64,000 nt of DNA from Prauserella isguenensis (GTDB lineage Bacteria > Actinomycetota > Actinomycetes > Mycobacteriales > Pseudonocardiaceae), in contig NZ_JACHWU010000002.1 in assembly GCF_014191605.1 (NCBI RefSeq), positions 1 to 64,000 on the forward strand, given 5' to 3'. The notes under the pieces were generated by a model. That model was not told the DNA's origin. It made no database searches and saw nothing but the letters and a program-made list of their open reading frames with translations. Made by a program: the position numbers and the translations under genes. Shown in pieces: positions 1 through 64,000 of this stretch (position 1 is the stretch's first letter; each line of letters opens with the position of its first letter).

Positions 1-123
1 CTGGATCTGTTGCGGCCGATCTATGCGCAGACGGCGGCCTATGGCCACTTCGGCCGTCCGGATGCGAACCTGCCGTGGGAGAACACCAACCGCGCCGACG
101 ACCTGCTCCGCAGCGTCGGCTGA
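1..123 (+). CDS. metK: S-adenosylmethionine synthase, C-terminal end (partial)
   Basis: Only the last 40 codons are in the window; the frame is open from base 1 to the TGA at 121-123. The residues [13 protein letters not shown] followed by LPWENT are the conserved C-terminal end of MetK, which makes S-adenosylmethionine from methionine and ATP in the cytosol. A GC-rich hairpin follows 30 bp downstream, so the gene probably ends its transcript here. The position upstream of priA and fmt matches the mycobacterial order. Confidence 0.9.
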
Positions 124-152
124 CGCACCCCCGGCACCATCGACACGGCGGG

Positions 153-180
153 CGTGGCCGTCCGGGACCGGGCGGCCACG
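153..180 (+). terminator. hairpin terminator after metK
   Basis: Arms at 153-163 and 170-180 pair over 11 bp with one G-T pair around a 6-nt loop, followed by the T-rich stretch ttgctgtgtgtagttcct. This is the expected place for the metK terminator. Confidence 0.6.
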
Positions 181-250
181 TTGCTGTGTGTAGTTCCTTT
201 CGGCGTGAATTCAGGACACGCCGCCACCTGCCGCTCGTACGGGTGAGTGC

Positions 251-1423
251 GTGTCTTACGCTACGGAACTTGTGGTGAGCACGCAGGGAGAGCAAAACCC
301 GCCGTCCGGGGCCGGAGTCCCCGAGTCGGCGCCGCAGCCCGCGCGGGGCACCCGGTATCTCAGCTGGGACGCGATCCGCGTCCTCGGTATCGTCGCCGTC
401 CTGGCGTTCCACGCCACGTTCCTCACCCCGCACACGCTGCCCGGCTACGACATGCCGCCCGGGCCGTTCCAGATGGACTTCCCGTTCGGCGCGTCGCTGC
501 TGATCGTCATCTCCGGCTACTTCGCCGCGATGACCGTCGGCAGGAAACCGCCGCTGCGGTGGTGGCTACGACGACTCGCCCGGTTGTTGCCCGCGTTCTT
601 CGTGGCCGTGCTCGTCATCTTCGCGGCGAGCCTGCTGCTGCACCCGGACGGCTTCTACCGCCCGTCCTACACCGACCTCGTCGGCAACCTCGCCCTGCTG
701 CACAACCTGCTGGACGGTGTCGAGTACATCGACCGCGCCCACTGGACGGTGCCGATCCAGGTGTGCGGGTTCACCGCGATCGCGCTGCTGGCGTGGAAGG
801 GTCGGGTACACGGCCGGGCCGCCACGGCGGTCATGTGGGGTGTGCTGCTGGTGCCGCTCGCGCTGCGCTACGTGTTCATGGGGCCCGGCACGATCCCGCC
901 GGGATGGGTCAGCATGCTCATGGACGGCACCGGGCTGAGTCGGGCACACCTGCTGATCGCAGGCGTCGCCATCTTCCGCTGGTCGAAACAGCGGATGACC
1001 TTCACCCAACTGCTGCTGATGCTGGTCGCGGTGCTCATCGCGCACACGAAGCATCCGCCGCCCGGCGACTCCGTCGTGGCGTTCGCGGTGTCGCTGGTGC
1101 TCATCAGCGTGGCGGCCTACCAGCCGGTGTGGGACGCGCCGCTACTGACGAACCTCGCCCGGCCGATCCGCTGGCTGGGCGGCATCTCGTACGGCGTGTA
1201 CCTGATGCACTACGTCATGGGCTCGCTCGTCGCGCGGCACCTGGCCGACCTGGGGGTGCCCTGGTTCGGCTGGGTCCCGGCGTACGTCGCGGTCGCGGTG
1301 CTGCTCGGCTGGGCGCTGACGCGATGGGTGGAGCAACCCGCGTTCACCCTGCTGAACCGCGGTATCGACGCGCTCCCGTCGCGGACGCCGACGGCGTCGG
1401 CCGCAGCGCGCACCGGAGGGTGA
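251..1423 (+). CDS. acyltransferase family 3 membrane protein
   Basis: A 390-residue polytopic membrane protein with the pattern of the OafA/YrhL-type acyltransferase 3 family: LSWDAIRVLGIVAVLAFHA at the first membrane helix (conserved His at about residue 56), the SGYFAAM segment, about ten hydrophobic helices, and the late motif RWLGGISYGVYLMHY. Members transfer acyl groups to sugars, lipids or antibiotics at the membrane; the substrate cannot be read from sequence. The GTG at 251 is used; an in-frame GTG at 275 would remove eight residues and is equally possible. It lies alone between metK and priA on the same strand. Confidence 0.8.
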   Translation: MSYATELVVSTQGEQNPPSGAGVPESAPQPARGTRYLSWDAIRVLGIVAVLAFHATFLTPHTLPGYDMPPGPFQMDFPFGASLLIVISGYFAAMTVGRKPPLRWWLRRLARLLPAFFVAVLVIFAASLLLHPDGFYRPSYTDLVGNLALLHNLLDGVEYIDRAHWTVPIQVCGFTAIALLAWKGRVHGRAATAVMWGVLLVPLALRYVFMGPGTIPPGWVSMLMDGTGLSRAHLLIAGVAIFRWSKQRMTFTQLLLMLVAVLIAHTKHPPPGDSVVAFAVSLVLISVAAYQPVWDAPLLTNLARPIRWLGGISYGVYLMHYVMGSLVARHLADLGVPWFGWVPAYVAVAVLLGWALTRWVEQPAFTLLNRGIDALPSRTPTASAAARTGG

Positions 1424-1448
1424 GCACCGCTCTGGTAAAGAAGACGGC

Positions 1449-3758
1449 GTGAGCGGCCCTGAACCGACCCCGTTGTGGGATCTGGACGACCTGCCCGAGC
1501 CGAAGCCGGGCGCGTCCCCGTCCGGCGCGTCCGGAGGCACGGCGCGTAGCGGCAAGGGGGCCGACGGCGGTGCGGGGCGGCAGACCGCTCGTGGCAAGGG
1601 CACCAGCGGCGGGAAGAGCGGCACCGGCGGGAAGCGCAGCACCAAGGGCCGTAAACGGCCCGCGGAGCGCGACCCGATCGCCCGCGTGGCCGTCGACGTG
1701 CCGCTGCCGCATCTGGACCGCACGTTCGACTATCAGGTCCCGGCCGAGCTCGACGAGCGCGCCGTCGCGGGCTGCCGCGTGCGCGTGCGGTTCGCGGGCC
1801 AGCTGGTCGACGGCTTCCTCGTCGAACGCGCCGCGACGACCGAGCACCGCGGCAGGCTCGCCTTCCTCGAACGGGCCGTCTCCAGCGAGGTCGTCCTCAC
1901 CCCGCGGCTGGCCACGCTGTGCCGGGCGGTAGCCGACCGCTACGGCGGCACGTTCATGGACGTCGCCCGGTTGGCGATCCCGCCACGGCACGCCACCGTC
2001 GAGGCCGAGGAGACGGCGCCGGGTGGTGGCACGGACACCGGCAGGGGCGGTGAGCCGGACCCGGCGAACTCCGGCACCGAAGCCCCTGACGCAGGGATCT
2101 CCGGCACAGGGATCTCCGGCACGGGGGTCTCCGACACCGCAGAGGCCGAATCCGTGGACTCCGACGCGGCGACCCGGCCCGACGCGGCCGCGTGGGAGCG
2201 GTACCAATGGGGCCCGTCGTACGTCGGTGCGCTGGCCGCGGGGCGTGTGGCCAACGCGGTCTGGCAGGCGCTGCCGGGGGAGGACTGGCCCCGGCGGCTC
2301 GCCGAGCTGGCCGCCACCGTGGCCGCTGCGGGACGGGGCGCCGTGCTCGTCGTGCCCGACCACCGGGACGTGACGCGGCTGGCGGCCGCATGCGCCGAGC
2401 TGGCCGGCCCGGACGCGGTGACCGCGCTGTCGGCCGACCTGGGGCCCGCTGAGCGGTACCGCCGCTGGCTGGCGGTGAAACGCGGCGCGGTACGCATCGT
2501 CGTCGGCACACGTGCCGGCATGTTCGCCCCGGTGTCCGAGCCCGCGCTGTACGTGGTGTGGGACGACGGCGACGACCTGCACGTCGATCCGCACATGCCG
2601 TATCCGCAGGTACGGGACGTGCTGATGCTGCGCGCACATACCGACCGTGCGTCGCTGCTGGTCGCCGGGTTCGCCCGGACCGCCGAGGCGCAGTTGCTGC
2701 TGGAATCCGGCTGGGCGCAGCCACTCGTGGCGCCCCGCGAACAGCTGCGTTCGCGGGCCCCACGGGTCACGCCGACCGGTGAGGACTTCGACGTCGCGCG
2801 CGACGAGGCCGCGCACGCCGCCCGGTTGCCCGCTGTGGCGTTCGAAGCCGCGCGGGCGGGCCTGAAGGCCGGTGCTCCGGTGCTGGTGCAGGTGCCGCGC
2901 CGGGGCTACGTGCCCGGGCTCGCGTGTGCGCACTGCCGCACGCGCGCCCGCTGCCGGCACTGTGCCGGGCCGCTCGCCCTGCCCGGCGGGGGCGAGGCCG
3001 GGTCGCCACGGTGCCGGTGGTGCGGGGTGACCGACGCGGCGTTCCGCTGCTCGGCGTGCGGATCGGTGCGGCTGCGTGCGGTCGTCGTCGGGTCGAAACG
3101 AACCGCCGAGGAACTGGGCAGGGCCTTCGCCGGCGCTCCGGTGCGGACGTCGGGAGGCGGCGAGGTGCTGGACACGGTGCCCGCCGTGCCCGCGATCGTC
3201 GTCGCGACGCCGGGTGCCGAACCGGTCGCCGACGGAGGGTACGGAGCCGCGCTGCTGCTCGACGGCTGGGCGCTGCTGGGCAGACAGGATCTGCGCGCGT
3301 CCGAGGAGGCGCTGCGCCGATGGATGGCGGCCGCCGCGCTGGTGCGGCCTGCCACCGAGGGCGGGCGGGTGATCGTCGGCGCGGAGGCGGGCGTGCCCGT
3401 GGTGCAGGCGCTGGTCCGATGGGACCCGGGCTGGCTCGCGGCCTCGGAGCTCGCCGAACGCCGGGAGCTCGGCTTCCCACCCGCCGTGCGGATGGCGAGC
3501 CTCGACGGTTCGCCGGACGCCCTCGCCGCGGCACTCGACGAGCTCGAACCGCCCGACAGTGCGGAGGTCCTGGGCCCGGTGCCGCTCGGCGAGGTCGACG
3601 AGGACGGCAACGCCGAACGCGAACGGGCGCTGGTGCGCGTGCCGCGGGGCGACGGGCGCGCGCTCGCCGCCGCGGTCCACACGCTCAACGCCGTCAGGGG
3701 AGCCCGCAAGGAGGACGACCCCGTACGGACCCGCCTCGACCCCCTCGACCTCATCTGA
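1449..3758 (+). CDS. priA: PriA-like primosomal protein N' without helicase motifs
   Basis: A 769-residue protein in the priA position (upstream of fmt). After a basic, Gly/Lys-rich N-terminal tail (about 1-75) comes the PriA 3'-DNA-binding start VDVPLPHLDRTFDYQVP. The zinc-binding block is kept: CAHCRTRARCRHC near 493-505, then CRWC and CSAC. The ATPase parts are not: no Walker A can be seen where PriA has GxTGSGKT (here ALAAGRVANAVW), and the DEEH box is WDDGDDLHVD near 370. Actinobacterial PriA proteins are known to lack detectable helicase domains, so this is probably a structural replication-restart factor. An insert at about 185-245 contains a 5-residue repeat (GISGT). Confidence 0.85.
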   Translation: MSGPEPTPLWDLDDLPEPKPGASPSGASGGTARSGKGADGGAGRQTARGKGTSGGKSGTGGKRSTKGRKRPAERDPIARVAVDVPLPHLDRTFDYQVPAELDERAVAGCRVRVRFAGQLVDGFLVERAATTEHRGRLAFLERAVSSEVVLTPRLATLCRAVADRYGGTFMDVARLAIPPRHATVEAEETAPGGGTDTGRGGEPDPANSGTEAPDAGISGTGISGTGVSDTAEAESVDSDAATRPDAAAWERYQWGPSYVGALAAGRVANAVWQALPGEDWPRRLAELAATVAAAGRGAVLVVPDHRDVTRLAAACAELAGPDAVTALSADLGPAERYRRWLAVKRGAVRIVVGTRAGMFAPVSEPALYVVWDDGDDLHVDPHMPYPQVRDVLMLRAHTDRASLLVAGFARTAEAQLLLESGWAQPLVAPREQLRSRAPRVTPTGEDFDVARDEAAHAARLPAVAFEAARAGLKAGAPVLVQVPRRGYVPGLACAHCRTRARCRHCAGPLALPGGGEAGSPRCRWCGVTDAAFRCSACGSVRLRAVVVGSKRTAEELGRAFAGAPVRTSGGGEVLDTVPAVPAIVVATPGAEPVADGGYGAALLLDGWALLGRQDLRASEEALRRWMAAAALVRPATEGGRVIVGAEAGVPVVQALVRWDPGWLAASELAERRELGFPPAVRMASLDGSPDALAAALDELEPPDSAEVLGPVPLGEVDEDGNAERERALVRVPRGDGRALAAAVHTLNAVRGARKEDDPVRTRLDPLDLI
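2094..2138. repeat. 15-bp in-frame tandem repeat inside priA
   Basis: Three 15-bp units (gggatctccggcaca, gggatctccggcacg, ggggtctccgacacc) encode GISGT-GISGT-GVSDT in a non-conserved insert of PriA. The frame is kept, so copy-number change would only lengthen a flexible linker. Confidence 0.75.
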
Positions 3759-3774
3759 CGCGCGGGTGGAGCTC

Positions 3775-3780
3775 TAGACT
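3775..3780 (+). promoter_or_regulatory. -10 box TAGACT for a leaderless transcript into fmt
   Basis: TAGACT lies 7 nt upstream of an ATG at 3788, which puts the expected transcript start at or next to that ATG. It implies a leaderless mRNA beginning with the short leader ORF that overlaps fmt. Confidence 0.5.
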
Positions 3781-3787
3781 GGCGAGG

Positions 3788-3823
3788 ATGATCGCACCGC
3801 TGACCCGTGCGGGCGGCCGATGA
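3788..3823 (+). CDS. 11-codon leader ORF coupled to fmt
   Basis: ATG at 3788 opens an 11-residue frame, [11 protein letters not shown], whose TGA at 3821-3823 overlaps the fmt ATG at 3820 as ATGA. The ATG is 7 nt behind a TAGACT box, so it may be the 5' end of the mRNA, and fmt has no clear Shine-Dalgarno of its own. The arrangement looks like translational coupling: ribosomes load on the leaderless start, end at TGA and restart on fmt. This is inference from spacing; the peptide itself resembles nothing I recognise. Confidence 0.45.
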
Positions 3824-4755
3824 GGCTCGTCTTCGCCGGCACACCGGAACCCGCCGTCCCCGCGCTCCGCGCACTGCTCGCCTCGCGGCACGACGTCGTC
3901 GCCGTCGTCACCCGCCCGGACGCCCCGGCGGGACGCGGCCGCAGGCTCGTGCGCTCACCCGTCGGCGCGCTGGCCGACGAACACGGGATCGAGGTCCTCA
4001 CCCCGGCCCGCGCGGACGACCCGCAGTTCCTGACGCGGCTCACCGAGCTGGCGCCCGACGCCTGCCCGGTGGTGGCCTACGGCGCGCTGCTGAAACAGCA
4101 CGCGCTCGACGTCCCCGCGCACGGCTGGGTCAACCTGCACTTCTCGCTGCTGCCCGCGTGGCGTGGTGCGGCTCCGGTGCAGGCGGCCGTCGGCGCGGGC
4201 GACGAGTACACGGGCGCGTCGACGTTCCGCATCGTGCCCGAACTCGACGCCGGGCCCGTGTTCGGCGTGGTGACGGAGAAGATCGGCCCCACCGACACCG
4301 CGGGGGCGCTGCTGGGCAGGCTCGCCGAGTCGGGCGCCGCGCTCATGGTGTCCACGATGGACGGCATCGAGGACGGCAGCGTCACCGCGGTGCCGCAGCC
4401 CGCCGACGGCGTTACCTACGCACCCAAGGTCACCGTCGAGGACGCACGGGTGCGTTTCGATCGGCCCGCGCTCGCCGTCGACCGGCACATCCGTGCGGTG
4501 ACGCCGGAACCCGGCGCGTGGGCGGAGTTCCGCGGCGCACGGTGCAAACTCGGCCCGATCCGGCCGCTCGGTGCCGACTCCGGCGCGCCCGAGCTGGCTC
4601 CCGGGCAGCTCCTGGTGGAGCGCAAGCGTGTACTGGCGGGCACCGTCACCGCACCCGTCGAACTGGGCGAGGTGCAGGCACAGGGCAAGAAACGCATGGC
4701 GGCGACCGACTGGGCCCGCGGCACGAGAATCGAGCACGGGGAGCGCCTCACATGA
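3820..4755 (+). CDS. fmt: methionyl-tRNA formyltransferase
   Basis: A full-length 311-residue Fmt, which formylates initiator Met-tRNA with 10-formyltetrahydrofolate. It starts [20 protein letters not shown]. The catalytic set is present: Asn105 and His107 in [18 protein letters not shown] and Asp143 in ELDAGPV. The C-terminal OB-fold domain begins near residue 205. The ATG at 3820 overlaps the stop of an 11-codon leader ORF, and the TGA overlaps the rsmB ATG, so the genes are coupled. Confidence 0.95.
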
Positions 4756-6332
4756 GCGACGACGGAACCGGCCGCGGCGGCAGCGGCGGCACGGGTGGCA
4801 ACGGCGGTGGTAACGGCGGCCGCGGTGGTCACCGAGGCGGCGGCAGGGGCGGCAACGGCGGCGCGGGCGGCCGCGGGAGGAGCCGCGGCGGCAGGCCCCA
4901 GGACGACCGGCAACGCAGGCAGGGCGGCAGGCCGGACCGCGGCAGGCGGCCGGCGCCGCGGAAGGAGGGACCGCGCAAACCACCGGTCGACGACCCGCCG
5001 CGGCGGGTGGCGTTCGACGTGCTGCGTGCCGTCAGCGAGCGTGACGCCTACGCGAACCTGATCCTGCCGGAGCTGTTGCGGCAGCGGCGGGTGTCCGGCC
5101 GCGACGCCGCGCTGGCGACCGAGCTCACCTACGGCACAGCGCGCGCCGCGGGGCTGCTCGACGAGATCATCGCGTCCTGCGTGGACCGTCCGCTGTCCGA
5201 GGTGGACGCTGCGGTGCTCGACGGGCTCCGGCTGGGTGCGTACCAGCTGCTGCGGACCAGGATCCCGCCGCACGCGGCCGTGGACTCGGCGGTCGAGCTC
5301 GTCCGCGACGTCGCCGGTTCGCACGTCGCCGGGTTCGTCAACGCGGTGCTGCGCAAGGTGTCCGACCACGACGAACAGACGTGGGTCGAACGCCTCGCCC
5401 CCGACGCCGAGACCGACCGGATCGGCAACCTCGCGATGCGCACCGCCCACCCGCGGTGGATCGCGCGCGCGTTCGCCGAAGCGCTCGGCGACACCGGCGA
5501 CGAGCTGGCGGCGGCCCTCGGCGCCGACGACGCGCGGCCCGAGGTGCATCTGCTCGCGCGGCCGGGGGAGATCAGCGCGGACGAACTCGCCGCCATCACC
5601 GGCGGCGACGTCGCGCCGTACTCGCCCTACGGCGTGCACCTGCCCGCCGGCAGCGGCGATCTGGCCGCGTCGGAACCGCTGAAGGAACACCTCGCGGCGG
5701 TCCAGGACGAGGGCAGTCAGCTGGTCACGCTCGCCGCCGTGGAGGCGCCCGTCGACGGGACGGACGCGCGCTGGCTCGACCTGTGCGCGGGACCCGGCGG
5801 AAAGGCGACCCTCCTCGGTTGTCTGGCGGCGACCGCGGAGCACGAGGTGGCCGTCGACGCCGTCGAGATCGCCGACCACCGCGCACGCCTCATCGAGAAG
5901 GCCGTCGACGGCCTGCCCGTGACCGTTCACAGGGCCGACGGCCGCGATCCGGGGCTGGAGGGCGGTTACGACCGGGTACTCGTCGACGCGCCCTGCAGCG
6001 GACTCGGCGCCCTGCGACGCCGCCCGGAATCCCGCTGGCGCAGGCAGCAGAGCGACGTCGCCGACCTGACGAAACTGCAGGCCGAACTCCTCGAATCGGC
6101 GTTCCGGCTCGTGCGGCCCGGCGGCATCGTGGCCTACGTGGTGTGCTCGCCGCACTTGGCGGAGACGGAGGGATCGTTCACCACCGCTGTCCGGCGCGCC
6201 GGGGCCGAGACCGTCGACGCGCGGGAGCTCTTCCCGGGCGTGCCGCACCTCGGCGACGGCCCGACGGTGCAGCTGTGGCCGCACCGGCACGGCACCGACG
6301 CCATGTTCTGCGGGCTCGCCCGCGCCACATGA
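4752..6332 (+). CDS. rsmB: 16S rRNA cytosine-C5 methyltransferase RsmB (Fmu/Sun) with Gly/Arg-rich N-terminal tail
   Basis: 526 residues. The N-terminal 75 or so are an RGG/GGR-rich, disordered-looking tail. From about 80 to 215 there is a NusB-like RNA-binding domain ([26 protein letters not shown]), then a Rossmann-type methyltransferase: SAM motif [14 protein letters not shown] at about 342, [15 protein letters not shown] near 413 and [12 protein letters not shown] near 461, which supply the two cysteines of m5C methyltransferases. It methylates C967 (E. coli numbering) of 16S rRNA. The ATG at 4752 overlaps the fmt stop (ATGA), matching the fmt-fmu pair of other actinobacteria. The tail is longer and more regular than usual. 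Confidence 0.9.
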
Positions 6333-6877
6333 CCGGCGTGGCGGCGCCCGGCGGGAGCGCTCCGCCGGGCACGGAACGCGGGTGCCTCGGGCTGGTCGCG
6401 TCGGCCTGCAGCGGGGTGCAGACCCGGCTGGCGGCCGAACTGGCCGAACCGGCGGCCGCGCGGGGCTGGCGGCTGGCGATCACGCTGACGCCCACCGCGG
6501 CGTCGTGGTTCGACGATCGGGCGCTCGCGCGTCTGCAGGCCACGACCGACCTCGACGTCCGGTGGACCTCGCGCACCCCCGATGTGCCGCGTCCGCATCC
6601 GGACCCCGAGGCGTTCGTCTTCGCGCCGGCCGGTGCGGGTTCAGTGGCGAAGCTCGCACTGGGACTGGCCGACAACCAGGCGCTGACCGTGCTCGGCGAC
6701 GCCGTGGGTGTGGTCCCGATGGCCGTCGGCCACCGGGTACAGCCCACCCGGCCCGCGCATCCCGCCTGGCAGGGCCATCTCGACACGCTGGCGGGTGCCG
6801 GCGTGCGCGTCACCGGCCTCGGTGACACTCCGTGGACCGGCGTGCTGGACCGACTGCTCCGGGACGCTCACCGGTGA
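6329..6877 (+). CDS. flavoprotein-domain protein (PPC decarboxylase-like)
   Basis: 182 residues; the ATG at 6329 overlaps the rsmB stop (ATGA). The start LGLVASACSGVQTRLAAELAEPAAARGWRLAI and the late FAPAGAGSVAKLALGLADNQALTVL resemble the flavoprotein fold shared by phosphopantothenoylcysteine decarboxylase and related FMN enzymes; the second segment corresponds to the place where that family has APAxxNTxAK. The catalytic His of true PPC decarboxylases is not evident. Its place between rsmB and the riboflavin region fits a flavin-related role, but the reaction is unknown. Confidence 0.6.
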   Translation: MTGVAAPGGSAPPGTERGCLGLVASACSGVQTRLAAELAEPAAARGWRLAITLTPTAASWFDDRALARLQATTDLDVRWTSRTPDVPRPHPDPEAFVFAPAGAGSVAKLALGLADNQALTVLGDAVGVVPMAVGHRVQPTRPAHPAWQGHLDTLAGAGVRVTGLGDTPWTGVLDRLLRDAHR

Positions 6878-6896
6878 CGGTGCCGGCTGCTCCCCA

Positions 6897-6960
6897 TGAC
6901 GACTGCGCCGCGTGACGACTGCTCCCCGTGACGACTGCGCCGCGTGAACGCCGTTCCCGC
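6897..6960. repeat. 16-bp imperfect tandem repeat upstream of rpe
   Basis: Four consecutive 16-bp units start with tga: tgacgactgcgccgcg (6897), tgacgactgctccccg (6913), tgacgactgcgccgcg (6929) and tgaacgccgttcccgc (6945). Units 1 and 3 are identical. The array fills most of the gap before rpe and lies about 95 bp upstream of its predicted -10 box. Confidence 0.7.
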
Positions 6961-7053
6961 TGACCGCGGCGCCTCGTGGCCGCCTGCGGTGCGGCGAACG
7001 TCACGCCGGGTGACGGAAGGCCGCCCCGGGCGGCCACTGCGCGAGCGGCTGCC

Positions 7054-7059
7054 TAGGAT
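7054..7059 (+). promoter_or_regulatory. -10 box TAGGAT of rpe (leaderless)
   Basis: TAGGAT lies 7 nt before the rpe GTG at 7067, so the transcript would start at the start codon. No Shine-Dalgarno is visible, in keeping with a leaderless mRNA. Confidence 0.55.
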
Positions 7060-7066
7060 TCGCGGT

Positions 7067-7765
7067 GTGGCCTCTCAATCGCTTCGCCCGCTGATCGCAC
7101 CGAGCATCCTGTCCGCCGACTTCGCCCGTCTCGGCGAGGAGGTCGCGGCCGTCGCCCGCGACGGCGAGACCCGCGCCGACTGGGTGCACGTCGACGTCAT
7201 GGACAACCACTTCGTCCCGAACCTCACGCTCGGGCTCCCGGTCGTCGAGTCGCTGCGGAAGGTCGCCGACGTCCCGCTCGACTGCCACCTCATGATCGAG
7301 AACCCGGACAAATGGGCACCGGGCTACGCCGAGGCGGGTGCGTACAACGTGACCGTCCACGCCGAGGCGGCCCACGATCCGGTGATGCTGGCGAAGAACC
7401 TGCGCGCCGCCGGGGCAAAGGCGGGTCTTTCGGTCAAACCGGGCACGCCGCTCGAGGGCCACCTCGACACGCTCAAGCACTACGACACGCTGCTGGTCAT
7501 GTCGGTCGAACCGGGCTTCGGCGGCCAGTCGTTCATCCCCGACGTGCTCGAGAAGGTGCGCACCGCGCGACGCCTCGTCGACACCGGGCATCTGAGGCTC
7601 GTCGTCGAGATCGACGGCGGCATCAACGCCGACACGATCGAGCAGGCCGCCGAGGCGGGCGTCGACTGTTTCGTCGCCGGATCCGCGGTCTACGGTGCCG
7701 AGGACCCCGGCCGGGCCGTCGCGGCGCTGCGGGACCAGGCGGCCGGCGCGCGCCCGGCGCACTGA
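7067..7765 (+). CDS. rpe: ribulose-phosphate 3-epimerase
   Basis: 232 residues of a TIM-barrel epimerase that interconverts ribulose 5-phosphate and xylulose 5-phosphate. Visible motifs: [16 protein letters not shown] at the N-terminus, [16 protein letters not shown] at about 40 (metal-binding His/Asp), [23 protein letters not shown] at about 144 and [12 protein letters not shown] at about 180. The GTG at 7067 is chosen because it gives the family N-terminus and lies 7 nt behind TAGGAT; the frame is open further upstream but that extension is not family-like. It heads the riboflavin gene run, and its substrate ribulose 5-phosphate is also the substrate of RibB. Confidence 0.95.
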
Positions 7766-7814
7766 CGTGCCTGCGGGACCGGCCGGCCGCGACGCCGGGA
7801 CGGGCGCGGAATCC

Positions 7815-8840
7815 GTGACAGACGCGGAGGCGATGGCGGCCGCCCTCGCGCTGAGTGAGGACGTGCGGGGCACCACGAGTCCCAACCCGCCGGTCGGCGC
7901 GGTGATCGTCGACGGAGGGGGAGCGGTCGTGGGCCGCGGCGCCACCCGACCGCCGGGTGGCCCGCACGCCGAGGTCATGGCGCTGCGCGAGGCGGGGGAG
8001 CGGGCGCGGGGCGGCACCGCGTACGTGACGCTCGAACCGTGCGCCCACCGGGGCCGGACGCCGCCGTGTGCGCAGGCACTGCTGGATGTCGGCATCGCCA
8101 CGGTGCGCTACGCCGTCGCCGACCCCAACCCGCCCGCGGCCGGCGGCGCCGACCTGCTGCGCGCGGCGGGCGTCGACGTGGCTGGCGGGCTGCTGGCCGA
8201 CGACGTCGCGGGCGGGCCGCTGCGGGCGTGGCTGCACTCGGTGCGCACCGGCAGGCCGCACGTCACGTGGAAGTACGCCGCCACGCTCGACGGCCGCGTC
8301 GCCGCCGCCGACGGCACCAGCCGGTGGATCTCCGGCCCCGTCTCCCGCGCCGAGGTGCACCGCATCCGCGCGGCCGCGGACGCGGTCGTCGCCGGCACCG
8401 GAACCGTGCTGGCCGACGACGCGTGGCTCACCGTCCGCGACGCCGACGGGGGGCTCGCCGACCGTCGGCCGCTGCGCGTCGTCGTCGGCACGCGGGGCAT
8501 ACCGGAGACCGCCCGAGTGTTGGACGACGCGGCGCCGACGGTCCACCTGCGCACCCGCGACCCGCGGGACGTGCTGACGGACCTCGCCGAGCGTGGCGTG
8601 GTCGACGTCCTGCTCGAAGGCGGGCCGACCCTCGCGGGCGCCTTCGCCGAGGCGGGCGTGATCGACCGGATCGTGGGATACGTCGCGCCCGCACTGCTCG
8701 GCGCCGGGCCGACGGCGCTCGGTGCGGCCGGCGTGTCGACCATCACCGAAGCCCACCGGTGGCGTGTCGAAGGGGTCACCATGAGTGGGGACGACGTGCG
8801 GATCACGGCCGTACCGGCCGCCGGTGAAGGAGGACCCTGA
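7815..8840 (+). CDS. ribD: riboflavin biosynthesis deaminase/reductase RibD
   Basis: 341 residues: an N-terminal zinc deaminase (TSPNPPVGAVIV, HAEVMAL near 51, EPCAHRGRTPPC near 74 with the zinc ligands) and a C-terminal DHFR-like reductase (HVTWKYAATLDGRVAAADG, GTGTVLADD, DVLLEGGPTLAGAF). It converts the RibA product to 5-amino-6-ribitylamino-uracil phosphate. GTG 7815 gives the usual short N-terminus with a weak GGA before it; a GTG at 7767, one base after the rpe stop, would add 16 residues and would couple it to rpe. No FMN riboswitch was seen. Confidence 0.93.
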   Translation: MTDAEAMAAALALSEDVRGTTSPNPPVGAVIVDGGGAVVGRGATRPPGGPHAEVMALREAGERARGGTAYVTLEPCAHRGRTPPCAQALLDVGIATVRYAVADPNPPAAGGADLLRAAGVDVAGGLLADDVAGGPLRAWLHSVRTGRPHVTWKYAATLDGRVAAADGTSRWISGPVSRAEVHRIRAAADAVVAGTGTVLADDAWLTVRDADGGLADRRPLRVVVGTRGIPETARVLDDAAPTVHLRTRDPRDVLTDLAERGVVDVLLEGGPTLAGAFAEAGVIDRIVGYVAPALLGAGPTALGAAGVSTITEAHRWRVEGVTMSGDDVRITAVPAAGEGGP

Positions 8841-8841
8841 C

Positions 8842-9468
8842 GTGTTCACGGGCATCGTGGAGGAGCTCGGCGAGATCACGGCCGTCGAGGACAGCGGGGA
8901 CACCGCGCGGCTGCGCGTGCGCGGCCCGGTGGTGACCGGTGACGCGAAGCACGGGGACTCGATCGCGGTCAACGGCGTGTGCCTGACGGTCGTCGAGGTC
9001 GACGGCGACGAGTTCACCGTCGACGTCGTGCACGAGACGCTCGAGCGCACCAGCCTCGCCAAGGTCGAGGTGGGACGGGGCGTGAACCTCGAACGGGCGA
9101 TGGCGGCGAACGGCCGGTTCGGCGGCCACGTCATGCAGGGCCACGTCGACGGCACGGGCGTGTTCCTGCATCGCGACGCCGACGACCTGACCCACTTCGC
9201 GTTCCCGCCGCAGCTCGGGCGCTACATCGTGGAGAAGGGGTCCATCGCGATCGACGGCGTGTCGCTGACCGTCGCGAGTGTCTCCCCGGAGGAACTCACC
9301 GTCGCGCTCATCCCGACGACGCTGTCGCTGACCACGCTCGGCCGTACCGAACCGGGCGACGTCGTGAACCTCGAGGTCGACGTCCTCGCCAAGTACGTCG
9401 AGAAGCAGACCGCCGACCGGGCATCGTCGCTCGCGGTGGACAATGGCGGTGGCAAGGAGGACGGGTGA
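8842..9468 (+). CDS. ribE: riboflavin synthase, alpha chain
   Basis: 208 residues with the two lumazine-binding repeats of RibE (called RibC in mycobacteria). It starts [16 protein letters not shown], carries [14 protein letters not shown] in repeat one and [14 protein letters not shown] in repeat two, and [13 protein letters not shown] between them. It dismutates two molecules of 6,7-dimethyl-8-ribityllumazine to riboflavin. The GTG at 8842 is one base after the ribD stop and behind GAAGGAGG. Confidence 0.95.
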
Positions 9469-9470
9469 GC

Positions 9471-11814
<2,344 letters not shown>

Positions 11815-11820
11815 CGCGGA

Positions 11821-11852
11821 CGGTCCCCGGCTCGGTGAACCGCCGGGGACCG
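11821..11852. terminator. bidirectional hairpin between the rib operon and xth
   Basis: Perfect 11-bp arms at 11821-11831 and 11842-11852 (cggtccccggc / gccggggaccg) around a 10-nt loop, between two convergent genes. Confidence 0.7.
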
Positions 11853-11887
11853 CGTCGCCGGTGTGGTGGCCGGGGTGGGTCCTGCGG

Positions 11888-12673
11888 TCAGCGGTCGAGG
11901 TCGACGACGACCGGTGCGTGGTCGGACGGGCTCTTGCCCTTGCGCTCCTCGCGGTCGACGTAGGCGTCCGAGACGGCGCCCGCGAACGCGGCGTCGCCGT
12001 AGACCAGGTCGATCCGCATGCCCTTGTTCTTGGGGAACGCGAGCTGGCGGTAGTCCCAGTACGTGTACGGGTGGTCGTACTTCAACGGCCGGGGCACGAC
12101 GTCGGTCAGGCCGGCGTCGCGCAGCGTGGCGAGTGCCTTGCGCTCGGGCTCGGTGACGTGGGTCGACTCGGCGAACAGGGCGATGTCCCACACGTCGTCG
12201 TCGGTGGGGGCGATGTTGAAGTCGCCGAGGACGGCCAGCGGCCGGGACGGCTCCGCCGCGCTGTCGGCCGCGACGGTGTCGTTCAGGGCGGCGAGCCAGT
12301 CGAGCTTGTAGTCGTAGTGCGCGTGGCCGGGTTCGCGGCCGTTGGGAACGTACACCGACCAGACACGTACGCCGCCGCACGTGGCGCCGACCGCGCGGGG
12401 CTCGAGGGCGCCGTCGTAGGCGGGTTGGCCGGGCAGGTCACGCACGACGTCGTCGAGGCCGACCTTGGACAGGATCGCCACGCCGTTCCAGCGGCCGGTG
12501 CCGTGACAGGCGATGTCGTAGCCGAGTTCGCGGACCTGCTCGGCGGGGAAGGCGTCGTCGGCGCACTTGAGTTCCTGCAGGCACAGCACATCCGGCCGGG
12601 CCGAGTCGAGCCAGGCGAGCAGCCGGGGGAGCCGGGCGGTGACCGAGTTGACGTTCCAGGTGGCGATCCGCAT
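11888..12673 (-). CDS. xthA: exodeoxyribonuclease III
   Basis: 261 residues of an EEP-fold AP endonuclease/exonuclease. Motifs: MRIATWNVNSVTARLPRLLAWL, LCLQELKCADD (catalytic Glu), WNGVAILSK, SVYVPNGR, LGDFNIAPTDDDVWD (catalytic Asp/Asn) and PSDHAPVVVDL (catalytic Asp-His). It acts in base excision repair. The ATG at 12673 gives the family start; an in-frame ATG at 12697 would add eight residues. TATA-like boxes lie at 12701-12716 on the minus strand just upstream. Confidence 0.95.
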   Translation of the reverse strand: MRIATWNVNSVTARLPRLLAWLDSARPDVLCLQELKCADDAFPAEQVRELGYDIACHGTGRWNGVAILSKVGLDDVVRDLPGQPAYDGALEPRAVGATCGGVRVWSVYVPNGREPGHAHYDYKLDWLAALNDTVAADSAAEPSRPLAVLGDFNIAPTDDDVWDIALFAESTHVTEPERKALATLRDAGLTDVVPRPLKYDHPYTYWDYRQLAFPKNKGMRIDLVYGDAAFAGAVSDAYVDREERKGKSPSDHAPVVVDLDR

Positions 12674-12700
12674 GCGGGCAGCCTCGCACAACGACATCGA

Positions 12701-12716
12701 TGTATAACGACCTATA
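12701..12716 (-). promoter_or_regulatory. AT-rich promoter boxes of xth
   Basis: Read on the minus strand the segment contains TATAGG and TATACA, the only TATA-like boxes in this gap. They lie 30-45 nt before the preferred xth ATG at 12673. Confidence 0.4.
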
Positions 12717-12845
12717 CGGCGCGGCTCTGTGTGCTCCCGTCGGCACCACGTCGTCGCCGTCCTGCCGGTACCCCTACGGCGTGCACGGACGGCAGAGAGG
12801 CGGGAGTCCCGTCGACCGTGGCCGCCGAACGGTGCCGAACGCGCG

Positions 12846-13523
12846 CTACAGGGCGAGCAGGCCCGCCACCACCTCGTCGACCCGGCTCGCGACCACGTGG
12901 GGCCGCTCGACCAGTGGTGTGAGGCCCCCTTCGAGGCGGGTGGCGAATCCCGCGAGAAGTCCCGCCTTGACCGCGCCGTGGGTGTCCCACGAGTGCACGG
13001 CCACGAGTGCGGTCCCGGCCGGGTCGGAGCCCACCTGTCCGCACGCCCAGCGGTAGACGTGGGCGGGCGGCTTGAACGAGCGGACGGCCTCGGAGGACAG
13101 CACGCCGCGGAGTCGCCCGCTCATCCCGTGTCTGTCGAGAATGGACTCCAGGACGGTCGCGCCGCCGTGGGTGAAGCCGTAGGCAGGCACGGCCGCCTCG
13201 GCGAGCAGGGTGAACGCGGTCTCGGCCTCGGGGTGCAGCGGCAGCTCGGTGAAGCCGTCGAGGATGTGGGCGATCGCCTCGTCGCTCAGTGTGTGCCCGG
13301 ACGTGATCGCCAGCTGCGCCGCGGCGACGGCGCGGAACGGCGGCGCCTCACCCGCGAGGGTGTGGGCCATGCCGTCGCGCAGCGTGCGTGCGAAGAACAG
13401 TTCCAGTTCGTGGCCCGGTCTGCCCGCCTCCACGAACCGATCCCGCAGCGGTTCGAGCCGCACGAGCGTCTCGAACACGTCGAACAGGACCATCGACGGC
13501 CGCCTCGGCGCAGCACGTGTCAT
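12846..13523 (-). CDS. haloacid-dehalogenase-type HAD hydrolase
   Basis: 225 residues of a HAD-superfamily hydrolase nearest to the L-2-haloacid dehalogenase group: nucleophile motif [10 protein letters not shown], motif [16 protein letters not shown], Lys motif [14 protein letters not shown] and Asp motif [16 protein letters not shown]. The substrate cannot be named. The ATG at 13523 is fixed by TAGTCT 7 nt upstream (leaderless). Confidence 0.8.
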
Positions 13524-13530
13524 GGCGGTC

Positions 13531-13536
13531 AGACTA
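13531..13536 (-). promoter_or_regulatory. -10 box TAGTCT of the HAD gene (leaderless)
   Basis: On the minus strand TAGTCT is followed by 7 nt and the ATG at 13523. It points away from the uvrC promoter, so the 158-bp gap is a divergent promoter region. It also holds short direct repeats of the type agccaacgcccccg. Confidence 0.55.
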
Positions 13537-13668
13537 CGTTCCCGCCGCGGGCGTCGCGATGCGCGACGTCCCCGGAGCCCACGTCCCCCAGCCAACGCCC
13601 CCGAGCCAATGCCCCCGCTGCGGGGCCTCCGACCCGTGGCCCCTGACCAGGGTGTCGGCGGGTCGCCA

Positions 13669-13674
13669 TAGAGT
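13669..13674 (+). promoter_or_regulatory. -10 box TAGAGT of uvrC (leaderless)
   Basis: TAGAGT is 7 nt before the uvrC GTG at 13682. A GGAG lies within the 7-nt spacer and would be too close to the start to act as a ribosome binding site. Confidence 0.5.
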
Positions 13675-13681
13675 GGAGACC

Positions 13682-15859
13682 GTGGCTGACCCGTCGACCT
13701 ACCGGCCCGCCCCGGGGAGCATTCCGGACGAACCCGGCGTGTACAAGTTCCGCGACGACCGTCGCCGCGTCATCTACGTCGGCAAGGCGAAAAGCCTGCG
13801 CAGCAGGCTGAACTCGTACTTCGCGGACCTCGCCGGACTGCACCCGCGTACCCGCCAGATGGTCACCACGGCCGCGAGCGTCGAGTGGACGGTCGTGTCC
13901 ACGGAGGTCGAGGCGCTCCAGCTCGAGTACAACTGGATCAAGGAGTTCGACCCGCGGTTCAACGTCCGCTACCGGGACGACAAGAGCTACCCGGTGCTGG
14001 CGGTGACGCTGAACGAGGAGTTCCCGCGGCTGCACGTCTACCGCGGGCCGCGGAAGAAGGGCGTGCGCTACTTCGGGCCGTACGCCCACGCGTGGGCCAT
14101 CCGGGAGACGCTCGACCTGCTGCTGCGCGTGTTCCCTGCCCGTACCTGTTCGAGCGGTGTGTTCCGCAGGCACTCCCAGATCGGCAGGCCCTGCCTGCTC
14201 GGCTACATCGACAAGTGCTCGGCGCCGTGCGTCGGCCGGGTCACCGCCGACGAGCACCGCGCGATCGTCGAGGACTTCTGCGACTTCCTCGCGGGCAGCA
14301 CCGACAAGATGGTGCGCAGGCTCGAGAAGGCGATGGCGGAGGCCTCGGAGGAGCTGGAGTTCGAACGCGCCGCCCGGCTGCGTGACGACCTCGGGGCGCT
14401 GCGGCGGGCGATGGAGAAGCAGGCGGTGGTGCTGGGTGACGGCACGGACGCGGACGTCGTCGCGTTCGCCCACGACGAGCTCGAGGCCGCGGTCCAGATC
14501 TTCCACGTGCGGGGCGGCCGTGTCCGTGGGCAGCGCGGCTGGGTGGTCGACAAGGTCGAGGAGATGGACGTCGCGGCGCTGGTCGAGCAGTTCCTCAGCC
14601 AGTTCTACGCTGAGCAGCTCGACCTCGCCCGCGAGGCGCCGGGTGGTGGCGGGCCGACGGTGCCGCGCGAGGTCCTCGTGCCGGAACTGCCCGCCGACGC
14701 CCCCGCGATGACCGATTGGCTGTCGGAACTGCGCGGCTCCCGCGTCCGCCTGCGGGTGCCGCAGCGCGGCGACAAGCGCGCACTCGCCGATACCGTGGAG
14801 CGCAACGCCAAGGAGGCGTTCGCCCAGCACAAACTCCGGAGGGCGGGCGATCTCACCGCGCGGTCGGCGGCCCTGCAGGAACTGCAGGAGCACCTCGCCC
14901 TCGACACGGCGCCGCTGCGTATCGAATGCGTGGACATCAGCCACACCCAGGGCACGGACGTGGTCGCGTCGCTGGTCGTGTTCGAGGACGGCGTCCCGCG
15001 GAAGAACGAGTACCGCCGATTCGCGCTGCGCGAGGCCGCCGACGAGGGGGACGTCGCGGCCATCGCCGAGGTGGTCAGGCGGCGCTTCGCCCGCTACCTC
15101 AAGGAGACCGCCGCCCAGGCCGCGGACGGTGCCGAGACCGCGGACGAGACCGGCGCTGCCGGCGTCGACGCCGAGGTCGGCGCCGGGGCCGCGCCCCCTG
15201 TGTCGCCCGCGGCCGACGCCGGTGGACCGACCGGCGGGCAGGACGGCCCGCCGGGGATCGATCCGGAGACAGGAAAGCCGAAGAAGTTCGCGTATCCGCC
15301 GAACCTGCTGGTCGTCGACGGCGCGGGTCCGCAGGCGACCGCCGCGGCCGACGTCCTCGCCGAGCTCGGCATCACCGACGTGGCCGTGGTCGGTCTCGCG
15401 AAGCGACTCGAAGAGGTCTGGTTGCCGTCCGACGAGGAGCCGGTCATCCTGCCGAGGACCTCCGACGCGCTGTACCTTCTGCAGCGGGTGCGCGACGAGG
15501 CGCACCGGTTCGCCATCCGGTACCACCGGGAGAAGCGCGGAAAGCGGGTGCAGGCCTCCGAACTGGACGATGTGCCGGGACTCGGGCAGGCGAGGAAGTC
15601 GGCCCTGATCAAGCACTTCGGTTCGGTGAAGAAGCTCAAGCAGGCGGGGGTCGACGAGATCGCGCAGGTGCCTGGCTTCGGGAAGCGGACCGCGGAGGCC
15701 GTGCACACGGCACTCGCAGGGGGCCGTGCCGGCGCGGGAGAACGGGCCGGCACAGGGGAACAGACCGGCCCGGAGCAGCAGGACGGCGCACCGCAGGACA
15801 GCGCACAGCAACACGGCGCAGGGGGACGAAGCATGGAGCGAGGGGAGTCGAACCAGTGA
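13682..15859 (+). CDS. uvrC: excinuclease ABC subunit C
   Basis: 725 residues, the nuclease of UvrABC nucleotide excision repair. Order: GIY-YIG domain ([24 protein letters not shown], about 14-100), a Cys-rich segment ([28 protein letters not shown]), the UVR motif near 208-240, the RNase H-like second nuclease ([12 protein letters not shown], near 414) and two helix-hairpin-helix motifs ([19 protein letters not shown] and [15 protein letters not shown], near 630-680). A low-complexity Ala/Gly/Asp insert at about 475-535 splits the RNase H domain. The stop overlaps rapZ. Confidence 0.95.
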
Positions 15860-16773
15860 GCAGTGCCGAAGCCGGCAGAGCCGACGCGGCGGAGGAGGAC
15901 GGCCGGGGTTCCGGCATGGAGGTCGCGGTCGTCACCGGGCTGTCCGGGGCGGGCCGCAGCACGGCGGCGAAATGCCTGGAGGATCTGGGCTGGTTCGTCG
16001 TCGACAACCTGCCGCCGGAACTGATCTCGACCATGGTCGAGCTCGGCGCGCAGTCGCGGGGGGCGATCACGAAGGTCGCGGTCGTGATGGACGTGCGGTC
16101 GCGGGCGTTCACCGACGACCTGTCGTCGGTCATCAAGGGTCTGGACATGCGCGGGTACAAACCGCGGGTGCTGTTCCTGGAGGCGACCGACGCGGTGCTG
16201 ATCCGCCGGTTCGACCAGGTGCGCCGGGGCCACCCGATGCAGGGCGACGGCAGGCTCGTCGACGGTATCGGCGCCGAGCGTGCGCTGCTGGAACCGTTGC
16301 GGGCCGAGGCTGACCTGCTGCTGGACACGTCATCGCTGTCGGTGCACGACCTGCGCGCCAAGATCGAGGACGCCTTCGGCAGCGAGTCGTCGGCGCAGAC
16401 CCGGGTGACGGTGCTCTCGTTCGGCTACAAGTACGGTCTGCCGATGGACTCCGACCTCGTGATGGACGTGCGGTTCCTGCCCAACCCGTTCTGGATCCCC
16501 GAGTTGCGTGACCACTCCGGCCTCGACTCCGAGGTGCGCAACTACGTGCTCGGCCAGGAGGGTGCGGAGGAGTTCCTCGACCGGTATCAGGACCTGCTCC
16601 GGTTGATCGGCGCCGGGTACAAGCGCGAGGGCAAGCGGTACCTGACGCTCGCGATCGGCTGCACCGGCGGCAAGCACCGCAGTGTCGCGATCTCGGAGGA
16701 ACTCGCCAACCGGCTGTCCAAAGAGGATGGAACGGCCGTGAAGGTGGTGCACCGGGACCTGGGCCGGGAGTGA
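15856..16773 (+). CDS. rapZ: RapZ/YvcJ-type nucleotide-binding protein
   Basis: 305 residues, GTG 15856 overlapping the uvrC stop. The P-loop is GLSGAGRST at about 28-36, with Arg in place of the usual Walker Lys, as in other actinobacterial homologues I recall; [17 protein letters not shown] follows. The C-terminal half has [24 protein letters not shown] and [19 protein letters not shown]. In E. coli RapZ senses glucosamine 6-phosphate and controls GlmS through small RNAs; the actinobacterial role is less clear. The uvrC-rapZ-yvcK-whiA order is conserved. Confidence 0.9.
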
Positions 16774-17774
16774 ACGAGCAGATGCGCGCGGTCGCCCTGG
16801 GTGGGGGTCACGGTCTGCACGCCACGCTGACGGCGTTGCGGCGGCTCACCGACGACGTCACGGCGGTGGTCACGGTCGCCGACGACGGCGGGTCCTCGGG
16901 CAGGCTGCGACGGGAACTGGGCCTGCTGCCGCCCGGCGACCTGCGGAAGGCGCTGGGCGCGCTCGCCGCGGCGGACGACGGCGCGCGGTGGGCCGAGGTG
17001 TTCCAGCACCGGTTCGGCGGCAGCGGCGCGCTGACCGGCCACGCGGTCGGCAACCTGCTCCTGGCGGGTCTGTTCGAGGTGCTCGGCGACCCGGTGGCCG
17101 GGCTCGACGAGGCGGCCCGGCTCCTCGGCGTCTCCGGCCGTGTGCTGCCGATGTCGACCGACCCGCTCGACATCGAGGCCGAGGTGACCGGCCTCGAACC
17201 CGACGGTGCGGTCAGCCGCATCCGCGGGCAGGTCGCCGTCGCCAGCACCCCGGGGCAGGTCCGGCGGATCACGCTGCACAGCGTGGTGCCCGCCGGTGAC
17301 ACGGGCACCGGCGCCGCCGTGAAGCCGCCGCAGGCGTGTCGAGAGGCCGTCGACGCCGTGCTGTCGGCCGACGTGGTGTTCCTCGGCCCCGGCTCGTGGT
17401 TCACGAGCGTGCTGCCGCACCTGCTCGTGCCGGAACTGCACGACGCGCTCGTGAAGACGACGGCGACGAAGATCGTCATACTGAACCTCGTGCCGCAGCC
17501 GGGAGAGACGGCGGGCTTCTCACCCGAACAGCACCTGGACGTACTCTTCCAGCACGCTCCTCGGCTCGGGGTGGACGCCGTGATCGCCGACAGCGATTCG
17601 GTGCCGACGCCGGCGCGGCTGCGCTCGGCGGCCGCGGAGCTGGGCGGGCGTGCACATCTGGCGTCGATCGCCACCCCGGGTGTGGTGGGGCGGCACGACC
17701 CGGATGCGCTGGCTGGTTGTGTGCGAGACGCGCTCGGTGCGACGAGCGCGAAGGAGGGGCTCTCATGGCGATGA
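16770..17774 (+). CDS. yvcK: YvcK/CofD-like gluconeogenesis factor
   Basis: 334 residues, GTG 16770 overlapping the rapZ stop. The N-terminal [37 protein letters not shown] is the UDP-sugar-binding start of the YvcK (GlmR) family, a CofD relative; [20 protein letters not shown] and [18 protein letters not shown] follow. YvcK binds UDP-GlcNAc and links carbon metabolism to cell-wall synthesis in other bacteria. It is not the F420 enzyme CofD itself. The last 10 nt overlap whiA. Confidence 0.9.
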
Positions 17775-18751
17775 CCGCTGCGGTCAAGGACGAACTCAGC
17801 CGGCTCGAGCTGACGAAGGTGAGCCCACGGCGGTCCGAGGTGGCGGCCATGCTGCGGTTCGCCGGTGGCCTGCACATCGTGGCGGGCCGGGTCGTGGTCG
17901 AGGCGGAACTGGACACCGGTTCGGTGGCCCGGCGGCTCCGGAAAGAGGTCCACGAGCTGTACGGCCACCAGGCCGAGGTTCACATGATCACCTCGGGCGG
18001 GCTGCGCAAGGGCAACCGCTACGTGGTGCGCGTGGTCAAGGACGGCGAGGGGCTCGCGCGGCAGACCGGCCTGATCGACCAGCGCGGCCGTCCGGTGCGC
18101 GGACTGCCCGCGCCCGTGGTGTCCGGCGGGATCGCCGACGCCGAGGCGGCCTGGCGCGGCGCGTTCCTGGCGCACGGATCGCTGACCGAACCGGGGCGGT
18201 CGTCGTCACTGGAGGTGACGTGCCCGGGCCCGGAGGCGGCGCTGGCGCTCGTCGGTGCGGCCCGCAGGCTCGGCATCCAGGCCAAGTCGCGCGAGGTGCG
18301 GGGAGCCGACCGGGTCGTGGTCCGCGACGGTGACGCCATCGGCGCGCTGCTCACGCGGCTGGGTGCGCACTCGAGCGTGCTGGCGTGGGAGGAGCGGCGC
18401 ATGCGCCGCGAGGTTCGCGCCACGGCGAACCGGCTCGCCAACTTCGACGACGCCAACCTGCGCCGGTCGGCGCGGGCCGCCGTGGCGGCCGCGGCCAGGG
18501 TCGAACGGGCGATGGAGATCCTGGGCGAGGACGCGCCGGACCACCTGCTGACCGCGGGCAGGCTGCGGGTGTCGAACCGGCAGGCCTCGCTCGAGGAGCT
18601 CGGGCAGCTCTCCGATCCGCCGATGACGAAGGACGCCGTCGCAGGCCGGATCCGCAGGCTGCTCGCCATGGCGGATAAGAAGGCCGCCGATCTGGGTATG
18701 CCCGACACGGAGTCCGCCGTGACCGCGGAGATGCTCGACGAGGAAGTGTGA
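17765..18751 (+). CDS. whiA: sporulation/division regulator WhiA
   Basis: 328 residues, ATG 17765 behind AAGGAGGGG inside the end of yvcK. The N-terminal two thirds are a degenerate LAGLIDADG homing-endonuclease-like domain ([33 protein letters not shown], then [21 protein letters not shown]). The C-terminal helix-turn-helix is [30 protein letters not shown]. WhiA works with WhiB to switch on division genes during actinomycete sporulation. Confidence 0.95.
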
Positions 18752-18925
18752 ACGCGCGCCGTTGCCCGTGGGCTGCGGCGGCCGGTATCTCGTAACGTAG
18801 CGGTGGCACGGCCGGGTCCCGGCTGGAAACGCAGCACCCTGACGCTCGAGGGCGAACGGTTCGGACCTCGCCTCCGGAGACCGGCCGGCGGCAGGTCACG
18901 ATCGTTGGACGAAAGGGGGCAGCAC

Positions 18926-19963
18926 GTGCACGCGACCAGGACAGGAACCGACGGCACCGAACTCGCCGTCTCGCCCGAGATCGGAACGTGGCTCGAACAC
19001 CGGTCGGGCCACGCGGACGCCTGGACCGCCGCGGAGCTCGTGGCCGCCAAACGGGGACGCACCGTGAGCGTCGTGATCCCCGCCAGGGACGAGGCGGAGA
19101 CGGTCGGCGAGATCGTGCGGACGATCCGCACCACGCTCATGGAGGCCGCCCCGCTCGTCGACGAGCTCCTCGTCGTCGACTCGGACTCGCAGGACACGAC
19201 CGCCGCGGTCGCCGCCGAGGCCGGCGCCGACGTGGTGGCCCAGGACGACGTACTGCCCGCGCTGCCGCGTCACCGGGGCAAGGGCGAGGCGCTGTGGAAG
19301 GGCCTCGCGGCCACGCGCGGCGATCTGGTCGTGTTCGTCGACGGCGACCTCTACGACTTCACCGCCGCCTACGTGACCGGTCTGCTCGGCCCCCTGCTCA
19401 CCCGGCAGGGCGTCGACTACGTGAAGGGCTTCTACCACCGGCCGCTCGCGGAGGACGGACACCGGGAGGCCGACGGCGGGGGGCGCGTCACCGAACTCGT
19501 CGCGCGGCCGTTGCTGAACATGTTCTGGCCCCAGCTGTCCGGGTTCGTCCAGCCCCTGGCGGGCGAGTACGCAGGCAGGCGCGAGGTGCTGGAGGCCATC
19601 CCGTTCGTGACGCACTACGGCGTCGAGGTCGGCCACCTCATCGACCTGGTCGAGTGGCGGGGCCTCGACGCGCTCGCCCAGATCGACCTGGGCGAACGCA
19701 CCCACCGGCACCAGACCACGCAGGCCCTCGGCCGCATGTCCGCGCAGATCATCCTGACGATCCTGGACAGACTGGAACGCTACGACAGGATGTCGCTGTC
19801 CGTGCCGCCCGCGACCCTGCTGGCCCAGTTCCAGCGCGCCGTGACCGGGCCCGGCACCGGTGTGGAACGCGACCTGGTGCTGACCGACCTGACCCTCGAG
19901 GAACGCGACCCCCTCGCGCGGGTGCCCCGCGACACGGGTCGAAGCCTGCGGCGGACGGCCTGA
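18926..19963 (+). CDS. gpgS: glucosyl-3-phosphoglycerate synthase
   Basis: 345 residues of a GT-A family 81 enzyme that transfers glucose from NDP-glucose to 3-phosphoglycerate, the first step to methylglucose lipopolysaccharide or glucosylglycerate. Visible: TVSVVIPARDEAETVGEIV, ELLVVDSDSQDTT, the RHRGKGEALWKGLAATRGDLVVF segment, the metal site VDGDLYDF at about 138, VTELVARPLLNMFWPQLSGF and VQPLAGEYAGRREVLEAIPF, then the His-rich loop GERTHRHQTTQALGRMS. GTG 18926 follows a strong AAAGGGGGC. A second GTG at 18803, close behind TAACGT, would add 41 Arg-rich residues. Confidence 0.88.
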   Translation: MHATRTGTDGTELAVSPEIGTWLEHRSGHADAWTAAELVAAKRGRTVSVVIPARDEAETVGEIVRTIRTTLMEAAPLVDELLVVDSDSQDTTAAVAAEAGADVVAQDDVLPALPRHRGKGEALWKGLAATRGDLVVFVDGDLYDFTAAYVTGLLGPLLTRQGVDYVKGFYHRPLAEDGHREADGGGRVTELVARPLLNMFWPQLSGFVQPLAGEYAGRREVLEAIPFVTHYGVEVGHLIDLVEWRGLDALAQIDLGERTHRHQTTQALGRMSAQIILTILDRLERYDRMSLSVPPATLLAQFQRAVTGPGTGVERDLVLTDLTLEERDPLARVPRDTGRSLRRTA

Positions 19964-20067
19964 CCCGCGGCGTGCGCGTGTCGCCGGCAGTCGGGGTGCG
20001 AGGGCCTACCGATCGGCGGTGACGCGCCGGCACCGGGGGTCTGCGTGGGATACACGGGCGGGGTTGC

Positions 20068-20073
20068 TAGCTT
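20068..20073 (+). promoter_or_regulatory. -10 box TAGCTT of the GT-C-like gene (leaderless)
   Basis: TAGCTT is 6 nt before the GTG at 20080, and no ribosome binding site is visible. Confidence 0.5.
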
Positions 20074-20079
20074 CCTGGC

Positions 20080-21852
20080 GTGCCTGCTCCCGCGCAGTTG
20101 AAGCGCCGCGCTCTCGACGTCGGCCGCAACCACTGGCTGTTCCTCGTGGTGTTCGTGGCCGGGTTCGGCCTGCGCGCCGCCGCCTGGTTCGCGTACCCGC
20201 CCGCGTTGTTGTACGGCGACTCGTTCCGCTATCTCGACAACGTCGGCACCCACAACCCGACGGGCCTGCACCCGATCGGCTACGACCTGTTCGTCCTCGA
20301 ACCGGTGTTGGCCGTCGGTGGGCTCGGGCTCGTGTCGTTCTTGCAGCACGTCGCCGGGCTGGCGTGCGGTGTCGCGCTCTACGCGCTGGCCCGCAGGCTG
20401 GGGGTGCGCCGGAACTGGCTGGCCGCGCTAGCGGCGGCGCCGGTCCTGCTCGACGCCTACGAGGTGCAGATCGAGCAGATGATCATGTCCGACGTCTGGT
20501 TCCAGGTCATCCTGGTCGCGCTGCTGTGGCTGCTGCTCGGTACGAAACGCGGGGGGCAGCCGCCGGTGTGGGCGACCGCTGTGGCCGGTGTGCTGTTCGG
20601 CGTCGCCGTGATCTTCCGGATGGTCGCGCTGCCACTCGCGCTGCCCGCAGTCGTGTTCCTGCTCATCGCGGGCGGTGTCTGGCGGCGCTGGGGCACGTGG
20701 GCCGCCTGGCGCACGATCCTCGTGCGGGTCGCGGCGCTCGCGCTGCCGCTGGCGCTCATGGTCGTCGGGTACGGCGCCTACTACGCGAGCTGGTCGGGTC
20801 ACTTCGCGCTGAGCCCGTCGACCGGCAACGTTCTCTACGCCCGTGGCGCCGTGGTGGCCGACTGTCAGAACCTGGAGTTGTCGGAGCGGCTGGAACCGGC
20901 GTGCCCCGACGAGCCGCTGGGCGAGCGGCTCGGCAGCGACCAGTACGCGCACATGGGCGCGAACGCCGAGTGGCGCGCCCAGTGGCCCGAGGGCACGAAC
21001 CTCGTCGCGATCCAGCAGGACTTCGGCAAGGAGGTCATCCGGCAGCAGCCGTTCGACGTGGCCGTCGCGATCATGACGGACTTCCTCAAGGGGTTCCGGG
21101 GCTGGCGCGTCGACACCCCGGGTGACGTGTCGGTGCAGCGCTGGCACTTCCAGCCGACGTACCAGTTCTACAACCACGAGGAGCTCAGCCGCGAGTACGC
21201 GCTCCGCTACAGCGGCGAGGAGCCTGAGTCCCGGCCGACGCTGGGCACGGCGCTGCGCTGGTACCAGCTGTTCGGGGGCTTCACCCCGGGCAACGTGCTC
21301 GGCGTGGCGCTGCTGCTGGCGCTGGCCGCAGGTCTGGGAATCACCCGCAAGGCGCGGGCGAGCGGCCTGCGGGCGGCGATGCTCCTGCCGGCGGGAATGG
21401 CACTGGTGTCACTCGGTGGTGCCGCGGCCTTCGAGTTCTCGTGGCGCTACCAGCTGCCCGGCATCACGTTGCTGCCCCTCGCGGGGGTCCTCGCCCTGAC
21501 GGCGCTGTTGTGGCGCCGGAACCAGCGGGACGCGCAGCCCGCCGGGACGCCCGCGCCCACCCCGTACGACGATGCCCCGGGCCACGGTGGTCCCGGGGAC
21601 GGGCTTCCCACCGGCAACGGCGGCGTCGCCGGGGGCAATGGCGTCCCGGCCAACGGCGTCTCGGGTAACGGCGTCTCGGGCGGGAACGGTTCCGGACCGC
21701 ACGCGCCGGCCGAGGTGGGCGGTTCTGCGGACCGGATCCGCGAGGACGTGACGACGAACGGCGGTTCCCCGGACTCCGGGGGTGAATCCGTGGCCTCCGG
21801 TGGCGACCGCCCGGACCCGCCCGGCCCCGACCGCTCCTCGCCGGTCGGGTAG
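20080..21852 (+). CDS. GT-C-like polytopic membrane protein with Asn/Gly-rich tail
   Basis: 590 residues. About ten membrane helices with the layout of GT-C lipid-linked sugar transferases: a first helix ending FAYPPALLYGDSFRYLDN (acidic residue in the first outer loop), LHPIGYDLFVLEP, and a large extracytoplasmic loop at about 245-390 (ADCQNLELSERLEPACPDEPLG, two Cys that may pair). The last 95 residues are a repetitive Asn-Gly/Pro tail (NGVPANGVSGNGVSGGNG). It lies next to gpgS. Sugar and acceptor are unknown; membership in a defined GT family was not established. Confidence 0.6.
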   Translation: MPAPAQLKRRALDVGRNHWLFLVVFVAGFGLRAAAWFAYPPALLYGDSFRYLDNVGTHNPTGLHPIGYDLFVLEPVLAVGGLGLVSFLQHVAGLACGVALYALARRLGVRRNWLAALAAAPVLLDAYEVQIEQMIMSDVWFQVILVALLWLLLGTKRGGQPPVWATAVAGVLFGVAVIFRMVALPLALPAVVFLLIAGGVWRRWGTWAAWRTILVRVAALALPLALMVVGYGAYYASWSGHFALSPSTGNVLYARGAVVADCQNLELSERLEPACPDEPLGERLGSDQYAHMGANAEWRAQWPEGTNLVAIQQDFGKEVIRQQPFDVAVAIMTDFLKGFRGWRVDTPGDVSVQRWHFQPTYQFYNHEELSREYALRYSGEEPESRPTLGTALRWYQLFGGFTPGNVLGVALLLALAAGLGITRKARASGLRAAMLLPAGMALVSLGGAAAFEFSWRYQLPGITLLPLAGVLALTALLWRRNQRDAQPAGTPAPTPYDDAPGHGGPGDGLPTGNGGVAGGNGVPANGVSGNGVSGGNGSGPHAPAEVGGSADRIREDVTTNGGSPDSGGESVASGGDRPDPPGPDRSSPVG

Positions 21853-21886
21853 ACGGCGCGGTCTCACCCCGACACAGTGAGTGACC

Positions 21887-21920
21887 GGCCGCACGGTTCC
21901 CCGCCCGGAACCGTGCGGCC
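21887..21920 (+). terminator. hairpin terminator before the SMC cassette
   Basis: Perfect 14-bp arms (ggccgcacggttcc at 21887-21900 and its complement at 21907-21920) with a 6-nt loop. It separates the membrane protein gene from the SMC cassette, whose -10 box begins 10 nt later. Confidence 0.7.
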
Positions 21921-21929
21921 CCGCTGCCT

Positions 21930-21935
21930 TAACCT
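21930..21935 (+). promoter_or_regulatory. -10 box TAACCT of the SMC cassette (leaderless)
   Basis: TAACCT is 6 nt before the GTG at 21942, so the three-gene mRNA probably starts at its first codon. Together with the hairpin just upstream it marks the cassette as its own transcription unit. Confidence 0.55.
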
Positions 21936-21941
21936 CACACC

Positions 21942-23540
21942 GTGCGAGCTGACGAGACGACCGCCGACCCCGACGAGGGGCTCGCGCGCCGGCTGAAGGC
22001 GCTCGCGTGTACCGCGCCGCTGCACGATCTCGACGCGCGCAAGTCCAAGCTCGACTGGGCGGACGCGACCGTGTACCAGATGGCCGAGATCGGACTCCAC
22101 ACGATCGACCAGGTCACGATCGCCATGGATTTCGACACGGGCGCCGACCACCACCAGGTCGCGCACCGGTTGTTGCCGTTCGTCGCCGCCCAGGCGCCGG
22201 ACCGCACCACCGACGAGCACACGCGGGTGGCGCGCTGGGTGCTCGACAACCTGATCAACGTCGGTACCACCGACCGCGGATTCCGCCGGGTCTACGGCGC
22301 GGTCGACGCCGACGGGAGGTACCGCAGGCGGGCGTTCGACTTCAAGCTCCTCGTCGAGCTCGCCGCGCCGGACGGCGAGGTGTATCTCCGGGCGACCGAC
22401 GAGGCGATCAACGTGCTCGTCGGCGCACTGGACACCGACGTCGAGTCGGCGCACATCGCCGCCGAGGTCAAACTCGAGAACCTGATCACGCGCGGCAGGC
22501 TGGCCGACGCGAAGCTCGCCGCCGAACAGGCGCGGTACCGGACGGTGCAGTACGGGGAGATCCTGCGCGCCAGGCTCGACGCGACGCGGCGTGACGTGCG
22601 GTCGGTCGACTGGGAACGCGAACTGCCCGAGCTGCTCGACTCCGCGCTGACCCACATCGAATCCCGGTTCCGCGCGGAAACGGCCATCCTGAAGAACATC
22701 ACCGCGGCCAGGGACGAGGCGGAGGACCCCGACCACAAGCGCAGGGCCGCCGAACTGGTCGACATCGTGGGCGACTGCATTCGCAGGCACACGCAGCTCC
22801 AGAACCGGTTGCAGGCGGCGGGCGCGGTGTTCCGCGCCGAGCAGGACCGCCAGCAGTTCTCCGGGCCGCCCCAGCGCGCGGCGATCGACGTGTTCGGACA
22901 GCTGCTCACGCCGACCCTGGACCTGCCTCTGTCCGGCGCGCTCGCGCCCGTCGAGGCCTACTTCCGCGCCGGCGCCGGCACCAGCGTGCCGAGCGTGCCG
23001 GCCCTGCCGTCGCTGGTGTCGCTGCTGCTGCGGCCCGCCCCGGAACGCGAACACGTCGTGGGTGAGGTGCCGGACCCCGAGCTGCAGCCCGCCGAGGACA
23101 CCGACGCGTTCACCGACGAACAGTGGCGGCAGGCCGACGCGCTGCTGGACCTGCCGGAGGTGCCGCGGCGGCTGTCGGGTCTGCTCGAGGAGGCCCGCGC
23201 GGCCGATCCGGCCGTCGCCCGGCTCGTCGCCCTGCGCGCCGTATATGCGTACGGCCCGGAGGTCGGCGGTGCGCTGCGGCAGGCCCAGCGCGCGGTGCTG
23301 CTCGCCGTCGACGACGGCACCCGGTTGGACGATCCCGAGATCGGCGGTGCCGACCTGCTGCTGATGTCGGCACTCGTCGACGGCGACGCGGACGACGGCG
23401 GCGAACCGGACGGGCCCGGCGACGACAGTCCCGGGGCCGACGGGGCCGACGGAGTCGACGCCGCGCGGGACGGCACGGACGTGGAGCGCGAGCCCGGGTT
23501 GTTCGACGACAGCGACGCGATCGAGGAGGCTGCTCTGTGA
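21942..23540 (+). CDS. kleisin-like (MukF/MksF/JetA-type) subunit of an SMC cassette
   Basis: 532 residues, no catalytic motif. It is read as the large accessory subunit because of gene order (large accessory, small accessory, giant SMC-like ATPase), helical N-terminal half (LHDLDARKSKLDWADATVYQMAEIGLHTIDQ) and middle helices (AAEVKLENLITRGRLADAKLAAEQARYRTVQYGE, then a 130-residue helical stretch), as in MukF and JetA. The C-terminal 60 residues are strongly acidic (DGDADDGGEPDGPGDDSPGADG). The stop overlaps the next gene (GTGA). I do not recognise the exact family; a profile comparison with MukF, DUF3375 and DUF2397 would decide. Confidence 0.5.
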   Translation: MRADETTADPDEGLARRLKALACTAPLHDLDARKSKLDWADATVYQMAEIGLHTIDQVTIAMDFDTGADHHQVAHRLLPFVAAQAPDRTTDEHTRVARWVLDNLINVGTTDRGFRRVYGAVDADGRYRRRAFDFKLLVELAAPDGEVYLRATDEAINVLVGALDTDVESAHIAAEVKLENLITRGRLADAKLAAEQARYRTVQYGEILRARLDATRRDVRSVDWERELPELLDSALTHIESRFRAETAILKNITAARDEAEDPDHKRRAAELVDIVGDCIRRHTQLQNRLQAAGAVFRAEQDRQQFSGPPQRAAIDVFGQLLTPTLDLPLSGALAPVEAYFRAGAGTSVPSVPALPSLVSLLLRPAPEREHVVGEVPDPELQPAEDTDAFTDEQWRQADALLDLPEVPRRLSGLLEEARAADPAVARLVALRAVYAYGPEVGGALRQAQRAVLLAVDDGTRLDDPEIGGADLLLMSALVDGDADDGGEPDGPGDDSPGADGADGVDAARDGTDVEREPGLFDDSDAIEEAAL

Positions 23541-24328
23541 GCACGGGACATGCGTCGGCCGACGCCGAGGCGGCGGCGCGGCTGCTCGCGTTCGGCATGC
23601 GGCCCAAGCTCGTGCCCGGACGGGACGTGGTGTACGCCGACCTCGTGCGCCGCTACGGCGAGGACAGCGCGTTCAAGCAACTCACCCATTCCGTCGCCGC
23701 CGGTCTGGGACTGATGGTGCTCGAGGTGAACGCGCAGGCCGGGGCCGTGCTGGCCGCCACGGACGAGTCGGTCTTCGAGATCAAGATGGACAGCTACGCG
23801 CGGCAGTCGAAGATCCGAGAACGGCGTGACACCGAGAAGGTGCTGCACGGGCTCATCCACCTGGCCACGGCCGCGCTCGGCTACCCGCGGCCCGACGACC
23901 TCGCCAACGACACCTACATCGGCCGGGTGAGCGTCGAACAGGTGGACGGCGTCGTGCGGGAGGCGTGCCGCATCCTCGACGAGCGTGCCGCCACGAACAC
24001 CGACCCGCTTGCCGACGCGCCCGAACTGGAGCAGGCGTGGCGGGCGTACGCGCGCAGGCCCGCGGCCGCGGCGACCAAGGACGGCAGGCTCGCTCCCGAC
24101 ACCACGCGCGGCATGGTGACCAGGGCGCTACGGTTCCTGGCCGAGCAGGGATTCCTCGTCCCGGTGAGTTCCGAGCAGGGCGGAACGTACCGGACGACGC
24201 CGCGTTACCAGGTGCAGGTGCGCGAGCTGGCGGCCGACGCCGCGTTCGACGAGCTGCTCGCGCTCGGCGTCGTCTCGGTGCCGGGTGAGGGGTCGACGCT
24301 GCGGGCGTCGGCCACCGACACGCTGTAG
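23537..24328 (+). CDS. small winged-helix-like (MukE/MksE/JetB-type) subunit
   Basis: 263 residues; GTG 23537 overlaps the previous stop. It starts ARLLAFGMRPKLVPGRDVVYADLVRRYGEDSAFKQLTHSVAAGLGLMVLEV, a compact helix-strand pattern with VLAATDESVFEIKMDSY that resembles a winged-helix dimer protein. A second possible winged helix is TRGMVTRALRFLAEQGFLVPVSSEQGGTYRTTPRYQVQVREL near 190-230. Small KITE-type proteins of this size sit between kleisin and SMC genes in MukFEB and JetABC operons. It ends 8 bp before the SMC-like gene. Confidence 0.5.
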   Translation: MSTGHASADAEAAARLLAFGMRPKLVPGRDVVYADLVRRYGEDSAFKQLTHSVAAGLGLMVLEVNAQAGAVLAATDESVFEIKMDSYARQSKIRERRDTEKVLHGLIHLATAALGYPRPDDLANDTYIGRVSVEQVDGVVREACRILDERAATNTDPLADAPELEQAWRAYARRPAAAATKDGRLAPDTTRGMVTRALRFLAEQGFLVPVSSEQGGTYRTTPRYQVQVRELAADAAFDELLALGVVSVPGEGSTLRASATDTL

Positions 24329-24336
24329 GGGAGTGG

Positions 24337-27300
24337 ATGTACGAGCTGTCGCGGGTGCGCCTGCACTCGGTCGGTCCCAGCGGTGCGCGGTACCAGGACG
24401 TCGTGCTGGACTTCTCCGGCGTCGGCGATGTCGTGTCCGCGCCGACGCAGGATGCGCTGTTCGGCGCAGGGGTCCACCACGCCGAGAACGGACCGCCGCG
24501 TCGTCCGGCGCCCGCGAGCGTGCTGTTCCTCGAGAACGGCGGCGGGAAGTCGGTGTTGATCAAGCTGATCTTCTCGGTGATGCTGCCGGGTCGCAGGCAG
24601 GTCGTCGGCACGACCAACACACGTGTGCTGGAGAAGTTCGTCGGTGGGAAGGACGTCGCCCACGTGGTGCTCGAGTGGCAGCACGTCGAGACCGGGCAGC
24701 GGCTGATCACCGGCAAGGTCTCCGAATGGCGTGGGCACGTGGCCTCGTCGGATCCCGCGAACCTCGTCGACTCCTGGTACTGCTTCCGCCCCGGCGCGGA
24801 CGTCGGACTCGAGTCGCTGCCGCTGACCGCCGACGGCAAACTGTTGACGATGTCCGGTTTCCACGACCGGATGACGGCGTTGCACGGTGACGTGCCGGAA
24901 CTGCAGCTGTTCTGGACCCGCAGGCACCACGAGTGGACCGAGCGCCTCGACGAGCTCGGCCTGGACACGGAGCTGTTCCGCTACCAGCGCGCCATGAACG
25001 CGGGCGAGGGCGAGGCGGCGGACGCGTTCGCGTTCAACACCGACGAGGCCTTCGTGGAGTTCCTGCTTCGCGCCGTGATCACCGAGGACGAGCCGAGGGA
25101 TCTCGCCGACGTCCTGGCCACCTACGCCGACAATCTCGCTCAGCGCGGCGAGTTGATGACCGAACGCGACTTCGTGGCCGGTGCGCTGGACGCGCTCACC
25201 CCACTGATCGACGAGGAGAAGCTCGCGGCGGCCGCGCGCAAGCTCGCCGACGCCGCGCGCGCCGAGCTCGAGACCCTCGCCGGCGAGGTGGCGGGCCGTA
25301 ACGCCGCGGAGTCCGAACGGCTCGAGACGCTGACCGCGCACGTGCAGGAGGTCGCCGACGCGGAGCGTCTCGCCGAGGGCGATCACCGGCGTAAGCAGGC
25401 CGTGCTCACCGAACTGCGCAGGCAGGTGGCCGCGATGCTGCGGGACCAGGCGCAGGCCGAGTCTGAACGCATCGACGCCGAGCTGGCGGAGGCGAAGACC
25501 CTCGCCGAGGCGTGGCGGGAGACCGGGACCGTCCTGACCCAGCTGGGCGCCACCCGGAAGGCCGCCGACATCCGCGAACTCGTCGGCAGCCGGGAGGAGA
25601 AGGCGCGGCCCGCGCTGGAGGCGAAGAACGCCGCCGCGACGGCGCTGGCGCGCGGCCTGCTCGGGCTGGCGCAGGAGGCGCAGGAGCAGGCCGACGAGGC
25701 GGACCGGCAGGCGACGGAGCTGCAGGCCGAGGCGGAGGAGGCGCAGCGGGAACGCGACGAGGCGACGTCGGCCGCTGCGAACCGTCGTGCCGAGGCCGAC
25801 GGGCTCGACGCACGACTGGAGGAGGTGCGGGCGGAGATCACCCGCACCACCGCCGACGGACTGCTGAGCCACGGGGCGGACGTGGCCGAGGCGGCACGGA
25901 CGGCGGTCGCCGAGGGGGAGGAAGCGACCGCCGAACTCTCCCGCAGAGAGGCCGAGCTGGAGCGGGTCGCCGAGGAACTCGGAGCCGCCCAGACCGCGGC
26001 CCACGAGGGTCAGCGCGAGGCGGCAGGCGCACGGGACCGCGCCCAGCGCGCGGCCGAGGAGCTCACGCGTGCACACCGCCGTACCGACGCGCTCGCCGCC
26101 GAGCCGCGGCTGGCCGAACTGCTCGGCACCGACACGGTCACGTTGGAGACCGATACGCCCGCGGTGCTGGAGCGGCTCGCCGAGGCTCGTGGGGAGGCGG
26201 AACGCGAGCAGACGACCCTGCGGATGGAGGAGTCGCGGGACGAACGTGCGCTGGGGGCGCTCGGTTCGGGTGGTCTGCTGCCCGCGCCCGAGGAGCTGCA
26301 GGCCGCGCTGGAGGTGCTCGAGCAGGCGGGCATCACGGCGTGGTCCGGCTGGCGTTACCTGTCGACGTTGGATCCGTCGACGCGGGCCGATGCCGTGCGA
26401 CGGGCGCCGCAGCTCGTGTCGGGGGTGCTGGTGAACGACCCGGCGCAGCTCGACAGGGCCGAGGAGGTCCTCACCGAGCACCGACTGCTGCCCGGTGCGG
26501 CGATCGCCGTCGGCACCACCGCGGCGCTGGCCGACCGTGACCTGGGTGAGGCGCCCGGCGTGGCGTTCCTCGTGCCGCCGAACCCGGCGATGTACGACGA
26601 GGACGCCGCCGACGCCGAACGCGAGGCCATCAGCAGGCGCCAGCACGACCGGCAGCGCAGGCTCGCCGAGCTGGAGGAGTCGATCGGCCACGACGCCGCC
26701 CTGACGTGGAAGCTCACGGCCTGGCGCGAGGACTACCCGCCCGGCAGCATCGCCGTCCTGGCCGAGCGTGCCCAGGAGGCCGAGACCGCGCGGGAGGCGG
26801 CCGAACAGCACGCCGACGAGGCGGAACGCACCGCTGCGCGGCTGACCGAGAAGCGGGACGGGCTGCGGGAGCGGATTCCGGCGCTGCGGGCGGAGGCCCG
26901 CCGGGCCGAGGACGTCGCCCGCACGCTCGAGGACCTCGCGGGCAGGGCCGGCCGGATGCCGCAGTGGACCGAGGAGGCGCAGCGCGCCAGGGAGACGGCC
27001 GCGCTGGCGGAGCAGCGGTCGGAGGACGCCGCGGCGCGGGCAGCCCGGCTGCGGGACCAGGTGGCCGAACACCGGCGCACGGCCGACGGCCGCCGGCGCA
27101 CCGCGACCACGGCGCGCGGCGAGCTGGCCGAGGTGCCCGGCGGCGGGGCGGTGTCGGCCGACGAGCCGGTACCCGACGAACCGGTGGACGCGCTGCGGCG
27201 GGCGTTCACGTCGGCGTCCGAGGCCTACGCGAGGGTCGAGGTGGGCGGTGACCTGCGGGCCGAGCTGGAGCAGGCCGAGGCGGCCGAGTCGGCGGCCAGG

Positions 27301-28779
27301 GCGGCGCTGGAGAACCTCGACGAGGACGTGCGGCTGCGCGCGGCCGAACTGCTCGACACCCCCGACGGCTCCGACTCGTCGGCCCGTGCGGCCGCCCAGG
27401 CGCGAGCGGTGCGGGCCGTGGAGACCCTCGAGGCGGAACGCACCGAGGTGATCGGCCGGCTCGCCACCCGCACGGCCGAGCTCGAACAACTGCCGTCGCC
27501 GTCGGGGCCGGTGGACAGCACGGAACGGCCGCGCGACGTCGACCACGGCCGGGAACTCATCGAGGAGGCCGCCGACCAGGTGTCGGCCGCCGCCCGGGAA
27601 TGGGAGGAGCTGCGGGAGCGGTACGCGGCCGCACAGGCCTCCCTCGACACGGCGAAGCAGAGCGCCTCGGGGTTCCGGTTGCTGGCCGAGACGCTGGCGG
27701 CACATGTGCCGTCCGGCGAACCGCCGCGGACGTTCGACGGTGACGTGGAGGAGGCCCAGGCCAGAGCCACCGAGCTGACCGGACGGCTCACGTCTGCGCA
27801 GCAGCAGGTCGACGAGGCGGCGACACGTGTGCGCGCCGCCGCCGACACACTGGCCCAGTACGCCACCGAGAAGCGGTTCGAGCAGCTGGACACGCCGGTG
27901 CGGCAGCAGGTCGTGTCGGTCCGCCGCGACCGCCTCCCCGAACACGCCGAGGAGTGGGCCGACGCGCTGCGGCCGCGGCTGCGGACGCTCACCGACGACC
28001 TGGCGCAGATCGACCGCCACCGCTCCGGCATCGTCACCCGACTGCAGAGCATGGTCGAAGGCGCGATCCGCACGCTGCGCTCGGCACAGCGCGTCTCTCG
28101 GCTGCCGGACGGCCTCGGCGACTGGTCCGGGCAGGATTTCCTCCGCATCCGTTTCACCGAGCTCGACGACACCGACCTGGCCACGGCCCTCGGCGAGGTC
28201 GTCGACGAGGCAGCTGTCGGCAAGACCGCCGACGGCCGGGACGTGAAACGCGACGGGTTGTCGCTGCTGCTGCGCGGGGTGCGTGCCGCCGTGCCGAAGG
28301 GCTTCCGGGTGGACATGCTCAAACCGGACTCCGTGCTCCGCACCGAGCGTCAGCGCGTGTCGGAGATCCGGGACGTGTTCTCCGGCGGTCAGCAGCTCAC
28401 CGCGGCGATCATCCTGTACTGCACCCTCGCGGCACTGCGGGCCAACAACCGCGGCCGGATGCGGAACCCACATTCGGGCGTGCTGTTCCTCGACAATCCG
28501 ATCGGCCGCGCCTCGGCCGGGTATCTGCTCGAACTGCAGCGTGCCGTCGCGAGTGCCCTGGGTGTGCAGCTGGTCTACACGACCGGGCTGTTCGATGCGG
28601 GCGCACTGGCGGAGTTCCCGCTGATCGTGCGGCTCCGCAACGACGCCGACCTGCGTGCGGGTCGCAAGTATCTGTCGGTCGACGCCACGATGAAGAAACA
28701 ACTCGACGAGCTCCCCGAACCGGACGGCACGGCCCGGCTGACGTCCACCCGCGTGTACACGAAATCGGCTGCGGGCTGA
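24337..28779 (+). CDS. SMC/MukB/JetC-like ATPase, 1480 residues
   Basis: A giant SMC-type ATPase. The N-terminal head has a P-loop ENGGGKS at 66-72 (Leu at the usual first Gly position), and RVLEKFVGGKDVAHVVLEW. Two very long Ala/Glu/Arg coiled-coil arms (about 285-640 and 770-1270) flank a non-coiled hinge-like region at about 645-765 (AGITAWSGWRYLSTLD, PQLVSGVLVND, PGVAFLVPPNPAMYDED). The C-terminal head has the ABC signature FSGGQQLTAAI (Ser1349) and Walker B VLFLDNPIG, where Asp1386 is followed by Asn, not the catalytic Glu. It would bind DNA as a dimer with the two preceding proteins. No JetD/MksG nuclease follows. ATG 24337 lies behind GGGGAG. Confidence 0.8.
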   Translation: MYELSRVRLHSVGPSGARYQDVVLDFSGVGDVVSAPTQDALFGAGVHHAENGPPRRPAPASVLFLENGGGKSVLIKLIFSVMLPGRRQVVGTTNTRVLEKFVGGKDVAHVVLEWQHVETGQRLITGKVSEWRGHVASSDPANLVDSWYCFRPGADVGLESLPLTADGKLLTMSGFHDRMTALHGDVPELQLFWTRRHHEWTERLDELGLDTELFRYQRAMNAGEGEAADAFAFNTDEAFVEFLLRAVITEDEPRDLADVLATYADNLAQRGELMTERDFVAGALDALTPLIDEEKLAAAARKLADAARAELETLAGEVAGRNAAESERLETLTAHVQEVADAERLAEGDHRRKQAVLTELRRQVAAMLRDQAQAESERIDAELAEAKTLAEAWRETGTVLTQLGATRKAADIRELVGSREEKARPALEAKNAAATALARGLLGLAQEAQEQADEADRQATELQAEAEEAQRERDEATSAAANRRAEADGLDARLEEVRAEITRTTADGLLSHGADVAEAARTAVAEGEEATAELSRREAELERVAEELGAAQTAAHEGQREAAGARDRAQRAAEELTRAHRRTDALAAEPRLAELLGTDTVTLETDTPAVLERLAEARGEAEREQTTLRMEESRDERALGALGSGGLLPAPEELQAALEVLEQAGITAWSGWRYLSTLDPSTRADAVRRAPQLVSGVLVNDPAQLDRAEEVLTEHRLLPGAAIAVGTTAALADRDLGEAPGVAFLVPPNPAMYDEDAADAEREAISRRQHDRQRRLAELEESIGHDAALTWKLTAWREDYPPGSIAVLAERAQEAETAREAAEQHADEAERTAARLTEKRDGLRERIPALRAEARRAEDVARTLEDLAGRAGRMPQWTEEAQRARETAALAEQRSEDAAARAARLRDQVAEHRRTADGRRRTATTARGELAEVPGGGAVSADEPVPDEPVDALRRAFTSASEAYARVEVGGDLRAELEQAEAAESAARAALENLDEDVRLRAAELLDTPDGSDSSARAAAQARAVRAVETLEAERTEVIGRLATRTAELEQLPSPSGPVDSTERPRDVDHGRELIEEAADQVSAAAREWEELRERYAAAQASLDTAKQSASGFRLLAETLAAHVPSGEPPRTFDGDVEEAQARATELTGRLTSAQQQVDEAATRVRAAADTLAQYATEKRFEQLDTPVRQQVVSVRRDRLPEHAEEWADALRPRLRTLTDDLAQIDRHRSGIVTRLQSMVEGAIRTLRSAQRVSRLPDGLGDWSGQDFLRIRFTELDDTDLATALGEVVDEAAVGKTADGRDVKRDGLSLLLRGVRAAVPKGFRVDMLKPDSVLRTERQRVSEIRDVFSGGQQLTAAIILYCTLAALRANNRGRMRNPHSGVLFLDNPIGRASAGYLLELQRAVASALGVQLVYTTGLFDAGALAEFPLIVRLRNDADLRAGRKYLSVDATMKKQLDELPEPDGTARLTSTRVYTKSAAG

Positions 28780-28951
28780 CGCAGTGCCCCGCGAGACGCC
28801 GGTTTCGGTCGGGGTCGCCGCTGGACACGGTGTGTGACCCCCGGCGGACCTGACCGGGCGATGTGACGTGGGCGATCGTGAACGATTTCTGCAAGGTTCA
28901 AGGTGCGCCACGTCTCGTGCGGGGTATCCGGGTGGGGACTGGTCGCCGCGC

Positions 28952-28957
28952 TAGGGT
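28952..28957 (+). promoter_or_regulatory. -10 box TAGGGT of the gap operon
   Basis: The 248-bp gap 28780-29027 holds no gene. TAGGGT would give a transcript start near 28964 and a leader of about 64 nt before the gap GTG, which has a real ribosome binding site (AGGAGAG). No clear -35 was found. Confidence 0.45.
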
Positions 28958-28991
28958 GTGGGCGTCCCAACGATGTGCAAGCCGGCCGTAG

Positions 28992-30032
<1,041 letters not shown>

Positions 30033-30035
30033 GCC

Positions 30036-31241
30036 ATGGCGGTCAAGTCACTCGACGATCTGGTAGCCGACGGGGGAGTCGCGGGGCGGCACGTGTTGGT
30101 CCGGTCGGACCTGAACGTGCCGCTCGACGGCGCCACCATCACCGACGACGGCCGGGTTCGTGCCGCCCTGCCGACCATCCGCCGCCTCGCCGAGGCGGGC
30201 GCGCGAGTGGTCGTCACCGCGCACCTGGGCAGGCCCAAGGGCGCACCCGACGACACGTACTCGCTCCGTCCCGTCGCCGCGCGCCTCGGTGAACTCCTCG
30301 GCAGCGACGTCCCGCTCGCCGGCGACGTCGTGGGGCGCGAGGCACGCGACGTCACGGCGAGCCTGGCCGACGGCCAGGTCGCCATGGTGGAGAACGTCCG
30401 GTTCGACCCCCGGGAGACGAGCAAGGACGCCGACGAACGCGCCGCACTGGCCCGCGAGCTGGCCTCGCTGGTCGGCTCCGGCGCCGCCTTCGTGTCCGAC
30501 GGTTTCGGCGTGGTGCACCGCAAGCAGGCGTCCGTCTACGACGTCGCCCGCGAGCTGCCCGCCTACGCGGGTGGGCTCGTGCTCTCCGAGCTCGAGGTGC
30601 TGCGCACCCTGACCGGTGACCCGCAGCGGCCGTACGCCGTGGTGCTGGGCGGTTCGAAGGTCTCCGACAAGCTCGCCGTCATCGAGGCGCTGCTGCCGAA
30701 GGTCGACCGGCTGCTGGTCGGCGGCGGCATGTGCTTCACGTTCCTCGCCGCGCAGGGCCAGGGGGTCGGCGGCTCCCTGCTCGAGGCGGACATGGTCGAC
30801 ACGTGCAAGCGGCTGCTGGCCGAGGCGGGCGACAAGCTCATGCTGCCGGTCGACGTCGTCGCCGCGGACGCATTCTCCGCCGACGCCGCCACCCGCACGG
30901 TCGCGGCGGGCGAGATCGAGGACGGCTGGATGGGCCTCGACATCGGCCCGGAGTCGGTGCGCCGGTTCGCCGACGCCGTCGGCTCGGCGAAGACCGTGTT
31001 CTGGAACGGCCCGATGGGTGTGTTCGAGATGGCACCGTTCGCGGGCGGTACCCGCGGCGTGGCGCAGGCCGTCGCCGACGGCGACGCCTTCAGCGTCGTC
31101 GGCGGCGGCGACTCGGCGGCCGCGGTGCGGCAGCTCGGACTGCCCGAGGACGGGTTCTCGCACATCTCCACCGGCGGCGGAGCCTCGTTGGAGTACCTGG
31201 AAGGCAAGGACCTGCCCGGCGTGGCGGTCTTGAGCGAGTGA
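30036..31241 (+). CDS. pgk: phosphoglycerate kinase
   Basis: 401 residues. N-terminal [28 protein letters not shown] and [12 protein letters not shown] bind 3-phosphoglycerate; [41 protein letters not shown] and [16 protein letters not shown] form the nucleotide domain; [21 protein letters not shown] ends it. It makes ATP from 1,3-bisphosphoglycerate. The ATG lies 3 nt after the gap stop. Confidence 0.98.
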
Positions 31242-31267
31242 CCTGCAGGCTCGGCGCGCCCTGGGGC

Positions 31268-31307
31268 GTACCGAGGGCACTTGCCGTACGGCACGTGCCC
31301 TCGGTAC
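31268..31307. promoter_or_regulatory. 40-bp near-perfect palindrome between pgk and tpiA
   Basis: gtaccgagggcac (31268-31280) pairs with gtgccctcggtac (31295-31307), and the 12 nt in the middle, tgccgtacggca (31282-31293), are themselves a perfect palindrome; only the pair 31281/31294 does not match. No T run follows. It could be an RNA hairpin that sets the pgk:tpiA ratio, a terminator, or a protein operator. Confidence 0.6.
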
Positions 31308-31361
31308 ACATCCCCGAGAAGTCCCATTCCCCGTCCGACTCGTGATCCGTGAGGTGCAGGC

Positions 31362-32147
31362 GTGACCCGCAAGCCGCTCGTAGCCGGCAACTGGAAGATG
31401 AATCTGAACCACCTCGAGGCCATCGCCCTGGTGCAGAAGATCGCCTTCTCGCTGCCGGAGAAGTACTACTCGAAGGTGGACGTGGCGGTCATTCCGCCGT
31501 TCACCGACATCCGCAGCGTGCAGACGCTCGTCGACGGCGACAAGCTGCTGCTCACCTACGGCGCGCAGGACGTGTCGCAGCACGCGTCCGGCGCCTACAC
31601 CGGTGAGGTGTCGGCGTCGATGCTCGCCAAGCTCGGCTGCACCTACGCGGTGATCGGCCACTCGGAGCGGCGCGAGCACCACGACGAGAGCGACGAGGTC
31701 GTCAACAAGAAGGTGCGAGCCGCGCTCAAGAACGAGCTGACTCCGATCCTGTGCGTCGGTGAGCCGCTCGAGGTCCGGGAGGCCGGTGACCACATCACGC
31801 ACACCACCACGCAGCTCATCGAAGGCCTGAAGGGGCTGAAGAGCGAGCAGGTGGCCGACATCGTGGTCGCGTACGAGCCGGTGTGGGCGATCGGCACGGG
31901 CCGGGTCGCGACGCCCGCGGACGCGGAAGAGGTGTGCGCCGCGCTGCGCAGCGCACTGGCCGAGAAGTACGGTGCCGACCTCGCCGCCGGAGTGCGCGTC
32001 CTCTACGGTGGCTCGGTGAAGTCGGGCAACATCGCGGAGCTCATCGGCTGTGAGAACGTGGACGGTGCGCTCGTCGGCGGCGCCAGTCTCGACGGCGATG
32101 AATTCACGAAACTCTGCGCGATGGCCGCTGGAGGCCCGCTACCCTGA
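31362..32147 (+). CDS. tpiA: triosephosphate isomerase
   Basis: 261 residues. Substrate Lys in [11 protein letters not shown], catalytic His100 in [13 protein letters not shown], catalytic Glu172 in [10 protein letters not shown], and the phosphate loops [11 protein letters not shown] and [13 protein letters not shown]. It interconverts dihydroxyacetone phosphate and glyceraldehyde 3-phosphate. GTG 31362 is used. It is separated from pgk by 120 bp with a large palindrome. Confidence 0.98.
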
Positions 32148-32164
32148 CCGCGTGTGGCACCCGC

Positions 32165-32170
32165 TACTCT
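32165..32170 (+). promoter_or_regulatory. -10 box TACTCT before secG
   Basis: TACTCT lies between the arms of a small hairpin, ggcaccc (32157-32163) and gggtgcc (32171-32177). It could start a secG-rbpA transcript with a leader of about 30 nt. Confidence 0.35.
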
Positions 32171-32206
32171 GGGTGCCCTCGCCACCCGCAGTAGACAGAG
32201 GATGAC

Positions 32207-32437
32207 ATGCAACTGTTCCTGCAAATCTTGTTGGTCGTGACCAGCGTTCTGCTGATCATCGCGGTGCTGCTGCACCGTGGCCGCGGTGGGGGACTGTCGT
32301 CCTTGTTCGGTGGCGGGATGCAGGCCAGCCTGGCCGGCTCGAGCCGGGCCGAGTCGAACCTCGACAAGGTCACGATCGGGCTCGCCGCAGTCTGGCTCAT
32401 CGCGATCATCGGGCTCGGCCTGCTCCTCAAACTCTGA
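32207..32437 (+). CDS. secG: protein translocase subunit SecG
   Basis: 76 residues with two membrane helices (about 2-22 and 57-75) joined by the typical SecG loop GGGLSSLFGGGMQASLAGSSRAESNLDKVT. It is the accessory subunit of SecYEG. The place right after tpiA is conserved in actinobacteria. AGAGGATG precedes the ATG. Confidence 0.95.
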   Translation: MQLFLQILLVVTSVLLIIAVLLHRGRGGGLSSLFGGGMQASLAGSSRAESNLDKVTIGLAAVWLIAIIGLGLLLKL

Positions 32438-32485
32438 TCGGTCGCGTGCCGCGGGGCACGCCGGGTTACTGGTGGGTGAGGTTTG

Positions 32486-32833
32486 ATGGTTGGCGGTAAC
32501 GCGATCCGGGGGACGCGCATCGGCGCGGCCGGTCCGTCGAGCGAATCCGAGCGCGGGGAGACCGCGCCGCGGAGCGTCGTGTCGTACTGGTGCGCCAACG
32601 GGCACGAGTCGCGGCTGTCGTTCGCGCTCGACGCCGAGATCCCGGACGAATGGGACTGTCCGAAATGCGGTCTGCCCGGTGGGCAGGACGTGCAGAACCC
32701 GCCGTCGGCGGGGCGGACGGAGCCGTTCAAGTCCCATCTCGAATACGTCAAGGAACGACGTAGCGACGAGGAGGGCGAAGCCCTGCTCGAGGAGGCACTG
32801 GAGAAGCTGCGCCAGCGCCGCGGCAGGGCCTGA
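32486..32833 (+). CDS. rbpA: RNA polymerase-binding protein RbpA
   Basis: 115 residues. MVGGNAIRGTRIGA is the conserved N-terminal tail; the zinc core is YWCANGHESRLSFALDAE with DEWDCPKCGLPG; EPFKSHLEYVKERRSDEEGEALLEEALEKL is the basic linker and sigma-binding domain. RbpA stabilises the open complex at HrdB/SigA promoters and is confined to Actinobacteria. The ATG is preferred to a TTG one codon upstream. Confidence 0.97.
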   Translation: MVGGNAIRGTRIGAAGPSSESERGETAPRSVVSYWCANGHESRLSFALDAEIPDEWDCPKCGLPGGQDVQNPPSAGRTEPFKSHLEYVKERRSDEEGEALLEEALEKLRQRRGRA

Positions 32834-32889
32834 ACGGGCACCGCGCACGCACGTCGCTCCGGTCCTCCGGCAGTGAGTTCGTAACCGGG

Positions 32890-32925
32890 TTCGCCGGGTG
32901 ACGGAGTGTTCCGTCACCCGGCGAA
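32890..32925. terminator. bidirectional terminator hairpin, rbpA/histidine kinase
   Basis: A perfect 16-bp stem (ttcgccgggtgacgga at 32890-32905, complement at 32910-32925) with a gtgt loop lies between two convergent genes. Confidence 0.8.
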
Positions 32926-32950
32926 CGCATGTCTGAGGGGCCGCCGGTCG

Positions 32951-34216
32951 TCAGGCTGTGGGGGTCTCCATCGGCTCGGCGTCCTCCGCCGTGTCGTCGA
33001 CTGTGTTGACGGGATAGCGCGCGGTGACGCAGAAGCCACCGTCCGAGGTGGGTGCCGACTCGACCGTGCCGCCGAGCTTCCTGGCGCGCTCGGCCAGGCC
33101 CGTGAGGCCGTAGCCGCCCGATGGCAGGGGGCCACTGTCGGCCGCCCGTGCAGGGGGGTCGTTGCGGACCTCCACGTGCAGGGCTTCGTCGTCGGCCGAG
33201 ACCGTGATCACCGTCGTCGCGCCCGGTGCGTGCTTGCGGACGTTGGTGAGCGACTCCTGCACCGTTCGGTACGCCGCCGCCGATACCTGGTCGGGTACGT
33301 GCGCGGGCAGCGTGTCGAGGTGGAGCTTCACCGGCACCTGACAGCCCTGCACGAGGTCGGGGATCTCGCAGACCTTGGGTGAGGGGCCGTCGTCGTCGAC
33401 GGAGCCGGACCGGAGCAGGCCGACGAGGCCGCGAAGCTCTTCGAGCGTCTGCGTGCTCAGCTCACGGACGGTGCGTGCGGTACGTTCCGCCTCCCCGCCC
33501 GGCGCTGCCGCCGTGAGCACGCCTGCCTGCATCGCGATGAGCGTGATGTTGTGCGACACGACGTCGTGCATCTCTCTGGCCAGCCGGGTGCGTTCCTCGG
33601 CCCGCACCATCTCGGCGTGCAGTTTGCGTTCGCGGTCGCGGCTCGCGGCCAGTTCGGCCAGCCGGGTGGCCAGTTGCTGCCGCGCGCCGATGAGCAGTCC
33701 GATCGCCAGCGGCATCCCCGCCACGACCGTGCTGTAGATGACGTCGAGCGCGTGGAGCTGCCAGCTCAGGGCGACGAACTCGTCGAGGGGCCACAGGATG
33801 AAACGGCACATCCAGACCAGCCAGGCGCCGACCCAGACCTGCCAGTGGGTCTGCTTGCGGGTGGCCAGGAATCCGAGCGCCATCATGGCGGCGACCTGCG
33901 CCCAACCTGCCATGAACCCGGGCGTGGCGAGCAGCAGCACCGTGAAGGGGAACCAGCGGCGCAGCAGCAGGGCGCCGCAACTGAGGGCCGACAGATACAC
34001 CGAGTACGTCGGTGCGTCGTCGGGAACTACGAGCCACACGTCCAGAACGGCGATCAGGAACACCGAGGCGTCGATGACGGTGCTCCGGACCCCGGTGCGG
34101 CTCCACAAGGTCGTCAGCGAGTTTCGGATGGCGGAGAACGCGAGGCGTACGCGGTGTGCCACGGAGCGCGGGCCCTGAAGCGAGACGTCAGGGAGAAACG
34201 TTCCCTCTGTGGTCAT
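32951..34216 (-). CDS. orphan NarL-family sensor histidine kinase
   Basis: 421 residues. Five or six membrane helices (about 45-175) without a large sensor loop, a linker, then a HisKA_3 domain with phosphoacceptor His217 in RLAREMHDVVSHNITLIAMQ, and an HATPase domain with N box QESLTNVRKHAPGATT and G box GYGLTGLAERARKLGG. ATG 34216 follows AGAGG. No response regulator gene is next to it, unlike most of this class, so its partner is elsewhere. The ligand is unknown. TAACAT at 34301-34306 (minus) may be its -10 box. Confidence 0.85.
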   Translation of the reverse strand: MTTEGTFLPDVSLQGPRSVAHRVRLAFSAIRNSLTTLWSRTGVRSTVIDASVFLIAVLDVWLVVPDDAPTYSVYLSALSCGALLLRRWFPFTVLLLATPGFMAGWAQVAAMMALGFLATRKQTHWQVWVGAWLVWMCRFILWPLDEFVALSWQLHALDVIYSTVVAGMPLAIGLLIGARQQLATRLAELAASRDRERKLHAEMVRAEERTRLAREMHDVVSHNITLIAMQAGVLTAAAPGGEAERTARTVRELSTQTLEELRGLVGLLRSGSVDDDGPSPKVCEIPDLVQGCQVPVKLHLDTLPAHVPDQVSAAAYRTVQESLTNVRKHAPGATTVITVSADDEALHVEVRNDPPARAADSGPLPSGGYGLTGLAERARKLGGTVESAPTSDGGFCVTARYPVNTVDDTAEDAEPMETPTA

Positions 34217-34328
34217 GGTCGAGACCTCTCGTCTTGTGGACCTCACCATGAGAGGACATTCTGCCCCGAAGTGTCTCCCTATTCGGGAAAAAGTGTGCGG
34301 ATGTTAACGCACCGCGCATGAGATTTTC

Positions 34329-34364
34329 GTGTGATGCCACCTGCATGTGCAGGCGGCATCACAC
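34329..34364 (-). terminator. hairpin after the pentose phosphate operon
   Basis: gtgtgatgccacctgc (34329-34344) pairs with gcaggcggcatcacac (34349-34364), 16 bp with one non-Watson-Crick pair and an atgt loop, just after the pgl stop. Confidence 0.65.
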
Positions 34365-34379
34365 CTGTGGGTAGCGCTC

Positions 34380-35153
34380 CTACACGTGCTGTGACCAGGA
34401 GAGTCCTGCTGCGGCCTCGGTGTCGAGCAGCCACCGTGTCCGCTCGGTGCCGCGGGCACCCGCAACCGGCAGCGCGATCTCACCCGAGCCGCGGTGCGCC
34501 GCGGCGACCGCATCCGCCTTCGCAGCCCCCGCGGTCACCAGCCACACCTCGGTGGCCCGCCGGATCGCCGGGAAGGTCAACGACACCCGCGTCGGCGGCG
34601 GCTTGGGACAGTCCCGCACCGCGACCACCGACCGCTCGGTCTCGTGGGCCGCGGGCGTGTCGGGGAAGATCGAGGCGGTGTGGCCCTCACCGCCGAGGCC
34701 CAGGATCATCACGTCGAACGCCGGGACGTCACCGTCGGTGGCCGTGGCGGCCAGCACCCGGGCGTAGGCCGCCGCCGCGGCGTCGGGGTCGTCGCCGAAC
34801 TCGCCGTCCGACGGCGCCATGGCGTGGACCCGGGCGCGGTCGACCGGTACGTGGTCGAGCAGCGCCTCCCGCGCCTGTCTCTCGTTGCGCTCCGGGTCGT
34901 CGGCCGGGACGAACCGGTCGTCGCCCCAGAACACGTCGAGCCGTGACCAGTCGACCGCGTCCCTGGCAGGGGAGTGGCGCACGTACTCGAGGATCGCGAT
35001 ACCCGTACCGCCACCGGTGAGCACCACCGACGCCGACCCACGGGCCGCCTGCGCATCGGCGAGGGCCGTGATCAGCCGTGCGGCGGTCGCCGCGGCCAGC
35101 ACGTCGGCATCGGAGTGGACGACGACCTCGCCCGTCTGCGAGGTGGTGGTCAT
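34380..35153 (-). CDS. pgl: 6-phosphogluconolactonase
   Basis: 257 residues of the DevB/SOL family, which hydrolyses 6-phosphogluconolactone made by Zwf. Motifs: VVLTGGGTGIAILEYV, WSRLDVFWGDDRFVPADDPERNERQAREALL, VMILGLGGEGHTASIFP and RVSLTFPAIRRATEVWLVTAGAAKADAV. The ATG overlaps the opcA stop. It is last in the operon. Confidence 0.95.
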   Translation of the reverse strand: MTTTSQTGEVVVHSDADVLAAATAARLITALADAQAARGSASVVLTGGGTGIAILEYVRHSPARDAVDWSRLDVFWGDDRFVPADDPERNERQAREALLDHVPVDRARVHAMAPSDGEFGDDPDAAAAAYARVLAATATDGDVPAFDVMILGLGGEGHTASIFPDTPAAHETERSVVAVRDCPKPPPTRVSLTFPAIRRATEVWLVTAGAAKADAVAAAHRGSGEIALPVAGARGTERTRWLLDTEAAAGLSWSQHV

Positions 35154-36316
35154 GTGCGGCCCTTCCCGGTCTTCGCGGCGCTCCGCTTCGCGGAGGACGT
35201 CTTCGACTTCGATGCCTTCGCCGTGGACGCCGTCGACTTCGACGACGTGGACTTGCCCGACGACCCGGACTTCGTCTTGGATCTCGAACCCGACTTCGAA
35301 TCCGACGCCGACTTCGAATCCGAGGCCGACCGGGTGTCCGAGGACTTCTGTGCAGCCGACGTCGACGTCTCGGCGGCCGAGGACGAACCGCGGTTGCGGG
35401 CACCCGACAGCTTGGCCAGACCGTGCAGTGACGCCTCGTACACCGCGTCCGAATCGAGCCGCCGGAGCTCCTCGACCAGGCAGTCCCGGTTGTCGCGGCG
35501 GTGGAGGGCCACCTTCCGCGTCGGCTGGCCCGGCTGCGTGAGCGTGCCCGTACGCCCGTCGGGACGTTCGATCGACACGGGGCCCGACGGACGGTCCAGC
35601 GTCACCGACAGGATGCCTTGTGCCTCGGAGGTCCTGACCCGCTTCACCGGAACGTCCAGATACGCGGCCAGCCAGCCCGCGAGCAGCTCCGTCGACGGCG
35701 AATCGGCCTCGCCGGTGACCGTCGCGCCCGTCACCTGTTCGTACGGCGGCAGATCCAGCGCCCCGGCCAGCTGTGCCCGCCAGTGCGTCAGCCGGGTCCA
35801 GGCCATGTCGGTGTCACCCTCGGCGTAGGCCTTCGACCGGGCCAGCAGTGACCGGATCGGATTCTTCTCGGCCGCCGAATCGGTGATCCGCCGCTGGGCC
35901 AGCCTGCCGAGGGGATCCTTCAGCGGCGACTTGGGACCGTTGCTCGGCCACCACGTCACGATGGGCGCGTCGGGCAGCAGCAGCGGCACCACCGCGCTCT
36001 GCCCCTGATTCGCCAGCGGACCGTACAGCCGGAGCACGACGACCTCGCTCGCGCCCGCGTCACCGCCGACGCGGATCTGACCGTCGATGCGCGGCGCCGC
36101 CGTACGGACACCCTTCGCCACGACGATCACCCGCGACGGATGCTCGCGGCTCGCCTCGTTCGCCGCGTCGATCGCATCCTCGAGCTGCTCGTCGTCCTCC
36201 GCGACGATCACCAGCGTCAGGACCCGGCCCAGCGCGACCGCGCCGCCGCGTTCCCGCAGCTCGACCATTTTCTTGTTCAGCTGCGACGTCGTCGTCGACG
36301 GCAGATCGATGATCAC
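35150..36316 (-). CDS. opcA: glucose-6-phosphate dehydrogenase assembly protein OpcA with Lys/Ser-rich tail
   Basis: 388 residues. VIIDLPSTTTSQLNKKMVELRERGGAVALGRVLTLVIV is the standard OpcA start; VVLRLYGPLANQGQSAVVPLLLPDAPIVTWWP follows. OpcA is needed for active Zwf in actinobacteria and cyanobacteria. The last 65 residues are an unusual Ser/Lys/Ala tail (DSKSASDSKSGSRSKTKSGS) like a histone H1 tail. GTG 36316 with GGAGG is chosen; it is the last of four copies of the same start site created by a 77-bp tandem repeat. Confidence 0.92.
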   Translation of the reverse strand: MIIDLPSTTTSQLNKKMVELRERGGAVALGRVLTLVIVAEDDEQLEDAIDAANEASREHPSRVIVVAKGVRTAAPRIDGQIRVGGDAGASEVVVLRLYGPLANQGQSAVVPLLLPDAPIVTWWPSNGPKSPLKDPLGRLAQRRITDSAAEKNPIRSLLARSKAYAEGDTDMAWTRLTHWRAQLAGALDLPPYEQVTGATVTGEADSPSTELLAGWLAAYLDVPVKRVRTSEAQGILSVTLDRPSGPVSIERPDGRTGTLTQPGQPTRKVALHRRDNRDCLVEELRRLDSDAVYEASLHGLAKLSGARNRGSSSAAETSTSAAQKSSDTRSASDSKSASDSKSGSRSKTKSGSSGKSTSSKSTASTAKASKSKTSSAKRSAAKTGKGRT

Positions 36317-36393
36317 GGGCGCCTCCAGTGTTGTGCGGGGCACCCGCACCCGGTCGGCCCCCCGCGATCGAGGATTACGCAAGGATGGATCAC
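36313..36393 (-). CDS. 26-codon mini-ORF 3, overlapping the opcA start
   Basis: Same sequence as mini-ORF 2; its TGA at 36313-36315 overlaps the true opcA GTG at 36316. If ribosomes pass from zwf to opcA by coupling, they would have to re-initiate three extra times. Confidence 0.35.
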   Translation of the reverse strand: MIHPCVILDRGGPTGCGCPAQHWRRP

Positions 36394-36470
36394 GGGCGCC
36401 TCCAGTGTTGTGCGGGGCACCCGCACCCGGTCGGCCCCCCGCGATCGAGGATTACGCAAGGATGGATCAC
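36390..36470 (-). CDS. 26-codon mini-ORF 2 in the zwf/opcA repeat
   Basis: Same frame as mini-ORF 1 in the next repeat unit (starts VIHPCVILDRGG, ends QHWRRP). Start and stop overlap the neighbouring mini-ORFs as GTGA. Confidence 0.35.
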   Translation of the reverse strand: MIHPCVILDRGGPTGCGCPAQHWRRP

Positions 36471-36547
36471 GGGCGCCTCCAGTGTTCTGCGGGGCACCCG
36501 CACCCGGTCGGCCCCCCGCGATCGAGGGCTACGCAAGGATGGATCAC
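36467..36547 (-). CDS. 26-codon mini-ORF 1 in the zwf/opcA repeat
   Basis: GTG at 36547 overlaps the zwf TGA and opens a 26-residue frame (starts VIHPCVALDRGG, ends HWRRP) that stops in TGA overlapping the next GTG. The ribosome binding site GGAGG is the one at the end of zwf. The C-terminal WRRP copies the zwf end. Whether it is translated to a stable peptide is unknown. Confidence 0.35.
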   Translation of the reverse strand: MIHPCVALDRGGPTGCGCPAEHWRRP

Positions 36548-38073
36548 GGGCGCCTCCAGTTGCGGCCTGTGCGCTCCAGCATCCGGTCCGCCGACGGCGG
36601 ACCCCAGCTGCCGGGCGCGTACGGCTCGGGACTGCCCTGTTCGGCCCAGTGCTGCAGGATCGGGTCGAGGATCTTCCAGGACAGCTCGACCTCTTCGTTC
36701 ACGGGGAACAGCGACGGCTCGCCCAGCAGGACGTCGAGGATCAGCCGCTCGTAGGCCTCCGGCGAGCTCTCGGTGAACGAATGGCCGTAGCCGAAGTCCA
36801 TCGTGACGTCCCGGACCTCCATGGTCGTGCCCGGAACCTTCGACCCGAACCGCATCGTCACGCCCTCGTCCGGCTGCACCCGGATGACGAGGGCGTTCTC
36901 GCCGAGCTCCTCGGTCGCGGTGGAGTCGAACGGCAGGTGCGGTGCCCGCTTGAAGACCACGGCGATCTCCGTCACCCGCCTGCCCAGCCGCTTACCGGTG
37001 CGCAGGTAGAACGGCACGCCCGCCCACCGGCGGTTCTGCACCTCGAGCGTCACCGCCGCGTAGGTCTCGGTCGTCGACTCCTTACGGAACCCCGCCTCCT
37101 GGGACAGCCCGGGAACCTTCTTGCCGCCCTGCCAGCCGCCGGAGTACTGTCCGGCCGCCGTCGTCTCGTCGAACGGGCCGACCGGCTTCGTCGCGCCCAG
37201 CACCTTGACCTTCTCGGCCCGCAGCGCGCCCGGCTCGAACGAGACCGGCTCCTCCATCGCCGTCAGTGCGAGCAGTTGCAGCAGGTGGTTCTGGATCACG
37301 TCACGGGCCGCGCCGATGCCGTCGTAGTACGCGGCCCGGCCGCCGAGGCCGATGTCCTCGGCCATCGTGATCTGCACGTGGTCGACGTAGTGAGCGTTCC
37401 ACAGCGGTTCGAACAACTGGTTCGCGAACCGCAGCGCCATGATGTTCTGCACCGTCTCCTTGCCGAGATAGTGGTCGATGCGGAACACCGACTCCTCGGG
37501 GAAGACGTGGTTCACCACGGCGTTGAGCTCCTGGGCACTGGCGAGGTCGTGACCGAACGGTTTCTCGATCACCACGCGGCGCCACGTGTCGGCGTCGCAG
37601 TCGGCGAGCCCGCTGCGGGAGAGCTGCTTGGTCACGATGGGGAACGCCCACGGCGGTATCGACAGGTAGAACGCCGTGTTGCCGCCCGTGCCGCGTTCGG
37701 CGTCCAGGTCGTGCACGGTCTGGGCCAGCCGGTCGAACGCGTCGTCGTCGTCGAACGTGCCCTGTACGAACCGGATGCCTTCCGCGAGCCGGTTCCAGAC
37801 CGACTCGCGGAACGGCGTCCGGGCGTACTCGGCGACGGCGTCGTGGACCACCTCGCCGAAGTCCTGGTTCTCCCACTCGCGGCGGGCGAATCCGATGAGT
37901 GAGAAGCCCGGGGGCAGCAGCCCGCGGTGGGCCAGGTCGTAGATCGCCGGCATCAGCTTCTTGCGGGACAAGTCGCCCGTGACGCCGAAAATCACCAGGC
38001 TGGACGGCCCGGCGATGCGGGGGAGCCGTTTGTCCCTGGCGTCGCGGAGCGGATTGGCCCAGCTACTCGTCAT
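36544..38073 (-). CDS. zwf: glucose-6-phosphate 1-dehydrogenase
   Basis: 509 residues. NADP site LVIFGVTGDLSRKKLMPAIY, active-site RIDHYLGKETVQNIMALRFAN, and VVIEKPFGHDLASAQELN. It makes NADPH and 6-phosphogluconolactone. The ATG overlaps the pgi stop by 4 nt. Its last codons (NWRRP, stop) also form the ribosome binding site and start of the next frame in the 77-bp repeat. Confidence 0.98.
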   Translation of the reverse strand: MTSSWANPLRDARDKRLPRIAGPSSLVIFGVTGDLSRKKLMPAIYDLAHRGLLPPGFSLIGFARREWENQDFGEVVHDAVAEYARTPFRESVWNRLAEGIRFVQGTFDDDDAFDRLAQTVHDLDAERGTGGNTAFYLSIPPWAFPIVTKQLSRSGLADCDADTWRRVVIEKPFGHDLASAQELNAVVNHVFPEESVFRIDHYLGKETVQNIMALRFANQLFEPLWNAHYVDHVQITMAEDIGLGGRAAYYDGIGAARDVIQNHLLQLLALTAMEEPVSFEPGALRAEKVKVLGATKPVGPFDETTAAGQYSGGWQGGKKVPGLSQEAGFRKESTTETYAAVTLEVQNRRWAGVPFYLRTGKRLGRRVTEIAVVFKRAPHLPFDSTATEELGENALVIRVQPDEGVTMRFGSKVPGTTMEVRDVTMDFGYGHSFTESSPEAYERLILDVLLGEPSLFPVNEEVELSWKILDPILQHWAEQGSPEPYAPGSWGPPSADRMLERTGRNWRRP

Positions 38074-39677
38074 CGATCGAGCTCCTGTACGGCACGCACG
38101 ACTTCAGCGAGGCCCGCGGCCCGATCGGTCAGGTGCAGCCGCAGCACGGGCCTGCCGTGGTCGGCGAGCACCTGAGCGTCGCCGAGCGCCTGCGCCAGCT
38201 GGAGCGTGCCCAACGTGTAGGGACGGTCCGGTACCTGCAGGTCCTCCTCCGACGCGCCGGTGATCTGCAGGAACACGCCGTTCTGGTGGCCGCCCTTGTG
38301 GTACTGGCCCGTCGAGTGGAGGAACCGTGGACCCCAGCCGAACGTGGTCTGCATGCCGGTGCGCTTGGCGAGTTCCGGGCGCAACAGCGCCGCGGACGCG
38401 TCGTCGAGCCGGTCGAGGTAGGCCTGCACGGCGAGGTAGCCACCGTCGGGGACCGTGTCGGTGAACTCCCGCAGGATGTCGGCCAGCGAGCCTTCGGCGC
38501 TCGTGCCCGTGGAGGCGTGCACCTCCACCGCGCCCACCACGGCCGCCGGTGCGGACGTGGCGCCCAGCGTGTCCGGGTCGTCGAGCAGTGACCGGGCGGC
38601 CTTCTTGGCGGCCTCGACGTCGGGCTGGTCGAACGGGTCGATCCCGAGCAGCCTGCCCGCCACTGCGACGGCCGACTCCCACACCAGGAACTGCGCCCCG
38701 AGCGGGCCCTCCGCCGCGATCCGCGAGCCGCCCGTCGACGGGCCGATCGCCACCGGCGTGGCGTCCTTGCCCGCGTCGCCGAAGCCGGGCGCGTCCGGAG
38801 CGTCGACGACGACGGGCAGGAGCCCCGTGCCCTGCTTACCCGTGGACTCGGCGATGAGCTGCTCGGCCCAGTCGCCGAACCCGGTGATGCCCGATCCCGT
38901 GTCGGCGAGCACGAGCTTCTCGGCACCGTCGTCGTGGGCGGCGCCGAACGCCGCACCGAGTCGCAGTGCCGGATTGTCGCGCGTGTCCGCGGCCACCGCG
39001 TCGGCGACGAGCGTCGCCTGGTCGAGCAGTCGCGCGACGTCCGCGCCTGCCAGGCCCGCAGGCACGAGGCCGAACGCCGTCAGCGCCGAGTACCGGCCGC
39101 CCACGTGCGGGTCGGCGAGGAACACCTTCCGGCACTGTTCCAGCTCGGCCAGCGGTGAACCCGGATCGGTGACGACGACGATGCGCCGCGCGGGGTCGAT
39201 GCCCTCCTCCTCGAAGGCGGCCACGAACACCCGACGGTGGCTGTCGGTCTCGACGGTCGTGCCCGACTTCGACGACACCACCAGCACGGTCCGGTCCAGG
39301 TCGCCCGCGAGCGCGTCCGCGACCTGGGCGGGATCGGTGGTGTCGAGGACCGTGAGCGCCACGCCCTCGGTGGCGGTGATGACCTCCGGCGCGAGCGACG
39401 ACCCGCCCATGCCGGCGAGCACCACACGGTCCACGCCTTCCGAGCGCAGCTCGTTGCGGAGGGCCTCGATCTCACCGATGAGCGGGCGCGACGTGCGGTG
39501 CAGCGTCGTCCACGACAGGCGGGTCGAGGCCTCGGCCTCGGCGGCCGGGCCCCACAGCGTGGAGTCCTGGGCGGCGAGCCTGCCCGCCACTCCGTCACTC
39601 ACCAGCGCGTTGAGCCGCGGCGCTGCGGCGGCTTCGAGTGCGGGATCCAGATTGATCCCGATCTGTTGAGCGCTCAT
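38070..39677 (-). CDS. pgi: glucose-6-phosphate isomerase (actinobacterial operon type)
   Basis: 535 residues of a divergent isomerase of the kind encoded next to, or fused to, transaldolase in actinobacteria. SIS-type sugar-phosphate motifs: VVLAGMGGSSLAPEVITAT, VVSSKSGTTVETDSHRRVF, VGGRYSALTAFGLVPAGLAG and FGDWAEQLIAESTGKQGTGLLPV. The C-terminal FGWGPRFLHSTGQYHKGG segment carries a conserved His/Lys. It links glucose 6-phosphate and fructose 6-phosphate inside the operon. The ATG at 39677 is 9 nt after tal. Confidence 0.9.
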   Translation of the reverse strand: MSAQQIGINLDPALEAAAAPRLNALVSDGVAGRLAAQDSTLWGPAAEAEASTRLSWTTLHRTSRPLIGEIEALRNELRSEGVDRVVLAGMGGSSLAPEVITATEGVALTVLDTTDPAQVADALAGDLDRTVLVVSSKSGTTVETDSHRRVFVAAFEEEGIDPARRIVVVTDPGSPLAELEQCRKVFLADPHVGGRYSALTAFGLVPAGLAGADVARLLDQATLVADAVAADTRDNPALRLGAAFGAAHDDGAEKLVLADTGSGITGFGDWAEQLIAESTGKQGTGLLPVVVDAPDAPGFGDAGKDATPVAIGPSTGGSRIAAEGPLGAQFLVWESAVAVAGRLLGIDPFDQPDVEAAKKAARSLLDDPDTLGATSAPAAVVGAVEVHASTGTSAEGSLADILREFTDTVPDGGYLAVQAYLDRLDDASAALLRPELAKRTGMQTTFGWGPRFLHSTGQYHKGGHQNGVFLQITGASEEDLQVPDRPYTLGTLQLAQALGDAQVLADHGRPVLRLHLTDRAAGLAEVVRAVQELDR

Positions 39678-39686
39678 GTCCGCGCC

Positions 39687-40796
39687 TCAGCCCTTCGCCT
39701 TCTGGAGCTGGCCGGACACGGTCTCGAGCAACTCGGACCACGACTTGTCGAATTTGTCCACGCCGTCGTTCTCGAGCGTGACGAACACGTCGGTGATGTC
39801 GATGCCCGCAGCGGAGAGCTTGTCGAACACCGCCTGCGCCTGCTCGGCCGTGCCGGACACCGTGTCGCCCGTGACGTTCGCGTGGTCGGCCGCGGCCTCC
39901 AGCGTGGATTCCGGCATCGTGTTGACAGTGCCGGAGACGACGAGCCCGTCGACGTAGCGCGTGTCGGAGTAGTCCGGGCTCTTCACGCCGGTCGAGGCCC
40001 ACAGCGGGCGCTGCGGGTTGGCGCCCTCGGCCTCGAGGGCCCGCCAGCGATCGGAGGCCAGCAGCTCCTCGTAGGCGGCGTAGGCGAGCCGCGCGTTGGC
40101 GATGGCGGCCTCACCGCGCAGGCCCAGGGCCTCGTCGGTGCCGATCGCCTCGAGGCGCTTGTCGATCTCGCTGTCGACACGGGACACGAAGAACGAGGCG
40201 ACCGAGTGGATCGACGACAGGTCGTGACCGTTGGCCTTGGCCTGCTCGAGACCGGCGAAGTAGGCGTCGATCACGGCGCGGTACCGCTCGACCGAGAAGA
40301 TCAACGTGACGTTGACGCTGATGCCCTGGGCGAGCGTCTTCGTGATCGCGGGCAGGCCCTCCTCGGTGGCGGGGATCTTGACCAGCACGTTCGGCCGGTC
40401 CACCGCCTTCCACAGGTCGGCGGCCTCGGCGACGGTCTGGTCGGTGTTGCGCGCCAGGCCGGGGTCGACCTCGATCGACACGCGGCCGTCCACGCCGTCG
40501 GTGGCCGTGTACACGTCGCGGAACGCGTCCGCGGCGTTGCGCACGTCGGTGGTGGTCAGCTCGCGCACCGCCGCGTGCACGTCGGCGCCACGGTCCGCGA
40601 GCTCGCGGACCTGCTCGTCGTAGGCCTCGCCGTCGGACAGTGCGCCCGCGAAGATCGTCGGGTTCGTGGTGACGCCCACGACGTGCTTGTCGCGGATCAG
40701 CTCGGCGAGGTTTCCGGAGGTGATCCGTTCGCGGGACAGGTCGTCGAGCCAGATCGACACGCCGGCCTGGGACAGAGCCGCAAGGTTGGTGCTCAT
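39687..40796 (-). CDS. tal: transaldolase
   Basis: 369 residues of the TalB-like actinobacterial type. [55 protein letters not shown] (Schiff-base Lys), [19 protein letters not shown] and [17 protein letters not shown]. It exchanges dihydroxyacetone units between sugar phosphates. ATG 40796 lies behind GGGGAA; a TTG five codons upstream is not needed. Confidence 0.97.
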
Positions 40797-40816
40797 CGAA
40801 GAATTCCCCAATCCGG

Positions 40817-42916
<2,100 letters not shown>

Positions 42917-43515
42917 TAGAACTCGGCTCCTGATCGTCTTTGGTTGAAGCTGTTTCGACGCACGTCGTGTGCCGACAGTCGCGGTGCTTCCACACCGGCG
43001 GCTTTCGCACACCCGCACGTTGTGGTCCGGCGCACACCGCTGGTGCTGCTGTGTGCACGGTGCCGTCCGGACCGTGGTGCTGCCCGGCCGGGTCGCGGCC
43101 CGCGCGTCGGCGGTCCGCGTTCCTGTTGTTCCCACGTACACCGTTCCCACGCGCCACCGCGCGCCGGGTCCGGTGCCGGACGGGTACGTGCTGCGACCGC
43201 GTGGACATCGTCACTGTGATCTTAATCGATCAGGCGCCGCATGCCCATGGTGCTCGCCGGGTGGATGTCGGCCCCGTCGCCGACGCGATCAGCCTAGTCC
43301 GCACGCAGTGGCGCCGCCCTCGGGCGCGCCGGTGTGACACGACCGGTGTCCCGGCCTCGCCGGGGGAGTCGCGGATGTGACGTGCGCTGCGCCCCGGGGT
43401 GCCGTCCGCCGGGACCGGCCGGGCCTCTACTACCCTTTGTCACGGAAACGGCCGACCCGCGCCGTGCGGTGTTCGCGCCGTCACGGTCCGACCCGAATCT
43501 GACGCAGGGAGCGAC
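42917..43515. other. 599-bp divergent regulatory region tkt/ctaB
   Basis: I see no gene here. For tkt (minus) the best promoter is TAAGAT at 43219-43224 with TGGGCA at 43242-43247 (17-bp spacing), which would leave a leader of about 295 nt. For ctaB (plus) TACCCT at 43431-43436 would leave about 73 nt. The 9-bp direct repeat gttcccacg at 43128-43136 and 43143-43151 lies inside the tkt leader. No known riboswitch was recognised. Confidence 0.5.
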
Positions 43516-44544
43516 ATGTCGTTGGTGCACGCTGCGCATCCGCCGCATGGGCGCAGTGGTCACACCAGCGCCGGCAACAGCAACGTCGACGGTGCCGACC
43601 CGGCCGGAGGCGCCGCCGGCGCCGACGGTGGGCCGTCCGGCGGCGGGCGTGGCGTGCGCGGTGCGATCGCGGCGTACGCCGCGCTGGCCAAGCCGCGCGT
43701 GATCGAGCTGCTGCTCGTCACCACCATCCCCGCGATGTTCCTGGCGGGCCGGGAGATCCCGAACCCGTGGCTGCTGCTCGCGACGCTCGTCGGCGGCACG
43801 ATGGCGGCAGGCAGTGCCAACGCGCTCAACTGCGTGGTCGACGCCGACATCGACAAGGTCATGAACCGCACGAAGAAGCGGCCGCTCGTGCGGGACACCG
43901 TGCCGCGGACCAACGCGCTGATCTTCGGGCTCGCCCTCGGTGTCGCATCGTTCGCGCTGCTCTACGGCACGGTCAACCTGCTGGCGGGATTGCTCGCGAT
44001 CGCGACGATCCTGTTCTACATCTTCGTCTACACGCTCGGGCTCAAGCGGCGGACTCCGCAGAACGTCGTCTGGGGCGGCGCCGCGGGCTGCATGCCGGTC
44101 GTGATCGGCTGGGCCGCGGTGACCGGCACCGTCGAATGGCCCGCGTTCGTCATGTTCGGCGTCATCTTCTTCTGGACGCCCCCGCACACGTGGGCGCTCG
44201 GGATGAAGTACCGCGAGGACTACGAGCGCGCCGGGGTGCCGATGCTGCCCGTCGTCGCGAGCCCGCTCCACGTCGCCAAGCAGATCGTCATCTACTCGTG
44301 GGTAATGGTCGGCTGGACGCTGCTGCTCGTGCCCGCCACGAGCTGGCTGTACACGGCCTTCGCCGGGCTGGCGGGCGCGTGGTTCCTCTTCTACGCCCAC
44401 AGTCTGTACGCGGCCGTCAAGCGCGGCCGTGAGACGAAGCCGATGGCGCTGTTCCACCGGTCCAACACGTACCTGATGATCGTGTTCGTCGCGCTCGCCG
44501 TCGACGCGGCGATCGGCATGCCGGTGCTCGGCCTGCCGTTCTGA
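43516..44544 (+). CDS. ctaB: protoheme IX farnesyltransferase
   Basis: 342 residues, UbiA-family membrane prenyltransferase that makes heme O for cytochrome aa3. After a Gly-rich N-terminus, nine helices; the first Asp-rich motif is [23 protein letters not shown] and [29 protein letters not shown] is the family's heme-O motif. The ATG at 43516 follows AGGGAG; an upstream GTG-rich extension was rejected. ctaA, the next enzyme, is at 51.4-52.4 kb. Confidence 0.95.
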
Positions 44545-44573
44545 CTCCCCTTCCGCCGTGAGGGATCGGGGCG

Positions 44574-44588
44574 GGTGGGTTACTCACC
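44574..44588. promoter_or_regulatory. 15-bp imperfect palindrome before helD
   Basis: ggtgggttactcacc is a palindrome with one mismatched pair, 78 bp upstream of the helicase-like gene. It could be an operator. I could not recognise a rifamycin-associated element in this 122-bp gap. Confidence 0.3.
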
Positions 44589-44666
44589 GCGCCTCCCGGG
44601 AATTCATGCGCGGCCGCGGTCGTTGAACCTCGGCCGAACCCTCCCCACGTCCGAAAGGCGCCGCCC

Positions 44667-47033
44667 TTGTCCGTGTCCGCCGACGATCGGGCCCCCGAAA
44701 CCGGTAAGACCACCGCGATCGCCGAGGAACAGGAGTACGTCACCGGCCTGTACGCCGCGTTGGACGCCGAGCGCGAACTCGTCGCCCGCAGGCTCGAGGA
44801 CAGCCTCCGTGCCGTCGACGACGGCGAACCGCAGGCGCAGGCCGAACGCGAGGCCGCGACGGCCACCTACAGCGACCGCATGACACAGCTGAAGTCGGTC
44901 GAACAGGGCCTGTGCTTCGGCCGGCTCGACTTCACCGACGAGCGGCTCTCCCGTGGAGACGTCGAATCGCCGCTGTACATCGGCAGGCTGGGGCTGTTCG
45001 ACGAGTCCGACGACTACCGCCCGTTGTTGATCGACTGGCGTGCTCCGGTGGCGCGCCCGTTCTACCTGGCCACCGCGGCGTCGCCGGACGGCGTGCGCAG
45101 GCGCAGGCACCTGCGCACCCTGACCCGGCGTGTCGTGGATGTGGACGACGAGGTGCTCGACCTCGGCGCCGAGGCCGGCAGTGACCACCTCGGCCTGGCG
45201 GGCGAGGCGGCGCTGCTGTCGGCTCTGGAGCGCCGCCGCACGGGCGAGATGAGCGACATCGTCGCGACCATCCAGGCCGAGCAGGACCGCATCATCCGCG
45301 CCGACATGGGCGGGGTGCTCGTCGTCCAGGGCGGCCCCGGCACCGGCAAGACCGCCGTCGCTCTGCACCGCGCCGCCTACCTGCTCTACACCTACCGCAG
45401 GCAGCTCACCACCCGCGGCGTGCTGGTCGTCGGGCCGAACAGCACGTTCCTGCGCTACATCGGGCAGGTGTTGCCGTCGCTGGGCGAGACGGGCGTGCTG
45501 CTGGCCACGGTCGGTGAGCTCTTCCCCGGGCTCGAGGCCGTCGGCACCGACACCCCGGAGGTCGCGGAGGTGAAGGGCCGTATCGACATGGCGGACGTGC
45601 TCGCGCAGGCCGTGCGGGATCGGCAGACCGTGCCCGACGACGTGATGCGCATCGACGCCGAGGACAACGACGTGCTCACGTTGGACCGGCGCACGGCCGA
45701 ACGGGCACGGGAGAAGGCGCGGGCCACCCTGAAGCCGCACAACGTGGCACGCCGCGTGTTCGTCGACACCGTGCTGGACGCGCTCGCCGAGCAGGCCGTG
45801 TCCCGGCTCGAGTCGAGCGTGCTCGACGACGTCCCCGAGATCCCGCTGACCGAGGACGAGGCCGACGACGGCGTGCTGCTGGACGAGCGCGACTACGCCA
45901 CGATCCGGCAGGAGCTGACCGAGGACCGCGCGGTACGGACTGCGCTGCACACGCTGTGGCCGAAGCTGACGCCGCAGGAACTGCTGGCCGACCTGCTGAC
46001 CGACGCCGATCGGCTGGCGTCGGCCGCCGACGGGGCGCTGCCCGCCGCCGACCGGGACACGCTGCTGCGCAGGCCCGGCTCGTGGTGGACCCCCGCCGAC
46101 GTGCCGCTGCTCGACGAGCTGGCCGAGCTGTTGGGCGAGGACGACACCGAGGCCCGGCAGCGCCGTGAGCGCAGGGAACGCGAGGAACGCGCCTACGCCG
46201 AGGGCGTGCTGCACGTGCTCGAACAGGACGACGAGATCCTCGACGAGGACCAGATCCGGGTGCGGGACGTCCTCGACGCCGAAATGATCGCCGAGCGGCA
46301 GGAGGCCCGCAGCAACCTGACCGCGGCCCAGCGGGCCGCGCGGGACCGGACGTGGACGTTCGGGCACGTCATCGTCGACGAGGCGCAGGAACTGTCGGCG
46401 ATGGACTGGCGCACGTTGATGCGGCGTTGCCCGAGCCGGTCGATGACGCTGGTCGGCGACGTGTCGCAGACCGGCTCCCGCGGCGGCACCTCATCGTGGG
46501 ACGAGGTGCTCTCGCCGTACGTGGGCGACCGCTGGCGGTTGCGCGAGCTGACCGTGAACTACCGGACGCCCACCGAGGTGATGGACGTCGCCGCGGGAGT
46601 ACTCGCGGCGATCGATCCGCAGCTGCGGGCACCGCAGTCCGTTCGCGACACCGGGGTGCGGCCGTGGCAGTGCTGTGCCGACCGCAGCGACGTGGCCACG
46701 ACGCTGAAGTCCGTTGTGGACGGCGAGCTGGCCGAAGTGGACGGCGGCACGGTCGCCGTCGTCGTGCCCGAGACGCTGGCGGATGTGACGTTCGACTCGG
46801 CGGCGATCGACACCGAGCGCGTGTCGGTGCTGACCGTGGGCCGGGCGAAGGGACTGGAGTTCGACTCGGTCGTCGTCGTGGCACCCGACGAGATCATCGC
46901 CGAGTCGCCGCGCGGTCTGAACGACCTGTACGTTGCGCTCACACGTGCCACGCAACGGCTCGGGATCGTGCACACCGGGCCGGTGCCCACCGCGCTCGAG
47001 AGCGCGGTGTCAGGTGCGCAAACCGCCCGGTGA
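44667..47033 (+). CDS. HelD/HelR-like RNA polymerase-recycling ATPase
   Basis: 788 residues of a superfamily 1 helicase-like ATPase of the HelD group. The N-terminal coiled coil (EEQEYVTGLYAALDAERELVARRLEDSL) is the arm that enters the RNA polymerase channels; Walker A GGPGTGKT is at 222-229, DEAQELSAMDWRTLM carries motif II, and GDVSQTGSRGG motif III; LNDLYVALTRATQRLGIVH is the last motif. HelD proteins release stalled RNA polymerase, and HelR types give rifamycin tolerance. TTG 44667 has AAAGG at 8 nt; GTG 44673 is an alternative start. Confidence 0.85.
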   Translation: MSVSADDRAPETGKTTAIAEEQEYVTGLYAALDAERELVARRLEDSLRAVDDGEPQAQAEREAATATYSDRMTQLKSVEQGLCFGRLDFTDERLSRGDVESPLYIGRLGLFDESDDYRPLLIDWRAPVARPFYLATAASPDGVRRRRHLRTLTRRVVDVDDEVLDLGAEAGSDHLGLAGEAALLSALERRRTGEMSDIVATIQAEQDRIIRADMGGVLVVQGGPGTGKTAVALHRAAYLLYTYRRQLTTRGVLVVGPNSTFLRYIGQVLPSLGETGVLLATVGELFPGLEAVGTDTPEVAEVKGRIDMADVLAQAVRDRQTVPDDVMRIDAEDNDVLTLDRRTAERAREKARATLKPHNVARRVFVDTVLDALAEQAVSRLESSVLDDVPEIPLTEDEADDGVLLDERDYATIRQELTEDRAVRTALHTLWPKLTPQELLADLLTDADRLASAADGALPAADRDTLLRRPGSWWTPADVPLLDELAELLGEDDTEARQRRERREREERAYAEGVLHVLEQDDEILDEDQIRVRDVLDAEMIAERQEARSNLTAAQRAARDRTWTFGHVIVDEAQELSAMDWRTLMRRCPSRSMTLVGDVSQTGSRGGTSSWDEVLSPYVGDRWRLRELTVNYRTPTEVMDVAAGVLAAIDPQLRAPQSVRDTGVRPWQCCADRSDVATTLKSVVDGELAEVDGGTVAVVVPETLADVTFDSAAIDTERVSVLTVGRAKGLEFDSVVVVAPDEIIAESPRGLNDLYVALTRATQRLGIVHTGPVPTALESAVSGAQTAR

Positions 47034-47042
47034 CGGGGCGGC

Positions 47043-47048
47043 TAGGGT
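47043..47048 (+). promoter_or_regulatory. -10 box TAGGGT of the lipoprotein gene (leaderless)
   Basis: TAGGGT is 6 nt before the ATG at 47055, in the 21-bp gap after helD. Confidence 0.5.
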
Positions 47049-47054
47049 AGGCGC

Positions 47055-47669
47055 ATGCGCAAAGCTGGCAAGATCCTGATCGCGGCGGCCGCCGCCATGG
47101 CGCTCGCGGCGTGTTCGCCGTCCCTGCAGGAACCGACCGACCAGCCGGCGGGCGAGCAGAACACGCACACGCCTGCACCCGTGTCGGTCTCCGAGAGTGC
47201 CGCGTCCGAGAGTGCGGGTTCCGAGGGGGCCGGGTCCCACGCCGCCGGCGGCGGGCACACCGGCGGCGGCGACGCCGCCACGTGTGCGGCCGCCGACATC
47301 ACGGTCGACACCGCAGCGGCCGAGCCGCGGGTCGAGATCCCGCGCGACTGCGCCGCCCCGGCCCAGGTCGTCTCCCGGGACCTCACCTCCGGGTCCGGTC
47401 CGGCCGCCACGCCGCAGTCGACGGTGCAGCTGGACTACACCGTGTTCGGCTGGTCCGACGGCAGTGTCGCCGACAGCGGCACCGCGTCGATCGACCTTTC
47501 CGATCCCGCGGGTGAGATCGAGGGGTGGCCGCAGGGCCTCGAAGGCGTCCGGCAGGGCGGCGAGCGCGTCGTCGTGCTGCCGCCGGACCTGGGTTACTCC
47601 GAGCAGAGCGGCAACCCGCTCGCCGGCGATAACCTCGTCGTGGTCGCCGAGGTCACCGGCATCTCCTGA
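47055..47669 (+). CDS. FKBP-type lipoprotein
   Basis: 204 residues. A lipoprotein signal with lipobox LAAC (Cys20) is followed by a Ser/Glu/Gly-rich linker to about 85, then an FKBP-like peptidyl-prolyl isomerase domain: VVSRDLTSGSGPAATPQSTVQLDYTVFGWSDGSV and IEGWPQGLEGVRQGGERVVVLPPDLGYSEQSGNPL. It should be anchored on the outer face of the membrane and help fold exported proteins. The enzyme activity is inferred. Confidence 0.8.
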   Translation: MRKAGKILIAAAAAMALAACSPSLQEPTDQPAGEQNTHTPAPVSVSESAASESAGSEGAGSHAAGGGHTGGGDAATCAAADITVDTAAAEPRVEIPRDCAAPAQVVSRDLTSGSGPAATPQSTVQLDYTVFGWSDGSVADSGTASIDLSDPAGEIEGWPQGLEGVRQGGERVVVLPPDLGYSEQSGNPLAGDNLVVVAEVTGIS

Positions 47670-47693
47670 CACGCCCGTCCCCACGCCGCAGCG

Positions 47694-47731
47694 CCGCCCC
47701 CAGCAGCTCGGAAAGGAGCCGCTGGGGGCGG
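47694..47731. terminator. bidirectional terminator, lipoprotein/quinone oxidoreductase
   Basis: Arms 47694-47704 and 47721-47731 pair perfectly (ccgcccccagc), with an inner gctc/gagc stem, between convergent genes. Confidence 0.8.
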
Positions 47732-47759
47732 TCGCACGTCCGCGGACCGTCCGCGCCGG

Positions 47760-48731
47760 TCAGGGGACCAGCAGCACCTTGCCGGTGGTGCGGCGGCCCT
47801 CGAGGTCCTCGTGAGCGGTGCGCGCGTCGGCCAACGGATACCGCGCGCCGACACGCACATCGAGGGTGCCCGCCGCCACGGCCGAGAACAGTTCCCCGGT
47901 GCGCCAGATGAGCTCGTCACGGCTGGTGACGTAGTCGGCGGCCGTGGGACGCGTGAGGTACAGCGAGCCGCCGGAGTTGAGCACCTGCGGATCGATCGGC
48001 GGTACCGGGCCGCTGGAGGCGCCGAACAGCACGAGCATGCCGCGCCTGCGCAGGCACCGCAGGCTCGCCTCGTACGTGCTCGCCCCGACACCGTCGTACA
48101 CCACATTGACGCCCTCGCCGCCGGTCAGCTCGTCGACCGCCTCGGCGAAATCCCGATCCGTGTAGCGGATCACCTCGTCGGCGCCCGCGCGGCGCGCGAG
48201 CGTCTCCTTCTCTGCCGTCGACACGGTGCCGAGCACGCGGGCTCCCTTCGCCGTGGCGAGCTGGGTCAGCAGCAGCCCCACTCCGCCCGCGGCCGCGTGC
48301 ACCAGGATCGTGTCGCCCTCGGCCACGGGATACGTCGAGTTGACGAGGTAGTGCGCCGTGACGCCCTGCAGCATCACGGCCGCCGCCGTCTCCGCGGGCA
48401 CCGCGTCGGGCACGGGCACGGCCACGTCGGCGGGGACGACGGCCCGCTGGGCGTACGCACCGGGGTGGCCCTGCCACGCCACCTTGTCGCCGGGCGCGAG
48501 GCCGGTGACCCCCGACCCGACCTCGGCGATCGTGCCGGCGCCTTCGAGGCCAGGGGTGTAGGGCAGGGTCATCGAGTAGACGCCCGCGCGCTGATACGTG
48601 TCGATGTAGTTGACCCCGGCGGCGGCGACGTCGATGAGCACCTCACCGGGTCCGGGCGAGGGCACCTCGACGTCCGCGGGCGTGAGGACCTCCGGACCTC
48701 CGGTGTGTTCGATCCGGATGGCTGTGGGCAT
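47760..48731 (-). CDS. qor: zinc-independent quinone oxidoreductase (MDR family)
   Basis: 323 residues. It has the Qor pattern: MPTAIRIEHTGGPEVLTPADVEVPSPGPGEVLI, AAGVNYIDTYQRAGVY, the NADPH site HAAAGGVGLLLTQLATAKGARVLGTV and YDGVGASTYEASL. No zinc-binding cysteines. It reduces quinones with NADPH. GAGGAGGAAG precedes the ATG; TAAGGT at 48775-48780 (minus) is a probable -10 box. Confidence 0.9.
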   Translation of the reverse strand: MPTAIRIEHTGGPEVLTPADVEVPSPGPGEVLIDVAAAGVNYIDTYQRAGVYSMTLPYTPGLEGAGTIAEVGSGVTGLAPGDKVAWQGHPGAYAQRAVVPADVAVPVPDAVPAETAAAVMLQGVTAHYLVNSTYPVAEGDTILVHAAAGGVGLLLTQLATAKGARVLGTVSTAEKETLARRAGADEVIRYTDRDFAEAVDELTGGEGVNVVYDGVGASTYEASLRCLRRRGMLVLFGASSGPVPPIDPQVLNSGGSLYLTRPTAADYVTSRDELIWRTGELFSAVAAGTLDVRVGARYPLADARTAHEDLEGRRTTGKVLLVP

Positions 48732-48840
48732 GCGGCTTCCTCCTCGGTGAGGTTCGTCGGACGTGACGGCTCCGACCTTAGAGCCCGCCCCATGATCGTG
48801 ACGTGCAGCGCGTCCCGGCCCGTGGCGCGGAGTCGACCCC

Positions 48841-48846
48841 TACACT
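48841..48846 (+). promoter_or_regulatory. -10 box TACACT (leaderless)
   Basis: TACACT lies 6 nt before the GTG at 48853. Confidence 0.5.
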
Positions 48847-48852
48847 GTCGCC

Positions 48853-49176
48853 GTGGCTGAGACCGAGAGCACCGAGAAGACCCCGGCCGAGCCGACGAAG
48901 GCACAGCTGTCCGCCGCCCGCGCGTTCGTCGCGGAGCACGGCACGCCGACCCGCGCCGTCGTGGAGCGGATCGGGAGCATGGGTGCCCGCGTGGTGCTGG
49001 TGGGCGCCGACGGCGCCATGGGCGACGTGGTCGTACCGAGCCCTGAGACCGGCGCCGCGCTCGTCGAGGCGATCGACGACGTCGAGGCCGCCGAGTGGGA
49101 CGCGGACACTGTGAACGCCACGGCGATCGGCGCCGAGCACCGGCGCAGGATGGCCGGTCCGCGCGCCCGCGCGTGA
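48853..49176 (+). CDS. small conserved-looking protein of unknown function
   Basis: 107 residues, no membrane segment. Acidic N-terminus, then a compact domain: AARAFVAEHGTPTRAVVERIGSMGARVVLVGADGAMGDVVVPS, a short strand-helix pattern. I do not recognise the family. GTG 48853 is supported by the -10 box and the stop overlaps the ATP-grasp gene, so the two products may work together. Confidence 0.7.
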   Translation: MAETESTEKTPAEPTKAQLSAARAFVAEHGTPTRAVVERIGSMGARVVLVGADGAMGDVVVPSPETGAALVEAIDDVEAAEWDADTVNATAIGAEHRRRMAGPRARA

Positions 49177-50063
49177 GCCCGGCCGAGCGTACGGCGCTGC
49201 TGGTCGGCTGTGCCGGCGTACCGCAGGGTGACGGCGACGAGCACGCCGTTCCGGCCGCGCTCGCCGACGTCGGCGTCGGCACGCGGTGGGCCGTCTGGGA
49301 CGACCCTGCCGAGGACTTCGCGGCCGCCGACCTCGTAATCCTGCGGTCGACATGGGACTACACCGAGCGGCGTGAGGAGTTCCTCGGGTGGTGCGCGTCG
49401 GTGCCGGGCCTGGCGAACCGGGCGCACGTGGTGCGGTGGAACACCGACAAGGCCTACCTGCTCGACCTCGCCGCGGCCGGGGTCGACGTCGTGCCGACCC
49501 AACTCGCCGCGCCGGGGGAGAAGCCGGAGTGGCCCGGCCGCGATGTCGTCGTGAAGCCGTCCGTGGGCGCGGGGTCGCGCGGCGCGGCGCGGTTCACGCC
49601 GTCCGGACGGGACGCAGCGGCCCGGCACCTGGACGCGCTGCACGACGACGGCTATACGGCCGTCGTCCAGCCGTACCAGCCCGCGGTCGACAGCGAGGGC
49701 GAGACGGCGCTGGTGTTCTTCGGCGGCCAGTACTCGCACGCCTTCACCAAGGGACCCATGCTCAGCGGCGGCGACCTGGACGAATCGGGGCTGTTCGTCA
49801 CCGAGAAACTGGGCACCGCCACGCCGGACGGCCCGTGGCGCGCGCTCGCGGAGGATGCGCTCGATGCCGCGGCCGCCCGACTCGGTCTGCACCGCAGTGA
49901 GCTGCTCTACGCACGCGTCGACCTGGTGCGGACCGAGGCGGGCGAGCCCGCGGTCCTGGAGTTCGAGGTGAGTGAGCCGAGTCTGGGCTTCCGGCAGGCC
50001 GACGCCGACGCGCCCGTACGGTTCGCGTCGGCCGTGCGGGCCGCGCTCACCCGACCGCGCTGA
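49173..50063 (+). CDS. ATP-grasp family protein
   Basis: 296 residues; GTG 49173 overlaps the previous stop. The layout is that of RimK/glutathione-synthetase-like ATP-grasp ligases: pre-domain WAVWDDPAEDFAAADLVILRSTWDYTERREEFLGW, VRWNTDKAYLLDLAAAGVDVVPT, the nucleotide-binding DVVVKPSVGAGSRGAARF, VVQPYQPAVDSEGETALVFFGGQYSHAFTK and the metal site YARVDLVRTEAGEPAVLEFEVSEPSL. These enzymes join a carboxylate to an amine with ATP. The substrate is unknown. Confidence 0.8.
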   Translation: MSPAERTALLVGCAGVPQGDGDEHAVPAALADVGVGTRWAVWDDPAEDFAAADLVILRSTWDYTERREEFLGWCASVPGLANRAHVVRWNTDKAYLLDLAAAGVDVVPTQLAAPGEKPEWPGRDVVVKPSVGAGSRGAARFTPSGRDAAARHLDALHDDGYTAVVQPYQPAVDSEGETALVFFGGQYSHAFTKGPMLSGGDLDESGLFVTEKLGTATPDGPWRALAEDALDAAAARLGLHRSELLYARVDLVRTEAGEPAVLEFEVSEPSLGFRQADADAPVRFASAVRAALTRPR

Positions 50064-50130
50064 CGCGATCGCGCCGCGCCGACGTCACCGGGATCGCTCG
50101 GGATGGCCGGTGGTACGGGGATGACCGAGC

Positions 50131-50158
50131 GTGTGGGCGCCATGGCGGGCGCCCACAC
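50131..50158. terminator. bidirectional terminator, ATP-grasp/desaturase
   Basis: gtgtgggcgcc (50131-50141) pairs perfectly with ggcgcccacac (50148-50158) around a 6-nt loop between convergent genes. Confidence 0.75.
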
Positions 50159-50167
50159 CGGCCCGTG

Positions 50168-51121
50168 TCAGGCGGCGACCCGTTTCGCGGCGAGCCGTTC
50201 GGGCTTGGGCCAGCGGACACCCCGGACCCAGCCGAGCTTCTCGAAGACCCAGATCAGCCGCGCGGAGATGTCGAGCTGGCCGCGCAGCACGCCGTGGCGG
50301 GCGCACGTCGGATCGGCGTGGTGGGAGTTGTGCCAGGACTCGCCCATGGACAGGATCGCCAGTGGCCAGAAGTTGGACGCCTTGTCGCGGCTGGTGAACG
50401 GGCGCTCGCCGACCATGTGGCACACCGAGTTGACCGACCAGGTCACGTGGTGCGAGAAGGCGATGCGCACGAGGCCCGCCCAGAAGAACGCGGTCACCGC
50501 GCCCCACCACGACCAGGTCACCAGTCCGCCGATGAGCGCGGGCAGGCCGAGGCTGGCCACGATCCACACTGCGAAGAAGCGGTTGACGATCTTCAGGTCG
50601 GCGTCGGCGAGCAGGTCCGGGGCGAAGCGTTGGTAGTTGGTGACGTCGCGTTTGAACATCCAGCCCATGTGGGCGTGCCAGAACCCGCGCAGCAGGGCAC
50701 CGGGAGAGGTGCCGAACAGCCACGGCGAGTGCGGGTCGCCCTCCCGGTCGGCGAACGCGTGGTGCCTGCGGTGGCTGGCGACCCAAAAGATGACCGATCC
50801 CTGAACGGCCATGCTGCCGGCGATGGCGAGTGCGATGCGGAGCGGGCGGCCCGTCTTGAACGCACCGTGGGTGAAGTAGCGGTGGTAGCCGACGGTCACG
50901 CCGAGCGTCCCCACCGTGTAGAAGGCGGCGGCGAGTCCGAGGTCGAGCCAGCTGAGTCCCCAGCCCCAGGCGAAGGGGATCGCGACGATCAGGGCGGCGA
51001 ACGGGACGAGCAGGAACGTCTTCAGCACCAGCATCTGGCCGGTGCTGCGGGCTTCACCGAGGAGGGGCTTCGGTCCGGACGCGCCGGATGCGGTTTCCGG
51101 TGCCTGTTCGGCGGTGCTCAT
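50168..51121 (-). CDS. acyl-CoA Delta-9-type fatty acid desaturase
   Basis: 317 residues of the membrane di-iron desaturases. Three His boxes: GYHRYFTHGAFKTG, ASHRRHHAFADREGDPHSP and ESWHNSHHADP, with four membrane helices between. It introduces a double bond in saturated acyl chains and so sets membrane fluidity. No ferredoxin partner lies next to it. The ATG at 51121 is the first with family character; upstream codons are proline/arginine-rich noise. The 262-bp gap behind it (51122-51383) shows nothing clear. Confidence 0.9.
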   Translation of the reverse strand: MSTAEQAPETASGASGPKPLLGEARSTGQMLVLKTFLLVPFAALIVAIPFAWGWGLSWLDLGLAAAFYTVGTLGVTVGYHRYFTHGAFKTGRPLRIALAIAGSMAVQGSVIFWVASHRRHHAFADREGDPHSPWLFGTSPGALLRGFWHAHMGWMFKRDVTNYQRFAPDLLADADLKIVNRFFAVWIVASLGLPALIGGLVTWSWWGAVTAFFWAGLVRIAFSHHVTWSVNSVCHMVGERPFTSRDKASNFWPLAILSMGESWHNSHHADPTCARHGVLRGQLDISARLIWVFEKLGWVRGVRWPKPERLAAKRVAA

Positions 51122-51383
51122 GGGGAGGTGCGACCTCGTCTCGATGCGGTGGCAGGGGGAGTGGGGCGGTCTCGGGCCCGCGCCGAGGCGGGGCGCTCGG
51201 GCCGCCTCGCAGGCGGCGCCGGTCGGAGAATACCGGCAGGCGCCCGCGTCGTGGGTGGTTCCACGGTGACAGGTGACGAAACGTACGCCTCGTCGGTGTC
51301 GGCGCGCGCGTGAACGGCACGGCGCCGTGGGGTTGCCCCGTGAGCAGGCGGGCCGTGGGCCTCGACGTGGGCGCGGCGGTAGC

Positions 51384-52436
51384 TCAGGGGGAGGTCGTCC
51401 CCGCGGTGGGAGGGGCCGCCCCCTCGGCGGTGGTGTCGCGCGGGTGGGTGTCCGCGGCATGGTCACCTGCGGGGTGGTGGCTCACGGCCGGGCCGCGGTC
51501 ACGGGTGGCGCACCACAGTGCGGAGACGGCGACGATGACGGCGGCGGAGCCGAGGACGTGGAAGGACACGAGTTCCTCCGGCACTCCGAGCTGGTACTGC
51601 ACGCTGCCGAGTACGCCCTGGGCGAGCGACACCACCCAGACAACGGCGTAGCGCCGCCGCAACGCCGCCGACGGCGGCGTCTCCGCTCGCCTGCGCCATA
51701 CGGCACCGCCGAGGGCGGCGAGGATCGCAAGGAACACGACGAGCAGTCCGCCGTGGATGAACGAGAGCGTCTCGATGGGCACGTCGAACCGCGGGGTGTC
51801 CGGGTCGCCGCCGTGCGGGCCCGCACCGGTGACGGTGGTGCCCGCAGCCAGCACTGCGGCGAGGGCGACGACGAGTGCCTGCAGCAGGGGCCGGTGCCGT
51901 GCGGGCAGCACCGGGCGCGGCTGGTCGTCTCCTTCGTCGAGGGCGTAGAGGAGCTGGGTGGCGAGCCAGACCAGGACGGCGGAGGCGAGGAAGTGGATCG
52001 CGACCGTCCACCACAGCAGGCCCGTGACCACGGTGACGCCGCCGATCACGGCCTGGGCGACGACCCCGCCGGGCATGGTCCACGCCAGCTTGACGAGCCG
52101 GGTGCGGCCGGGGTGGTCGAGCTTGATGCGCCAGGCCACGAGTACGCAGAGGGCGGCGACGACGCCGACGATGCCGGTGAGCAGGCGGTTCCCGAATTCG
52201 ATCCACTGGTTGAACATCTCGTACTCGGGATGCTCGACCGGGAACATGCTTCCGGGGAAGCACTGCGGCCACGTGGGGCAGCCGAGTCCGGAGCCGGTCA
52301 CCCGCACGACGGAGCCGGTGACGCCGATGCCGCCCTGGGTGATGATCGCGGCGATCGCGATGGTGCGTTGCACCGCGCGTGACGGGTACGGCAGACGGCC
52401 GACGAGCGAGGACAACCGCTCCACGAATGCGCTCAC
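51384..52436 (-). CDS. ctaA: heme A synthase CtaA/Cox15
   Basis: 350 residues, eight membrane helices. TQGGIGVTGSVVRVTGSGLGCPTWPQCFPGS carries the Cys pair of the first outer loop; His ligands lie in VAIHFLASAVLVW, SFIHGGLLVVFLA and VSFHVLGSAAVIV. It oxidises heme O to heme A, following CtaB. A 45-residue polar tail ends it. GTG 52436 is fixed by TACAAT 7 nt upstream. Confidence 0.93.
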   Translation of the reverse strand: MSAFVERLSSLVGRLPYPSRAVQRTIAIAAIITQGGIGVTGSVVRVTGSGLGCPTWPQCFPGSMFPVEHPEYEMFNQWIEFGNRLLTGIVGVVAALCVLVAWRIKLDHPGRTRLVKLAWTMPGGVVAQAVIGGVTVVTGLLWWTVAIHFLASAVLVWLATQLLYALDEGDDQPRPVLPARHRPLLQALVVALAAVLAAGTTVTGAGPHGGDPDTPRFDVPIETLSFIHGGLLVVFLAILAALGGAVWRRRAETPPSAALRRRYAVVWVVSLAQGVLGSVQYQLGVPEELVSFHVLGSAAVIVAVSALWCATRDRGPAVSHHPAGDHAADTHPRDTTAEGAAPPTAGTTSP

Positions 52437-52443
52437 ACTACAG

Positions 52444-52449
52444 ATTGTA
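52444..52449 (-). promoter_or_regulatory. -10 box TACAAT of ctaA (leaderless)
   Basis: On the minus strand TACAAT is followed by 7 nt and the ctaA GTG. It overlaps the edge of a 40-bp direct repeat. Confidence 0.55.
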
Positions 52450-52541
52450 GGGGTGGCGCGGGAGCGCCTCGGTGTGGGCGGTGGTGGGAGAGGGGCCGGC
52501 CGTAGGGGTGGCGCGGGAGCGCCTCGGTGTGGGCGGTGGTG
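52447..52541. repeat. 40-bp direct repeat upstream of ctaA
   Basis: Identical 40-bp copies at 52447-52486 and 52502-52541, 55 bp apart, each with a small dyad ggcgcgggagcgcc. They fill the gap between ctaA and the ABC permease. Only the proximal copy touches the TACAAT box. Confidence 0.9.
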
Positions 52542-52549
52542 CACCGTGG

Positions 52550-53341
52550 TCAGGTGAGCTTGGTCGTTCTCGTGGCGATCGCGGCGGCGACGGCGGTCCA
52601 CACGGCGAGTACCGCGCAGGCGCCCGCGGAGAACGTGCCGTCGACGAGCGCGGCGTGCAGGCCCTCGGCGAGCGCGCCGGACGGCAGCAGCGCGACGACC
52701 GTCGCGTAGGCGTCGGGCAGGGCGGACGGCACCATGAGGATGCCGCCCGCAAGGAGCAGGACGAACCACACGATGTTGGCGAGTGCCAGTACCGCCTCGG
52801 CTTTCAGCGCGCCGCCGAGCAGCACGCCGAGTGCACCGAAACACAGTGTGCCGAGCGCCAGCAGCACCACGCCGAAGGCGATGCCCGCCGCCGACGGCGA
52901 CCAGCCGAGCAGCGCGGCGACGCCGCCGAGCACGAGCACCTGCAGCGCGACGACGACGAGCGCGGCGACCAGCCTGCCCGCGACGAGCAGCCACCGCGGC
53001 AGCGCCGTGGCGGAGAGGCGTTTCAGTACTCCGTAGCGCCGGTCGAACCCGAGCGCGATCGCCTGACCGGTGAACGCCGACGACAGCACGGCCAGCGCGA
53101 GGATGCGTGGGGTGATCCAGTCGACCCGTTCCATGCCGGCGAACTCGCCTGCGGGCAGCACATCGAGCAGGCTGAGCCCGAGCAGCAGTGCGAGCGGGAT
53201 GAGCAGGGTGAGCAGGATCTGCTCGCCGTGCCGGAGCGTCAGGGCGGTCTCGACGCGCGCGTGAGTGGCGAGCATGCGTCCCCGGCGGCCGCGGCCGGGT
53301 GCGGGCGTGAAGGTTCCGGGGACGAAGCGGGCCGTGGTCAT
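52550..53341 (-). CDS. ABC-2 type transporter permease
   Basis: 263 residues, six membrane helices: RHGEQILLTLLIPLALLLGLSLLDV, the conserved SSAFTGQAIALGFDRRYGVLKRLSATALPRW, and LKAEAVLALANIVWFVLLLAGGILM. It is the membrane half of an exporter with the ATPase just upstream; the ATG overlaps that gene's stop. The pair sits between ctaA and mptB as in mycobacteria (Rv1457c-Rv1458c type). The cargo is unknown. Confidence 0.88.
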   Translation of the reverse strand: MTTARFVPGTFTPAPGRGRRGRMLATHARVETALTLRHGEQILLTLLIPLALLLGLSLLDVLPAGEFAGMERVDWITPRILALAVLSSAFTGQAIALGFDRRYGVLKRLSATALPRWLLVAGRLVAALVVVALQVLVLGGVAALLGWSPSAAGIAFGVVLLALGTLCFGALGVLLGGALKAEAVLALANIVWFVLLLAGGILMVPSALPDAYATVVALLPSGALAEGLHAALVDGTFSAGACAVLAVWTAVAAAIATRTTKLT

Positions 53342-54264
53342 GTGCGCAGCTCCCGTCCGGTGAGTTCGAGGAAGACCTCTTCGAGGTCGCGTCTGCCGAC
53401 GTGCAGCTCCTCGGCGAGCACGCCCTGCTGGGCGCACCACGACGTCACGGTGGACACGACCTGCGGGTCGACGTGGCCGATGACGCGGTACGAGCCGGGG
53501 GTGGATTCGCGGACGACGTATCCCTCGGGCAGGGCCGCGGCGAGCAGGCGGGTGTCGAGGCCGGGCCGGGCGCGGAAGCGCAGCTGGGCGTCCTCGGCGT
53601 GCTCGGCGGTGAGCGCGCTGGGCGATCCCTGGGCGACGACGGCGCCGTCGTCGACGATCACCACGTCGTCGGCCAGTGACTCGGCCTCCTCCATGAGGTG
53701 GGTCGTCAGCAGCACACTCACCCCGTCGGTGCGGAGCGCGCCGAGCAGTTCCCACACGAGTCGTCTGGCCTGTGGGTCCATGCCTGCGGTCGGCTCGTCG
53801 AGGAACACCAGCTCCGGTCTGCCGATGAGGGCGCACGCGAGGGACAGGCGCTGCTGCTGGCCGCCGGAGAGACGCTTGAACGGGGTCCGCCGGGTGCTTC
53901 CGAGGCCGAGCACGTCGAGCAGCCAGGCAGGGTCGAGCGGGTCGGCCGCGCAGGCCGCGACCAGCCGGAGCATCTCCTCGGCGCGGACGCCGGGATAGGC
54001 ACCTCCGCCCTGGGGCATGACTCCGACCCGTGGGCGCAGGGCGGCGCCGTCCCGTGCCGGATCGAGGCCGAGCACACGCACGGTGCCCGCGTCGGGGGCG
54101 CGGAAACCTTCGCAGATCTCGACCGTGGTCGTCTTGCCCGCACCGTTGGGGCCGAGGAGGGCGAGGATCTCGCCTCTCGGCATCTTCAGATCCAGCCCGT
54201 CGACGGCGGTGACCGATCCGAAGCGCTTCACCAGACCGGTGATCTCGACGGCCGCAGCATTCAC
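53338..54264 (-). CDS. ABC transporter ATP-binding protein
   Basis: 308 residues. VEITGLVKRFGSVTAVDGLDLKM, Walker A LLGPNGAGKTTTVEI, Q loop VGVMPQGGGAYPGV, signature RLSGGQQQRLSLACAL, Walker B ELVFLDEPTAGMDP and switch LLTTHLMEEAE, then a C-terminal domain with VGRRDLEEVFLELTG, typical of ABC-2 export ATPases. GTG 54264 lies 8 nt behind TACCCT. Confidence 0.93.
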   Translation of the reverse strand: MNAAAVEITGLVKRFGSVTAVDGLDLKMPRGEILALLGPNGAGKTTTVEICEGFRAPDAGTVRVLGLDPARDGAALRPRVGVMPQGGGAYPGVRAEEMLRLVAACAADPLDPAWLLDVLGLGSTRRTPFKRLSGGQQQRLSLACALIGRPELVFLDEPTAGMDPQARRLVWELLGALRTDGVSVLLTTHLMEEAESLADDVVIVDDGAVVAQGSPSALTAEHAEDAQLRFRARPGLDTRLLAAALPEGYVVRESTPGSYRVIGHVDPQVVSTVTSWCAQQGVLAEELHVGRRDLEEVFLELTGRELRT

Positions 54265-54272
54265 GAACGTCA

Positions 54273-54278
54273 AGGGTA
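54273..54278 (-). promoter_or_regulatory. -10 box TACCCT of the ABC transporter (leaderless)
   Basis: On the minus strand TACCCT lies 8 nt before GTG 54264, in the 61-bp gap after mptB. Confidence 0.45.
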
Positions 54279-54325
54279 CGGCGTGCGGGCCGCGCGCTCG
54301 CGTCGCCCTCGTGCGGGCGGCGCGG

Positions 54326-56194
54326 TCAGGGCCTGCTCGGCGGCACGTCCTCGCGCGTCGCCGCGCCGCTCGCCTCGGGGGCGGACTCGGTGGGCCGGTA
54401 CGTGCCGCCGCCGGTGCCGGTGGCATCGGAACGTTCGGCCCGCCGACGGCGGCCCCGGCGGGCCGGTCCCGGCGGGCGGAGCAGGTCGTCGGGGTCGGTG
54501 CGGGCGAACAGCACCGCGGGCGCGCGCCACCAGAGCAGGGCCAGCGCCCCGAGCACCACGAGCCCGCCCGCGAAGTACGCCTGCGGCAGGGTGTAGAGCC
54601 GGCCGTCGAACGGGCTGCCGTTCGGCGGGATCAGTACGGCCAGTACGACGCTCATGCCGGTGGCGAGTACACGGAAGCGTGACGTACCCGCCGAGGCGGC
54701 GAGCGGGATGATCGCCCACAGCAGCCACCACGGTTGCATCGCGACGTGCAGCAGCATGAACGCGCCGACGGAGACGCCGAGGCCGATCATCGGCCGGTAC
54801 CGCCAGTGGAGGCTGTCCCACAGGAATTTGACGGTGATCGCCCCGGCGGCGAGGTAGCTCAGGATGGCGAGCACGGAGATGATGCCCGCCGTGTGGTTGC
54901 CGAGCCCGAGCGTGACTCCCAGTACGCCGCCGAGCTGGCCGATCTCGGCCGTGGGGGCGATCCAGTTCCAGAGCTTCGTCGGCGTGCTCAGGCCGTTGAC
55001 CCAGCCGTAGTCGAGGCCGACACCGTAGGTCACCGCCGTCATCACCACGGCGCAGATCACGAGCATGCCGGCGGCGGCCCTGAGCAGGTCCTTGACGCTG
55101 CCGTACCAGCGGCGGGCGATCATCACGCCGAAGAAGCCGAGCGCGACGATCGCGTGCAGCTTGATCGTCGCGGCGACGGTGATGATCGCGGCGCCTGCGA
55201 CGATGAACGCGATCTCCCCTTTCGCCCGCGGCGGTGGGGAGTCGCCGCGCACCCGGTAGGGCAGTCGCCGGAGGCCGACCTCGAGGCCGAGCAGCATGAG
55301 CCCGATGCCGAGGGCGTCGTTGTGGGCGCCGCCGACGATGTGGAACAGCACGAGCGGGTTGGCCACGCCGAGCCACAGCGCGGTGCTCGGCGGGACGCCG
55401 AAGCGATCGGCGAGCCGGGGCAGCACCCACACGATCACGCCGAGGCCGACGAGTGTGAGCAGGCGGAACAGGAGGATGCCGCCGGAGACGTGTTCGCCCG
55501 TGATTCCGGTGATCCAACTGCCGATGCGCAGGAACAGCGGGCCGTACGGGGCGGGCGTGTCACGCCAGATGTTGGCGACGCCGACCACCAGTGGATCGCC
55601 GTTGCCGAGGGCCTCCGGGCCGACCTCGTACGGGTCCATGCCGCGGGTGAGGACCTCGCTCTGGCCGAGGTAGACGTACGGGTCGCGGGTGAAGATCGGC
55701 GGGATGACCACGAGCGGGGCGATCCACAGCAGCAGGGTGCGGTGCAGCTCCCGCCTGCCGACGATGCGTTTGCGGCTGGGCCTGGCGAACCGGCCGAGCA
55801 GCAGCCATCCCGCGATCAGCATGATCATGCCGATGAACGCCAGCGCCAGCGACACCGTGGGGATACGCGCGAAGAGCCGCAGGACCGGCAGCGTGTTCAC
55901 GGGGTTGAGCACCGGTGCGGCGCCGGCTCCGAGCGAGCCGAAGGCCAGCATCAACGAGCCGAAGGTGCCGAAGGTCTGCACGAGGCGGACCGACCGCCGC
56001 TCGTCGGCCGTCAGGGGTTCGCGGTCGCCGGGATGGGCGGGCGAGCGCGTGGGTACCCAGACGGTGGCGGCCGCCAGGGACGAGCGCGGCGAGCCGGCGC
56101 CGCCGGTCTCCCGGGGCTGCGCCGGGCCGTCCTGGTCGTCCTGTTGTCGCCTGCGTCCCCTGCCGAAGGTCACGGGACCCCTCCCTGATGCCAC
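54326..56194 (-). CDS. mptB: alpha-(1->6)-mannopyranosyltransferase MptB-like membrane protein
   Basis: 622 residues. A GT-C polytopic protein with a charged N-terminal tail, about 12-13 membrane helices, and the first outer loop IPPIFTRDPYVYLGQSEVLTRGMDPYEVGPEALGNGDPL holding the acidic catalytic site. HIVGGAHNDALGIGLMLLG and AATIKLHAIVALGFFG follow. It extends the mannan backbone of lipomannan from polyprenyl-phosphomannose. The position next to sufR and the ABC pair equals mycobacterial mptB. GTG 56194 lies 6 nt behind TAGTCT; a GTG at 56173 with AGGGAGG is an alternative. Confidence 0.85.
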   Translation of the reverse strand: MASGRGPVTFGRGRRRQQDDQDGPAQPRETGGAGSPRSSLAAATVWVPTRSPAHPGDREPLTADERRSVRLVQTFGTFGSLMLAFGSLGAGAAPVLNPVNTLPVLRLFARIPTVSLALAFIGMIMLIAGWLLLGRFARPSRKRIVGRRELHRTLLLWIAPLVVIPPIFTRDPYVYLGQSEVLTRGMDPYEVGPEALGNGDPLVVGVANIWRDTPAPYGPLFLRIGSWITGITGEHVSGGILLFRLLTLVGLGVIVWVLPRLADRFGVPPSTALWLGVANPLVLFHIVGGAHNDALGIGLMLLGLEVGLRRLPYRVRGDSPPPRAKGEIAFIVAGAAIITVAATIKLHAIVALGFFGVMIARRWYGSVKDLLRAAAGMLVICAVVMTAVTYGVGLDYGWVNGLSTPTKLWNWIAPTAEIGQLGGVLGVTLGLGNHTAGIISVLAILSYLAAGAITVKFLWDSLHWRYRPMIGLGVSVGAFMLLHVAMQPWWLLWAIIPLAASAGTSRFRVLATGMSVVLAVLIPPNGSPFDGRLYTLPQAYFAGGLVVLGALALLWWRAPAVLFARTDPDDLLRPPGPARRGRRRRAERSDATGTGGGTYRPTESAPEASGAATREDVPPSRP

Positions 56195-56200
56195 GCCGAG

Positions 56201-56206
56201 AGACTA
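56201..56206 (-). promoter_or_regulatory. -10 box TAGTCT of mptB (leaderless)
   Basis: On the minus strand TAGTCT lies 6 nt before GTG 56194. Confidence 0.5.
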
Positions 56207-56268
56207 GCGGTGAGCAGCATGTCTGCCCGGGGTGGTGGTCGGACGCCGGCCGAGGGGCCCGCGTGGCC

Positions 56269-56300
56269 GTGCGCCCGCCGTGCGCCCGCCGTGCGCCCCC
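56269..56300. repeat. 11-bp tandem repeat between mptB and sufR
   Basis: gtgcgcccgcc at 56269-56279 and 56280-56290, then gtgcgccccca. It lies in the 262-bp divergent region, which otherwise shows only the two -10 boxes and the SufR-type operator. Confidence 0.6.
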
Positions 56301-56444
56301 AAGGCGCCCATGGAGGGGTTCGACGCGACGGATCCTCCCCTCGCGCCGACGGGTACGACTCCGGGTGTGGGTAGGCGCGCGGCCCGTTTCGGTGAATCCG
56401 ATCACTGCCGGGGAGGCGCCTTTGCCTGCCGCGCGGAAATAAGA

Positions 56445-56459
56445 CACAATAATGTTGTG
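56445..56459 (+). promoter_or_regulatory. SufR-type operator over the -10 box and start codon of sufR
   Basis: cacaataatgttgtg is an inverted repeat, CACAA-N5-TTGTG. Its left half is the -10 box CACAAT (56445-56450, 6 nt before GTG 56457) and its right half contains the start codon. It resembles the ACACT-N5-TGTGA motif known for mycobacterial SufR, so SufR probably blocks its own promoter and the suf operon. Confidence 0.6.
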
Positions 56460-57299
56460 AAAAACGACGGCACCACCGAACCGCAGGGCGGCACCACGCC
56501 GCCGGCGGCGACGGGTTCCGTCACGGCACCGGTGCCGCCCCCGGGATCGGACGGTGGTACGCGGGGCGAGGTCGCCCGGGTCCTGCTCGAGCAGGGCCCG
56601 ATGACCGCGGCCGCGGTGGCCGAACAGCTCGGTCTCAGCCCGACGGCGGTGCGCCGGCATCTCGACGCGCTGCTGGCGGACTCCGAGGCCGAGACCAGGG
56701 AGGCATCGCGGCGTGGCCGGAGGGGGCGTGGCAGGCCCGCGAAGCTGTTCCTGCTCACCGAGCAGGGCAGGGCGCGGTTCGGGCACGCCTACGACGACCT
56801 CGCGGTCTCCGCGATCCGGTTCCTCGCCGAGCACGTGGGCGAGGAGGCGGTTCGCGCGTTCGCCGAGCGGCGCGTGGCGGCGCTCGTCGATCCGTACCGG
56901 GAGCAGATCTCGAACGAGGGTGCTCCCGCGGACAAGGCGGAGGCCCTGGCCGCCGTCTTGACCAGGGAGGGTTACGCTGCGTCGACCAGGCAGGTCGGCG
57001 CGGGCGGTCCGGACACCGGCGGCTCGGCCCCCTCCGGGAGTGATCTCCCGGAAGTGGCGGGTACCGGAGTCTCCGGCACCGGAGCGCAGCTCTGCCAGCA
57101 CCACTGCCCGGTGGCCCACGTCGCAGCGGAGTTCCCGCAGCTGTGCGAGGCCGAGACCGAGGCGTTCGCCCAGTTGCTCGGCACACACGTGCAGCGACTG
57201 GCCACCATCGCGCGCGGCGACGCCGTGTGTACGACGCACGTGCCCGGCCCGGCGCCGGGTCACGAAGCACGAACTCCGAATGGAGGGACGACCGCATGA
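56457..57299 (+). CDS. sufR: Fe-S-sensing repressor SufR
   Basis: 280 residues. A winged helix ([40 protein letters not shown], then [15 protein letters not shown]) at about 40-105, a dimer domain, and the cluster ligands Cys213, Cys217 and Cys230 in the C-X3-C-X12-C pattern of SufR (CQHHCP ... PQLCEAE). Apo- and holo-forms differ in DNA binding, so it matches suf expression to Fe-S need. GTG 56457 is taken from the leaderless -10 box. The stop overlaps sufB. Confidence 0.93.
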
Positions 57300-58744
57300 C
57301 TGCCGCTGCCGAGCAGCGCAATCCCACCACCACGCCGTTGAGCCAGGAAGAGACCATCGAGTCTCTCGGCAACTACGCGTTCGGCTGGTCGGACCCGGAC
57401 ACGGCGGGCGCGAGCGCTCGGCGTGGCGTCGACGAGGATGTCGTGTCGGACATCTCGGAGAAGAAGTCCGAGCCGGAGTGGATGCGCGACGCACGCTTGA
57501 AGGCCCTGAAGCTCTTCGAGCGCAAGCCGATGCCCAACTGGGGCGCGGACCTGTCGGGGATCGACTTCGACAACATCAAGTACTTCGTGCGTTCGACCGA
57601 GAAGCAGGCCACCAGCTGGGAGGACCTGCCGACGGACATCAAGAACACGTACGACAAGCTCGGCATCCCCGAGGCGGAGAAGCAGCGCCTCGTCGCCGGT
57701 GTCGCCGCGCAGTACGAGTCCGAGGTCGTCTACCACCAGATCCGTGAGGACCTGGAGGCCCAGGGCGTGCTGTTCCTGGACACCGACACGGCGCTGCGCG
57801 ACTACCCGGAGCTGTTCAAGGAGCACTTCGGCTCGGTCATCCCGGCCGGTGACAACAAGTTCTCCGCGCTGAACACGGCCGTGTGGTCCGGTGGCTCGTT
57901 CATCTACGTGCCGAAGGGTGTGCACGTCGACATCCCGCTGCAGGCCTACTTCCGGATCAACACGGAGAACATGGGCCAGTTCGAGCGGACGCTGATCATC
58001 GTCGACGAGGATGCCTACGTGCACTACGTCGAGGGCTGCACGGCGCCGATCTACCAGTCCGACTCGCTGCATTCCGCGGTCGTGGAAATCGTCGTGAAGA
58101 AGGGCGGCCGTTGCCGCTACACGACGATCCAGAACTGGTCGAACAACGTCTACAACCTGGTGACCAAGCGGGCCAAGGCCGAAGAGGGCGCCACCATGGA
58201 ATGGGTCGACGGCAACATCGGCTCCAAGGTGACGATGAAGTACCCGTCGGTCTTCCTCATGGGCGAGCACGCCAAGGGCGAGGTCCTGTCGGTCGCGTTC
58301 GCGGGCGAGGGTCAGCACCAGGACGCGGGCGCCAAGATGGAGCACCTCGCGCCGCACACGTCCTCGACGATCGTGTCGAAGTCGGTGGCGCGCGGCGGTG
58401 GCCGCACCTCGTACCGGGGCCTGGTGAAGGTCGCCAAGCGGGCGCACCACTCGCGCTCCAGCGTGGTGTGTGACGCCCTGCTGGTGGACACGGTCTCCCG
58501 GTCGGACACCTACCCGTACGTGGACATCCGCAACGACGACGTGTCCATGGGCCACGAGGCCACCGTGTCCAAGGTGAGCGAGGACCAGCTGTTCTACCTC
58601 ATGTCGCGCGGTCTCACCGAGGAAGAGGCCATGGCGATGGTGGTGCGCGGGTTCGTCGAGCCCATCGCGCGGGAGCTGCCGATGGAGTACGCGCTCGAGC
58701 TCAACCGCCTGATCGAACTGCAGATGGAAGGAAGCGTCGGCTGA
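57296..58744 (+). CDS. sufB: Fe-S cluster scaffold SufB
   Basis: 482 residues with an uninterrupted SufB core, so there is no intein, unlike M. tuberculosis SufB. Motifs: [87 protein letters not shown], and [20 protein letters not shown] with the conserved Cys. It assembles clusters in the SufBC2D complex. ATG 57296 overlaps the sufR stop, with GGAGGGA upstream. Confidence 0.98.
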
Positions 58745-58745
58745 C

Positions 58746-59924
58746 ATGACGGTTGCTGACAACACCGCAGCCGCGAACGTCGCGGAGGCCGCCGAGGTGA
58801 CGATCCCGGCGGCCTCCCGCGCGGAGCGTTTCGCCTCGTTCGACGTCGAGGCGTTCGAGGTTCCCGGCGGCCGGGAGGAGAACTGGCGCTTCACGCCGAT
58901 GAAGCGCCTGCGCGGGCTGCACGACGGTTCGGCTCCGGCCACCGGCGAGGCCGAGCTGGAGCTCGAACCCGCGCCGGAGGTGCGGGTCGAGACCGTGGGC
59001 CGCGACGACGACCGCCTCGGCCAGGCCGGCGTGCCGAGCGACCGGATCTCCGCCCAGGCCTACTCCTCGTTCGAGAAGGCGACGCTGGTGACGGTTCCCG
59101 CCGAGACGAAGGCCTCGGCGCGCACGCTGGTGCGGCTGAACGGTCCCGGTGAGGGCAAGACCGCCTACGGTCACGTGCAGATCCGCGCCGAGCAGTTCGG
59201 CGAGGCGACGATCGTGCTGGACCACGTCGGTTCCGGCACCTACGCCGACAACGTCGAGTTCGTCCTCGGCGACGGCGCACAGGTGACCGTCGTGTCGGTG
59301 CAGGACTGGGCCGACGACGCGGTGCACGTCTCCGAGCAGCACCTGAAGCTGGGCCGGGACTCCCGGCTCAAGCACATCGTCGTCACGCTCGGTGGCGACC
59401 TGGTGCGCGTCAGCCCGACGGCCACGTTCGCGGGCCCCGGCGGCGACGTGGAGATGCTGGGTCTGCACTTCGCCGACTCCGGCCAGCATCAGGAGCACCG
59501 GCTGTTCGTGGACCACGCCGTGCCGAACTGCAAGTCCAACGTCCTCTACAAGGGCGCGCTGCAGGGCGACGCCGCGCACTCCGTGTGGATCGGCGACGTG
59601 CTCATCCGCGCGGCGGCCGAGGCGACCGAGACCTTCGAGCTCAACCGCAACCTCGTGCTGACCGAGGGCGCTCGTGCCGACTCGGTGCCGAACCTCGAGA
59701 TCGAGACCGGCGAGATCTCCGGCGCCGGGCACGCGAGTGCGACGGGCCGGTTCGACGACGAGCAGCTGTTCTACCTGCAGGCGCGCGGTCTGCCGGAGGA
59801 CGAGGCCCGCAGGCTCGTCGTGCGCGGCTTCTTCCACGAGATCCTCATGAAGATCGAGGTCCCCGAGGTGCGCGAACGGCTCGAGGCGGCCATCGAGGCC
59901 GAACTCGAAGCCATCGGCGTGTAA
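58746..59924 (+). CDS. sufD: Fe-S assembly protein SufD
   Basis: 392 residues, SufB paralogue. VPGGREENWRFTPMKRLRGL is the SufD N-terminal motif; the beta-helix core follows and ends GHASATGRFDDEQLFYLQARGLPEDEARRLVVRGFFHEIL, with the SufBD His. It partners SufB. It starts one base after the sufB stop. Confidence 0.97.
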   Translation: MTVADNTAAANVAEAAEVTIPAASRAERFASFDVEAFEVPGGREENWRFTPMKRLRGLHDGSAPATGEAELELEPAPEVRVETVGRDDDRLGQAGVPSDRISAQAYSSFEKATLVTVPAETKASARTLVRLNGPGEGKTAYGHVQIRAEQFGEATIVLDHVGSGTYADNVEFVLGDGAQVTVVSVQDWADDAVHVSEQHLKLGRDSRLKHIVVTLGGDLVRVSPTATFAGPGGDVEMLGLHFADSGQHQEHRLFVDHAVPNCKSNVLYKGALQGDAAHSVWIGDVLIRAAAEATETFELNRNLVLTEGARADSVPNLEIETGEISGAGHASATGRFDDEQLFYLQARGLPEDEARRLVVRGFFHEILMKIEVPEVRERLEAAIEAELEAIGV

Positions 59925-59978
59925 CGCGGCCGGACCATCACAGACGACTTTCGAACGCCGAAGAGAAACGAAGAAGGC

Positions 59979-62106
<2,128 letters not shown>

Positions 62107-62110
62107 AGGC

Positions 62111-62563
62111 ATGCAGCTCGAGAGCATGTACCAGGAGATCATCCTGGATCACTACAAGAACCCGCATGCCCGCGGTCTGCGTGAACCGTTCGACGGCGAG
62201 TCGTTCCAGGTCAACCCGACCTGCGGCGACGAGGTGACCTTGCGTGTCAAGGTCACCGAGGACGGCAAGATCGAGGACGTGTCGTACGAGGGCCAGGGCT
62301 GTTCCATCAGTCAGGCGTCGACGTCGGTGATGACCGACCTGGTGATCGGCCACAGTGTCGACGAAGCCATGACCACGATGGATGCGTTCACGGAGCTGAT
62401 GCAGGGACGCGGCCAGGTCGAACCGGACGAGGACGTGCTCGACGACGGCATCGCGTTCGCCGGCGTGGCGAAGTATCCTGCGCGGGTGAAGTGCGCGTTG
62501 CTGGGATGGATGGCCTTCAAGGACGCACTGGCCCGCACATCGAACGGCGCGGAGGCCGTGTGA
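62111..62563 (+). CDS. sufU: sulfur-transfer protein SufU
   Basis: 150 residues. The zinc/sulfur site is Cys38 and Asp40 in NPTCGDEV, Cys64 in GQGCSISQAS and Cys128 in YPARVKCALL; the loop between the last two is the longer type of SufU rather than IscU. It accepts persulfide from SufS. ATG 62111 is 4 bp after the sufS stop. Confidence 0.96.
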   Translation: MQLESMYQEIILDHYKNPHARGLREPFDGESFQVNPTCGDEVTLRVKVTEDGKIEDVSYEGQGCSISQASTSVMTDLVIGHSVDEAMTTMDAFTELMQGRGQVEPDEDVLDDGIAFAGVAKYPARVKCALLGWMAFKDALARTSNGAEAV

Positions 62564-62678
62564 GCGACAATCGCGCTTGCGCAGCACCCGCGCCAAGGGC
62601 CGACCGGGTTGGGCCCCCGCTGTGGGAGGCTGTTACGCCACAGCAGGGGAGGGTGTCCCGCGAGATTGAGGTGGAAGC

Positions 62679-63095
62679 ATGACCGAAGCCGGCACGCAGC
62701 AGGAGCGAGAGGGCCGTACCGCGGCCGATCTCGACCAGGAGGCGCAGGCAGCCGAGGCATCGTCGGCGGGTGGCGACGTCGCCAAGGTCGAGGACCTCGA
62801 GGAGGCCATGCGTGACGTGGTCGACCCCGAGCTCGGCATCAACGTCGTCGACCTGGGCCTGGTGTACGACATTCGGGTGGAGCCGGACAACACGGCGACC
62901 ATCGACATGACGTTGACGTCGGCGGCCTGCCCGCTGACGGACGTGATCGAGGACCAGACGGCGTCGGTGCTGAAGGGTTCCGGCAAGCTCGTCGACGATT
63001 ACCGGATCAACTGGGTCTGGATGCCGCCGTGGGGCCCGGAGAAGATCACCGACGACGGTCGCGAGCAGTTGCGCGCCCTCGGGTTCACCGTCTGA
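62679..63095 (+). CDS. sufT: SufT-type (DUF59/MIP18) Fe-S assembly protein
   Basis: 138 residues. After a 40-residue Glu-rich start comes the DUF59 domain: EEAMRDVVDPELGINVVDLGLVYDIRVE, the conserved Cys in MTLTSAACPLTDVIE and INWVWMPPWGPEKITDDGREQLRALG. It helps deliver or mature Fe-S clusters and ends the suf operon. The 115-bp gap after sufU holds no other gene; GAGGTGGAAG precedes the ATG. Confidence 0.93.
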   Translation: MTEAGTQQEREGRTAADLDQEAQAAEASSAGGDVAKVEDLEEAMRDVVDPELGINVVDLGLVYDIRVEPDNTATIDMTLTSAACPLTDVIEDQTASVLKGSGKLVDDYRINWVWMPPWGPEKITDDGREQLRALGFTV

Positions 63096-63120
63096 GGCGT
63101 TCGACGGCCTGATTCGACGT

Positions 63121-63158
63121 CACGTGCCGGACACCCATTCCCGGGTGTCCGGCACGTG
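63121..63158. terminator. terminator of the suf operon
   Basis: Perfect 16-bp arms (cacgtgccggacaccc at 63121-63136, complement at 63143-63158) with a 6-nt loop, followed by tgtttcg. It lies between convergent genes. Confidence 0.85.
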
Positions 63159-63244
63159 TGTTTCGTGGGGGCCGCCCTGGGCGACGGCGGGCGGCGCGTC
63201 TGCCAGGGCGGCGGCTCGGGCGGGCGCGTCGGGAGCGGCGAGGG

Positions 63245-64000
63245 TCAGAGGGACGCGCTGAGTGCTTCGAGGAGCCGGTCGGCGCGGCCGTCGGCGTTCT
63301 CGCTGCGCAGTTCGTTGGTGACGAACGAGAATCCGAGTCGTTCCCGGGGCCACGCGCCGTGGCGCCCGCCGCCGGCCCCGGAGTGGCCGAACGCGCCCGC
63401 CGACCGTCCAGTGGGCCCGTAGGTGCCGATCGGATCCTCGAGTTCGTAGCCGAGGCCGAACCGCAGTGGCCGGTCGTTGAGGGCGTCGACGCCCTCGGAC
63501 CAGGCGCGGGTGGCCCGGGCGAGCGTGTCCGGCGCCACGACGTGGCCGCGGGCGAGCAGATCGTAGAGCCGCGCCATCGACAGGGCCGTGCCGGTGCCGC
63601 TTCCGGCGGCCAGTTCGGCGCGGCGGTAGGCGGCCGAATTCATCCGCTCGTCCGAGTCGAGCAGCCCCGCGTACATGCGTTCGACGACCTTCCGGCGTTC
63701 CGGGTCGTCGAGGAACGTGCTGATGGCGTACCCGGGTGCGCGCTGCAGCCGTGCCGTGCGGGCGTCGAGGTGCTCGGGCGTGCCGAGGTGCAGGTCGAGC
63801 CCGAACGGCTCGGCCACGACCTCCCGCACCAGGGTGCCCACGGAGCGGCCCGTCGCGCGGCGCAGCAGTTCCGCCACGAGATGGCCGAAGGTCAGGGCGT
63901 GGTAGGCCACGCGCGTTCCCGGCGTCCACAACGGATCCTGCGCCGCCAGCAGCGCGGCGCAGGATCGGTTGTCGAGCATGTCGTGCTCGCCGTCCACATA
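63245..64000 (-). CDS. beta-lactamase-family serine hydrolase, C-terminal part (partial)
   Basis: The frame runs off the end of the window, so the N-terminus with the SxxK nucleophile is not seen. The visible 250 residues have the class C/esterase EstB pattern: PLWTPGTRVAYHALTFGHLVAELLRRATG (Tyr motif), GTGTALSMARLYDLLARGG-like segment near 63560 and the late GAFGHSGAGGGRHGAWPRERLGFSFVTNEL (H-x-G motif). It may be an esterase or peptidase rather than a true beta-lactamase. Confidence 0.82.
   Translation of the reverse strand, partial: YVDGEHDMLDNRSCAALLAAQDPLWTPGTRVAYHALTFGHLVAELLRRATGRSVGTLVREVVAEPFGLDLHLGTPEHLDARTARLQRAPGYAISTFLDDPERRKVVERMYAGLLDSDERMNSAAYRRAELAAGSGTGTALSMARLYDLLARGHVVAPDTLARATRAWSEGVDALNDRPLRFGLGYELEDPIGTYGPTGRSAGAFGHSGAGGGRHGAWPRERLGFSFVTNELRSENADGRADRLLEALSASL

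Follow-up and report, generated by a model that had tools for sequence, protein, structure and literature searches.

A type III Wadjet core without its nuclease, conserved between whiA and gap in Amycolatopsis and its relatives, as a candidate housekeeping loop extruder

The window, a stretch of 64,000 nucleotides of Prauserella isguenensis DNA, carries three genes, jetA, jetB and jetC, whose open reading frames form a single unit (532, 263 and 1480 residues) immediately 5' of gap. The downstream order is gap, pgk, tpi, and whiA and a family 2 glycosyltransferase gene lie upstream. The features of the locus, in window coordinates, are:

17771..18751, + strand: whiA, 5' anchor of the conserved site; Pfam WhiA_N, LAGLIDADG_WhiA and HTH_WhiA on ORF 17336-18751
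21930..21935, + strand: -10-like box TAACCT, 6 nt before the jetA start; putative leaderless promoter, from sequence
21942..23540, + strand: jetA, type III Wadjet JetA, presumed kleisin, MukF-like; 532 aa, GTG start
23537..24328, + strand: jetB, predicted KITE protein, MukE/JetB-like; 263 aa, GTG start within the GTGA overlap with jetA
24337..28779, + strand: jetC, type III Wadjet SMC ATPase; 1480 aa, ATG start, 8 bp after jetB
24532..24555, + strand: Walker A of JetC, ENGGGKSV, residues 66-73; N67, G68, G69, G70, K71 and S72 invariant in 25 aligned JetC
28378..28395, + strand: ABC signature of JetC, FSGGQQ, residues 1348-1353; F1348, S1349, G1350 and G1351 invariant in 25 rows
28477..28500, + strand: Walker B of JetC, GVLFLDNP; LDNP in 24 of 25 rows
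28780..29027, no strand: jetC-gap intergenic stretch, 248 bp; position of JetD in two relatives
29028..30032, + strand: gap (GAPDH), 3' anchor of the conserved site; Pfam Gp_dh_N and Gp_dh_C

The whiA start at 17771 is our choice and gives an open 326-aa frame. A preliminary description of this DNA had depicted jetABC as a leaderless unit with a GTGA overlap and an 8-bp gap, and both the reading frames and a TANNNT box agree with it. Of 66 loci, 65 have such a box 6 or 8 nt 5' of the jetA start (63 of 66 when the called start alone is considered); inside jetA, it precedes 7 of 77 GTGs sampled out of frame and none of the 175 GTG codons in frame. Its conservation before jetA and rarity before internal GTGs support the leaderless reading. 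Dozens of genomes have homologous three-gene units in the loci fetched, and the unit is thus more than a chance arrangement. On the minus strand, an antisense ORF of 1568 aa (24205-28911) overlaps jetC and exceeds it in length; we take this ORF to be an artefact that arises from GC-rich codon usage.

Profile searches placed the three proteins in a defined Wadjet class. The TIGR02677-80 models, suggested earlier as a check, gave no match up to E=1 for any of the three, and JetA matched nothing in Pfam or NCBIfam up to the same value. The PADLOC type III profiles matched instead: JetA with PDLC00567 JetA3 (E=5.4e-209), JetC with PDLC00588 JetC3 (E=0, 1936.9 bits, residues 1-1478) and, weakly, JetB with JetB3 (E=0.009). 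By these profiles, jetABC represents a type III Wadjet core. A search by sequence for solved relatives of JetA, JetB and JetC returned none that was convincing, the best solved-structure match of JetC being an SMC4 coiled coil (E 0.0009). The AlphaFold model of JetB (pLDDT 72) has MukE or Wadjet JetB chains, as assigned from PDB entry and length, as its 11 best fold matches, with probabilities up to 0.97 and a best E of 0.018 (none at or below 0.001), which supports its assignment as a KITE protein. The two small proteins had been expected to be a kleisin and a KITE, and the second half of this expectation is backed by the JetB model. The first half, for which we looked for N- and C-terminal winged helices around a helical bundle, is unconfirmed: the JetA model is of low confidence (pLDDT 56), it has no significant fold match, and chains of MukE-MukF entries, presumed to be MukF, appear only at ranks 11, 26 and 40, while the order of secondary-structure elements is compatible with a MukF-type kleisin.

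JetC has the SMC-type ATPase layout that had been read from the sequence, with Walker A near the N-terminus, FSGG and Walker B near the C-terminus, and long Ala/Glu/Arg-rich arms between them. The 25 aligned rows include the JetC of the window, and the sole exception to LDNP is L069, where this part is out of frame. A JetC-JetD fusion at L069 (1828-aa frame) was ruled out by the alignment, which shows a C-terminal head read out of frame. Most SMC proteins carry the catalytic Glu in Walker B, where LDNP has an Asn; LDNP also occurs in JetD-bearing rows, and the Asn variant is therefore not specific to the nuclease-less lineage.

The gene for JetD, the Toprim nuclease of Wadjet systems, is missing here. 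Neither PF09983 nor a purpose-built JetD3 profile detected JetD in the genome of the window, which answers the earlier call for a whole-genome search, and none lies beside the cassette. The jetC-gap interval is too short for JetD and contains no JetD remnant, and tblastn searches of the window's stretch with JetD (E up to 10) gave chance-level matches only, all outside 28780..29027.

The synteny whiA-jetABC-gap-pgk-tpi extends across genera (Prauserella, Amycolatopsis, Haloechinothrix and relatives), and every genome of one Amycolatopsis genus group (80 of 80) and of the window's own genus (7 of 7) has JetA of the cassette type. In 77 of the 80, gap follows 6.2-15.0 kb downstream of JetA on the same strand; the other three have contig breaks or no gap match. 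With no JetD beside the cassette, this synteny upholds the preliminary description of a nuclease-less Wadjet/Muk-like unit fixed in core metabolism, and the position beside gap, proposed there for a survey of relatives, holds in several genera. Median dN/dS over 13 pairs was 0.085 for jetA, 0.040 for jetB and 0.095 for jetC, with gap at 0.093 and pgk at 0.101; in the pairs measured, jetABC is under purifying selection, as are its neighbours. The frames in the site loci read are full-length, except in a draft genome of the window's own genus (L082/L159), in which jetA and jetC are broken, and in a copy cut by a contig end (L079). In rows of our choosing, nearly all positions invariant in JetD-bearing relatives are retained in JetD-less ones, and no patch of relaxed sites that would mark a lost JetD interface was found. 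In all 5 loci read from the related genus groups g24 and g42, the site lacks the whole cassette, which is hence dispensable in some hosts. Five plasmid records contain partial JetA matches, the best covering 77% of the query at 55% identity in Rhodococcus; no JetA was found in phage records.

Within the Amycolatopsis genus group, JetD adjoins 1 of 80 site copies and 16 of 16 extra, patchy JetA copies of the same genomes (Fisher p 2.6e-17, uncorrected for kinship and with positions compared by eye), and in a family sample it is found at 1 of 33 loci on the site and at 12 of 16 away from it. Some off-site relatives nevertheless lack JetD too, namely 4 of 16 loci in the family sample and 6 of 14 assessable named loci, and loss of JetD alone is accordingly no mark of a housekeeping role. 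At the site itself JetD is present in two relatives, G017 (L065) and A. rifamycinica (L142), so that restriction may remain a recoverable function. A truncated JetD in A. rifamycinica was ruled out by an intact 348-aa frame (L142:16740-17786), and its cassette has apparently been re-armed. By an AU test, a single clade of JetD-less rows is not rejected (p 0.29), and in the host tree the first branch carries JetD-bearing G017 next to G054, which has an empty site. The JetD of L065 clusters with those of L142 and L077 (96/97), and the L065 and L142 JetDs differ from each other much more than do the JetCs of the same two loci; as judged from these sequences, at least one re-acquisition appears likelier than a single clean loss.

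Based on these observations, we propose that jetABC is probably a Wadjet core turned second chromosomal SMC loop extruder, the type III counterpart of MukBEF/MksBEF. The long retention of the DNA-reeling half without its nuclease, fixed in the chromosome of a soil actinomycete group, suggests a housekeeping conversion, and from this conservation and the absence of JetD we infer that the complex acts on the chromosome. A type III JetABC motor would have settled between whiA and gap in the ancestor of the Amycolatopsis-Prauserella-Haloechinothrix group and have been retained without JetD in nearly all sampled descendants. The complex would load onto chromosomal DNA, extrude loops through ATP hydrolysis and then be released or stay on the DNA without cutting it, and may thereby aid chromosome folding or segregation beside Smc-ScpAB, as do MukBEF in enterobacteria and the MksBEF of Pseudomonas aeruginosa. 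A restriction machine would thus have become a housekeeping machine through loss of JetD. The separate condensin-like system envisaged earlier agrees with this reading in its housekeeping form; its other form, with a nuclease encoded elsewhere, found no match to PF09983 or the JetD3 profile in this genome.

Such a nuclease acting in trans would complete a Wadjet restriction system, and some hosts of the site cassette do encode a further JetD, as in G127 and G138, where PF09983 matches strongly elsewhere in the genome. In the present genome it was ruled out as far as the two profiles reach, and in the Amycolatopsis group JetD3 matches occur in 21 of 80 genomes, 16 of the 24 matches lying by extra JetABC copies and one at the site, which makes this explanation highly improbable. 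Least probable of all is an ordinary degraded Wadjet system, with JetD recently lost and the remainder drifting. The preliminary description had held that a jetD gene belonging to this locus in closely related genomes would point to such decay; JetD does occur there in two lineages, and the broken jetA and jetC frames of the own-genus draft fit as well, but 79 of 80 Amycolatopsis-group site copies are without it. This figure, together with intact frames at the remaining site loci read (the contig-end copy aside), low dN/dS across jetABC and JetA in 80/80 and 7/7 genomes, argues against decay.

A stronger, though still unlikely, contender is restriction of plasmids or phages without a nuclease, in which JetABC would recognise and compact small circular DNA and silence or exclude it uncut, in the manner of Smc5/6 on viral episomes; PMC10586767 proposes that Smc5/6 compacts circular DNA. 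The motor is little altered relative to nuclease-bearing relatives, and JetD on two site copies, one apparently re-armed, suggests that foreign circular DNA is still targeted. Against this, defence genes are patchily distributed, unlike this cassette with its fixed synteny and its presence in all 80 genomes, and the extra copies in the same genomes retain JetD in 16 of 16 cases.

PMC10586767 advances the proposal that MksBEF, and perhaps MukBEF, derived from Wadjet through nuclease loss. The chances seem about even that the type III cassette is a second case, independent of the first, in which a plasmid-restriction SMC system became a core chromosomal extruder, with the nuclease as a detachable module that can be re-acquired, as in A. 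rifamycinica; housekeeping and armed states of one motor would then exist at one locus in one lineage. Nuclease-less and armed states appear to occur at this locus in close relatives, and some of these cells also carry paralogues with a nuclease as controls, which makes the transition from defence to housekeeping directly testable. Amycolatopsis is an important antibiotic-producing genus, and defence annotation by JetA/JetC profiles will count one of its core gene sets as part of an anti-plasmid system.

Among known systems, Smc-ScpAB shares the SMC ATPase architecture with jetABC, yet the window's genome has a separate Smc (C4:73830-77393, 979.7 bits) and ScpA (C8:109220-109885), and JetC gives only a weak match to that Smc model, strongest over residues 972-1240. 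MksBEFG of Corynebacterium glutamicum (Wadjet type I) is likewise an actinomycete second SMC complex beside Smc; unlike jetABC, it has kept its nuclease MksG, and C. glutamicum alone among 14 control genomes has a PF09983 match. Both the retained MksG and the role of its MksB in plasmid control are described in PMC10123090. MukBEF and MksBEF share with jetABC the kleisin-KITE-SMC order without a nuclease and a KITE-like JetB (the JetA kleisin being presumed), and differ in that jetABC has no Pfam or NCBIfam Muk match and a probable type III origin; jetABC also coexists with Smc and ScpA, whereas MukBEF apparently took the place of Smc-ScpAB (PMC10586767). The likeness to type III Wadjet (JetABCD) covers gene order, near full-length JetA3 and JetC3 profile matches and ATPase motifs including the LDNP Walker B. 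From that system the cassette differs in having no JetD3, as do 79 of 80 Amycolatopsis-group site copies, and in its distribution, which is not patchy: it occupies a fixed chromosomal site in all genomes of two genus groups.

The window carries three consecutive open reading frames of the lengths and junctions given in the preliminary description, a reading that our analysis of the frames bears out.

21942-23540, + strand: jetA, open reading frame of 532 residues
23537-24328, + strand: jetB, open reading frame of 263 residues, joined to jetA by a GTGA overlap
24337-28779, + strand: jetC, open reading frame of 1480 residues, after an 8-bp gap
28477-28500, + strand: Walker B LDNP of JetC (residues 1381-1388)

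Upstream lie whiA and a family 2 glycosyltransferase gene, and downstream gap (29028), pgk and tpi; the jetC-gap interval is only 248 bp, so there is no room in it for a JetD gene. An antisense open frame of 1568 residues over jetC (24205-28911, minus strand), by which a naive gene caller would be misled, is probably no more than a by-product of GC-rich codon usage. In many relatives an AlkZ-like DNA glycosylase gene, not present in the window, lies between jetC and gap (cluster c3, 20 members; e.g. L046:15453-16628), the assignment coming from a PF06224 match in the single member scanned.

We scanned the three proteins against Pfam, with no convincing match, and against NCBIfam, where the sole result was that JetC weakly matches SMC_prok_B; the families TIGR02677-80, proposed earlier as candidates, were not matched. 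PADLOC identifies JetA as JetA3 (5.4e-209) and JetC as JetC3 over residues 1-1478 (E = 0), with a marginal match of JetB to JetB3 (E = 0.009), and by this homology the cassette is a type III Wadjet core, JetABC. No solved structures close in sequence to the three proteins were found. The 11 best PDB matches of the JetB AlphaFold model (pLDDT 72) are MukE or Wadjet JetB chains, as judged from entry and length (the lowest E is 0.018, so that none reaches 0.001), and the model thus supports JetB as a KITE protein. The JetA model (pLDDT 56) gave no usable match in a PDB fold search, and JetA is therefore a presumed kleisin by its homology to JetA3. All 25 aligned JetC rows share NGGGKS and FSGG, and 24 have LDNP, the remaining row being out of frame. 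LDNP places Asn at the Walker B position where a catalytic Glu is usual; since the motif is common to JetD-bearing type III relatives, type III JetC may hydrolyse ATP by a mechanism other than the usual one.

JetA3 matches were found in 47 of 150 family genomes sampled. Among the 49 stretches fetched, 32 were site loci and 16 lay elsewhere, one fragment (L089) being dropped; a locus was assigned to the site if whiA or gap was seen on the fetched stretch itself, except that for L047 the named copy, L103, served for this. With the window, the cassette thus occupies the whiA-gap site in 33 genomes from ten genus groups. Of 18 cassette-free stretches, 11 have whiA and gap less than 1.3 kb apart (L192 52 bp, L188 143 bp), and in the other seven the distance is 3.4-8.8 kb. 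JetA matches at 686 bits or more in 80/80 genomes of the Amycolatopsis genus group. In 77 of them gap follows downstream on the same strand, at a distance of 6.2-15.0 kb; of the other three, two have gap on a different contig and one has no gap match. The window's own genus, Prauserella, has JetA in 7/7 genomes, and among the loci the nearest relative of the window is L060 (JetC 97% identical), taken to be the same genome as L102. Two genomes of this genus (L080 in G065, L081 in G146) carry an additional, distant type III JetABCD elsewhere, the jetC frame of L081 being broken in a draft genome. Order-wide, 48 of 397 sampled genomes match JetA, 13 of them from other families at 94-654 bits. Site copies score highest against the PADLOC JetA3 model PDLC00567 (up to 718.7 bits, against at most 672 bits for off-site JetD-bearing relatives), and so the sequences behind this defence model may be mostly of a form that seems to be core and not defensive. 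Close relatives from genus groups g24 and g42 (L178-L182, in G108, G060, G125, G042 and G075) have a whiA-gap interval without jetABC; a JetD_C gene of another system occurs in five of six sampled g24 genomes.

Neither PF09983 nor a profile built from 12 JetD3 proteins finds a JetD in the window's genome. A 19-row profile run on the Amycolatopsis genus group places JetD beside 1/80 site copies (G189) versus 16/16 extra JetA copies of the same genomes (Fisher p 2.6e-17, without correction for relatedness; positions matched by eye, leaving out a 46-residue JetA match in G201 that scored 21.9 bits). JetD adjoins 1/33 site loci versus 12/16 other loci in the family sample, and 1/64 versus 8/14 assessable loci among 80 named loci, which overlap the other genome sets; here, a locus is site-type if its JetC is at least 61% identical to that of the window, and the truncated L145 and L173 are left out as unassessable. 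JetD-less copies also occur off site, in Sciscionella, some Pseudonocardia and a Cellulomonas, so that JetD loss is not unique to the whiA-gap site.

The preliminary description had treated a JetD at the same locus in close relatives as a sign of an ordinary degraded Wadjet system. Such a gene is present, and intact, in two: in L065 (G017; 359 residues) it lies between jetC and gap, and in A. rifamycinica (L142; 348 residues) it overlaps the jetC end; it is absent at 79 of the 80 Amycolatopsis-group site copies. From jetA up to the last jetC codons, L142 and five Amycolatopsis relatives have 85-97% identity, measured in 400-nt steps, and its jetC tail is unlike that of ten relatives compared; the A. 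rifamycinica JetD thus looks like an acquisition by recombination at the jetC end. GC3 is 0.81 for JetD (from a frame starting too late) versus 0.94 for jetC in L142, and 0.76 versus 0.83 in L065. Both JetDs group with that of L077 (96/97), which in one JetC tree lies near the site clade (91, with Sciscionella), and they are far more diverged from one another than are the corresponding JetCs.

We built a host tree from up to six neighbour proteins (UvrC, RapZ, YvcK, WhiA, Gap, Pgk) of 41 loci, including two that repeat genomes already represented, with SH-aLRT support. One clade holds the cassette hosts (96), and its first branch (100) comprises G017, which bears JetD, and G054, with an empty site and JetABCD elsewhere; the tree implies that the whole cassette would have been lost later in g24 and g42. 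In the JetC tree the site clade has a support of 93, and a single clade of the 31 JetD-less rows is not rejected (p 0.29). JetD was thus probably missing from the site during most of the group's evolution, having been (i) lost a single time following the first split or (ii) never fixed.

Median dN/dS over 13 chosen pairs is 0.085 for jetA, 0.040 for jetB and 0.095 for jetC; the neighbours give 0.093 for gap (13 pairs), 0.101 for pgk (10), 0.115 for uvrC (8), 0.067 for yvcK (8), 0.037 for rapZ (8) and 0.017 for whiA (10). Among columns invariant in chosen JetD-bearing relatives (162 in 11 JetA, 76 in 10 JetB, 287 in 9 JetC), only 4, 0 and 11, respectively, drop under 80% across 22 JetD-less sequences, likewise chosen, and the motor thus shows no trace of decay. 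In 65 of 66 loci the jetA start is preceded, at 6 or 8 nt, by a TANNNT box (63 of 66 by the called start alone; one contig-edge locus dropped), which supports a conserved leaderless promoter. Immediately upstream of this box in the window is a 14-bp perfect inverted repeat with a 6-nt loop (21887-21920; folding z of the stretch -5.0), which may be the terminator of the gene before it; judged by eye, a similar hairpin is found in L100 and L101 and is absent from the nearest relative, L102.

Wadjet cuts through JetD and probably gauges circular DNA by extruding loops. Selection has kept the motor and has not kept the cutter; without JetD, a chromosomal use of JetABC would be likeliest; nuclease-free restriction of episomes by JetABC is a possible alternative. 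In its chromosomal use JetABC would be a second SMC system, since Smc and ScpA are also encoded in the window's genome. Among the papers listed, judged by title and abstract opening, none deals with a type III Wadjet of this family that lacks its nuclease, and prior mention is possible. According to a review, P. aeruginosa MksBEF, which acts on the chromosome, likely arose from JetABCD by loss of JetD, and the same origin is speculated for MukBEF (PMC10586767).
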